Origin: Pararhodobacter sp. SW119
GTDB taxonomy: Bacteria > Pseudomonadota > Alphaproteobacteria > Rhodobacterales > Rhodobacteraceae
Assembly (NCBI RefSeq): GCF_017811755.1
Contig: NZ_JADDJF010000030.1
Coordinates: 1 to 39,292 of the forward strand
Direction: 5' to 3'
DNA length: 39,292 nt
A program made the translations under genes and the position numbers. Positions 1-39,292 of the stretch are shown piece after piece. Under the pieces are notes generated by a model. That model had not been told where the DNA came from, did not search any database, and was given only the letters and a program-made list of their open reading frames with translations. Within the stretch, counting starts at the first letter, position 1, and each line of letters opens with the position of its first letter.

Positions 1-162
1 GGCCGATTCCACGGCTTCATGCAGCCCTTCTGCGGCCCCGCGTCGAAGAACCTTGCCGCCTTCGGCCGCTGGCACGCCGCCCGGAACAACGCGGACCGCT
101 CCTGCCTGGATGCCCTCAGGCTGCTGCTCGCTTCAGGCCCTCGCACCAACACGGTTTGCTGA
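1..162 (+). pseudogene. C-terminal fragment of a transposase-like protein, cut by the window edge
   Basis: An open frame runs in from the window edge for 53 codons to a TGA at 160-162. The stretch reading RFHGFMQPFCGPASKNLAAF followed by GRW resembles the C-terminal pattern of IS1595/ISXO2-type transposases (basic R.K.F...F.GVATKYL..Y..W), which is from memory of the family and not a search result. The catalytic part would lie outside the window, so it could be an intact element end or a relic. The flanking DNA lacks any other coding signal and a second transposase scar lies about 1.1 kb away, which favours a relic. Confidence 0.35.
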
Positions 163-304
163 CACCGCCCAGAAGAGGGTTTCGACTTGGCGGCAGCGCA
201 CGTGAAAGACGGCGGCCTCGCGAGTCGGAGGAAGGACATGAGGGGTGCTTTCTGACGTGGGCACGACCATGAGGGATTTCCCGACGATGTTGCGCCCGCG
301 AACT

Positions 305-330
305 AACGCGCGCCGGAGCAAACTTGTTCC
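305..330 (-). promoter_or_regulatory. Exact EcfG-type promoter, orphan
   Basis: On the minus strand GGAAC (330-326), 17 bases, then CGTT (308-305). It is an exact match to the alphaproteobacterial general stress sigma consensus. Transcription would start near 298 and run toward 1. No convincing gene follows: the first ATG gives a 45-codon frame with no clear Shine-Dalgarno, so a non-coding RNA or a relic promoter are both possible. Confidence 0.45.
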
Positions 331-407
331 TAAGCAGACATGCTGCCCACGCAGAATCGCCGGTTCGTTGTCCATTACTGCGGCGCCTTTGCAGTCGGGA
401 GGCACTG

Positions 408-578
408 TTAGCGCACCGGGTCCGTCGTATCCGCGGCCCGTACCTCGGTCCGGTTCTCATCGCGGTTCCGTGTGGGCGAGGCAGAATTTCGTACCGCTCT
501 TTCGGACCTCAAGAGGCCAAACGCTACCACCACGAACAACAGGGCGAAGATCACTAAAGCTCCTATGACGTCAAACAT
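408..578 (-). CDS. Small single-helix membrane protein (56 aa)
   Basis: This short frame begins at ATG 578 with GGAGA eight bases upstream and ends at TAA 408. Residues 4-23 form one hydrophobic helix (VIGALVIFALLFVVVVAFGL on a close reading), followed by a charged, Arg/Asn/Glu-rich tail of about 33 residues. It is likely an inner-membrane protein with a cytoplasmic tail. I do not recognise a family. The architecture is like the 61-residue protein at 23603-23788, which also has an N-terminal helix and hydrophilic tail. The next gene on this strand is a CsbD protein 183 bases upstream, so it may belong to the same stress-protein set. No EcfG-like site was found directly upstream. Confidence 0.6.
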   Translation of the reverse strand: MFDVIGALVIFALLFVVVAFGLLRSERAVRNSASPTRNRDENRTEVRAADTTDPVR

Positions 579-760
579 CGATTTGTCTCCTGTGCTTGAA
601 CTTTTGCCAACAGGGAGGCCGCCGAGTAAGTGGTCAAGGGCGGATCCGGCAACAGCGTGCGATCAGGGCGCCCTTTCGTCCCAACATTGCGATGCAAGAG
701 GTTGACTGTTTTCACGCGCGCACTCCGGGCGACCGTCTCGGCCGCCCCGTACCGCAGTCA

Positions 761-934
761 TCACTTGCCTCGGAGTTTATCCTTGGCGCTGCCAAAAGTG
801 CTCTGCGCCTTGCCCTTGGTCTGATCGGCTTTGCCTTCAGCCTCGGTCTTCTTGTCGCCTGTGGCTTTGCCAAAACCCTCCTTCGCTTTGCCGCCAATCT
901 TTTTCGCGGAGCCTTTGACCCTGTCGCTATCCAT
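761..934 (-). CDS. CsbD family stress protein (57 aa)
   Basis: ATG at 934 is preceded by a strong AGGAGG. The 57-residue product is lysine/glycine-rich and repetitive (VKGSAKKIGGKAKEGFGKAT, then EGKADQTKGKAQ and FGSAKDKLRGK), the pattern of CsbD proteins, small highly hydrophilic proteins of unknown mechanism that in bacteria are induced by general stress sigma factors. A one-mismatch EcfG promoter sits at 963-987, about 30 bases upstream. A second CsbD gene of the longer YjbJ-like type is at 12876-13073. The sequence looks intact despite lying between transposase scars. Confidence 0.85.
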   Translation of the reverse strand: MDSDRVKGSAKKIGGKAKEGFGKATGDKKTEAEGKADQTKGKAQSTFGSAKDKLRGK

Positions 935-962
935 TTTCGCCTCCTGATGAAGATGAAAGTGA

Positions 963-987
963 AACTGAAATGGATCGGCAACGTTCC
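963..987 (-). promoter_or_regulatory. EcfG-type promoter, one mismatch, for the CsbD gene
   Basis: Minus-strand GGAAC (987-983), 16 bases, AGTT (966-963) in place of CGTT. The predicted start near 956 leaves a short leader of about 20 bases containing the AGGAGG of the CsbD gene at 934. Position and gene type support it. Confidence 0.5.
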
Positions 988-1280
988 GTGCAGTTCACCT
1001 CTGCACCGAAATGTGAGGCCCCGCTCAAGGACTTTGCTCTGACACTGCCCGCCGCTGCCTTGGAGCCATTGAGGAAGAAGCGCGCGGAAATCCATCGGGG
1101 CTCGCAGAGACGAAATATCGGGCCGCTCAAAGAAGCCGGATATACGTACGCAATGCGATCGCCGAACCAGAACCAACCAGACCGTTGCAATCAGGCGGGG
1201 TCCATATACGTCCACAAATGACAGCACATTGCGAAAAGGTGCCGGTGGAACTCTTCGCGGAAGAGGGCGTAGGCCGCTAG

Positions 1281-1520
1281 CTGCATCAACTCCGCGCGCA
1301 GACCATCTATCGCGGCCTTGAACGCGTCCGCTCCCGCTTCATCCTCAGGATGGCCGCCAACAACCTCGCCCGACTGCCACGGCTTCTGGCTGCGTGACGA
1401 TGCGAAAACGCATCAGGAGCGCATGCCTTCCGCCTCGAAAGACACCACGCTGAACCCCGACAGTCGCTGCGAGGGGAATCCGTCCCGGCCCGCAGACTTC
1501 TTCAGCAACCTGTTAGTGGC
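1281..1520 (+). pseudogene. Decayed IS5/IS1182-like transposase C-terminus
   Basis: Between a TAG at 1278 and a TGA at 1395 a frame reads QTIYRGLERVRSRFILRMAA followed by NNLARLPRLLAA, matching the end of many IS5/IS1182-group transposases (typical AAYNLVRLPKLLA). About 100 bases on, in the next frame, comes PADFFSNLL, which resembles the FF.SLL tail of the same proteins. The frame change and stops show a dead element. The 935-1700 stretch otherwise holds no gene I can support apart from the promoter at 963-987. Assignment is by pattern memory only. Confidence 0.45.
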
Positions 1521-1704
1521 ATTGGGGGCGGTACTCCCGCCCGCCGCACCCGTGCGAGGCCCTGCCTTGTTGCCCGGGTCAGCGGCCCTCATTGGCAGAT
1601 GAAGGCTTCCTCATCTGTATTTCATCTACGGGCTCTGTAAGTTCCCGCTAAGTTCCGCTATGTTCCACTATTTCTCTTCATCTGTCAAAAGCAGAAAGCC
1701 ATTT

Positions 1705-3198
<1,494 letters not shown>

Positions 3199-3337
3199 TC
3201 ACGATGACGCGCGGAAGAAAAGGGGAACCCGGTGAATTGCGCGGTCGATTTTGGTATGCAATGGCATACTGCGCTTTCCTTGGCACGGGAATTGGTCTAA
3301 GAGGCGCACAACGACTCAGGCCAGAACGGAGGGCAGT

Positions 3338-4552
3338 ATGACGAAGATCAAGGTCGACAATCCCGTCGTCGAACTCGACGGTGACGAGATGACGCGCATC
3401 ATCTGGGATTTCATCAAGAAGAAGCTGATCCTGCCCTATCTCGACATCGATCTGAAATACTACGACCTCGGCATCGAGGAGCGCGACCGAACCGACGATC
3501 AGATCACCGTCGATGCTGCGAACGCCATCAAGGAATACGGTGTCGGCGTCAAATGCGCGACCATCACCCCCGACGAACAGCGCGTCGAGGAATTTGGCTT
3601 GAAGCAGATGTGGCGCTCGCCCAACGGGACGATCCGCAACATTCTCGGCGGCGTGATTTTCCGCGAGCCGATCATCTGCAAGAACGTCCCGCGTCTGGTG
3701 CCGGGCTGGACCCAGCCGATCGTCGTGGGGCGTCACGCCTTTGGTGATCAGTACCGTGCAACCGATTTCCGCTTTCCGGGCAAGGGGAAGCTGACGATCA
3801 AGTTCGTCGGCGACGATGGCACGGTGATCGAGAAGGAGGTCTTCGACGCGCCGGGCTCCGGCGTGACGATGGCGATGTATAACCTCGACGCCTCGATCAT
3901 CGATTTTGCGCGCGCGAGCATGAACTACGGCCTCGTCAAGGGCTGGCCGGTGTATCTCTCGACCAAGAACACAATCCTGAAAGCCTATGACGGCCGCTTC
4001 AAGGACCTGTTCCAGAAGGTCTACGAAGAGGAGTTCGAAGACAAGTTCAAGAAGGCGGGCATTACCTACGAACACCGATTGATCGACGACATGGTTGCCT
4101 GCGCGATGAAGTGGTCGGGCGGCTATGTCTGGGCCTGCAAGAACTATGACGGCGACGTGCAGTCCGACACCGTGGCGCAAGGTTTCGGAAGTCTTGGTCT
4201 GATGACGAGTGTATTGATGACGCCGGACGGCAAGACCGTTGAGGCCGAGGCCGCGCATGGCACCGTCACCCGCCACTACCGTCAGCATCAGGCCGGAAAG
4301 GAAACGTCGACCAACTCCATCGCATCGATCTTTGCCTGGACCGGCGGGCTGAAGCATCGCGCCAAGCTGGACGGCAATGCCGAGCTCCAGCGCTTTGCCG
4401 AAACGTTGGAAAAGGTCACCGTCCAGACGGTCGAAGATGGTCACATGACCAAGGATCTGGCGCTTCTGGTCGGGCCTGACCAGAAGTGGCTGACTACGAT
4501 GGGTTACCTGGAAAAAGTCGACGAATACCTCAACAAGGCGCTTGTCACCTGA
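3338..4552 (+). CDS. icd: NADP-dependent isocitrate dehydrogenase
   Basis: Converts isocitrate to 2-oxoglutarate in the TCA cycle, producing NADPH. The 404-residue product begins [20 protein letters not shown] and carries the substrate and cofactor region [19 protein letters not shown] with [19 protein letters not shown] and this block are typical of the homodimeric eukaryotic-like NADP-IDH class that is common in alphaproteobacteria. The open frame extends 29 codons further upstream but ATG 3338 has GGAGGG nearby and the conserved N-terminus, so I chose it. The C-terminal half has the conserved [13 protein letters not shown] and ATSxFAWTGGL-like [15 protein letters not shown] segments. Next to guaB but divergent and unrelated in function. 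Confidence 0.97.
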
Positions 4553-4743
4553 TTGGGACCCGGAGCGGAAAGAGCCCGCAGTTTTGTGATGCCTTCTATG
4601 CGAAATGTGCCCCGAGCGATTGTCCTGTTGCGTGATGCGCGGCAGGACATGGTGAGTGAACATTTGCCGGTTTAACCCCTGAAAAGGTATCAGATTATCA
4701 AGAGAATCCGCCCCGAACGAGGTCGCCGCTACGAGCGGGTGCT

Positions 4744-4905
4744 GCTATTGGTCCGGCGGGTTTCGGCAAGTCCACCCTGCTGCATGCGCTGACCGGGATT
4801 TTGCCGCGGTCAATCCCGGCAGATGGGCGCGGCGCTATTTGGCTTTTCCGAGAGGAAGGGGAGCCGACGCCGCCCCCTGTACTCCCCCGCTTCGGGTTGC
4901 CTTGA
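4744..4905 (+). pseudogene. Remnant of an ABC-type ATPase around the Walker A motif
   Basis: In one frame, 4744-4830 reads AIGPAGFGKSTLLHALTGIL followed by PRSIPADG, a recognisable P-loop (GxxGxGKST) with the helix that follows it. There is no start codon in context, the frame ends at TGA 4903, and no signature or Walker B region follows. The surrounding 480 bases between icd and the peptide transporter operon hold no other gene. It lies just upstream of an intact ABC operon, so it could be the scar of an earlier transporter ATPase gene. It is too short for a firm family assignment. Confidence 0.4.
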
Positions 4906-4956
4906 CACTCTCATGCCGGTTCCCCTAGCGTTGGCGCACCATAAACGTTGGTGCGA
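4902..4956 (+). promoter_or_regulatory. Putative sigma70 promoter with an overlapping inverted-repeat operator
   Basis: TTGACA (4902-4907) is followed after about 19 bases by a weak TAGCGT, and immediately downstream lies the inverted repeat CGCACCA (4936-4942), 7-base spacer, TGGTGCG (4950-4956). This covers the expected start region about 75 bases before the substrate-binding protein gene. A repressor acting on this repeat would control the transporter; no candidate regulator gene is adjacent. Confidence 0.4.
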
Positions 4957-5031
4957 CCATCTCTTGGCAGGACTGTCGCTGAAAAGAGATAAAGCAGATC
5001 GACACCGCCGACCTGACAAGGGGGAAAGTCC

Positions 5032-6630
5032 ATGAAAACGAAAGCCTTGCGCTTTGGCGCGGCACTTGCGACCGTGCTTCCTTTGAGCGCGCCCGTACTC
5101 GCGCAGGAACGCGTGCCATCGGTCGAGATAATGACCACGACCGAGGCCTACGATCCGATCCGCTATGAAGGTGCTTTCATTGTCGCCGAAGCCTGGCGTG
5201 AACTTGGGCTCGATGTCACGGTCTCGCCGCTGGAATTCAGGACACTGCTTGACCGGTTCTACTCGGAACAAGATTTTGACGCGGTCATCCTGGGCTGGTC
5301 GGGGCGCGTTGACCGGCTTGATCCTCAGTTCTTCCTTGGCACGCTCGACGGCCGTCAGGCAGGTCTGGGAGCAAACAATCCCGGCGGTTACCAGAACCCG
5401 GAATACGATGAGCTTTATGACGCGCAGTCCCGTGAGTTCGACATAGAGCGCCGGCGCGACATCGTGCACGAGATGCAGGAACTCTATATGCCCGACGTCC
5501 CTGTCGTGATCCTGTTTCACCGGGACGAGGTCGTTGCGTACAACAACACCACCTTCACCAACATGAACGCCATGGCGGGCGAAGGGCTCTATTCCGAATG
5601 GGTGCCGATGGAGGCAGAGCCCGTCGGGGACCGTCGCACCCTGCGGATCGGGGGGCCGCAGGAGCCTGACAACGTGAACCCGCTCGCGTCGACCAGTGTC
5701 TGGGGCTGGAAGTGGATGCGGCTATACTACGATCGTCTGGTCCGCTTGAGCCCGGATGTGGAACCGGTTCCCTGGGCCGCGGAAACGGTCGAAGCGGTGG
5801 ATGAGGTCACAATCGACGTGACACTGCGCGAAGGCATGTTGTGGCACGACGGCGAGCCGATGACGGCTGAAGATGTGGCCTTCACCTTCGACTACTACAT
5901 GGCGAGCGAATACAGTTACTTCAACTCGTATCTCGCCCCTGTCGCCTCGGTTGAGGCGACAGGGGCGCTGTCAGTGCGCTTCAATCTCAGCGAACCATCG
6001 GCTCCCTTCGCCACCATCGCCCTCAGCCAGATCCCGATCCTGCCCAAGCATATCTGGGAAGAAATCGAGAACCCGGGCGACCTGACACCTGACCAGATCC
6101 CGACGGTCGGGTCGGGCCCATTTGTCTTTGACCGCTATGACCGCGGCGAATTCATGTCGCTAACCACCAACCGCGACCATTTCCATGAGGGCGAGATCGC
6201 TGTCGATGGCGTTGAATTTGTCATCTATGCCGATGCCGAAGGGGTGTTTACCGCGCTCCAGACCGGCCAGATCGACATGACCGCGTGGCGGATGGAGCCG
6301 GGGCAGATCCCGCTGGCCGAAGGCAATGACGACCTGACCGTCGTCTCGGTGCCGGACTTCGGCTACTTCCATATGACCTTCAACACTCGGCGCGCGCCCT
6401 TCGACGATGTCGCCGCGCGCCGCGCGCTGACCTACGCGATGGACCGGGGGCGCATGGTGAACGTGCTGCTGGACGGTCGTGGCGAGGTCGGAACCACCGT
6501 GATCGCACCCGTCAATGCTTTCTGGCACAACCCCTTTGTCGAGCGGTTCGACTTCGACATGGACGCGGCGCGGCAGGAACTGGAGAACGCGGGCTATTCC
6601 TGGGATGCGGAAGGCCGTCTGGTCCGCTGA
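5032..6630 (+). CDS. Family 5 (peptide/nickel) ABC substrate-binding protein with a permuted module order
   Basis: Exported solute receptor for the transporter encoded downstream. ATG 5032 follows GGGGGAAAG. Residues 1-24 are a signal peptide (cleavage near APVLAQ-E). Residues 203-532 are the normal N-terminal two thirds of an SBP_bac_5 protein: LRIGGPQEPDNVNPLAST, YYDRLVRLSPD, LREGMLWHDGEPMTAEDVAF, VGSGPFVFDRYDRGEF, DVAARRALTYAMDR. It stops right after DAARQELENAGYSWDAEGRL, where family members normally continue with about 170 more residues. That missing module is instead found at residues 28-195 (VAEAWRELGLDVTVSPLEF, DFDAVILGWSG, GYQNPEYDELYD, HEMQELYMPDVPVVILFHRD). Total length is normal (532). 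This is best read as a circular permutation. Ligand class is likely oligopeptide or a similar solute, unproven. Confidence 0.92.
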   Translation: MKTKALRFGAALATVLPLSAPVLAQERVPSVEIMTTTEAYDPIRYEGAFIVAEAWRELGLDVTVSPLEFRTLLDRFYSEQDFDAVILGWSGRVDRLDPQFFLGTLDGRQAGLGANNPGGYQNPEYDELYDAQSREFDIERRRDIVHEMQELYMPDVPVVILFHRDEVVAYNNTTFTNMNAMAGEGLYSEWVPMEAEPVGDRRTLRIGGPQEPDNVNPLASTSVWGWKWMRLYYDRLVRLSPDVEPVPWAAETVEAVDEVTIDVTLREGMLWHDGEPMTAEDVAFTFDYYMASEYSYFNSYLAPVASVEATGALSVRFNLSEPSAPFATIALSQIPILPKHIWEEIENPGDLTPDQIPTVGSGPFVFDRYDRGEFMSLTTNRDHFHEGEIAVDGVEFVIYADAEGVFTALQTGQIDMTAWRMEPGQIPLAEGNDDLTVVSVPDFGYFHMTFNTRRAPFDDVAARRALTYAMDRGRMVNVLLDGRGEVGTTVIAPVNAFWHNPFVERFDFDMDAARQELENAGYSWDAEGRLVR

Positions 6631-6647
6631 ACGACGCTCAAGCGATT

Positions 6648-6682
6648 GCCCTGCCGCACATCCGGTGCGGCAGGGCGTTTTG
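6648..6682 (+). terminator. Intercistronic hairpin terminator/attenuator after the binding-protein gene
   Basis: GCCCTGCCGCAC (6648-6659) pairs perfectly with GTGCGGCAGGGC (6665-6676) across a 5-base loop and is followed by GTTTT. It sits 18 bases after the binding-protein stop and before the permease gene at 6718. A partial terminator here would give more receptor than membrane complex from one promoter, a common arrangement in ABC operons. Confidence 0.7.
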
Positions 6683-6717
6683 ATTTCCTGGCTCCCTCGG
6701 CCTGACAAGGATGGGCG

Positions 6718-7695
6718 ATGTCGCGCCGTACCTATCTGATCAAGCGCGTGTTTCAGGCGATATTGTCGCTCTGGATCATTGCGACGATCCTGTTCTTCCT
6801 TTTCCGAATGGGACTACCCGATCCGACCGCGGCGCTCATCACCGAAGGTCTGAACCCCGAGCAACGCGAAGCCGTGCGCGCCCAGTTCGGGCTCGATCAG
6901 CCAGTCTGGCAGCAGTATTTCCTGTTTCTTTCGAATGCGGTGCAGGGCGAATTCGGCACCTCGTTTTCCTACCGTGCACCGGTGGCCGGGATCGTCTGGG
7001 AGAGGCTGGCCAATACGATGATCCTCATGCTTGCCGCGATCGTCCTCGCCTACGGGATCGGCGTGCCGCTCGGGGCATGGCTGTCCTGGCGCCGGGGGTC
7101 GCGCGTCGACACTGCAGGCATTTTCGTCGGGCTGATGTTCCGTTCTGCGCCGATGTTCTGGACCGGGATGATCGCGATCCTGATTTTCGGTGTGACCCTA
7201 TCGCTCATGCCGACAAGCGGTATGCGGACGCTTCCCTACGACGCCGTGGGTTTCTGGGACAAGGTGCTGACGCTCGATTTCCTGTGGCACGCGGTGCTGC
7301 CTGTGATGATAGTCGCGCTCTACTATCTTGGCTCGCCGCTTCTCATCATGCGCAACACCATGCTCGAGGTCTATGGCGAGGACTTCATCGAGATGGCGCG
7401 TGCGAAGGGCCTGCCGGAGCGCGACATCCTCTACAAGCATGCCGCGCGCAACGCTCTGCTGCCGGTCGTCACGCAACTGGCCGTCACCATCGGGCTGGCC
7501 GCCGGCGGGCAAGTGGTGGTCGAGGTCGTCTTTTCCTGGCCGGGTCTGGGTCGCGAGATCCTCAATGCCGTGCGCACGTCTGATTTCCCGCTCGCGCAGG
7601 CAAGCTTCCTCATCATGGCGGCCTTTGTGATCACGCTGAACCTGTTTGTAGATATCCTCTACACGACGCTCGATCCCAGGGTCAGCTTCCGATGA
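6718..7695 (+). CDS. DppB-type ABC transporter permease
   Basis: First integral membrane subunit of the peptide/nickel-type importer; 325 residues, normal length. N-terminal helix at about 10-30 (IKRVFQAILSLWIIATILFF), the family AQFGLDQPVWQQYFLFLSNA segment, several further helices, and the cytoplasmic coupling (EAA) loop EVYGEDFIEMARAKGLPERD with the following KHAARNALLPVVT. The chosen ATG 6718 has AAGGA upstream; an overlapping ATG at 6711 is in another frame. The stop overlaps the start of the second permease (ATGA at 7692), so the two are translationally coupled. No unusual insertion here, in contrast with its partner. Confidence 0.93.
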   Translation: MSRRTYLIKRVFQAILSLWIIATILFFLFRMGLPDPTAALITEGLNPEQREAVRAQFGLDQPVWQQYFLFLSNAVQGEFGTSFSYRAPVAGIVWERLANTMILMLAAIVLAYGIGVPLGAWLSWRRGSRVDTAGIFVGLMFRSAPMFWTGMIAILIFGVTLSLMPTSGMRTLPYDAVGFWDKVLTLDFLWHAVLPVMIVALYYLGSPLLIMRNTMLEVYGEDFIEMARAKGLPERDILYKHAARNALLPVVTQLAVTIGLAAGGQVVVEVVFSWPGLGREILNAVRTSDFPLAQASFLIMAAFVITLNLFVDILYTTLDPRVSFR

Positions 7696-9410
7696 CCATG
7701 CCGCCGTTCCTTCGCGCGGCGGCCGGCCCGCTCAAGTTGATGTTGCAAGACCGTCTTGCCGTCATCGGGCTTTGCGTGCTGGGCGTCATCATCGCGATGG
7801 CGCTCTTGGCGCCGATGATCGCAACGCACGATCCGCGCCAGATCAACGAGATCGAGGATGGATCGGTTCTCGTGCGGGGCACCGATACATGGGAACTTTC
7901 TGAAAGCCTTGGGCCGCTCGCGCTCAACGATGCGGATCATCGCGGCAACGAGGCGCTGATCGTCGGGCGCGAGGGTACGGTCTGGGAACGTGACGGTGAC
8001 GACTGGAGGCGCGTTCAGGTTCCCGTTGCCGCGGATCTGCACGCGGTCGCTTTCGGGCCGCAGGCGGGGGCGCTGATCGTGGGCGATTCCAGCACGGTAT
8101 TGGCGCAGGTCGGGGAAGGGTGGCGCGTGATCGACCCCCCCCGGCCCGCCGATTTGCGCGGCGTCGCGTGGATCGATCCCGACTCAGCCCTGATCGTAGG
8201 CGCCGGCGAAGAGATCTGGCGCCTTGACGTTGCTTCAGGCGACATCACGGAAATCGACAGTCCGGTCGGTCGTGGTTTTGCGCTTGCATCGGTCGCAAGG
8301 GATACCGACGGCACGCTGCTGGCTGTCGGTGCGCGCGGCCTCGCGGTCCGCTACGACCCCGCGACCGGTGCGGCAACGCTCGACCGGCTCGGCTCCAGCC
8401 GCGATTTGAACCATATCCACATCGCACCCGGCGGCGCGGCGCTGGTGGTCGGCGAAAGGGGCACGCTGCTGCGCCGCGACGGACCCGAGGCGCGCTGGCA
8501 GACCGACACCGCACCGGACACTCGGGCCCTGCGGGCCGGTTGGATCGACGATGGCGGGCGTGCCGTCGCGGTCGGTCGAAACGGGATCGCCATGGAGTGG
8601 GATGGTGACGCCTGGCAACTGGCCACAACCGAATCCGAGCGGCACCTCCGTGCACTTCTGATCGAGGGCGACAGATGGCTTGCCCTTGGTTCGGACCGCT
8701 TTGTCACCCGCTTGGCGCCGCCGTCGGCCGAGCACTGGTTCGGCACCGACCACCTCGGTCGCGACCTCTACAGCCAGAACGTTCACGGTAGTCGCATCGC
8801 CCTTCTGGTGGGGTTTCTTGGCGCGACGCTTGTCGTTTTGATCGGCACCAATGTCGGCCTGATCGCGGGCTACTATCGCGGCCGGACGGAAGCTGTGCTC
8901 ATGCGCACGGTCGATGTGATGTACGGCATTCCGTTCGAGCCTTTCGCGCTGATCCTAGTGCTGCTGTTCCAGCCCAGCCTCCTGATCGTCATCCTTGCCG
9001 TGTCGCTTCTGACGTGGCGAACTGTGGCGCGCCTGATCCGTAGCCAGGTCCTGAGCCTGCGCGAACGTCCCTTCGTGAAGGCCGCGCGCGTGGCGGGGGC
9101 GTCGGACCTGCGCATCATGTATCTGCACATCTTTCCCAACGTGATGCCGCTCGTGTTTCTGGAGTTGGCGATCATCGTGGGCGTCAGCATCATCGCCGAG
9201 GCAACGCTTTCCTTCCTCGGCCTCGGTCCGCCGCATTCGATCAGCTGGGGGGGCATCCTGCATGATGCACGCCTTTCGGGGGCCTGGCGCACGGCCTGGT
9301 GGTGGAACCTGCCGCCCGGGATATTCATCATGGTGACGGTGTTGTCGGTTTTCTTCGTCTCGCGCTCGCTCGAAGTGGTTGCCAATCCCCGGTTGAGGGC
9401 ACGCCAATGA
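7692..9410 (+). CDS. DppC-type ABC permease with an inserted periplasmic beta-propeller-like domain
   Basis: Second permease subunit, but 572 residues against about 280-300 for the family. Residues 22-42 are the usual first helix and PMIATHDP the usual exit; residues 345-572 are a complete DppC core (HWFGTDHLGRDLYSQ, IAGYYRGRTEAVLMRTVD, coupling loop RERPFVKAARVAGASDLRI, ATLSFLGLG, SWGGIL). Between them, about 52-343, is an extra domain of seven repeats marked by a hydrophobic-VG/LG strand at about 90, 129, 168, 211, 252, 293 and 331 (spacings 38-43), each followed by a Trp/Arg/Asp-rich strand such as GREGTVWERDGDDWRRV. The pattern resembles YCF48/BNR or WD40-like propellers. By topology it lies in the periplasm, where the binding protein docks. 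Frame is continuous and overlaps both neighbours by 4 bases, so it is not an assembly artefact of two genes. Confidence 0.93.
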   Translation: MTMPPFLRAAAGPLKLMLQDRLAVIGLCVLGVIIAMALLAPMIATHDPRQINEIEDGSVLVRGTDTWELSESLGPLALNDADHRGNEALIVGREGTVWERDGDDWRRVQVPVAADLHAVAFGPQAGALIVGDSSTVLAQVGEGWRVIDPPRPADLRGVAWIDPDSALIVGAGEEIWRLDVASGDITEIDSPVGRGFALASVARDTDGTLLAVGARGLAVRYDPATGAATLDRLGSSRDLNHIHIAPGGAALVVGERGTLLRRDGPEARWQTDTAPDTRALRAGWIDDGGRAVAVGRNGIAMEWDGDAWQLATTESERHLRALLIEGDRWLALGSDRFVTRLAPPSAEHWFGTDHLGRDLYSQNVHGSRIALLVGFLGATLVVLIGTNVGLIAGYYRGRTEAVLMRTVDVMYGIPFEPFALILVLLFQPSLLIVILAVSLLTWRTVARLIRSQVLSLRERPFVKAARVAGASDLRIMYLHIFPNVMPLVFLELAIIVGVSIIAEATLSFLGLGPPHSISWGGILHDARLSGAWRTAWWWNLPPGIFIMVTVLSVFFVSRSLEVVANPRLRARQ

Positions 9411-11692
9411 AGGACAGTGCGACGCGAAACCTGCTCGATGTCCGCGACCTGGCGATCCACTACCGGACCGGGGCGGGTCCGGTGAAGGCCGTCGACGGGA
9501 TCGACTTCACCATTGCCCCGGGCGAGGCGCTGGGGCTGGTGGGCGAGTCCGGTTGCGGAAAGACCACCGCCGCCAAGGCGATGCTGAAACTGCTGCCCCC
9601 CAACGGCGAGATTCCGCGCGGCCGGATCGACTTTGCCGGCCGCGACCTGGTGCCGCTGACAGGCGAGGACATGCGCTGCGTCCGCTGGAAGGAAATCGCC
9701 TGGATCAGCCAGGCCGCGATGAACGCGCTCGACCCGGTCTATCGCGTCGGCGACCAGATCCTTGAGGCGATGCAGGCGCATATCAGGATCGATCGGGCCG
9801 AAGGCATGGCGCGGGCCCAGGATCTGTTCCGCGCCGTCGGGATCGACCCGTCGCGGCTGCGCGCTTACCCGCACGAGATGTCGGGCGGCATGAAGCAGCG
9901 CGCGGTGATCGCCATGGCCATGGCGCTGGAGCCGCAACTTCTGATCGCGGACGAGCCGACGACGGCGCTCGATGTGGTCACGCAGGCGCAGATCCTCTCG
10001 CGGCTGGCGAAGCTGCGGCGCGAGCGGGGCATGGCGCTCCTCTTCATTACTCATGACATTTCGGTCGTCGTGCAGACCTGCGACAGGGTCGCGGTCATGT
10101 ACGGCGGCAAGATCATGGAAACCGGCCCAGTGCGCCAGGTTTTCGCCCAGCCGTTCCATCCCTACACGATGGGCCTCACCAACGCCTTCCCCACGCTGGA
10201 AGGGGCGCAGCGCGAACTGATCTCGATCCCCGGCACGCCGCCCGATCTGCTGGATCCGCCCGTGGGCTGCCGCTTTGCCGAACGCTGTCCCTTCGCCACC
10301 GATCGTTGCCGGGCCGAGGACCCGGCGCATCACCAGGTGGGGGCGGGGCGTTACTCGGCCTGTCACTATCCCGACCGGGTCGAGGAATTTCGCCGCACCG
10401 CTGCGACCAATGAAGCCTGGGCCGAGGTTGGCCGGCGCCTTGACGAGGAGGTGACGCTGGCGACACGGCGCATCCGGACCTCGAGCGCCGAGGTGCTGCG
10501 AGTCGAAGGTCTGGTGAAGCATTTTCCGATTCCGGCAGGGTTTTTTGGCAGATCCGAGACCAGCGTTCATGCGGTCGATGGGATCGACCTGACCCTGGAG
10601 GCGGGCGAGATCCTGGGATTGGCGGGCGAATCCGGGTCGGGAAAGACCACGACCGGCGAGATGCTCGTCCGTTTGCAAGAGCCGACGGAGGGACGCATCC
10701 TGTCAGAGGGCGACGATATCGCGCATCTGAAGGGTGCCGAGTTGAAGGCGTTTCGCCGGCGCGCGCAGATGGTCTTCCAGGATCCCTACCAGACGCTCAA
10801 TCCGCGTTTCACGATCCAGGACATCGTCGGCGAACCGCTGACGATTCATGGTCTGGCCAGGGGTTCCGACCGGCGCGCCAAGGTCGTTCAGGCGCTGGAG
10901 CGCGCCGGGTTGAAGCCCGCCGAAACATACATGGAGCGCTTCCCGCATGAATTGTCCGGCGGCCAGCGCCAGCGCGTCGCCATCGCGCGCGCCATCGTGC
11001 TCGAGCCGCGCTTCATCGTGGCCGACGAGCCGGTGTCGATGCTGGACGTGTCGATCCGGGCGGGCGTGCTGAACCTGATGCGGCATTTCCGCGACGAGAT
11101 GGGGATTTCCTTCGTCTATGTCAGCCACGACCTGCCGACGATCCGCTATGTCGCCGACCGGACCGCGATCATGTATCTGGGCGAGATCGTCGAGGTCGGA
11201 CCGACCGAAAAGGTCATCGCCGAACGCAAGCATCCCTATACGCAGCTTCTGCTCGACGCCTCGCCCGAACCCGACCCGTCGGTCGAGAAGCCGCCGTTGG
11301 AGTCGGCGGGCGAGATCCCCTCGGCGATCGACGTTCCGAATGGCTGCCGGTTTCACAATCGCTGCCCCCTTGCGACCCCGGTCTGTGGCTGGGAGGGGCG
11401 CGACGTGGTGGCTGCGCTGGCCGAATGGGACATGGCCAACCGGGCGCGCCCGGCATTGGGAACGCCGGTAACCAGCGGCCTGTCGGTCCGCATCCCCGCG
11501 CCGCAGGGGCCCGCCGCCGCCCGGGCGCAACTGGCTGACGTCCTGTCGGAGCGTCCCCCGTCGCTGGCCGAGGCGGCGAGGATCGAAGAACACGCAGATG
11601 GCTTGGTGGTGCACTTCGAAAGCTATCCGTCGCCGCGGCGGCGGGGGGTTGGGGAGGGGCATGAGGTGGCTTGTGTGCTTTATCCTGAGTGA
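9407..11692 (+). CDS. Fused dipeptide-type ABC ATPase (DppD-DppF), 761 aa
   Basis: Both nucleotide-binding domains of the importer in one chain. NBD1: Walker [10 protein letters not shown] at about 46-54, signature MSGGMKQR at about 158-165, Walker B LLIADEPT, then the oligopeptide-transporter C-terminal cysteine region [15 protein letters not shown] at about 288-301. NBD2 begins near 365: Walker [11 protein letters not shown], signature LSGGQRQR, Walker [10 protein letters not shown], and a second cysteine region [15 protein letters not shown]. Start ATG 9407 overlaps the previous stop (ATGA), although the frame is open further upstream. The last 20 residues ([14 protein letters not shown] and on) look like translated low-complexity flank. 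Fusion of D and F subunits is known in other alphaproteobacterial peptide importers. It completes a self-contained SBP-B-C-DF operon. Confidence 0.94.
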
Positions 11693-11732
11693 GCTGGGGC
11701 CGGGCGCGTGTTTCGGACCCTGGAAGGGGGGG

Positions 11733-11750
11733 GCGTGCAAATTTGCACGC
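11733..11750. repeat. Perfect 18-bp palindrome GCGTGCAAATTTGCACGC
   Basis: A perfect palindrome 40 bases after the ATPase gene, in the 328-base gap before the next gene. It lacks a T-run on either side, so it is a poor terminator. It may be a protein-binding site or a dispersed intergenic element. The rest of this gap holds the 11-bp tandem repeat at 11868 and no gene. Confidence 0.6.
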
Positions 11751-11867
11751 TTTCGCAAGTTATTGAATTGAGATGGAAATGCGCGGCCGTTAACCGCAAT
11801 GAAAGTTTTGGATTGAGCCGCGGGGGCGTCGGGCGAGGGGGGCTTTTCCCAGCAGATCGGGGTGCTG

Positions 11868-11911
11868 GCAAACGTATGGCAAGTGTATGGCAAACGTATG
11901 GCACCTGTCTG
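11868..11911. repeat. Tandem 11-bp repeats (GCAAACGTATG type)
   Basis: Four consecutive 11-base units: GCAAACGTATG, GCAAGTGTATG, GCAAACGTATG, GCACCTGTCTG. The first and third are identical, the second differs at two positions, the fourth is degenerate. The period of 11 is close to one helical turn, so the same face of DNA is presented repeatedly, as in iteron-like protein-binding arrays. No function is known to me. Confidence 0.65.
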
Positions 11912-12020
11912 GCACTTTGCCGGCCCGCAGGGGTTACAGGACCCCTACGGGCGGTGCCCGGCGCGGCGGTGCCATGACGGAATCCGGGGGCGTCGCGGCG
12001 GCGGGAGGCGGGGGTCCCGT

Positions 12021-12614
12021 TCAGTAGCGTGTCCGAGAGCGTTCGCGGGAGGGCAGGTCGCCGGCGTGATCGAACGCGCCCGAGGGGGCCGTGCGGCGCG
12101 CGGTGTCCGACAGTCCTTTCTTGCCCGTGTCGGCATCCGGATCGTCCGGGTGGAGGGGCGCACCTTCCTCCATCATCTCGTTTGGGCCGGTCGCGCCCTC
12201 CTGCTTGAGGGCTTGCGCCTTCTCTGCGAACTTCACCTGATCGGACGCGCTCTCTTCCGAACCGGCGGCGTCGGGTTCGTCCGGGGTGCTGCGCGCCGCG
12301 CGCTCGGCCGTCGCGCGGTCGAGCGCGGCGTTGAGGTAGTCGTGCTTGGTCAGCGTGCCCTCGTTCCCGCCGGCGGGCGTGGCGCCGGAGGGCGCGGCTT
12401 TCGCACGTGCCTCGCGCCCCTGGCGGTTGGCGATGTCGCGCGCGCGATTGCGGCGCGCGCGCAGGCGGCTGATCAGGTCCGACAGATCGCGGTCCGAAAG
12501 CGCGCCCAAGGCAGGCTGGCGCGCCATGTCGGTCATGGCCAGTTCATCTGAATCGAGCGCGCGACGCTCTTCGGCGCTTGCCGGGCTGTGCTTCTGGTTG
12601 CTGGTCTCGGTCAT
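12021..12614 (-). CDS. Conserved hypothetical hydrophilic protein (197 aa)
   Basis: Cytoplasmic, highly charged protein with no signal or membrane segment. The start ATG 12614 (MTETSNQKHSPAS) has AAAGG upstream and lies about 30 bases after the predicted EcfG start; an in-frame ATG at 12683 is upstream of that promoter and was rejected. The centre (LSDRDLSDLISRLRARRNRA, then GATPAGGNEGTLTKHDYLNA) resembles a family of hypothetical proteins I recall from other alphaproteobacteria, with a short helical segment followed by a Gly/Pro-rich linker. The C-terminal third is rich in Asp, Glu, Ala and Pro and probably disordered. Function unknown; placed next to CsbD and DUF883 genes, a stress-response role is an inference from promoter and context. 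Confidence 0.7.
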   Translation of the reverse strand: MTETSNQKHSPASAEERRALDSDELAMTDMARQPALGALSDRDLSDLISRLRARRNRARDIANRQGREARAKAAPSGATPAGGNEGTLTKHDYLNAALDRATAERAARSTPDEPDAAGSEESASDQVKFAEKAQALKQEGATGPNEMMEEGAPLHPDDPDADTGKKGLSDTARRTAPSGAFDHAGDLPSRERSRTRY

Positions 12615-12648
12615 CGGGTCGTGCCTTTCTCGGTGGAGGTTATCATTC

Positions 12649-12674
12649 AACCAGCGGGCACTGTCATCGGTTCC
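12649..12674 (-). promoter_or_regulatory. EcfG-type promoter, one mismatch, for the 12614 gene
   Basis: Minus-strand GGAAC (12674-12670), 17 bases, GGTT (12652-12649) in place of CGTT. The predicted start near 12642 is 28 bases before the ATG at 12614. It is divergent from the exact EcfG promoter at 12812. Confidence 0.45.
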
Positions 12675-12811
12675 TGAGGCCATGACCGCCGGGCCGCGCG
12701 CCGCCGGGGCTTGAACGCCGTCCGAATCCTGCGCTTTTCCGGTGTTTGGCCCGCCGCGCCGGCGGGACGTTGCGGATTTCGGGCTGGGAACGAAGATGGC
12801 ATCCGATCAAG

Positions 12812-12837
12812 GGAACCCGATCGGTCCCGCTGACGTT
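12812..12837 (+). promoter_or_regulatory. Exact EcfG promoter for the csbD-DUF883-holin-X cluster
   Basis: GGAAC (12812-12816), 17 bases, CGTT (12834-12837). The predicted start near 12844 gives a 32-base leader with AGGAG before ATG 12876. No other promoter is obvious for the three short genes that follow. Confidence 0.7.
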
Positions 12838-12875
12838 GAGGGATGAACGGCAACCAAACACGACAGGAGCATCCA

Positions 12876-13073
12876 ATGAACTGGGATCAAATCGAAGGCA
12901 AATGGAAGCAGATGAAGGGTTCGGCCAAGGAGAACTGGGGCAAGCTGACCGATGACGACCTCGACGTCGCGGCCGGCAATCGCGACAAACTGGTCGGCAA
13001 GGTCCAGGAGAAGTACGGGATCGCCAAAGAAGAGGCCGAGAAGCAGGTCGACGACTGGTCTTCCCGGACCTGA
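12876..13073 (+). CDS. CsbD family stress protein, YjbJ-like (65 aa)
   Basis: The 65-residue product MNWDQIEGKWKQMKGSAKEN and on, with KLTDDDLDVAAGNRDKLVG and KVQEKYGIAKEEAEKQVDDW, is a textbook CsbD/YjbJ protein: amphipathic helices, very hydrophilic. In enterobacteria and Bacillus these are abundant general-stress products of unknown mechanism. ATG 12876 has AGGAG nine bases upstream; the 11 extra codons open upstream lack support. An exact EcfG promoter lies just upstream. A 9-bp hairpin (13090-13112, CGCCCTACC paired with GGTAGGGCG) follows the stop but has no T-run. Confidence 0.95.
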   Translation: MNWDQIEGKWKQMKGSAKENWGKLTDDDLDVAAGNRDKLVGKVQEKYGIAKEEAEKQVDDWSSRT

Positions 13074-13146
13074 CCCGCGCGCGCCGGTCCGCCCTACCTG
13101 ACCGGTAGGGCGAAGCGCGCCAGAATGCTGAATGCAGATCAACCCT

Positions 13147-13173
13147 GGAAAGCACCTCTTGGAGGTGCTTTCC
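13147..13173 (+). other. Perfect 12-bp hairpin before the DUF883 gene
   Basis: GGAAAGCACCTC (13147-13158) pairs perfectly with GAGGTGCTTTCC (13162-13173) with a 3-base loop. It ends four bases before the Shine-Dalgarno (TGGAGGA) of the gene at 13188. It may stabilise the transcript, limit read-through from csbD, or sense temperature by stacking near the ribosome site. A following T-run is absent, so full termination is unlikely. Confidence 0.6.
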
Positions 13174-13187
13174 GAATGGAGGACCAA

Positions 13188-13592
13188 ATGTCCAGTGAAT
13201 CAATGGAAAAGTTCGGCAAGAACGTCGATGCGAAAACTGACAGTGTCAAAAAGCATGTCGGTCGCGCGGCGGGCGAGGCCTCGGATATCGCCGAAATGAC
13301 CTATGACGAACTGCGCGAGCAGATCGCCGTGTTCAAATCGGACATCGCCGACCTGACGGCCGCGATGCGCGATCTGGGCCAGGCCAAGGTGCGCGAAGCG
13401 GGTGCCGCTGCGCGTCATACCGGCCAGAAGGCCGTGTCGGCAGCCGGCGACGGCTATGACTACGCGACAGAGCAGGTTGGCGAGGCGCTGAGCAGCGCCG
13501 AGCGGTTCACCCGCGAACGTCCGGCAATGGCGACGGCGATTGCCGCCGGGGCCGGCTTCCTGGTTGCATTGGCGCTTACGTCGCGGCGCTGA
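13188..13592 (+). CDS. DUF883 (ElaB/YqjD-like) membrane-anchored protein (134 aa)
   Basis: Start ATG 13188 follows GGAGGA; earlier in-frame ATGs lie in the hairpin region. Residues about 10-100 form a long amphipathic helix rich in Ala, Asp, Lys and Arg (MTYDELREQIAVFKSDIADL), then FTRERPAMATAIAAGAGFLV and ALALTSRR give a single C-terminal membrane helix with RR at the very end. This is the layout of ElaB/YqjD proteins, C-tail-anchored inner-membrane proteins reported in E. coli to bind ribosomes and to be controlled by the stationary-phase sigma factor. Here an EcfG promoter upstream of csbD probably provides the equivalent control. The stop overlaps the next start by one base (TGATG). Confidence 0.88.
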   Translation: MSSESMEKFGKNVDAKTDSVKKHVGRAAGEASDIAEMTYDELREQIAVFKSDIADLTAAMRDLGQAKVREAGAAARHTGQKAVSAAGDGYDYATEQVGEALSSAERFTRERPAMATAIAAGAGFLVALALTSRR

Positions 13593-13969
13593 TGCTGATC
13601 CCGATAGACCAGATCAAGCGCAGGGCGCGGTGGCACACTCGTGACATCGCGCTTGCGGTGATCGGGGGTGCGCTGCTGCTTGTCGGGCTCGGGTTCTTTC
13701 TGGCGGCGGCGTGGACACTGATCGCGGAACATTATTCCGGCCTGATCGCCTCGGCGTCGATCGGGGGGGTGTTCTTTGGGGTCGGGTTGATTGTCCTGGC
13801 GTTGCGTCGGCGCGAGCCTGCGCCCGTTCTTCCAACCCTCGACGAGCACCTGCGCGCCGAGGCTGCGCGACGCGGTGTGCCGCCGCCCGGTGGCCAGCTT
13901 CCGATGCTGGTCGAGGCCTTCGTATTCGGCGTCCATACCTATCTGCAGATCAGGAAGCGGCGTCGGTGA
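13592..13969 (+). CDS. Holin-X-like (phage holin family, PF07332 type) membrane protein (125 aa)
   Basis: Starts one base inside the preceding stop codon, so it is coupled to the DUF883 gene. Two hydrophobic helices (about 19-45, IALAVIGGALLLVGLGFFLA; and about 52-70, IASASIGGVFFGVGLIVLAL) separated by a short loop, then a basic cytoplasmic tail. DUF883 and this type of two-helix protein are commonly neighbours in proteobacteria (the E. coli yqjD-yqjE pair is equivalent). Despite the family label there is no phage context. A role in envelope stress is an inference. A 16-bp hairpin follows at 13988. Confidence 0.75.
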   Translation: MLIPIDQIKRRARWHTRDIALAVIGGALLLVGLGFFLAAAWTLIAEHYSGLIASASIGGVFFGVGLIVLALRRREPAPVLPTLDEHLRAEAARRGVPPPGGQLPMLVEAFVFGVHTYLQIRKRRR

Positions 13970-13987
13970 GCAGGCGCAGGATTTACT

Positions 13988-14023
13988 GAAGCCGCCGCGC
14001 AGAGCACTCTGCGCGGCGGCTTC
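13988..14023 (+). terminator. Long GC-rich hairpin, possible terminator
   Basis: GAAGCCGCCGCGCAGA (13988-14003) pairs with TCTGCGCGGCGGCTTC (14008-14023) around a 4-base loop. It lies between the holin-X-like gene and the DUF2254 gene. It is very stable but lacks a proper T-run, so termination may be partial. Confidence 0.5.
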
Positions 14024-14041
14024 GCGATTCCGGAGGACAAC

Positions 14042-15331
14042 ATGTTCGACTCGACCCTGTTCTTTCGCCTGCGGCAAATCTTCTCGCAGATCTGGGTGAA
14101 GCTGACGGTGTTTGCGCTGCTGTCCGTCGGCACCGCCTTTGTCGCGATGGCGCTGCGCCCGGTCGTGCCGACGGAATGGGAGGCGCATCTGGGCGTGGAC
14201 GCGGTCGAGACGGTGCTCACCATCGTCGCGAGCTCGATGCTGGCGGTCTCGACCTTCTCGCTGGGGATCATGGCCGACGCGATCCGGGGGGCGGCGGATG
14301 GCGCCACGCCGCGCGCCAGTGCGTTGCTGCTGGAAGACGGCACTTCGCAGAACGTGCTGGCCACCTTCCTGGGGGCGTTCATCTTCTCGCTTGTCGGGAT
14401 CATCCTGCTGCAGATCGACTTTTACCAGGATGGCGGTCGCGTCGTCCTGCTGGCGGTCTCGGTCGTCGTGATCTTCCTGATCTTCGTTGCGTTCATCCGG
14501 TGGATCAACCTGCTGCGGACCTTTGGCCGGCTTCCCGACACGCTCGCGCGCATGGAACAGACGGTGGGCGATTCCTTGCAGCGGCGTCTCGCGAACCCGT
14601 ATCTGGGATGCCGGCGGCTGGAGATCCCGGCGCGGGAGTTCCAGACCATGCAGGCGGTCGAAAGCGCGCGGATCGGACATGTCCAGCATGTCGATGTCGA
14701 GGAACTGCAGGAACTGGCCGAGAAGCACGGCATCGAGATCGTCATCAACCGGATGCCGGGGCGTTTTGTCTGCGCCGGCCGGCCGATGGCCTATCTGAAG
14801 GGCACGGACGCGAAGATGGACGAGGAGTTCACCGACAAGGTGCTGGATTGCTTCACCATCGGGTCCACGCGCACCTTTTCGCAGGATCCGCAGTTCGGCA
14901 TGATCGTGATGGCCGAGACCGCCTCGCGCGCGCTGTCGCCGGCGGTCAACGATCCCGGCACGGCGATCGACGTGCTGCGGCGGGCGCAGCGCGTGCTGAG
15001 CAAGTGGGAAACGCGCGCCAACCCCGAGACCGTGCACGACCGGGTGTGGATGGCAGGCCTCGATGCGAACGATTTCCTGCGCGACCTGCTGCGCCCGATT
15101 GCGCGCGACGGCGCCGGCTTCGTCGAGGTGCAGCACATCCTGCAATCGGTGCTGCGCGACCTTGCCCGCAAGGCGCCCGACATCTTCGGGCAGGCCGCGA
15201 GGCTGGCGTCGACCGAGGCGCTGGCGCGCGCCGAGAAGGCCCTGACGCTGGAGGCGGAGCGCGAGGAGATCCGCGAGATCGCGGCCGAGGTCGCGCGCCT
15301 GTCCGAGGACCGAGCCCGGAAGGCGATCTGA
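14042..15331 (+). CDS. DUF2254 family membrane protein (429 aa)
   Basis: Inner-membrane protein with helices at about 20-40, 58-80 (VLTIVASSMLAVSTFSLGIM), 108-125 and 134-156, followed by a cytoplasmic region of 270 residues. The motifs SSMLAVSTFSLGIM, ASALLLEDGTSQNVLATFLG, and later SRALSPAVNDPGTAIDVL are characteristic of DUF2254, a widespread family without an established function. Length matches the family. The ATG at 14042 has GGAGG seven bases upstream. It could be cotranscribed with the stress genes upstream across the hairpin. The gene at 15342 converges on it, stops 10 bases apart, with no terminator visible between. Confidence 0.88.
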   Translation: MFDSTLFFRLRQIFSQIWVKLTVFALLSVGTAFVAMALRPVVPTEWEAHLGVDAVETVLTIVASSMLAVSTFSLGIMADAIRGAADGATPRASALLLEDGTSQNVLATFLGAFIFSLVGIILLQIDFYQDGGRVVLLAVSVVVIFLIFVAFIRWINLLRTFGRLPDTLARMEQTVGDSLQRRLANPYLGCRRLEIPAREFQTMQAVESARIGHVQHVDVEELQELAEKHGIEIVINRMPGRFVCAGRPMAYLKGTDAKMDEEFTDKVLDCFTIGSTRTFSQDPQFGMIVMAETASRALSPAVNDPGTAIDVLRRAQRVLSKWETRANPETVHDRVWMAGLDANDFLRDLLRPIARDGAGFVEVQHILQSVLRDLARKAPDIFGQAARLASTEALARAEKALTLEAEREEIREIAAEVARLSEDRARKAI

Positions 15332-15341
15332 GCGGGCCGCG

Positions 15342-16565
15342 TCAGGGCGGCTCGCCGGTCAACTCCTTCGGCGTGGGGGTCTGGGCCGGGTCGCCCGACA
15401 GCAGGTTCGACAGCTTGCCCATCCCGGGGACCTGCTCGGCGATGACCCGGAAGGCCACCAGCAGCGGCACGGCGATCAGCATGCCCAGGAAGGACCACAT
15501 CCAGGCCCAGAACGCGACCGAGAGGAAGACGAGCACGATGTTCATCCGCAGCCGGCGGGCGAGCATGAGGGGGGTGATCAGCTGCCCCTCGATCGTGGTC
15601 AGCGCGAGGTAGGCGCCGGTCACCATGAGCATGCTGGCAAGATCGTCGAACCACAGGAGCGACACCACTGCCGAAATCAGGACCCCTGTCACCGCGCCCA
15701 CATAGGGGATGTAGTTGAGCGCGAATCCGAGGACCCCGAAGAGCACAGGCACCGGCATGTCGAGGGCCCACATCGCCGCGGTGATCGACGCGCCCAGCCC
15801 GGCGTTGATCAGGGTGATGGTGCCCAGATACCCGCCGAGGTTCAGTTCGATCTCGCGCAGCGCCCGGAAGGCCGCGCGCTTGTCGGCGAAACCATCGAAG
15901 CTTTGCACGATCTTCAGGTAGATCAGGTCGGCCGACGACAGCAGGAAGTAGAGGAGCACGAGCATGAAGACCACCTGCGCGACGGCCGCGGGCGCGTTGG
16001 CGAGGTAGCTCATCGCGCCGGTCGCGGTCGACACCAGGAATTCGTCGTCGGTCTGTTCCTCGCCATCGCCATTCTCGCCGCCTTCGCCCTCCGCGACGGG
16101 CTCGGCGATGATCGCGACGGATCGCAGGTCGGGCAGAGCCTCGTTGCCGTCTTCGCGCAATTCGGACACGACTGACAAGAGCGCCCCGCGTAGCGCATTG
16201 AACCTTTCCATGACGTCGCGCGTGATGTCGGGAAAGTTGTTGACGACCTGCATGATCGGCCCGCTGACCAGAAAGAAGATCGCGGCGATGCCCAGCAGAA
16301 GGCTGAGGACCAGGACCGCGGCGACCGGTGCCTTGGGCAGGCCATAGCGATGAAAGCGCCGCTGGACCGGCGCGAAGACGAAGAAGAGAAGCAGCGAGGT
16401 GACGACAGGCAGCAGGAAATCGCGCGCGTAATGCACGGCACCCAGAAGCAGAAGCACGAAGATCCCGATGACGGAAACCGCCGCGGCCCCGTGCAGGGTG
16501 ACGCGGGCGGAATTGTCGTGTGGGGGCGATATCTGCGGACTGGTCGGCGAGGATGGGAGTGTCAT
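15342..16565 (-). CDS. AI-2E family transporter (PerM/TqsA type), 407 aa
   Basis: Polytopic membrane protein of the AI-2E exporter superfamily, whose members include autoinducer-2 exporters and Na+/H+ antiporters; the substrate here is unknown. Helices at about 25-45 and 47-70 (HYARDFLLPVVTSLLLFFVF), then a long non-membrane stretch with an acidic insert (about 150-180, EGEGGENGDGEEQTDDE), and the conserved C-terminal block GYLGTITLINAGLGASITAA, FALNYIPYVGAVTG, FWAWMWSFLGMLIAVPLLVA. ATG 16565 gives a family-like start; the frame is open 56 codons upstream but those would overlap the divergent EcfG promoter. Divergent from the phospholipase D gene. The acidic insert in the soluble loop is unusual but not unique as far as I know. 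Confidence 0.9.
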   Translation of the reverse strand: MTLPSSPTSPQISPPHDNSARVTLHGAAAVSVIGIFVLLLLGAVHYARDFLLPVVTSLLLFFVFAPVQRRFHRYGLPKAPVAAVLVLSLLLGIAAIFFLVSGPIMQVVNNFPDITRDVMERFNALRGALLSVVSELREDGNEALPDLRSVAIIAEPVAEGEGGENGDGEEQTDDEFLVSTATGAMSYLANAPAAVAQVVFMLVLLYFLLSSADLIYLKIVQSFDGFADKRAAFRALREIELNLGGYLGTITLINAGLGASITAAMWALDMPVPVLFGVLGFALNYIPYVGAVTGVLISAVVSLLWFDDLASMLMVTGAYLALTTIEGQLITPLMLARRLRMNIVLVFLSVAFWAWMWSFLGMLIAVPLLVAFRVIAEQVPGMGKLSNLLSGDPAQTPTPKELTGEPP

Positions 16566-16674
16566 GCGAAACGGGCCCTGCAACCTCTGTTGGAATGCCG
16601 AAACGGAAGGGCACCAGCTACACAACGCCGCCGCCCGCCTGCGGTTTCCTGTCGCATGCCGAAATGTGTTGCAG

Positions 16675-16699
16675 GGAACCGGTTGGCGGATGCGGCGTT
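16675..16699 (+). promoter_or_regulatory. Exact EcfG promoter for the phospholipase D gene
   Basis: GGAAC (16675-16679), 16 bases, CGTT (16696-16699). The predicted start near 16706 leaves a 26-base leader with CAGGGG before ATG 16732. Confidence 0.7.
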
Positions 16700-16731
16700 G
16701 CCCCATCGTCGCACACCGTACAGGGGTTGTC

Positions 16732-18024
16732 ATGTCGCCTTCGCCGCGCCGCTATCGGCGGAAGCTTCGCATCGCCGTGGCAGCGGTCGTGGCGGTGGTG
16801 CTGTTCTGGTTCTTCGTGGTCGCCCTGATGCCCTACCGGCACGAGTTGCGGCGCGCGGTCCCGCCGGGCACGCCCGCCTGCGATCCGCAGTTCGCGCGCG
16901 ACATGGCCGGGCTTTACGGCAGCGCCATCATCAGCGGCAACCGGATCACCACGCTGGTCAACGGCGATGCGATCTTCGCGGCGATGCTGGAAGCGATCGG
17001 TGAGGCCGAAAGATCCATCACCTTCGAGACCTACATCTACTGGACCGGCGCGATCGCCGAGCGTTTCTGTGACGCCCTGATCGACCGCGTGAAGGCCGGT
17101 GTCCGCGTGAAGGTGCTGATCGACTGGGCCGGCAGCCTGCCGATGTCGGACGACCTTATCGACCGGATGCACGAGAATGGCGTGGAACTGCGGATGTTCC
17201 GGCCGATGCGGCTGCGCACGCTGACGCGGCTCAATAACCGCACGCATCGCAAGATCCTGGTCGTCGATGGCAAGCTGGGATTCATCGGCGGCGTCGGGAT
17301 TGCCGACGAATGGTGCGGTGACGCGCGCAATCCCGGCGAATGGCGCGACACGCATTATCGCGTCGCCGGTCCCATCGTGGCGATGCTTCAGAACGCCTTC
17401 GCGCACAACTGGGTCGAGGCGCACGGCGAGGTCCTTCGCGGTGACGCTTTCTATCCCGAACTCGCGCCGCAGGGCGACACCGCGCTTCAGCTGGTCAAGA
17501 GCAATACCGGCAGCCGCAACGAGATCCACCTGATGATGATGACCGCCCTGGCCGGGGCGGAACGGCACATTCGCATCTCGACGCCCTACTTCGTGCCCGA
17601 CAATGTCGTCATGGATCAGCTGCTTCAGGCCCGCAAGCGCGGCATCCGGGTCGATCTGATGCTGGCCGCGCGGCAAAACGATTCGGTTCTAGTCCGGCGC
17701 GTTTCACGGCGGTCCTGGCGCAAGCTGCTGGAGGCCGGGGTCCATATCCATGAATTCACCCCGACATTCCTGCACGCGAAGCTTCTGATCGTCGATGAGT
17801 GCTGGGCGTCTTTCGGATCGGCGAATTTCGACGAAAGGTCGTTTCGCCTGAACGACGAAGCCAACCTCAACGTCTATGACGAGGCGGTCGTGGCCGAGCA
17901 GATCGGCCTGTTCAACGCCGATCTTGCGCGCTCGCGCCCCGTGACGATTGCGGATCTGGACCGGATCGGATGGCTGACGCACGCGCAGGACATCGTGCTG
18001 TCGATCCTCAAGCCGCATCTGTGA
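16732..18024 (+). CDS. Phospholipase D-like cardiolipin synthase (430 aa)
   Basis: Two-HKD enzyme of the cardiolipin synthase type, making cardiolipin by phosphatidyl transfer at the inner membrane. A single N-terminal helix (about 12-32, LRIAVAAVVAVVLFWFFVV) anchors it. First HKD motif HRKILVVDG (His172, Lys174, Asp179) followed by GFIGGVGI; second HAKLLIVD (His348, Lys350, Asp355) followed by FGSANFDERSF, the usual pair spacing. Length is slightly shorter than E. coli ClsA, and only one helix is present, closer to ClsB/C-like or short alphaproteobacterial forms. I chose ATG 16732 because the EcfG promoter at 16675 would remove the 88 upstream codons. Stress-induced membrane remodelling is the inferred role. 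Confidence 0.9.
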   Translation: MSPSPRRYRRKLRIAVAAVVAVVLFWFFVVALMPYRHELRRAVPPGTPACDPQFARDMAGLYGSAIISGNRITTLVNGDAIFAAMLEAIGEAERSITFETYIYWTGAIAERFCDALIDRVKAGVRVKVLIDWAGSLPMSDDLIDRMHENGVELRMFRPMRLRTLTRLNNRTHRKILVVDGKLGFIGGVGIADEWCGDARNPGEWRDTHYRVAGPIVAMLQNAFAHNWVEAHGEVLRGDAFYPELAPQGDTALQLVKSNTGSRNEIHLMMMTALAGAERHIRISTPYFVPDNVVMDQLLQARKRGIRVDLMLAARQNDSVLVRRVSRRSWRKLLEAGVHIHEFTPTFLHAKLLIVDECWASFGSANFDERSFRLNDEANLNVYDEAVVAEQIGLFNADLARSRPVTIADLDRIGWLTHAQDIVLSILKPHL

Positions 18025-18051
18025 GGCTGGCAGAGGTACGGCCCGCGGGCT

Positions 18052-18076
18052 GGAACCTTCGCGGGATTCATGCGTT
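18052..18076 (+). promoter_or_regulatory. Exact EcfG promoter for the 18187 gene
   Basis: GGAAC (18052-18056), 16 bases, CGTT (18073-18076), 28 bases after the phospholipase stop. The predicted start near 18083 leaves a leader of about 104 bases before ATG 18187, long enough to hold regulatory structure. Confidence 0.7.
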
Positions 18077-18186
18077 TGGTTATATTAGCACCGCCTCAGC
18101 AGGCGGCGCAGCAGCAGGGCGCTTGCGCACCATCGCGTCGGGATGGTATGCGAGATGCGCCCGAAATTCGAGGCAAAGGAAGCGAT

Positions 18187-18459
18187 ATGACCGCACCGGA
18201 CACCAACACGAAGAAGCAGGCGAGAAGACATCGCGGACCGTTGATCGGGATCATCCTTGCGGTGCTTGTCGCGGGTGCTCTGATGTTTTGGTTTCTTGGA
18301 CGGACGATGGTGGTCGAGCCCGAAGTACAGGATGAACCGCCTGCCGCGGCGATCGATGCCGAGCCCGAGCAGCCCGCCGATGCCGCGGTTGCCGATCCGG
18401 ATGATCCGGCCGTGGACGACGATCTGTTCATCGATGAACCGGCGCCACCCTCGGACTGA
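18187..18459 (+). CDS. Small membrane-anchored acidic protein (90 aa)
   Basis: ATG 18187 has AAAGGAAG upstream. Residues 1-17 are hydrophilic and basic (TNTKKQARRHRG), 18-38 form one helix (PLIGIILAVLVAGALMFWFL), and 45-90 are an Asp/Glu/Pro/Ala-rich tail (AAAIDAEPEQPADAAVADPD and on). The positive-inside rule places the acidic tail in the periplasm. No family is recognised. The exact EcfG promoter upstream marks it as a stress gene; a role at the envelope is inferred from the topology only. Confidence 0.75.
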   Translation: MTAPDTNTKKQARRHRGPLIGIILAVLVAGALMFWFLGRTMVVEPEVQDEPPAAAIDAEPEQPADAAVADPDDPAVDDDLFIDEPAPPSD

Positions 18460-18505
18460 TCGCGCTGCGAACTGAACACCATGAGGCTTTATGAGGCCGC
18501 CGCGA

Positions 18506-18535
18506 GGTCCCTGTGCAAGCAGGGGCCTTCTTTGT
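18506..18535 (+). terminator. Terminator-like hairpin after the small acidic membrane protein gene
   Basis: GGTCCCTGT (18506-18514) pairs with GCAGGGGCC (18519-18527) including G-U pairs, followed by TTCTTT. It separates the 18187 gene from the EcfG promoter of the candidate small RNA. Confidence 0.45.
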
Positions 18536-18543
18536 GGCGTTAG

Positions 18544-18568
18544 GGAACCAAATCTGCCTGCCTGCGTT
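18544..18568 (+). promoter_or_regulatory. Exact EcfG promoter in a gene-free interval (small RNA promoter)
   Basis: GGAAC (18544-18548), 16 bases, CGTT (18565-18568), followed by a T-rich stretch. No open frame follows; a strong terminator ends 100 bases later. Confidence 0.7.
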
Positions 18569-18574
18569 TTTTTC

Positions 18575-18668
18575 ATGTCCCTGAGTTGACATGGGGCTGT
18601 GCTCCCATCCCGAGGGCACACGTCCCTCTGGCCCGCCTTGCACATTTATCGCAAGGCGGGCTTTTTTT
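18575..18668 (+). ncRNA. Candidate EcfG-dependent small RNA, about 94 nt
   Basis: The interval lies between an exact EcfG promoter (18544-18568) and a strong intrinsic terminator (18631-18668). It has no credible reading frame but has successive hairpin potential: CATGTC (18574-18579) with GACATG (18588-18593), a GGG...CCC pair around 18594-18606, GAGGG with CCCTC around 18613-18629, then the terminator. The region between is C-rich (CTCCCATCCCGAG), the kind of seed used by alphaproteobacterial anti-Shine-Dalgarno small RNAs. Caulobacter GsrN is a known stress-sigma-dependent small RNA with a C-rich loop; analogy in logic only, homology was not tested. Confidence 0.6.
18631..18668 (+). terminator. 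Strong Rho-independent terminator
   Basis: GCCCGCCTTGC (18631-18641) pairs perfectly with GCAAGGCGGGC (18651-18661), 9-base loop, then seven T residues. On the other strand no T-run follows the stem, so it acts on plus-strand transcripts and not for the convergent oxidase operon. Confidence 0.9.
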
Positions 18669-18689
18669 CATCCCGCCGCACTGCGGCCT

Positions 18690-18992
18690 TCAGCAACTGG
18701 TCGCCATCAGGACCGGGAAAAGCGTGAAGACGGTCGCGAAAAGCCCGATCCAGGCGCCGGCGCGCGGCAGGGCCTGCGCGGTCATCCCGCCCTGGGCCGG
18801 CACGCGCCAGAGCAGCGCGAGATGCGCGGCGATCCCGAGGCCCCATGCGCCGACCAGAAGCAGGCGCGCGCCGATCCCCAGACCTTCGGGGCCGGGGATT
18901 TCGGCGCAGATCGCCCCGTGCAGCCCGTAGACCAGCGAGAACATGACGGCCCAGAGCATCGGACCCGCCAGGCTGAGCGCAAGCCACCTCAT
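18690..18992 (-). CDS. Small three-helix membrane protein ending the oxidase operon (100 aa)
   Basis: Overlaps the stop of the oxidase subunit I-III gene by four bases (ATGA), so it is the last gene of the operon. Three predicted helices at about 5-22, 40-60 and 78-98. Features include LAGPMLWAVMFSLVYGLHGA near the start and WRVPAQGG between helices 2 and 3. I do not recognise a family. Small membrane proteins at the end of heme-copper oxidase operons are often accessory or assembly subunits, and that is the most likely role here. Confidence 0.75.
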   Translation of the reverse strand: MRWLALSLAGPMLWAVMFSLVYGLHGAICAEIPGPEGLGIGARLLLVGAWGLGIAAHLALLWRVPAQGGMTAQALPRAGAWIGLFATVFTLFPVLMATSC

Positions 18993-21532
18993 GACACGCC
19001 CGCCTGCACGAAGAGGACCACGGCGGCGATCAGCGCCGTGACGGCGGTGAAGGCCTGCCAGACCTGCCAGGCGGGCAGGGCGCCCGGCATCGCGGCGTCG
19101 ATCTCGCCCCGGCGGTACTGGTCAAGCGCGAAGAACGCCATCCCCGTGGCGACCAGCGCGTGCAGGCCGACGAAACCCGCCATGACCGCGCGCAGGGCGT
19201 CGCGGGCGTGCGCGGTGGGATCGTCCAACTGCATCGCCAGCCAGGCCAGCGCCACCAGGGCGAGCAGGTTGAAGGCCGAGCCGGCCAGCGTCCAGCCCGG
19301 GGCGATGGTGCGCTCGGCCCGGTGGGCGGCGATGGCGGCCAGCGCCAGCGCCCCGACCAGAACCGCCATGCCAAGGCCCGTCGCAAGGGTTGCGGCGGTC
19401 GCCGGCGCCGCCGCCGGGGCCGGGGTCACGACCGACAGGAACGCAAGTCCGAAGAGGAGCGACGCAAAAAGCGCGCCATCGGCCACCAGCAGGGCGTGCA
19501 GCCCGCTTTGCGCCAGCGTGGGACGCGCACGGGAATGCACGGGCAGGCGCACCCCCGGCGCGATCTCGACCGGGGCGGGATCACTGTCCAGCACCAAGCC
19601 GCGCCCCCAGACCCAGATCAGCGCCGCCACCGGGATCAGGGCCGCGCCGGCCAGCGGATAGAGCCCGCCCAGCATCAGCAGAACGAAAATCGCGATGCTC
19701 GCCGACAGGACCAGCGGCAGCGCAGAGTTTCCGGGAAGGACGGCGACGTGCAGCGGCCGCGCCACGCCGACCGAGGTGACCAGTAACTCGCGTCGGCCGC
19801 GCGGCGCGCCGGGCAGCAACCCCGCGCCGCGGGCGAGGTCCATCGTCACCTCCGAGCCGGTGCGGGAAAGTTGTGTGGGGCCGGGCAGCGAGGCGAAGTT
19901 GTAGTTCGGCGAGGGCAGCGGCATCGCCCAGTCCAGGGTCGGCGCGCGCCAGGGGTCGCGTGCCTCGCGCTTGCCCAGCGTCGCCTGCATCACCAGGTCC
20001 AGCGCGAACATCGCGAAGCCGATGGTCATCACGAAGCCGAAAACCGACGAGGTGAGGTTCAGCCAGATCCATTCCGGATTGTCCGGGTAGACATCGATCC
20101 GGCGCGGCATGCCCATCAGCCCGGTCAGGTGCATGATGAAGAAGGTGCCGTGAAAGCCGACCACGATCACCCAGAACGCGGCCTCGCCCAGTCCCTTCAC
20201 CCGGCGGCGGCCGGTGATCAGCGGCATCCAGTAGGTCGCCGCCGCCATCATCGGAAAGACGAACCCGCCGATCAGGACATAGTGCAGATGCGCGGTCACG
20301 AAGGCGGTGTCATGCGCCTGCCAGTTGAAGGGCACGATCGCCAGCATCACGCCGGTCAGCCCGCCCATCACGAAGGTCAGGAAAAAGCCGAGTATGTGAT
20401 ACATCGGCAGGTGCAACTCGGGCCGGCCTTTCCACATCGTGCCGATCCAGGCGAAGATCTGCACCGCCGTCGGCACCGCAACCAGAACCGACGCGGCCGA
20501 GAAGAACGCCAGCGCCATGTGCGGGATGCCGACCGTGAACATGTGATGCACCCAGAGCCCGAAGGACAGGAATACCAGCCCCAGGATCGCCGCGACGATG
20601 GCGCCGTAGCCCAGGATCGGCGTGCGGCACATTACAGGGATGATGGTCGACAGCGCGCCGGCGGCCGGCAGGAAGATGATGTAGACCTCGGGGTGGCCGA
20701 AGAGCCAGAAAAGGTGCTGCCACAGCAGCGGGTCGCCCCCGCGCGCGACGTCGAAGAACGGCCAGTCGAAGGCGCGCTCCAGCTCCAGCAGGACCGAGCC
20801 GGCGATCAGCGGCGGAAAGCCCGCCAACATCATCACGCTGGTCCCCAGCATGTACCAGGCGAAAAGCGGCATTTCGGTCAACTTCATGCCCGGCGCGCGC
20901 TGGCGCAGGATGGTCACCGTGATCTCGACCGCCGCCGCCAGCGCCGAGATCTCGACGAAGGTCACGCCCAGAAGCCAGACATCGGCGTTGATGCCGGGGC
21001 TGTGCGCCGCGCCCGACAGCGGCGTGTACATGAACCAGCCGTCGCGCGGCGCCACGCCGAACAGAAGCGCCGTCAGCATGATCAGCCCGCCGAACAGGTA
21101 GCACCAGTACCCCAGCGATGTCAGCCGCGGAAAGGCCATGTCGCGCGTGCCCAGCAACTTCGGCAGAAGCCAGATCCCCAGCCCCTCCAGCATCGGGATG
21201 GCAAAAAGGAACATCATGATGCTGCCGTGCATCGTGAAGATCTGGTTGTAATGCTCGGTGTCCAGAAAGGCGCCCTGCGGGGTTGCCAGTTGCGCCCGGA
21301 TCAGCATCGACAGGATCCCGCCGATGGCAAAGAAGACGAAGGCCGTCGCCATGAAGCGCAGCCCCAGGGTGGTATGGCTGACGGCGGTCAGCTGCCCGCG
21401 GAACCCGGGGTCGTTGGCCCAGACGCGCGCCGCCTCGCGGTGCAGCGACAGGGCGCGCTGGCGCGGGTTCGCGGGCAGGGCCAGCGCCTCGGCCTCGGCC
21501 AGCGAATGATCGGGGGCGGTCGCGTCGGTCAT
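18989..21532 (-). CDS. Heme-copper oxidase subunit I fused to subunit III (847 aa)
   Basis: Catalytic subunit of a terminal oxidase. Subunit I part (about 45-560): heme a ligand His102 (FTMHGSIMMF), CuB ligands His280 (FGHPEVYI, with Tyr284 for the His-Tyr crosslink) and His329-His330 (WVHHMFTVG), heme a3/a ligands His415 and His417 (TAHLHYVL). Subunit III part about 640-847, seven-helix type. Odd residues: the K-channel lysine of GIK is Gln358 (PTAVQIF); the D-channel entrance Asp is kept (RDMAFPRL) but the Asn of FGNW is Ile (GLGIW) and the NN of RMNN is TS (RLTS). Starts overlap with subunit II (ATGA). Probably an alternative, not the main, aa3-type oxidase. Confidence 0.93.
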   Translation of the reverse strand: MTDATAPDHSLAEAEALALPANPRQRALSLHREAARVWANDPGFRGQLTAVSHTTLGLRFMATAFVFFAIGGILSMLIRAQLATPQGAFLDTEHYNQIFTMHGSIMMFLFAIPMLEGLGIWLLPKLLGTRDMAFPRLTSLGYWCYLFGGLIMLTALLFGVAPRDGWFMYTPLSGAAHSPGINADVWLLGVTFVEISALAAAVEITVTILRQRAPGMKLTEMPLFAWYMLGTSVMMLAGFPPLIAGSVLLELERAFDWPFFDVARGGDPLLWQHLFWLFGHPEVYIIFLPAAGALSTIIPVMCRTPILGYGAIVAAILGLVFLSFGLWVHHMFTVGIPHMALAFFSAASVLVAVPTAVQIFAWIGTMWKGRPELHLPMYHILGFFLTFVMGGLTGVMLAIVPFNWQAHDTAFVTAHLHYVLIGGFVFPMMAAATYWMPLITGRRRVKGLGEAAFWVIVVGFHGTFFIMHLTGLMGMPRRIDVYPDNPEWIWLNLTSSVFGFVMTIGFAMFALDLVMQATLGKREARDPWRAPTLDWAMPLPSPNYNFASLPGPTQLSRTGSEVTMDLARGAGLLPGAPRGRRELLVTSVGVARPLHVAVLPGNSALPLVLSASIAIFVLLMLGGLYPLAGAALIPVAALIWVWGRGLVLDSDPAPVEIAPGVRLPVHSRARPTLAQSGLHALLVADGALFASLLFGLAFLSVVTPAPAAAPATAATLATGLGMAVLVGALALAAIAAHRAERTIAPGWTLAGSAFNLLALVALAWLAMQLDDPTAHARDALRAVMAGFVGLHALVATGMAFFALDQYRRGEIDAAMPGALPAWQVWQAFTAVTALIAAVVLFVQAGVS

Positions 21533-22194
21533 GGGGCGTCCTCGTCCAGGGTCGGCGGCCAGTCCGCATGGGCGACGACGACGAAACGCATGCCGGCGTG
21601 ACCGACGCCGCAGAACTCGGCGCAGAGGCCGTCATAGCGCCCCGCCCGGTCGGCCAGGATGCGCGCCCGGTTCACGCGGCCGGGAATGGCGTCGACCTTG
21701 CCGGCCATCTGCGGCACCCAGAAGGAATGGATGACATCGGCCGAGGTGATCAGCACGTCGACCGGCACGCCCGCAGGGATGTGCAGCACACCGTCGCTCG
21801 TCACCTCTGCCCCGTCGGGGCCGGAATGAACGAACCGCCAGCCCCACTGGAACGCTTCGGCGCGCACCTCGATCGCGTCGTCGTCGCGGGGCAGGATGCG
21901 CTCGCCGACCCACAGCCCGCCGGCCAGCAGGGTCGTGAGGATCGCCAGCGAGAACCACAGCCCCAGTCCGTGCGTCCAGGTCGTCGGCGTGACGTTGCGC
22001 GGGGCGCCGAAGCCAAGCGCCAGAAGCCCCAGCACGAAAAGGGTGATCAGCGCCGCACCGGCCAGCATCGCCCACCAGAGCCAGGCGATCTGCGCGGCGA
22101 TCGGCCCCGCGGGCTCCAGCGTCGAAAGCGGGCCGGCGCATCCCGAGAGGACCAGAACGCCCCCTAGGATCGACAGATCGCGCAAGGCTCTCAT
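21529..22194 (-). CDS. coxB: Cytochrome c oxidase subunit II, lipoprotein form (221 aa)
   Basis: Binds the dinuclear CuA centre that accepts electrons from cytochrome c. Signal peptide with lipobox LVLSGC (Cys19), two membrane helices (about 38-60 and 78-100), then the periplasmic cupredoxin. CuA ligands are present: His in SADVIHSFWVPQ, then CAEFCGVGHAGM supplying Cys, Glu carbonyl, Cys, His and Met. The aromatic patch is FQWGWRF in place of the usual YWWR-like block, with Trp kept. No cytochrome c domain is fused. ATG 22194 overlaps the stop of the previous gene (ATGA). Lipid modification of subunit II is known in other caa3/bo3-type oxidases. Confidence 0.92.
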   Translation of the reverse strand: MRALRDLSILGGVLVLSGCAGPLSTLEPAGPIAAQIAWLWWAMLAGAALITLFVLGLLALGFGAPRNVTPTTWTHGLGLWFSLAILTTLLAGGLWVGERILPRDDDAIEVRAEAFQWGWRFVHSGPDGAEVTSDGVLHIPAGVPVDVLITSADVIHSFWVPQMAGKVDAIPGRVNRARILADRAGRYDGLCAEFCGVGHAGMRFVVVAHADWPPTLDEDAP

Positions 22195-22697
22195 ATCGGG
22201 ACCAGCTGTGACGGGATCGGGTTTCCGCGCGGCTCCATCAGGAACTCGGGGAGCAGCCGGATCAGATCGTCCAGCGGCGGCTTGGCAAGAACGAGCCAGA
22301 GCACCACGCCGATCAGCGGAAGGATCGCGATCAGCGCCAGACCGGCGCGCGGCATGCGAAAGATTTCGCGCCGCTCGCCCGCATGAACGATCAGATAGCC
22401 GAGCCAGGCATGCGCGAGCACCATGCCGCCGACGGCAAGCAGTTTGGCCAGCATCCAGGGCGCCAAAATCTCCAGCGCGAAGATCAGCACGGTTCCGACG
22501 GCGACCGCGATGACCGCCGCCGGGGTCACGACGCCGGTGTAGCTGTAATGCGTGAGCCAGCGGAATTCGGTGAAGCCGGCCTGGGTGCGCATCTCGGCGC
22601 GCCGTCCGTAGATGTGAAGAAGGATCGGCAGCAGGATCAGCCCCGCGCACCAAATGGCGAGTGCGATGATGTGGATCGACTTCAGGATCGCGATCAC
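22191..22697 (-). CDS. CopD-like four-helix membrane protein (168 aa)
   Basis: Starts at GTG 22697, overlapping the ctaG stop (GTGA); longer in-frame starts would lie inside ctaG. The pattern IAILKSIHIIALAIWCAGLI followed by LLPILLHIYGRR is typical of CopD-domain proteins, with conserved helix-borne histidines (KSIHI, LLHIY, THYSYTG, LAHAWLGY, IVHAGE) suited to copper or heme binding. Four helices are predicted. In oxidase operons such genes often sit beside ctaG, and a role in copper or heme supply to the oxidase is inferred from this. Confidence 0.75.
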   Translation of the reverse strand: MIAILKSIHIIALAIWCAGLILLPILLHIYGRRAEMRTQAGFTEFRWLTHYSYTGVVTPAAVIAVAVGTVLIFALEILAPWMLAKLLAVGGMVLAHAWLGYLIVHAGERREIFRMPRAGLALIAILPLIGVVLWLVLAKPPLDDLIRLLPEFLMEPRGNPIPSQLVPI

Positions 22698-23410
22698 GCG
22701 GTGGCCTCGTCGCGCAGGGCGCGCCAGGCCATCATCGCGGCGAGAGCCGCCAGCGGTGCCATGCCCGGCACCCACATGATCAGCCCCGCCAGTTGCTGGT
22801 CGGCCAGCGCGCTCAGCCCGAAGCGTTCGGCGTGGGCGAGGTGTTCAAGATAGAAGGGCGTCGGCGCGAAGGTCAGCAACGCCCCCAGCAGCCCCATCTG
22901 CCCGACCACCGGCAGAAGCCACAGCGCATGCCCCAGCCCGGGCCGGTGGAGGATAGCGGACCAGAACGCCCAGGCCGGTAGGATCAGTGCGGCCTGCATC
23001 GCCCAGTAGACGCCCGCATGGTCCCAGGCCGCACTGTAGGCTGCGGGCAGGTGCCAGAGCCACAGCGCCGCGGACATGGCCAGAAAGGGCAGGGCGATCG
23101 GCAGTCGGCGTACCGGAAAGGCCAAGGCGATCGCCGGCGCCAGGACGCCAAGGACGACAAGGTGGTGCAGCGTCCGCGCCGAGAAAAGCGCGGCCGTCAT
23201 CGCACAGAGCGGCGAGACGAACGCGACGGTCGCTGCGACCGCGGCGAACTGGACGGCGCGGCGTTGACCCGGATCGGCCTCGCTTACCGCCAGAAGACCC
23301 CAGATCGTCAGCGCGACGAGGGCGCCGATCAGGTATGGGTCCGCATTCCAGGCCCAGTACCAGTCGGAACTGGCGGGCGCCGGGCCGCAATAGGGTAATG
23401 TTCCGTTCAT
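22694..23410 (-). CDS. ctaG: caa3-type cytochrome oxidase assembly protein CtaG (238 aa)
   Basis: Seven-helix membrane protein of the caa3_CtaG (Bacillus-type) family, needed for CuB/CuA maturation, unrelated to the Cox11-type CtaG. Residues 18-25 read WYWAWNADPYL, then helices with conserved FSARTLHHLVVLGVLAPAIAL (His81-His82), LWLWHLPAAYSAA, VYWAMQAAL, FWSAILH and LADQQLAGLIMWVPG, all hallmarks of the family. It is the first gene of a five-gene operon joined by 4-base overlaps. The exact EcfG promoter at 23441-23466 would start transcription about 23 bases before ATG 23410. No strong Shine-Dalgarno is visible. Confidence 0.9.
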   Translation of the reverse strand: MNGTLPYCGPAPASSDWYWAWNADPYLIGALVALTIWGLLAVSEADPGQRRAVQFAAVAATVAFVSPLCAMTAALFSARTLHHLVVLGVLAPAIALAFPVRRLPIALPFLAMSAALWLWHLPAAYSAAWDHAGVYWAMQAALILPAWAFWSAILHRPGLGHALWLLPVVGQMGLLGALLTFAPTPFYLEHLAHAERFGLSALADQQLAGLIMWVPGMAPLAALAAMMAWRALRDEATA

Positions 23411-23440
23411 TCGGCCAAATTCACTTTGCGCAGAGGTGAG

Positions 23441-23466
23441 AACGCATGGGGTCCTCTGTCGGTTCC
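23441..23466 (-). promoter_or_regulatory. Exact EcfG promoter for the ctaG-oxidase operon
   Basis: Minus-strand GGAAC (23466-23462), 17 bases, CGTT (23444-23441). The predicted start is near 23434, with the first gene start at 23410. It puts a whole terminal oxidase under the general stress sigma factor. Confidence 0.7.
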
Positions 23467-23549
23467 AAGACTACGCGCGATCCGAAGGCGATGGTTCGGT
23501 TTTTCCTTGCGCGCGTCAAGGCGCGGATAGCGGATTGCGACCGACCGCC

Positions 23550-23574
23550 GGAACCTTATCGGGCTTGGCGCATT
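23550..23574 (+). promoter_or_regulatory. EcfG-type promoter, one mismatch, for the 23603 gene
   Basis: GGAAC (23550-23554), 16 bases, CATT (23571-23574). The TT pair is at the position expected of the looser rhizobial form (GGAAC, 18 bases, TT). The predicted start near 23581 leaves a leader holding GGAGG before ATG 23603. Confidence 0.45.
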
Positions 23575-23602
23575 GAACAGCCGAAACTGATCGGAGGATT
23601 CC

Positions 23603-23788
23603 ATGGACCTGGTCTGGCTCTTGCCGCTGCTTGCGATGTTCACGCTGCTGAGCGTGGTGGTCTTTGCATTGCTCAGCAAGAAACGCGTCGAGGAAAGACG
23701 ACACGATCCGAACAGTCCCAAGTCGTCCCTGGCGCCGGACAGCGCCGGCGCCGGCGCGGTCGAAAAGCTGCAGCGCAAGCCGCGGTAA
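23603..23788 (+). CDS. Small single-helix membrane protein (61 aa)
   Basis: Good Shine-Dalgarno (GGAGG, six bases before ATG). Residues 2-24 form a hydrophobic helix (DLVWLLPLLAMFTLLSVVVF), followed by a basic then mixed tail (SKKRVEERRHDPNSPKSS and on). The layout suggests the N-terminus out and the tail in the cytoplasm. I see no known family; the helix resembles small oxidase-associated or phage-shock type anchors only in a general way. It is divergent from the oxidase operon and 58 bases ahead of the OmpA-family gene, so cotranscription with the latter is likely. Confidence 0.65.
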   Translation: MDLVWLLPLLAMFTLLSVVVFALLSKKRVEERRHDPNSPKSSLAPDSAGAGAVEKLQRKPR

Positions 23789-23846
23789 GCAAGGAACCCG
23801 CCTTCCGGTCGCAATCGACGGGCGCGGGTCGAAATCTGGAGGTACG

Positions 23847-25937
23847 ATGATGCGCAGTTCGAAGTTCCACGCAACCACCGCCCTTGGCTTGTGCCTGATG
23901 ATGGCGCCCGTCGCGGTCAGTGCGCAAGAAGATGCCGCGGCCGAGCAGCCGGACGGCCTTTACGCGCCGCTGGTCGAAGCCTGCCGCGACAATCCGGAGA
24001 CGGACGGCTGCGATGCCGTGCGCGCCCGGGTCGGCGAATGCGTCGAGAGCTACGACGCCAGGCTCTGCGAGGTGTTGCTGGCCGATCCCACGATGGACGG
24101 CGCCGAAGACCCCGAGGCGCGCGCCGTGGAGGCGATCGAAGCCCTGCAGGTCGAATTCGCGGATCTCGCCGAACCCGCCCCGGATGCGCCCGCGCCCGAA
24201 GAGATGGCCCAGGTCGAAGCCCCCGAGCCGGTGGTCGAAGCGGCCGAAGCGCCCGCGGAAAGCGAAGCCGTGACCGAGGACGCCGAGCCTGCGGAAATGG
24301 CCGAGGCCGAGGCCGCGCCCGAACTCGAAGCGGTGGAGGAAGAGGCGCGCATCGAGGAGACGGAGTCCGAAGAAACCCAAGTCGACGAAGCCGAAGCTGA
24401 CGCGGCGCAAGCCGCCGACGAGATGGTCGATGACACGCCGGCCGCAGCCGACGCCGCCGCCGCGGAAGAAGCGGCGCCGGAAGACGACGCGGTCGCCGAT
24501 CAGGATGCCGCCGCCGAAGAGGTCGCCGAGACCGCCGAGGAGCCGCAGCCGGACGCGGCAATGCCGGATGCCGAAAGCATCGCCGCCGCCGAGGAGGAAG
24601 AGCGCGCGCTCGAGGAAGAACGCGCCCGCCTGCGCGCCGAGGCCGAGGCGATGGCCGATGAAGCCCCGGAACTGGTGGTCGAGGACGCCCCGGAAGAGGA
24701 GTTCGTTGCCCCCGTAGAACAGGCCCGCGAACTGGACGCCGCCGAACAGGCCACCGTCGACCGCTTGCTGGAGGACCCCGAGGTCGCCACTGCCGTCGGC
24801 CTTCTGGGCTCGGTCCTGGCCTCGCGCTTGGCACCTGCGGGCGACGATGCGCCCGATGACCAGCCCCCCGCCGCCGCCCTCGCCGCGCGCGAGGCCGAGG
24901 AGGGTGAAGCCGAAGCCGAGCTCGAGGAAGAGCCCGAAGTGATCGAGGAGTCGATCACCGCCGCGCAGCTGCGTAGCAGCCAGGAGGACTTTGCCTCGCG
25001 CCTGTCGCTGGATGTCGACGCCAGTGCCGGCGCCGATCGCGCCCGCCGCGACCGCCGCGATCTGGAGCGCGCGGGCCTCGCAGCCCTTGGGGCGCTGGCG
25101 GTCGGCATGATCGTCAACCGCAACCGCGTCGTCGCGCGCTCGGACGAACGCGTGGTCGTCGACACCGGCGAGGGCGATCTGGAACTATGGCGCGACGATG
25201 ACGCGATCCTGCTTCAGGACGGCTCGACCCGCCGGATCGAACGGTTCAGCGACGGGTCCACGCGCACCCGTTGGATCCGCCCGGATGGCACCCATGTCGT
25301 CACCGTGCGGGACGCGACCGGCCGCGTGCTGCGCCGCGAGCGGATCGCGCCCGACGGCAGCATGGTCGAGTTGCTGGACGACACCCGGCAGTATGCTCCG
25401 ATCGACGTATCGGTCCTGCCGCCCCCGCGCACCAGGGAGCTTCGTATCTCGCAGCGCACCGATCCCGAACTCGCGCTTGCGATGCTCCGCGAAGCCGAGG
25501 CCGAGGCACGGGCCATCGACCGGTCCTTCTCTCTGCGCCAGGTCCGTGAGACCCGCGAGCTTCGCGATCTGCTGCCGCTTCTGAGCCCCGAACCCATCAC
25601 GTTCGAGACCAACCGCGCGAATGTCCGCGCCGACGAAGCCCCCAAGCTGCTGCAGGTGGGCCGCCTGATGGAGCGTCTGATTGCCGACAACCCGCGCGAG
25701 ATGTTCCTGATCGAGGGCCACACCGATGCGACGGGTCCCGCAGCCTACAACCTCGCGCTGTCGGATCGCCGGGCTGAATCGGTGGCGCTGGCCCTGACCG
25801 AGTTCTTCGAGATCCCGCCGGAAAACCTGGTGGTGCAGGGCTACGGCGAGCGTCACCTGCGTATCCCGACGCTCGACTCGGAGGTCCGCAATCGCCGCGT
25901 GGCGATCCGGCGGATCACCCCCCTGATCGATTCCTGA
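23847..25937 (+). CDS. OmpA-family protein with a long acidic Ala/Glu-rich region (696 aa)
   Basis: Exported protein: signal peptide about 1-25 (ATTALGLCLMMAPVAVSAQE), a short Cys-containing segment (CRDNPETDGCDAV, VGECVESYDARLCEV; four Cys likely in two disulfides), then about 90-390 extremely rich in Ala, Glu, Asp and Pro and probably extended. A short helix (GLAALGALAVGMIVNRNRV) follows, then beta-rich repeats (STRRIERFSDGSTRTRWIRP, TVRDATGRVLRRERIAPDGS), and a C-terminal OmpA peptidoglycan-binding domain at about 580-690 (ITFETNRANVRADEAP, LIEGHTDATGPAAYN, LSDRRAESVA, VQGYGERHLRIP). ATG 23847 has GGAGG upstream. It may bridge cell wall and membrane. The beta repeats resemble those of other alphaproteobacterial OmpA-like proteins. 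Confidence 0.88.
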   Translation: MMRSSKFHATTALGLCLMMAPVAVSAQEDAAAEQPDGLYAPLVEACRDNPETDGCDAVRARVGECVESYDARLCEVLLADPTMDGAEDPEARAVEAIEALQVEFADLAEPAPDAPAPEEMAQVEAPEPVVEAAEAPAESEAVTEDAEPAEMAEAEAAPELEAVEEEARIEETESEETQVDEAEADAAQAADEMVDDTPAAADAAAAEEAAPEDDAVADQDAAAEEVAETAEEPQPDAAMPDAESIAAAEEEERALEEERARLRAEAEAMADEAPELVVEDAPEEEFVAPVEQARELDAAEQATVDRLLEDPEVATAVGLLGSVLASRLAPAGDDAPDDQPPAAALAAREAEEGEAEAELEEEPEVIEESITAAQLRSSQEDFASRLSLDVDASAGADRARRDRRDLERAGLAALGALAVGMIVNRNRVVARSDERVVVDTGEGDLELWRDDDAILLQDGSTRRIERFSDGSTRTRWIRPDGTHVVTVRDATGRVLRRERIAPDGSMVELLDDTRQYAPIDVSVLPPPRTRELRISQRTDPELALAMLREAEAEARAIDRSFSLRQVRETRELRDLLPLLSPEPITFETNRANVRADEAPKLLQVGRLMERLIADNPREMFLIEGHTDATGPAAYNLALSDRRAESVALALTEFFEIPPENLVVQGYGERHLRIPTLDSEVRNRRVAIRRITPLIDS

Positions 25938-25962
25938 ACAGGGCCGAAAGCTGAACGACTGG

Positions 25963-25991
25963 ACGGGCGCGCGAAAGGCGCGCCCGTTCTA
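25963..25991 (+). terminator. Hairpin terminator after the OmpA-family gene
   Basis: ACGGGCGCGC (25963-25972) pairs with GCGCGCCCGT (25978-25987) across GAAAG, followed by TTCT. The T-run is weak. It separates the OmpA-family gene from the FAD protein gene. Confidence 0.5.
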
Positions 25992-26023
25992 CGACAAAAG
26001 CATGTCAGGACAGGAAATCGACC

Positions 26024-27664
26024 ATGGCCTCCCCGCCGCCTCCCGTGCGCAGCGTCGCCATCGTCGGCGCCGGGCCACGCGGGTTGGGCGCGCTGGAGGC
26101 CTTGGGCGCGCGTGCCCTCCGGCAGGGCCGCAAGCTCGATCTCCATGTCTTCGAGGCGTCGGAAACACCCGGCGCCGGTCCGAACTTCGCGCCCGACATG
26201 CCGTTGTCGGATCTGCTGAACCTGCCGGTCCGGTCGATCGATCTGCCCGCTCCCGGCAGCCCGGCGCTTGATTTCCCATCGTTTCGGGCCTGGATCGTCC
26301 AGCGGTCGCTTTCGCTGGGACTCGACGACTACCCCCCGCGCGCGGTGATGGGAACCTACCTTTCGGAACGGTGGGATCACGTCTGCGCGGTGCTTGGCGT
26401 CACGGTCCGGAAGGCCCGGATCGAGGTGATGGAAAGCGGCCCGGACGGCTGGCACCTGCTGACGGATGCCGGCACGCAGTTCGGCCCCTGGAGCGAGGTC
26501 GCCCTGGTGCTCGGCCAGCCCGCGACCCGCCTCGATCCACAGCGCGCCCGCTGGCAGGCCCATGCGCAGCGCCACGGTCTGAATCTGCTGCCGGTCTATC
26601 CCAGCGCGGATCTCAGCCGGGCGGCGCGCGCCTGGACGGGCCGCACTGTCGCGATCCGCGGACTGGGGCTCTCGACGTTCGATGCGTTGCGCGCGATGAC
26701 CATCGCTCAGGGCGGGCGGTTCGAGGCGGACGGCTACCACCCCTCGGGCAAGGAGCCGTCGTTGATCGCGCCCTTCTCGCTGGACGGGCGGCCGCCGGCG
26801 CCGAAACCGGCGCGCGGGGCGCTTGATGATCACTACGCCCCGCGAGCCGACGAGCGGGCGCAATTTCTCGATGCACTCTCCGCCCTCGGCGCGGACGCAT
26901 CGGACGACCTGACGCCGGTCGCGACCTTGGTGGCAACGATCGCCGCGCGCGCGATGCACCAGGCCGGGGCGCCTCCTGGCGGCGCAGACGCGCGTTCATG
27001 GCTTCTGGCCGAAATCCGCGAGGCGGGCAGGCAGGAAAGGCGGGCGCCGCTCGACTTCCTCGAACAGAACGCCGAGATGGCCGCGGGGCATTGCCCGCCG
27101 GACGCGGGCTACGCGGTGGGGCAGGTCTGGCGTTGGTTGCAGCCTGATCTGCGCAAGGGGTTTCAAAACCTCCCGCAGCCCGGCAACGCACGCGCAGCCC
27201 TGATCAAGCTGGACACGGGACTGAAGCGCTATTCCTATGGCCCCCCGCTGGCGGCCGCGACCGAGTTGCGCGCGCTTGTGGCCGCGGGCCTGGTGACGCT
27301 CCGCGCGACCGCGGACCCCGACATCCGCCTGATACCGGAAGGCTGGACGCTCGACCCCGCGGGCAAGACGAAACTCGACGCCGCGGCCATGATCGATGCG
27401 GTCCTGCCGTCGCCCGACCTTTCCGCCGTCACCGAGCCGTTGATCGCGGGCCTCGTCGCGCAAGGGGTGCTCTGCAAGTCGGACGATGCCGACGGCGCTG
27501 TCACCGACCGGAGCGCGCGTGCGATCTCGGCTGCGGCGAAGCCGGTGGAAGGGCTTTCGATCCTCGGCCGGCTGAGTATCGGCAGCAACATCGCCGTCGA
27601 CTCCATTCACGATTGCTTTGGAACGGTCACGGCCGCCTGGGCCGACCGGGTCCTGCAAACCTGA
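26024..27664 (+). CDS. FAD/NAD(P)-binding protein (NAD_binding_9 type), 546 aa
   Basis: Starts with a dinucleotide-binding Rossmann motif VAIVGAGPRGLGALEAL (about 11-27) preceded by a short Pro-rich stretch, then EASETPGAGPNFAP, matching the FAD-NAD(P)-binding family (PF13454-like), which includes proteins of uncertain role and some hydroxylases. A second nucleotide-binding stretch is suggested by TVAIRGLGLSTFDALRAM (about 207-225), and the C-terminus has SILGRLSIGSNIAVDSIHDC. No membrane segment. No operon partner is apparent: 86 bases after the OmpA-family stop with a hairpin between. Substrate unknown. Confidence 0.82.
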   Translation: MASPPPPVRSVAIVGAGPRGLGALEALGARALRQGRKLDLHVFEASETPGAGPNFAPDMPLSDLLNLPVRSIDLPAPGSPALDFPSFRAWIVQRSLSLGLDDYPPRAVMGTYLSERWDHVCAVLGVTVRKARIEVMESGPDGWHLLTDAGTQFGPWSEVALVLGQPATRLDPQRARWQAHAQRHGLNLLPVYPSADLSRAARAWTGRTVAIRGLGLSTFDALRAMTIAQGGRFEADGYHPSGKEPSLIAPFSLDGRPPAPKPARGALDDHYAPRADERAQFLDALSALGADASDDLTPVATLVATIAARAMHQAGAPPGGADARSWLLAEIREAGRQERRAPLDFLEQNAEMAAGHCPPDAGYAVGQVWRWLQPDLRKGFQNLPQPGNARAALIKLDTGLKRYSYGPPLAAATELRALVAAGLVTLRATADPDIRLIPEGWTLDPAGKTKLDAAAMIDAVLPSPDLSAVTEPLIAGLVAQGVLCKSDDADGAVTDRSARAISAAAKPVEGLSILGRLSIGSNIAVDSIHDCFGTVTAAWADRVLQT

Positions 27665-27767
27665 CTTGATCTTGCTTCCGGACGGTGGCGGAGCCAACCT
27701 CGGGGCAGCAGCCTCAAACACGGACTGCGCGCCTGCGCGCTGCGCCGCTTCCCCAGCCTGATGCGAC

Positions 27768-27793
27768 GGGGTTTCGCTATGGGGTTTCGCTAT
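27768..27793. repeat. 13-bp tandem duplication GGGGTTTCGCTAT
   Basis: Two exact adjacent copies, 27768-27780 and 27781-27793, in the 393-base gap between the FAD protein and the PRC-barrel gene. It is most simply a slippage duplication. Confidence 0.7.
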
Positions 27794-27849
27794 CGGGCAT
27801 GGTGGCAACGGCCGGGGCGGGCCCGCGCCCGCATCCAGCGCCAAGTCGG

Positions 27850-27905
27850 GTGGTAAACAAAAGGTATAAATTTACACGATTTACAAACGACTTCATATAC
27901 CTGCG
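27850..27905. other. AT-rich island with overlapping TAAA/TTTA inverted repeats
   Basis: About 55 bases of strongly AT-rich sequence in otherwise GC-rich DNA, containing GGTATAAATTTACACGATTT with the 8-base palindrome TAAATTTA and repeated TTTAC/GTAAA words. No gene starts nearby on either strand (the next on plus is far away, the PRC gene ends at 28058 on minus). It might be a silencer-type or nucleoid-protein site, or a promoter for an unseen transcript. The rest of this gap has only the tandem duplication and a terminator. Confidence 0.4.
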
Positions 27906-27990
27906 GAGCGATGCGCACTGCGCGCACCCCGGTCGCGCCGGCTGATCCCACGCGCTCGCCGGATCAGATTTCGAACCCGTCGAGCGGACA

Positions 27991-28020
27991 AGAAAAGACC
28001 CGCCGGTTTCCCGGCGGGTC
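27991..28020 (-). terminator. Rho-independent terminator of the PRC-barrel gene
   Basis: On the minus strand a 10-bp perfect stem (GACCCGCCGG with CCGGCGGGTC, loop of four bases) is followed by TCTTTTCT. It lies 38 bases after the stop of the PRC-barrel gene. Confidence 0.85.
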
Positions 28021-28057
28021 CAGTCATCATGATCTGGTCATGACGCGAGAAGGGGTG

Positions 28058-29095
28058 TCACCCTTCATATTCGGGCAGGCTTTCCAGCTCTTCCTGCGTC
28101 ATCGGCAGTTGGACCCGCACGTCGCCATCTTGGTCGTTCCAGAGGATATCGACCGCATCAAGCTCCAGCGCGACGGTGTGGGTTCCAAGACCCAGGAAAC
28201 CGCCAACGTCGATGATCGCATGGGTCACGCTGCCGTCTTCGGCCAGGACAAGGTCATCGACCGAACCGACATCTTCACCCTGACGCCCGTAGACATTGGC
28301 GCCGATCAGGTTCTCGGCGGTGCGCGCGTCGCGCTCCATCACCATGTAACCCTCGGGCACCGTGGTGCGCGCCAGCGTCTGGTCGCTAGCCGACTCTTGC
28401 GTGGTGTCGGTCATCGCGCTGCCTTCTGCGGGCTGGGTCGCCATGGTGTCGTCGCCAGACTGTTCCATCGACGCCTGCTCAGTTACATCCCCCTCACCCC
28501 TCGCAAGCTGGGCATCGCGGGACATGTCACTGTAGCGGCGCGACTCGAACCCGATGCTCAGCTGGTCGTCGTTCCACTCGGGAAGCCCTTCCAGTTCACT
28601 CTCGGTGAGGGCAGCCACGACGAAGAAATCGCCCAGATCTTCGGGATTGCTGTCGTCAGCGACGAAGTACAGCTCGTCGATATCGACCATGACGGTCCGC
28701 GCACCAAGCCCGAGGAAGCCGCCGACATCGATCAGGATGCCACGCACTTCACCGTCCTGGGTCATGACGACGTCGCCGATGCTGCCGACGTCCTCCCACC
28801 GGTCACGGCTCGCGGAAAAGGTCGCATCGCTTTCCCAGCGCATGCTGGTCCGTTCCCACGACCCACGCTCTTGCGTCATGCGCTCTTCACGAAGGTTGCG
28901 GGCTTCCTCGACGTCGACCGTATAGAGGTTCTTGCCGGTGAAATCGGTAGCCAGGAAGGCGGGAACGTTGCGCTCGCCGGCTTCGCCAGCGCTACCCTGG
29001 TTCATGGTCGTCTGGCCGGTCGTGTCGGCGGTTTGCGCGACAGCGCCCATTGAAGTGATCGCTACGATCGCCGTAGTCAGCATAAGCTTTTTCAT
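28058..29095 (-). CDS. Exported protein with two PRC-barrel domains (345 aa)
   Basis: Signal peptide MKKLMLTTAIVAITSMGAVA, cleavage before Gln-Thr. ATG 29095 with CAGGAG upstream is preferred over an in-frame ATG at 29116. Two PRC-barrel units: the first around 60-135 (DVGSIGDVVMTQDGEVRGIL, then IDVGGFLGLGARTVMVDIDE), the second around 260-330 (DVGSVDDLVLAEDGSVTHAI, then IDVGGFLGLGTHTVALELDA). Between them a Ser/Thr/Gln/Asp-rich linker. Each unit is followed by a ...EELE/ELEGLPEW/YEG-like segment. PRC-barrel proteins of this kind are common stress-induced periplasmic proteins in alphaproteobacteria with no known mechanism. Exact EcfG promoter directly upstream. Confidence 0.88.
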   Translation of the reverse strand: MKKLMLTTAIVAITSMGAVAQTADTTGQTTMNQGSAGEAGERNVPAFLATDFTGKNLYTVDVEEARNLREERMTQERGSWERTSMRWESDATFSASRDRWEDVGSIGDVVMTQDGEVRGILIDVGGFLGLGARTVMVDIDELYFVADDSNPEDLGDFFVVAALTESELEGLPEWNDDQLSIGFESRRYSDMSRDAQLARGEGDVTEQASMEQSGDDTMATQPAEGSAMTDTTQESASDQTLARTTVPEGYMVMERDARTAENLIGANVYGRQGEDVGSVDDLVLAEDGSVTHAIIDVGGFLGLGTHTVALELDAVDILWNDQDGDVRVQLPMTQEELESLPEYEG

Positions 29096-29142
29096 GTCGT
29101 ACTCCTGTGTATTCATGGCCTCGTCAGAGGCTCTGGGTTACA

Positions 29143-29167
29143 AACGTGCGGTATGGATCGGGGTTCC
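29143..29167 (-). promoter_or_regulatory. Exact EcfG promoter for the PRC-barrel gene
   Basis: Minus-strand GGAAC (29167-29163), 16 bases, CGTT (29146-29143). The predicted start near 29136 is 41 bases before ATG 29095. Confidence 0.7.
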
Positions 29168-29224
29168 GTGGCAACAAAAAAATATTTGAAGAATAATGGC
29201 TTGGTGGCGTTTCACCCGCGCAGC

Positions 29225-29328
29225 AAAAAACGGGCCGCTGGGGCGGCATGGCTTTGCTGTGAACTGTCACTTGCCGGCCTAGACGAGGGTCGAAGACCCC
29301 GCCGCTTGGCCATTCGTTTCGGCTTCCA
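29225..29328 (-). ncRNA. Candidate EcfG-dependent small RNA or long leader, about 104 nt
   Basis: It follows an exact EcfG promoter at 29335-29359. The minus-strand transcript from about 29328 can form GGGTC-TTC-GACCC, a small GTGA...TCAC stem, and GCCGC-CCCA-GCGGC followed by CCG and six T residues (29230-29225), a short terminator. A 33-codon frame inside has no Shine-Dalgarno. If the terminator is weak, transcription would continue into the PRC-barrel gene as a second, longer promoter. The remaining 29117-29434 sequence holds no gene. Confidence 0.4.
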
Positions 29329-29334
29329 GTTGAA

Positions 29335-29359
29335 AACGCCGCTCCGCTTGTTCCGTTCC
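29335..29359 (-). promoter_or_regulatory. Exact EcfG promoter in a gene-free interval
   Basis: Minus-strand GGAAC (29359-29355), 16 bases, CGTT (29338-29335). The 16-base spacer itself begins with a second GGAAC. It lies 190 bases upstream of the dedicated promoter of the PRC-barrel gene. Confidence 0.6.
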
Positions 29360-29511
29360 CTGGTTCCGCACGAATTTCCGTTCTACGCGCTATCTCAGAT
29401 TGCAGGCACCCTGTGCTCTCGGCAGGGAAAGGAAATGTCATCACCGTTCGACACGCTGGATCCCGCGGTTCAGAAACGCTTCCGCGCAATGGCACTATGT
29501 TGAGGTGAATA

Positions 29512-29546
29512 AGAGAAACACCGCTGGCCTCTCGACCAGCGGCGTT
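29512..29546 (-). terminator. Terminator of the PLDc_N-like gene
   Basis: On the minus strand AAACGCCGCTGG is complementary (one mismatch) to CCAGCGGTGTTT across an 8-base loop, and CTCTT follows. It lies 38 bases after the stop at 29584. Confidence 0.65.
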
Positions 29547-29583
29547 TGCTCCCGCACGGAGGTTCAGGCGATAGAGCGAAGCT

Positions 29584-29766
29584 TCAGGGCTTCTTCGGTC
29601 CCGCGATGAACCAGATGATCAAGCCGACCACCGGGAATAAAAGCACCAACAGGATCCAGAGCACCTTTCGCCCTTGCGACGCGCCCGAACCTAGTATGGA
29701 CACTGCCGCCCAGACCACGAGCGCAAGGTGAATGATCCCCAGAATGCCAGTGTAGTTCGCGTTCAT
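29584..29766 (-). CDS. PLDc_N-like two-helix membrane miniprotein (60 aa)
   Basis: ATG 29766 preceded by GGGGGAA; 24 further upstream codons were rejected because they would overlap the EcfG promoter. Two hydrophobic helices (about 6-24, TGILGIIHLALVVWAAVSIL; about 34-55, VLWILLVLLFPVVGLIIWFI) with a short polar link and the tail AGPKKP. The WILLVLLFPVVGLIIWF...GP pattern matches the phospholipase-D-nuclease N-terminal (PLDc_N) domain, which as a stand-alone protein has no catalytic part. It has an exact EcfG promoter and its own terminator, so it is a monocistronic stress gene. Confidence 0.82.
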   Translation of the reverse strand: MNANYTGILGIIHLALVVWAAVSILGSGASQGRKVLWILLVLLFPVVGLIIWFIAGPKKP

Positions 29767-29805
29767 CGATGAATTCCCCCGGATTTGAGTATAGGTCCAC
29801 CGGCT

Positions 29806-29831
29806 AACGTTTGCGTGAGCCAGTCGGTTCC
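29806..29831 (-). promoter_or_regulatory. Exact EcfG promoter for the PLDc_N-like gene
   Basis: Minus-strand GGAAC (29831-29827), 17 bases, CGTT (29809-29806). The predicted start near 29799 is 33 bases before ATG 29766. The upstream element lies just after the stop of gdhA on the same strand. Confidence 0.7.
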
Positions 29832-29846
29832 GCAGCATCTACTGTA

Positions 29847-31199
29847 TCAGATGACGCCACCGGCGATTACCGCCCGCGCAAGTTTTCGGTAGCCTGCGAC
29901 ATTCGCGGCACGACGATAGTCGATCGCTCCGCTCGGAGTGCAGCAGTTGGCGCGCTCTTCCTTGAGGCGGCCATGAATGTCGCACATGATGTCCCGCAGC
30001 GCGGCGTCGAGGCGCGCTTCGGACCAGCGCGCATAAGTCGCGTTCTGCTGCATTTCCAAACCTGACACAGCAACACCGCCGGCGTTGGCGGCCTTGCCGG
30101 GTGCCTGGATAACGCCGGCGCGGCGCAAATGTGCCTCGGCCTTCGCGGTTACGGGCATGTTCGCACCCTCGGCCAGATAGCGGCAGCCGCCGTCGGCCAA
30201 AGCCTTGGCGTCTTCTTCTTCGACTTCGTTCTGCGTCGCGCAGGGGAGGGCGATATCGGGCTCAAGGCCCCAGGGGCGATTATCCTGTAGAAATTCGAGG
30301 CCCAAGCCTGCCGGGGGCGACTTTGCCGATTTGCCCGAGGCTGCAACGACCCATTCCAGCGCTTCGACGGTGAACCCGTCCTTTGCGTGCCAGGTTCCTG
30401 CCCGTCCGGAGAGCGAGATCACCCGCGCGCCCAGATGGATCGCTTTTTTGGCCGCAAAGCGCGCGACATTGCCGCGGCCCGAAATGGCGATGCGCTTGTC
30501 TGATAACTCTTCGCCGTTCTCGGCGAGGATCGCCTGGGTGAAGTGGACCAATCCGAACCCTGTCGCCTGCGCCCGCATCGGACTTCCGCCCAACGACAGT
30601 GGCTTGCCGGTCATCGCGCCGCCCCAGCGCCTCGCATGCTGCACCCATGCGCGGAACAGGTAGCCGATCTCGCGGTCGCCGACCCCGATGTCGCCGGCCG
30701 GCACGTCGCGATCCGGACCGATATGCGCGGCGAGTTCAGCCATGAAAGCCGCCGCGAACCGCTCGACCTCCGCCTCTGATCGGCCTGCGGTGTTAAAGTC
30801 CGCTCCGCCCTTCGCGGCGCCGAGCGGGAGGCCGGTGAGGGCATTCTTGAACGCTTGCTCGAAAGCGAGAAACTTCAGTACCGAAAGATCGACCGTCGGT
30901 GACCAGCGCAATCCACCCTTGTAGGGGCCCAGAAGGTTCGTATGCTGCACGCGCCAGCCGCGGTTGATCTGCACCTCGCCTGCGTCATCGCGCCAAGTGA
31001 TGCGAAAATCGATGATGCGATCGGCTTCGCACAACCGTTCAAGAACGCGGGCGCCTGTGAACTCGGCGCTTGCCTTCTCGATCGTCAGGACATCCTGCGC
31101 GACCTCTTCGACGGCCTGGATGAACTCGACATCGCCGCGATGGCGGGCGACGATCGGCGTCATGAAATTTTCCAGCAGCGTGTCGATCCGGTCTTTCAT
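29847..31199 (-). CDS. gdhA: NADP-type glutamate dehydrogenase
   Basis: Hexameric enzyme for reductive amination of 2-oxoglutarate to glutamate. The 450-residue length and motifs fit the bacterial GDH family: GPYKGGLRWSPTVDLSVLKF with the substrate Lys, LAFEQAFKNALTGLPLG, DVPAGDIGVGDREIGYLF, TGKPLSLGGSPMRAQATGFG, Rossmann ISGRGNVARFAAKKA, EGANMPVT and GKAANAGGVAVSGLEM. The normally near-invariant GGGKGG loop with the catalytic Lys is GAAKGG here; Lys is kept but two Gly are Ala. It is the last gene of a three-gene run after the flavocytochrome and the 31-residue peptide, with a 12-base gap to the latter. The coupling of GDH with a stress-controlled operon is unusual. Confidence 0.94.
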   Translation of the reverse strand: MKDRIDTLLENFMTPIVARHRGDVEFIQAVEEVAQDVLTIEKASAEFTGARVLERLCEADRIIDFRITWRDDAGEVQINRGWRVQHTNLLGPYKGGLRWSPTVDLSVLKFLAFEQAFKNALTGLPLGAAKGGADFNTAGRSEAEVERFAAAFMAELAAHIGPDRDVPAGDIGVGDREIGYLFRAWVQHARRWGGAMTGKPLSLGGSPMRAQATGFGLVHFTQAILAENGEELSDKRIAISGRGNVARFAAKKAIHLGARVISLSGRAGTWHAKDGFTVEALEWVVAASGKSAKSPPAGLGLEFLQDNRPWGLEPDIALPCATQNEVEEEDAKALADGGCRYLAEGANMPVTAKAEAHLRRAGVIQAPGKAANAGGVAVSGLEMQQNATYARWSEARLDAALRDIMCDIHGRLKEERANCCTPSGAIDYRRAANVAGYRKLARAVIAGGVI

Positions 31200-31211
31200 G
31201 GAAATCCTCTC

Positions 31212-31307
31212 TCAAACCTGCCCAAGATGCAGTGCCAGCCAGACAGCTAGCGCCAACGCAAGTGCCGTCACGAAAATCGCGTAGATGAGTGCAAGTCGCG
31301 GTCGCAT
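31212..31307 (-). CDS. 31-residue single-helix membrane peptide
   Basis: Starts at ATG 31307, two bases after the flavocytochrome stop (31310-31312), and ends 12 bases before gdhA. Sequence in two parts: MRPRLALIYAIFVTALALAL then AVWLALHLGQV. Two Arg at the N-terminus then an uninterrupted hydrophobic helix give a clear Nin-Cout topology. The tight packing between two genes of the same strand and the clean amphipathic make-up favour a real gene. A role as a small subunit of the flavocytochrome is a plausible inference. Confidence 0.6.
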   Translation of the reverse strand: MRPRLALIYAIFVTALALALAVWLALHLGQV

Positions 31308-31309
31308 GT

Positions 31310-32707
31310 TCAAACCAACTCGAAGATTTCGAAATCGATGTGACGCTCGGCGACGCCCATGGCCTTAAGGTCGCGTTCAAGTGAGTCGATCATAGGGCGC
31401 GGGCCGCAAAGCAGGTGGGGCCAGTCGCGCGCATTCTCCGGCAGATGGTCGCGCAGCACATCGGCGTCGATTTTGCCGTGCGGCCCCTCCCACTCCGCCG
31501 GCGGGTCATCAAGGACATGCACGACCGACAGGTTCAGTCGCTTGCCGATATCTGCAAGCTCCTCACGAAAGCTGATCTGATCCCAGGTCGGATTGCCGTA
31601 GAGAAGGATCACCGGTCGCTTATCGTTGCGAGCTTCGAGTGCGTGCAGGTTCGACAGGATCGGGGTGATCCCGACACCGCCGGCAATCATCACGAAGCCT
31701 TCGGCATCGGCCATGCGATCGATGGAAAAGGCACCATATGGCCCGTCGACATAAGCACGCGCACCAACCGGCGTTTCCGCCAATGCCGTGCTGTGATCGC
31801 CCAGTGGCTTGATCGAGAAAGCGACATTCGGTCCCTTTTCCGGCGCGGTCGAGATCGTGAACGGATGCTCGATCAGTGAAAACGGGGAGCGCTCGACCTT
31901 GAGCCACGCGAATTGACCCGGCTTCCAGCGTGTCAGCCCGTCGCCCTCGGGCTCCAGTTCCAGCGTGTGAACGCCACCGTATTCAGAAGTATTGGAAACC
32001 ACGCGCCATGGATTGCGCGACTGCGCCCACGGCCGCAGAAGACGCGTAAACACGAGTATGCCTGCCCACCCCAGCGTCGCGCCGAGCCAGAGTGCGCGCT
32101 TTTCAGGCGTATCGGTCAGATTGCCGACCCCGAGCACATGGGCGATTGCGGCGGCGAAACCGACGATGGCAAGGAAGAGGTGCAGCGCTCTCCAGTGCTC
32201 GTACCTGAGACGCAACAGCTCTCGCCACTGCGAAGTCACAACAAGCCCCGCGAAGCAGACCAGCGCTACCCGCCCCGCCGTGAGTTCCCAGCGCGCCTCG
32301 AGCGGATTGAGTACGCCAAGCGCGGGCTCGTGAAAGACATAGAGCAGGCCGAAATGCGCCAGCATGAGAGCAAGCGCGCCCCAACTGAGGTAGCGGTGGC
32401 AGAGGTAGACGATGTCCGCACCGAACGGATGTGTCAGCCAGCGCAGCCGACCGGTCATGGCAAACTGCAGCGTGACCATCGCCAACGCGCCAAACCCGAG
32501 CCCCATGCTGAAATCCCACGAAAACCCCCCGGACTCTACGCGATTTCCAGACAACAGAACCACGTGCGGTGCGCCGATTGCGAGGATTCCAAGCGACAGA
32601 ATCGCAGCCGCGTGCAGATGTACTGCCCACGGGCGATCATGTGTCGGCTGATGCACGCGCGCAACCCGACCTTCCTTTCGGCCTGAAGTGTCAGGGCTCC
32701 CCTTCAT
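31310..32707 (-). CDS. Ferric-reductase-like transmembrane flavocytochrome (465 aa)
   Basis: Six-helix ferric reductase domain (about 30-215) with heme-ligand histidines (LCHRYLSW, LAHFGLLYVFHEP, EHWRALHLFLA, IAHVLGVG), then an FAD-binding beta barrel (WKPGQFAWLKVE, EHPFTISTAP) and NAD(P) domain (MIAGGVGITPILSNL, LYGNPTWDQISF, LLCGPRPMIDSLERDL). It resembles NOX/ferric reductase oxidoreductases that pass electrons from NAD(P)H across the membrane; acceptor unknown (ferric iron, or oxygen). The exact EcfG promoter at 32716-32741 would start transcription at about 32709, leaving ATG 32707 practically leaderless; GTG 32656 with GGAAGG upstream (start VHQPTHDRPWAV) is a strong alternative. Confidence 0.88.
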   Translation of the reverse strand: MKGSPDTSGRKEGRVARVHQPTHDRPWAVHLHAAAILSLGILAIGAPHVVLLSGNRVESGGFSWDFSMGLGFGALAMVTLQFAMTGRLRWLTHPFGADIVYLCHRYLSWGALALMLAHFGLLYVFHEPALGVLNPLEARWELTAGRVALVCFAGLVVTSQWRELLRLRYEHWRALHLFLAIVGFAAAIAHVLGVGNLTDTPEKRALWLGATLGWAGILVFTRLLRPWAQSRNPWRVVSNTSEYGGVHTLELEPEGDGLTRWKPGQFAWLKVERSPFSLIEHPFTISTAPEKGPNVAFSIKPLGDHSTALAETPVGARAYVDGPYGAFSIDRMADAEGFVMIAGGVGITPILSNLHALEARNDKRPVILLYGNPTWDQISFREELADIGKRLNLSVVHVLDDPPAEWEGPHGKIDADVLRDHLPENARDWPHLLCGPRPMIDSLERDLKAMGVAERHIDFEIFELV

Positions 32708-32715
32708 CTGCTGTC

Positions 32716-32741
32716 AACGTAGTTCCAAGGCGCGCGGTTCC
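32716..32741 (-). promoter_or_regulatory. Exact EcfG promoter for the flavocytochrome-gdhA run
   Basis: Minus-strand GGAAC (32741-32737), 17 bases, CGTT (32719-32716). The expected start is about 32709, two bases from the annotated ATG. Confidence 0.65.
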
Positions 32742-32765
32742 AGGACAAAGATCGGCTTGCGTGCT

Positions 32766-33275
32766 TCAATCGCCATGCTCGGGCATCTTGGTGCCGATCT
32801 GATAGTCGAATACGAGCTTGCCACCGTGCCAGCCGGTGACTGCGGTCAGCCCGGCGGCAAACACCGACATCAGCAGGCCGAGGGGCAAGACCGCGGCTTC
32901 GTGATCCCCGATCCGAATGGCCCAGTTCGCGCCGAGCACGGAAAGCAGCATCACAGCCAGGATGAAATGCGTCCAACTGGCCGACCGGTTGCGGATGCCG
33001 CGTACAGCCAGCAACTCCACCGTGCCGGTAATCCCCGCGATCACCCCCATGAGAAAGGCGCCGAAAGCCGCCCAGCCGGCTGCGCGCGTCCAAAATGCGT
33101 CGCCCGTCCACCAGTAGAGAAGGTCCGCGCCGAGAACTGACATGGCAAGAGCGATTGGAAATGCCACCAGCATCGCATGCAGGGGATGACCTGCGATGGC
33201 GATCCGGGACTCCGTCTCGTGCAGGGCCCGATGCTCCTCGACCGGGTCACTGAATTTTTGTGGTGCTTGCGGCAT
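32766..33275 (-). CDS. DUF2231 family membrane protein (169 aa)
   Basis: ATG 33275 (MPQAPQKFSDPVEEHRALHE) is chosen since the EcfG promoter at 33308 excludes the further 60 upstream codons. Four helices: about 38-57 (GHPLHAMLVAFPIALAMSVL), 70-92, 100-122 and 130-150, with conserved His and the ending GWHGGKLVFDYQIGTKMPEH. The HPLHAML start and the GGKLVYDYGIG-like end are hallmarks of DUF2231, a four-helix family related to heme-binding membrane proteins; function unknown. It precedes the flavocytochrome on the same strand but each has its own EcfG promoter. Confidence 0.88.
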   Translation of the reverse strand: MPQAPQKFSDPVEEHRALHETESRIAIAGHPLHAMLVAFPIALAMSVLGADLLYWWTGDAFWTRAAGWAAFGAFLMGVIAGITGTVELLAVRGIRNRSASWTHFILAVMLLSVLGANWAIRIGDHEAAVLPLGLLMSVFAAGLTAVTGWHGGKLVFDYQIGTKMPEHGD

Positions 33276-33307
33276 GGGATCCCGTGCGTGGCATTCAGGC
33301 CCTAGAC

Positions 33308-33332
33308 AACGCCGAGATCTTGCGCTGGTTCC
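33308..33332 (-). promoter_or_regulatory. Exact EcfG promoter for the DUF2231 gene
   Basis: Minus-strand GGAAC (33332-33328), 16 bases, CGTT (33311-33308). The expected start near 33301 is 26 bases before ATG 33275. It lies just past the stop of the sensor kinase gene. Confidence 0.7.
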
Positions 33333-33351
33333 TGATAGCCGCGTGGTGTAT

Positions 33352-35064
33352 TCAGGACGCGGTTGCGCCCTTGGACGTATCCAGCGCGAGGCGCAGCCGC
33401 ATTTCCCATCCGTGACCCTCGGCGTCTTGCACCGCTCCGCTTTCGATATCGCCATGGATCTGCAGCGCGAAGGCCGTCATGAGTTCTTGCCCGAGGCCTG
33501 ATCCACCCTCCGCGTCCACTGGAACGGAAAGCGAATTCCAGACGCGCAGTTGCGCCTGACCCATCTTGCTGGAGAAACACACCTTGAGCTTCGTCGGAGC
33601 GTCGGGGTTCTGCGGGGCCGCGTATTTCAGCGCGTTCGTCAGCGCTTCGGAAAACAGCAATGCCGCCGGAATGATCTTGTCGTGTGGCAGCGCCACGGCC
33701 TCGAAGTTTCTCTCGATCAGCATCTTGCTGGTGTCGACCTGGCCGATGACCAGAAACTCGTTCAGAATCCGGTCGAAGAAGTCCGCTGCATAACGTTCGT
33801 TCATGCGCTCTTGTTCGTAGAGCGTTCGATGTATCGAAGCCAGCGAGCGTACTCGCGCCTGAATACCCACCAGAATGGCTCGGGCCTGCACGTCGCTGAC
33901 CCGGCGCATCTGAAGATTCAAGATGGAGGCAATGAGTTGCAGGTTGTTCTTGACGCGGTGATGGACCTCTTTCAGCAGGACCGTCTTTTCCGCCAACGCT
34001 TCCTCGCGTTCCATTTCATCGCGCCGGATCAGGCGCGCCATCTTGGAGAAGGTCGAGTCGATTTCCCGCAATTCGGTCGGCGCCTCGTCGGGGAGGCGCT
34101 GAAATTCATCACGATTGCCGAGCGCAAAGCGCCGAAGCTGAGAATTGATCTGCTTCAGATGACGGACGACCATGTAATTGACCGCAAACATGACGACCGC
34201 TACCGATGCGATCCACATCAGGATCGGAAAGCCCAGCCGCCACATGTCAAAGACAGAATCCTTCCCGACCTGTTCGTCTGACCAGCTGCCCAAGGCATAC
34301 AATTGACCCGGGATCAGTTCGGCGATGGTGAAGGTACGCTCGATGCCGGCGTTGCTGTTGGCGCGGAAAACGCCATTTCGCATCTCGACGATCTCTCTTA
34401 GCGACTCGTCGACCGGCAGCATTTCGTTGGCTCGTGCGCTTTCCGCACTGGTCAGCGTCTTGCCCAGATGATTGACAAGGTAGGCCAGTCGCGGCGCGGT
34501 TTCCGGATCAGGATCAGCCGCAATCAGGTCGAAACTATGCCGCGAGATCGAGATGGCTAGGAAGCCCAGCATCTCGTCTTCGACGATCACCGGCCGGTTG
34601 ACCAGGACGACCGGTCGACCGGTGATCGCTCCGGTCGGCTGAAAGCTGAAGAAGCTTCTTGGTTCGGCGAGATGGGCCTGGAAGGTTTCGGATTCGCTGA
34701 AATCGATGGGATCGCCCGATGACAGGCAATCCATGTTCCCGTCACTTCGAATGAACCCCGCAAATGCGTAGAAGCGCGACTCTACGATGAAGTCGCGCAG
34801 GTAGTTCGAACAGGCCCGGGGGTCGTCCAACCGGTCCACCACCAGGGGTATGATGCGGTCGATCGCCAGCATCGCGCTTTCCAAAAGCCCGCGCTGGCCT
34901 GCAACTGCATCAGCCGTACGCGCCAGAAGCGACGCTTCAAAAGACTGTATTTGTGTCCGCCAAGCGTCGAACTCGGAATAGATCGCAATCGATCCCAGCG
35001 GCGCAAGTGCAAGTGTCAGCAGGACCGCGAGGCGCGACGCCAGTCGATTGCTAAAGTCGAACAC
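33352..35064 (-). CDS. HisKA_2/HWE-type sensor histidine kinase of the general stress response (570 aa)
   Basis: Membrane sensor likely to phosphorylate PhyR. Helix 1 at about 10-30, a periplasmic sensor region about 31-275 with two Cys (85, 113) and a Cache-like fold by length and pattern (GFIRSDGNMDCLSSGD, RPVVLVNRPVIVEDEMLGFL), helix 2 about 278-302, a HAMP-like linker, then the H-box KEVHHRVKNNLQLIASILNL (His368/369), N-box LFSEALTNALKYA (Asn477) and G-box GGSGLGQEL (521-529). The HRVKNNLQ H-box is the signature of HisKA_2 kinases such as PhyK. It follows ecfG with a 33-base gap on the same strand and is probably in the nepR-ecfG-kinase operon. Confidence 0.92.
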   Translation of the reverse strand: MFDFSNRLASRLAVLLTLALAPLGSIAIYSEFDAWRTQIQSFEASLLARTADAVAGQRGLLESAMLAIDRIIPLVVDRLDDPRACSNYLRDFIVESRFYAFAGFIRSDGNMDCLSSGDPIDFSESETFQAHLAEPRSFFSFQPTGAITGRPVVLVNRPVIVEDEMLGFLAISISRHSFDLIAADPDPETAPRLAYLVNHLGKTLTSAESARANEMLPVDESLREIVEMRNGVFRANSNAGIERTFTIAELIPGQLYALGSWSDEQVGKDSVFDMWRLGFPILMWIASVAVVMFAVNYMVVRHLKQINSQLRRFALGNRDEFQRLPDEAPTELREIDSTFSKMARLIRRDEMEREEALAEKTVLLKEVHHRVKNNLQLIASILNLQMRRVSDVQARAILVGIQARVRSLASIHRTLYEQERMNERYAADFFDRILNEFLVIGQVDTSKMLIERNFEAVALPHDKIIPAALLFSEALTNALKYAAPQNPDAPTKLKVCFSSKMGQAQLRVWNSLSVPVDAEGGSGLGQELMTAFALQIHGDIESGAVQDAEGHGWEMRLRLALDTSKGATAS

Positions 35065-35097
35065 CGTTCGTGCCTTGCTCTTGCTGCGATCTTGCGG

Positions 35098-35673
35098 TCA
35101 AAATGCGCTGGGGCTCGCTGCCATGACAGCTGAGATAGGGCTATCAGAGGCAGAGGCATGCTCGCCTTTCTCCAGGTGCAGCATCTCCGCCAATGCGCGG
35201 CGCGCCCTGTTCGCCCTGCTCTTGATTGTTCCTGGCGCGCAGTCGCAGGTCTGGGCGGCCTCCTCGACCGAAAAACCGAGGGCGCCGACAAGGATCAGCG
35301 CCTCGCGCTGCTCGATCGGCAGAAGGTTCATCGCCGCGTTCAGTTCCTGCAGCGCAAGCCGACCATCGTGATCGGGCTTCGATGCGAGGCGGGCAGCAAA
35401 GGTGCCCTCTGAATCGGCGACCTCTCGGGCACGCTTTCGGCGGGTCGACAAATGCGTATTTCTGAGGATCGTGAACAACCAGGCGCGCAAATTGGTGCCC
35501 TCGCGGAACTGTCCGAACTTGCTCCACGCCTTCAGGACGGTATCCTGAACCAGGTCGTCGGCCGCCGCGACGTCACCGGTCAGCCCGCGTGCAAATGCGC
35601 GCAGCGATGGAAGGTGGGTGACGATCTCGTTGCGGGGGTCTGCAGAAGCTTCTTGACCCTTTGAATCGGTCAT
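35098..35673 (-). CDS. ecfG: EcfG-type extracytoplasmic-function sigma factor (191 aa)
   Basis: General stress sigma factor of alphaproteobacteria. Sigma2 domain about 22-82 (SLRAFARGLTGDVAAADDLV, then DTVLKAWSKFGQFREGTNLRAW and FTILRNTHLSTRRKR), linker, sigma4 about 107-160 (LNLLPIEQREALILVGALGF-like AMNLLPIEQREALILVGALG, SVEEAAQTCDCAPGTIKSR, NRARRAL). The LPIEQREALILVGA and GTIKSRVNRARxxL blocks are typical of EcfG. Starts inside the nepR stop (ATGA, 35673), so translation of sigma and anti-sigma is coupled. C-terminal tail of 20 residues is Ser/Ala-rich. Its promoter is shared with nepR at 35957-35981 and is itself EcfG-type, giving autoregulation. Confidence 0.96.
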   Translation of the reverse strand: MTDSKGQEASADPRNEIVTHLPSLRAFARGLTGDVAAADDLVQDTVLKAWSKFGQFREGTNLRAWLFTILRNTHLSTRRKRAREVADSEGTFAARLASKPDHDGRLALQELNAAMNLLPIEQREALILVGALGFSVEEAAQTCDCAPGTIKSRANRARRALAEMLHLEKGEHASASDSPISAVMAASPSAF

Positions 35674-35858
35674 TCGTCACCTGATTTGCTCTGAGTGTCC
35701 TGCTGTCTCAGCGCATCAAGGAGTTCGGTCAGGTTACTGGGCAAGTCCTCGGCGGCGGCTTCGCTGTAAAGCCGCTTGAGATTCTCGTCGATCTGCTGGG
35801 AAACCGAAGGTGGTATGGACCCCGACTTTCCATTTTGATTACTGCTCATCATCGCCAT
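35670..35858 (-). CDS. nepR: NepR anti-sigma factor (62 aa)
   Basis: Small cytoplasmic protein that sequesters EcfG and is itself titrated by phosphorylated PhyR. Core pattern VSQQIDENLKRLYSEAAAED followed by LPSNLTELLDALRQQ matches the NepR helix-loop-helix (IGxxLRxxYxxxxxEPxPxxxxxLLxxL). The start is uncertain: ATG 35858, 35852 and 35849 are all in frame and none has a strong Shine-Dalgarno. The predicted EcfG transcript start near 35950 gives a leader of about 92 bases. Overlaps ecfG by four bases. Confidence 0.9.
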   Translation of the reverse strand: MAMMSSNQNGKSGSIPPSVSQQIDENLKRLYSEAAAEDLPSNLTELLDALRQQDTQSKSGDE

Positions 35859-35949
35859 TCAGCTGCGCGCCCCACCATTATCAACAACCTGTCATCTTCC
35901 TTGACGTCGCGCAAGCACTGCGCGAGCAGAAGAAACTCTGGATATTCGT

Positions 35950-35974
35950 GGAACCGAACGCCGCTATTCGCGTT
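35950..35974 (+). promoter_or_regulatory. Exact EcfG promoter for phyR (overlaps the divergent one)
   Basis: GGAAC (35950-35954), 16 bases, CGTT (35971-35974). The predicted start near 35981 gives a leader of about 87 bases before ATG 36068. Confidence 0.8.
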
Positions 35975-35981
35975 TGGTTCC
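35957..35981 (-). promoter_or_regulatory. Exact EcfG promoter for nepR-ecfG (overlaps the divergent one)
   Basis: Minus-strand GGAAC (35981-35977), 16 bases, CGTT (35960-35957). It shares 18 bases with the phyR promoter; the arms GGAACCGAACG and CGTTTGGTTCC form a near-palindrome, so each strand reads as GGAAC-16-CGTT. Confidence 0.8.
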
Positions 35982-36067
35982 CCGGCCGAGAACTTTTTTT
36001 CAGTACTCGGACTGAAACACATATATACGGGATGAAGGCTGAAATGCGCGAGATCGAAGGAGTACAT

Positions 36068-36862
36068 ATGTCGAGGTCGATGCAGATAGCGAAAGAGCTG
36101 CCTTTTCTACGCAGGTATGCGCGGGCGCTCACCGGAAGTCAGTCGACTGGCGACAAGTACGCGGCGGCCACGCTTGAAGCGATTCTGGCGGACCGCTCGC
36201 TGCTGGCTGATGGGATTTCGCCGAAAATCGCCTTGTTCAAGGCATTTCATTCCGTCTGGCAGACGACCGGGGCACCCATCGGTGACGGGGCAATCGACGG
36301 GATCGAGGCACGCGCACAGTCGTTGCTCGCGGCCCTGACCGCCAACACGCGTGAGGCGCTTCTCCTGCGCTCGCTCGAAGAGTTCTCCTACGCCGAGATC
36401 GGTCAGATCATTCAGGTCGCCGAAAACGAGGCGCAAGATCTGGTGGCCATCGCCTACAGGGAGATGTCACGTTCGGTTCGTGGACGGGTGCAGATCATCG
36501 AGGACGAGCCGCTGATCGCGCTCGATATCCGCAACATCGTGACCGACATGGGCCACGAAGTGACCGGGATCGCGCGCACACACGCGGAGGCCGTCGCCTT
36601 GGGCAAGCGGGAGCGCCCAGACCTCATTCTGGCGGACATACACCTTGCCGATGATTCATCGGGCGTGGAGGCGGTAGGCGAGTTGCTGGAGCAATACGAG
36701 TGTGTCCCTGTGATCTTCATCACGGCCTATCCCGAACGTCTGCTGACGGGGGAGAAGCCCGAACCGGCTTTCCTGATAACCAAGCCGTTCGAGCAGGAGC
36801 AGGTCCGCTCTGCAGTGTCGCAGGCGATGTTCTTCGCGTCTACCCAAACCCTGAACGTCTGA
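36068..36862 (+). CDS. phyR: PhyR anti-anti-sigma response regulator (264 aa)
   Basis: Sigma-factor mimic that binds NepR when phosphorylated and so frees EcfG. Residues about 1-135 are the sigma-like domain (LPFLRRYARALTGSQSTGDK, REALLLRSLEEFSYAEIGQI), and 140-255 the receiver: acidic pair Glu145-Asp146 (IIEDEPLIALD), phospho-acceptor Asp190 (LILADIHLADDSSGVEA), Thr219 and Lys239 in the FITAYPERLLTGEKPEPAFL / ITKPF stretch, which is the atypical FAT-GUY motif (PFxFATG[G/Y]) of this family. ATG 36068 has AAGGAG in front; the frame is open for 86 more codons but those cover the promoter. Divergent from nepR-ecfG, a layout typical of the group. Confidence 0.96.
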   Translation: MSRSMQIAKELPFLRRYARALTGSQSTGDKYAAATLEAILADRSLLADGISPKIALFKAFHSVWQTTGAPIGDGAIDGIEARAQSLLAALTANTREALLLRSLEEFSYAEIGQIIQVAENEAQDLVAIAYREMSRSVRGRVQIIEDEPLIALDIRNIVTDMGHEVTGIARTHAEAVALGKRERPDLILADIHLADDSSGVEAVGELLEQYECVPVIFITAYPERLLTGEKPEPAFLITKPFEQEQVRSAVSQAMFFASTQTLNV

Positions 36863-36894
36863 TCTTAACCAGACGACAGACCAATGCAGATGTT

Positions 36895-36920
36895 AGACCC
36901 GGCGCGTGCCGGGTCTTTTT
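36895..36920 (+). terminator. Rho-independent terminator of phyR
   Basis: AGACCCGGC (36895-36903) pairs perfectly with GCCGGGTCT (36908-36916), 4-base loop, then TTTT. It lies 33 bases after the phyR stop. Confidence 0.9.
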
Positions 36921-37029
36921 GCTTTCGACGTTAGCTTCACAGCGACTGGGGGGCGTCGATCGGCGCTTTCTCTATGTTTTCAAGCGAAAGGATGCTGTGG
37001 CCGCTTTCCAGTTGCCGGCGATGCGGGAT

Positions 37030-37055
37030 GGAACCGAGACGGTCGGTCGCAAGTT
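37030..37055 (+). promoter_or_regulatory. EcfG-type promoter, one mismatch, for the DUF1328 gene
   Basis: GGAAC (37030-37034), 17 bases, AGTT (37052-37055). The predicted start near 37062 is about 41 bases before ATG 37103. Confidence 0.45.
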
Positions 37056-37102
37056 TCATTCTTCATCTCGCCCTCGAGGCTGAACAAACGAAAGGACAAG
37101 TC

Positions 37103-37276
37103 ATGCTTAGTTGGGCTCTTACCTTCCTGATCATCGCGTTGGTCGCCGCGGCGCTAGGCTTTACCGGTATCGCCGGGGCCGCGTCGTCGATTGCGCAGAT
37201 TCTCTTTGTGATCTTCCTGATCCTCTTCGTCGTCGCGATGATCGCGCGCGCCGTGCGTGGTCGACCGCCGGTCTGA
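37103..37276 (+). CDS. DUF1328 family membrane miniprotein (57 aa)
   Basis: ATG 37103 with AAAGGA nine bases upstream; longer frames were dropped as they cover the promoter region. [20 protein letters not shown] and [20 protein letters not shown] give two hydrophobic helices linked by TGIAGAAS, ending [15 protein letters not shown]. This W-A-L-x-F...LGFxGIAG pattern is the DUF1328 (YtjA) signature, small stress-linked membrane proteins of unknown function. The following gene may be cotranscribed; a 9-bp hairpin with no T-run (37299-37320) separates them. Confidence 0.88.
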
Positions 37277-37349
37277 TCACCGGCGCACTTGCGCACGCGG
37301 CCGGGTCGCAGGACCCGGCCGCTCGCCCCCGGAGCAGATGGAGGCTTTC

Positions 37350-37859
37350 ATGAAACCCCCGAATCCGATCGCACAATCCGCCGTTCCTGCGGCCCCGCCC
37401 ATCACCGGCGCGGAGGCGTCCAACAGGTCCCCGAACATTTCGCCGGATGAAGAGCGTCTGGACCTGATCGCCGAGGCGCATACCCGGGTTCTGGATACCA
37501 AGAAGGGATTTGAAAAACTGGTAGAGAAGGCAGAGCCGAAGTTTCGGCCGGTCGCAAAGGAATTCCTGGCGCTTCATAGCCGACACGAAGGGGAACTGGC
37601 AGCCTACCTCGGAAGCTGTGGCCGGGCACCTCAAGAGGACGGCTCGTTCTTCGGAACCGTCAACCGCGCGGTGATCGAAATGCGGTCCTGGTTCGAGGAA
37701 GTATCGGACAACGTGATGGACCGCGTTGTAGAAGGGGAAAAGCACGTCCTGGAAGGGTACGCAGCCGCCCGCGACGCTGGTCAGACGGTTGAGGCGCATG
37801 CCATGCTCGCAAGACACATCACCGAGATTGACAGGCTGATCGCCGGTCACACCATCTGA
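37350..37859 (+). CDS. DUF2383 (PA2169-like) four-helix-bundle protein (169 aa)
   Basis: ATG 37350 is preceded by GGAGG at seven bases. The frame is open upstream with an ATG at 37338 that lies over the Shine-Dalgarno. After a Pro/Ala/Ser-rich N-terminal 30 residues, the rest is four amphipathic helices: EERLDLIAEAHTRVLDTKKG, FRPVAKEFLALHSRHEGELA, TVNRAVIEMRSWFEEVSDNV, HVLEGYAAARDAG, with ends TEIDRLIAGH. These match the ferritin-like DUF2383 family, in which the metal ligands are not conserved in all members; here Glu/His positions such as HSRHEGE and EEV are candidates only. Stress-linked placement next to DUF1328. No obvious terminator follows. Confidence 0.8.
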   Translation: MKPPNPIAQSAVPAAPPITGAEASNRSPNISPDEERLDLIAEAHTRVLDTKKGFEKLVEKAEPKFRPVAKEFLALHSRHEGELAAYLGSCGRAPQEDGSFFGTVNRAVIEMRSWFEEVSDNVMDRVVEGEKHVLEGYAAARDAGQTVEAHAMLARHITEIDRLIAGHTI

Positions 37860-38049
37860 GTTTGTCTTCACCAGCGCGCATTTCGGCCCACTGCGACCTG
37901 GATAGCATTTCCAATTTTTCTTACCGCGACCACCGTTAGCTTACGCTGTTCGAAAATCCCTCGCTTCGATCGTGGACGCCACCTTGCTCTCGCCCTCGCG
38001 GTCGAGGCATGATACGTGTCAAAATCTGCGAACCGTAGAACAGGGTAGA

Positions 38050-38772
38050 ATGATGCACCCGTGCAAATCCTGTGCCCTGCGCAAGATGTCCATTTTTCTG
38101 CCGTTCTCGGAAAGCGAAGTGCGTTTCATGACCGAGTTTCGGGATGGTGAAGTCCATCTCGAAACTGGTCAGACCCTCTATCATGAAGGTGACGACCTCA
38201 ATTTCTTCTACACCGTACTCTCGGGTCAGGGCGCGCGCTACAAGTTTCTGCCGAACGGCGGACGACAGCTGGTGAATTTCCTCTTTCCAGGCGACCTTAC
38301 GGGTCTCCAAGGGCTTCTGGAGGGTCAGGCGAGCACCACAGCCGTCGCGGCGTGCCCGATGGTTCTGTGTCGCTTCCGAAAGACAAGATTGCCCGAGTTG
38401 TTCCGTACCAGCCCTTCGCGCGCCTACGCGCTGACATGGGTTGCAGCGGTCGAAGAGCATTTTCTTGGCGAGACGATCACCACCTTGGGGCAACGTACTG
38501 CGCTGCAGCGCATTGCCTGGGCGCTCTTGAAGATTCATTCCCGGTTGACCGCCGTCGGGCTGGCGCGGGGCCATGGAGTTCCGTTTCCCTTCCGCCAGCG
38601 CGATCTTGCAGATGCCCTCGGTCTGTCGCTGGTCCACACGAACAAGATGCTTGCTCGTCTGCGCAATCAGGCGCAGTGGGAGGACGGTGTGCTCAGGATC
38701 ACGGAGGCCCGTGTTCTCGCTGAGATAGCGATGGTCGATCTGGAAGAGCCGCCAGTTCGCCCCTTGCTCTAG
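38050..38772 (+). CDS. Crp/Fnr family transcriptional regulator with CxxC N-terminus (240 aa)
   Basis: cNMP-binding-like sensor domain and a C-terminal winged helix. N-terminus MMHPCKSCALRKMSIFLPFS; cupin-type core DGEVHLETGQTLYHEGDDLN, FFYTVLSGQGARYKFLPNGG, NFLFPGDLTGLQGLL; HTH at about 180-208 (FPFRQRDLADALGLSLVHTN then KMLARLRNQ). Four Cys at 5, 8, 102 and 107 stand in two pairs (CxxC and CPMVLC), where FNR has C-x2-C-x5-C plus a distant Cys, so a redox or iron-sulfur sensor is possible but unproven. Start: ATG 38050 or the adjacent ATG 38053, with AGGGT upstream. No EcfG promoter is visible. Convergent with the 38774 gene, two bases apart. Confidence 0.88.
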   Translation: MMHPCKSCALRKMSIFLPFSESEVRFMTEFRDGEVHLETGQTLYHEGDDLNFFYTVLSGQGARYKFLPNGGRQLVNFLFPGDLTGLQGLLEGQASTTAVAACPMVLCRFRKTRLPELFRTSPSRAYALTWVAAVEEHFLGETITTLGQRTALQRIAWALLKIHSRLTAVGLARGHGVPFPFRQRDLADALGLSLVHTNKMLARLRNQAQWEDGVLRITEARVLAEIAMVDLEEPPVRPLL

Positions 38773-38773
38773 C

Positions 38774-39127
38774 TCAGCGCAACAGTTGCTGCACCATCTT
38801 CTCGAGGTCCTCGCTGAAGACCGGCTTTCTGAGCATCGGATAGGGCAGGGGTTCGCCTTCTGATTCGTCGTCGCTTTCGACCATGACGATCTGCGTGCCG
38901 GACTCGTTCAGCACGGCCCGCAAGTTGCTGCGCAAGAACTCCTCTGACGCGATGTGCAGGACGGCGAGCGCGACCTTTGATTCTGTGTCGAGCTTCGACA
39001 ACACCTCGATGGCCTGCGTGTCGGATGATGCGATCAGCGGGACGCCCAGTCCCATTCGCTCCAATGTCACGCTCAGATCTCGAGCGAGGATGGAGAAGTC
39101 GGCGACGATGAGGAAATGCCCTGTCAT
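38774..39127 (-). CDS. Receiver-like protein lacking the phospho-acceptor Asp (117 aa)
   Basis: The sequence has the shape of a response-regulator receiver: FLIVADFSILARDLSVTLER (beta1-alpha1), ALAVLHIASEEF (beta3), IVMVES (beta4), PMLRKPVFSEDLEKMVQQLL (beta5 with conserved Lys101, alpha5). The acidic cluster is reduced to one Asp (Asp10) and the phospho-acceptor position is His58 (LAVLHI), so it cannot work as a normal phospho-receiver. It might bind partners as a pseudo-receiver. No output domain. It converges with the Crp/Fnr gene, stops two bases apart. From 39128 to the window end (165 bases) no gene is seen. Confidence 0.78.
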   Translation of the reverse strand: MTGHFLIVADFSILARDLSVTLERMGLGVPLIASSDTQAIEVLSKLDTESKVALAVLHIASEEFLRSNLRAVLNESGTQIVMVESDDESEGEPLPYPMLRKPVFSEDLEKMVQQLLR

Positions 39128-39292
39128 GAGGATGAAGCCTTTGCGATTGATCTAACCGCTAGCTGCCAACATTCGGGGGCAGTTGCTATGAACTGTGACA
39201 TAGGCCGGCGCACACCAGCAGGTTTTCGCTACTTTTCCAGATTCAGCAGGCGCGATGCTTTCAACCGGGCAGCGCAAGTACCAGCGGAGCCC

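Follow-up and report, generated by a model that had tools for sequence, protein, structure and literature searches.

A predicted seven-blade propeller inserted in a DppC-type ABC importer permease, encoded beside a putatively circularly permuted binding protein

The window, by which we mean the whole stretch of 39,292 nucleotides analysed from Pararhodobacter sp. SW119 (contig NZ_JADDJF010000030.1), encodes an ABC importer in which the DppC-type permease subunit almost certainly carries an inserted seven-blade propeller. The operon also encodes a binding protein that is, as judged from segment matches, circularly permuted, the segment of its C-terminal lobe preceding the N-terminal segment. 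An earlier note on this DNA had recognized the anomaly of the permease, which stands, and had missed the permutation of the binding protein. The best explanation that we can give as a whole joins this anatomy to a docking mechanism, in which the propeller would receive the binding protein in the periplasm; taken together, it is offered as tentative and at somewhat less than an even chance. The operon is composed of the following features:

5032-6630, plus strand: substrate-binding protein P0002, 532 aa, signal-peptide-like start, SBP_bac_5 family, putatively permuted (Pfam, PDB comparison)
5161-5547, plus strand: first segment of P0002, matching part of the C-terminal lobe of ordinary family-5 proteins (profile match)
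5665-6615, plus strand: second segment of P0002, matching the N-terminal part of ordinary family-5 proteins (profile match)
6718-7695, plus strand: DppB/OppB-type permease of ordinary length, 325 aa (Pfam BPD_transp_1, BPD_transp_1_N)
7692-9410, plus strand: DppC/OppC-type permease with inserted propeller, 572 aa (frame check, Pfam, AlphaFold2)
9407-11692, plus strand: fused DppD-DppF type ATPase with two ABC domains (Pfam ABC_tran and oligo_HPY, two stretches each)

The last 4 bases of the DppB/OppB-type gene overlap the start of the propeller permease, and the fused ATPase likely starts, to go by the sequence, at the ATG at 9407 inside a longer frame, 9299-11692. Upstream of the operon lie an isocitrate/isopropylmalate dehydrogenase-family gene and an IMP dehydrogenase gene. 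Downstream are genes for a DUF2254 membrane protein (14042-15331), a protein with two PLD-like stretches (16468-18024) and a 757-aa frame that carries an OmpA domain at its C-terminal end (23664-25937), all three ordinary as far as looked at. A PhyR-type response regulator with a sigma-like domain, presumably the general stress response regulator of Alphaproteobacteria, is encoded at 35810-36862.

The permease frame at 7692-9410 covers 572 residues with no inner stop, and Pfam recognizes its two ends: OppC_N at residues 18-52 (39.5 bits against a cut-off of 23.9) and BPD_transp_1 at 388-569 (78.8 bits against 26.4). At E <=0.01, OppC_N matches all 19 rows of the propeller alignment and BPD_transp_1 matches 18, the miss being expected in the remaining row (L045), which was supplied only to the insert end. 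None of the 22 listed NCBIfam permease equivalogs (Opp4C, Opp1C, NikC, DppC and others) reaches its curated cut-off, the best being Opp4C with 245.3 against 350 bits. When the permease is aligned with five relatives that lack a propeller, including one from the genome of the window, the segment stands out as a clean insertion that separates TM1 from the HWFGT motif. The suggestion that residues 52-343 are alien to the permease family is thus borne out by alignment and Pfam, with boundaries nearer to 51-338, and the core with its HWFGT motif follows the insert as claimed, which both the BPD_transp_1 match and the relatives' alignment bear out. The transmembrane core (337-565) has pLDDT below 50 in the AlphaFold2 model and is unreliable there, a low value being expected from a shallow alignment; its identity is therefore taken from Pfam and from homology to solved DppC/OppC chains. 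The permease is divided as follows:

7752-7820, plus strand: TM1, residues 21-43 (predicted helix, AlphaFold2 at low confidence; OppC_N 18-52)
7842-8705, plus strand: inserted seven-blade propeller, residues 51-338 (alignment, AlphaFold2, Foldseek)
8724-9407, plus strand: permease core with the HWFGTDHLGRD motif and the remaining TM helices, residues 345-572 (Pfam, solved DppC/OppC chains)

The TM1-TM2 region is periplasmic in both DppB and DppC of E. coli, according to the available part of the structural study (PMC12136057), and the established DppC topology supports by analogy the periplasmic placement that had been proposed for the propeller.

The insert has a regular internal rhythm. Motifs of two hydrophobic residues and a Gly start exactly at residues 90, 129, 168, 211, 252, 293 and 331, as had been noted, and a chain of seven such motifs with a spacing of 38-43 was not produced by any of 20,000 shuffles of residues 52-343, the longest chance chain being five, in 4 shuffles. 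In the AlphaFold2 model, which was built from 19 aligned sequences (that of the window and those of all 18 genome loci, L045 to the insert end only, with the Nitratireductor protein left out), 28 strands lie between residues 54 and 337 and are arranged as six four-strand blades plus a seventh made of two strands from each end:

7851-7898, plus strand: N-terminal half of blade 7, ring-closing strands 54-62 and 66-69 (AlphaFold2)
7923-8015, plus strand: blade 1, residues 78-108 (AlphaFold2)
8037-8129, plus strand: blade 2, residues 116-146 (AlphaFold2)
8154-8252, plus strand: blade 3, residues 155-187 (AlphaFold2)
8283-8387, plus strand: blade 4, residues 198-232 (AlphaFold2)
8406-8507, plus strand: blade 5, residues 239-272 (AlphaFold2)
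8529-8621, plus strand: blade 6, residues 280-310 (AlphaFold2)
8643-8702, plus strand: C-terminal half of blade 7, residues 318-337 (AlphaFold2)

The ten-residue mean pLDDT is 84-96 over residues 61-330, 66 at 51-60 and 60 at 331-340, so the closing strands at both edges of the insert are the least sure part of the predicted ring. Foldseek agrees with the model: designed seven-blade propellers take ranks 1, 2 and 4 against the PDB, and the best hit has a TM-score of 0.79 on target length. The seven-blade propeller inferred in the earlier note is accordingly predicted as a closed ring, and its guess that the segment before the first repeat closes the last blade finds its counterpart in the two-plus-two closure of the model.

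By sequence, the insert is less easily placed. All Pfam models score below their cut-offs on the window insert, in line with the claim that it is no standard named domain; below threshold, Beta-prop_HVO_0234 scores 16.2 bits and PSII_BNR 14 bits, each against 27, and the best propeller-model match in the other alignment rows has E 0.006. At E <=0.01, NCBIfam matches only the permease part and no propeller model, the best stretches starting at residue 337 or later. Membership of the insert in the YCF48 family (PSII_BNR, PF14870) was rejected, the 14 bits against 27 being joined by a match at E <=0.01 in only one of 19 rows. The closest standalone relatives of the insert are nevertheless YCF48/BNR-type propellers. 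Five of the six tested pass the PSII_BNR cut-off (the sixth, of 717 aa, scores 25.1 against 27 bits), and descent of the insert from a propeller of the YCF48 kind is therefore likely. Like the YCF48/BNR-type propellers (PSII_BNR; PDB 2xbg, 5ojr, 5oj3), the insert has a predicted seven-blade fold, and the named YCF48 entries found by Foldseek are 16-19% identical to it; unlike the insert, those propellers are standalone proteins, and it falls short of the cut-off of their model. A profile of the insert gives weak hits to PDB sequences, the best being a RACK1 entry at E 0.0057, so that the claim is limited to fold and extends to no sequence homology with a solved propeller.

The binding protein P0002 belongs to family 5, with an SBP_bac_5 match of 245.9 bits against 32.4 whose best stretch, residues 244-528, covers profile positions 1-284. 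Comparison with PDB sequences gives two pieces in reversed order: residues 204-523 align with AppA 24-345 and residues 39-164 with AppA 368-489, and likewise residues 202-529 with 8efz 12-329 and 32-150 with 8efz 338-449. The smaller pieces are weak alone (E 0.0087 and 0.0017), and segment profiles are the stronger evidence for the inferred permutation. In the loci that were fetched, the N-terminal profile matches 59 frames of 350 aa or more, and the C-lobe profile matches every one of them; the order is reversed in 37, which include three second copies of loci already counted, and canonical in 22, of which five belong to the window's own genome. The motif R-x-[DE]-P marks all 36 reversed frames that hold the region but 1 of the 21 canonical ones, one frame of each order being without the region. 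An AlphaFold2 model of the binding protein, made from 16 close sequences, has a mean pLDDT of 38.6. In the further propeller loci, a homologue of the permuted protein lies upstream in 16 of 19, cut by the contig end in L038, and the remaining three (L029, L040 and L045) begin too near the permease to show a binding protein. The permuted binding protein thus accompanies the propeller in every operon where it is visible.

When genome contigs were scanned with the profile of the insert, 65 pattern matches emerged, and 18 of these encode relatives at 59-83% identity. They come from Rhodobacteraceae, including Pararhodobacter, Rhodobaculum claviforme, Rhabdonatronobacter and Roseinatronobacter, and from one contig labelled Geminicoccaceae. 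Soda lakes are the habitat of several of the genera that bear the propeller. Three loci are from named strains, Rhodobaculum claviforme LMG 28126, Rhabdonatronobacter sediminivivens IM2376 and Pararhodobacter oceanensis AM505, the other genome loci with a complete frame being from MAGs. The insert also occurs on one of 72,556 plasmid records, that of Nitratireductor sp. OM-1, at 52.9% identity. There are therefore 19 further propeller loci, mostly from Rhodobacteraceae, or 20 with the window, and 19 of these hold a complete permease. On the contig labelled Geminicoccaceae (L045, 2300-4229), the permease stops after the insert, where unrelated sequence begins, and the core is absent from the remainder of the contig, which may reflect either a chimera of the assembly or a genuine break. 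Within the window's genus, 5 of 18 genomes have the full permease, incomplete assemblies being among the remaining 13; it is absent from the other 42 of the 60 genomes examined, which lie outside that genus set. When 385 genomes of the class were searched, a strong match to the insert came from that of the window alone; 28 further genomes gave weaker matches (best E 1.7e-12 to 6.6e-4), with at most six candidates scored per genome, so that weak relatives may be missed. At the weaker-match propeller loci (L048-L076), no frame of at least 100 aa matched the DppC core profile.

Permuted binding proteins are found more widely than the propeller. In 14 sister systems, one of them (C116) in the window's own genome, a permuted binding protein is paired with a propeller-less C permease whose open frame has 288-355 codons. 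Full-length matches to the permuted protein occur in 12 of the 385 class genomes besides the window's own (other Alphaproteobacteria), at most three candidates having been scored per genome, so that weak relatives may be missed. The type is also present on plasmids of the haloarchaea Halalkalicoccus jeotgali, Natrononativus amylolyticus and Halorussus salilacus, and all six plasmid loci examined, of 62 matched records, have the permuted order together with a propeller-less C permease. A restriction of permuted binding proteins to Alphaproteobacteria had seemed to follow from a search of 398 genomes of the phylum at E 1e-40, again with at most three candidates scored per genome, in which the window's genome alone matched; it was overturned by the haloarchaeal plasmids, which match nearly the whole query and in three of whose systems the reversed segment order was found. 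Two propeller-less sister operons, L118 and L120, have an extra gene between the B and C permease genes (L118 9787-10953, L120 6153-7298). It is not a propeller gene but belongs to the enolase superfamily, with MR_MLE domains above cut-off, and is a possible substrate clue. In L154-L156 and L159 (haloarchaeal plasmids, Ketogulonicigenium), creatininase-family, M20 peptidase, amidohydrolase or hydantoinase/oxoprolinase genes adjoin operons with a permuted binding protein; these neighbours hint at amide-type substrates, and no such gene lies within the window operon.

The order of events was read from two trees. The first, of permease cores, has 51 rows (19 with propeller, 14 permuted without propeller and 18 ordinary) and requires one change each for permutation and propeller, with support of 100/99 for the permuted group and 100/99 for the propeller clade. 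The second adds the six plasmid loci and thins the propeller clade to seven, giving 45 rows, and supports the permuted group at 100/100 and the propeller clade at 100/99. The ordinary rows were chosen among the top-scoring DppC hits, and each took its label from the binding-protein gene on the stretch that was fetched; in L114, L115, L121, L124 and L128 that gene is on the opposite strand, at a distance of 1.6-5.6 kb from the C gene. Two propeller rows of the first tree, L029 and L040, were labelled permuted with no binding protein in view. Both trees carry a long-branch warning, the join named in the first being that of the whole permuted group with five ordinary rows. The simplest reading of these sequences is that one permutation came first and that the propeller was probably gained once within the permuted group. 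Since in the second tree the propeller clade is sister to all other permuted systems (support 88/82, not starred), loss of the propeller elsewhere is formally possible.

Within the propeller, conservation is uneven. The insert is 60-83% identical to that of the window, against 92-97% for the core. The majority residue has a mean frequency of 0.98 in the permease core; within the insert this value falls to 0.87 for the N-terminal closing strands, to 0.84-0.89 for blades 4-6 and the C-terminal part of blade 7, and to 0.65-0.73 for blades 1-3. Altogether, 101 of the 288 insert positions are invariant in the 19 rows, including Arg at 14 of 28, Gly at 19 of 36 and Leu at 16 of 29. Eight of the 14 invariant Arg, chosen by their position relative to the AlphaFold2 strand limits, fall in two kinds of loop: R194, R237, R278 and R317 immediately precede the opening strand of blades 4-7, and R93, R215, R256 and R296 lie between the second and third strands of blades 1, 4, 5 and 6. 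By general propeller geometry, both kinds would lie on one face of the propeller. Among the standalone relatives, of which up to 58 domains align (from 3 to 29 at each of the eight positions), Arg is the most frequent residue, alone or tied, at four positions; it is in the majority only at R317, where three domains align, and in the minority elsewhere.

Large folded domains are rare in importer permeases, the P2 loop of MalF being the textbook case. In the importer described here, the DppC subunit of a peptide/nickel-type system bears the predicted propeller in its periplasmic TM1-TM2 loop, the pseudo-symmetric counterpart of the site of the scoop motif in DppB, and the propeller would be a docking platform, fixed to the translocator, for a strongly acidic binding protein. 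Its better conserved half, blades 4-7, with invariant Arg on one face, may hold or orient the binding protein near the pathway, and blades 1-3 would point to the solvent and drift; docking might perhaps be an adaptation to salty, alkaline surroundings. We infer this periplasmic docking role with reserve, giving it rather less than half a chance. According to the available part of the E. coli study (PMC12136057), the TM1-TM2 region of DppB forms a scoop motif, which reaches into the binding protein's cleft and contacts it. The propeller is like it in being a periplasmic element in the TM1-TM2 region of a permease; unlike the propeller, the scoop consists of two short helices and a loop and, in the same available text, is on DppB, not DppC (PMC12136057). 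Since the propeller occupies the TM1-TM2 region of the partner subunit, it should stand periplasmically near the docked binding protein, and its location at the docking site is plausible by this analogy. A docking platform is further favoured by charge, the binding protein having a net charge of -49 without its presumed signal peptide, as against -1 for the near-neutral blades 4-7 with their invariant Arg.

Several points weigh against docking. First, the invariant Arg might instead act on a ligand or a different partner, or be needed for the fold; they are not singled out, Gly and Leu being kept equally often, and the pattern may partly be family background, since Arg is commonest at four of the eight positions in standalone relatives. 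Second, many systems combine a permuted binding protein with a permease that lacks the propeller, so that the propeller is not required for receiving one. Third, the insert as a whole is acidic (-18, of which -13 in blades 1-3), and its faster divergence than the core is, on the sequences compared, weak evidence for a tight obligate interface. In the open-access literature, no description of docking by such a receiver domain was found among type I importers. The fuller history, in which the lineage rebuilt its periplasmic side twice, permuting the binding protein and then adding to the C permease a propeller that would receive it on the Arg face and so share in recognition, appears to us doubtful, with perhaps one chance in three of being right.

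An alternative use of the Arg face is ligand capture, the propeller being a second capture domain fixed to the translocator that would bind an anionic substrate or peptide tail and feed or gate the pathway. The 14 Arg invariant in all 19 rows would fit it, the fold hits include a solved entry named 'YCF48 bound to D1 peptide', and the R-x-[DE]-P motif common to the permuted binding proteins is compatible with an unusual anionic ligand. Nevertheless, the named YCF48 entries are the distant ones noted above, at 16-19% identity, and the Pfam YCF48 model, below cut-off for the window protein, matches a single row. We regard this function as unlikely, though a serious rival, and judge it equally improbable that the propeller ties the importer to some other periplasmic or envelope protein, for example a peptidase making substrate at the import site. 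Propellers are common interaction scaffolds, and peptidase, amidohydrolase, creatininase-family or hydantoinase genes adjoin related loci with a permuted binding protein; the window operon, however, is without such a gene and has the two dehydrogenase genes upstream.

That the insert is a folded passenger of little function, harmless and hence kept, would accord with the strong variation of blades 1-3 and with the faster change of the insert than of the core, but is very improbable in view of its selection. By NG86, between the window and 6 of the 18 genome relatives, dN is 0.12-0.30 and dS 0.92-1.38 over the insert, 0.19-0.43 and 0.86-1.29 over blades 1-3 alone, and 0.03-0.07 and 0.72-1.04 over the permease core, dS values near or above 1 being close to saturation; three closer pairs give the same order. 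The insert is under purifying selection that is looser than in the core, dN lying well below dS over both the insert and blades 1-3 in all six comparisons. It is moreover kept from Rhodobacteraceae to Nitratireductor at 53% identity, and more than a hundred of its positions (101) are invariant. Finally, the fusion of a propeller gene and a permease gene by an assembly or frame error, for which L045 might speak in losing the core where its contig becomes unrelated sequence, can safely be set aside, the complete frame being found in 18 other relatives (17 genome loci, three of them in named strains, and one complete plasmid record) and the predicted ring being closed by strands from both insert ends.

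Compared with known systems, the operon resembles E. coli DppABCDF, as far as the available part of its description goes (PMC12136057; PDB 8z1v and others), in its subunit types, in the order binding protein, B, C and ATPases, and in the similarity of the core to DppC/OppC; it differs in the propeller of about 290 residues in the TM1-TM2 region of its C subunit, the fused ATPases and the putatively permuted binding protein. The claim that no importer permease with a propeller has been described agrees with searches of the open-access literature, which listed none. Natural permutation of a binding protein is already known from a cluster B sugar binder: Tp0684 (MglB-2) of Treponema pallidum is, in the part of the report available, a natural circularly permuted sugar-binding protein assigned to a 'cluster Bc' (PMC4990184). 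P0002 shares with it the natural permutation of an ABC importer binding protein; Tp0684, in the same available text, is a cluster B glucose binder (PMC4990184), whereas P0002 is of family 5 (peptide/nickel, cluster C) and goes with permeases of the Dpp/Opp kind. Membership of P0002 in cluster Bc was rejected, its sole Pfam match at E <=1 being SBP_bac_5, and no paper on permuted family-5 binding proteins was found in the open-access literature. In the plasmid records examined, this subfamily is annotated plainly as 'ABC transporter substrate-binding protein', so that the permuted topology appears to have been overlooked in annotation, in a subfamily that spans Alphaproteobacteria to haloarchaea. 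Ordinary binding proteins, permuted ones without a propeller and permuted ones with a propeller form a natural before-and-after series, which makes testable both the recognition between binding protein and translocator and the cost or gain of permutation.
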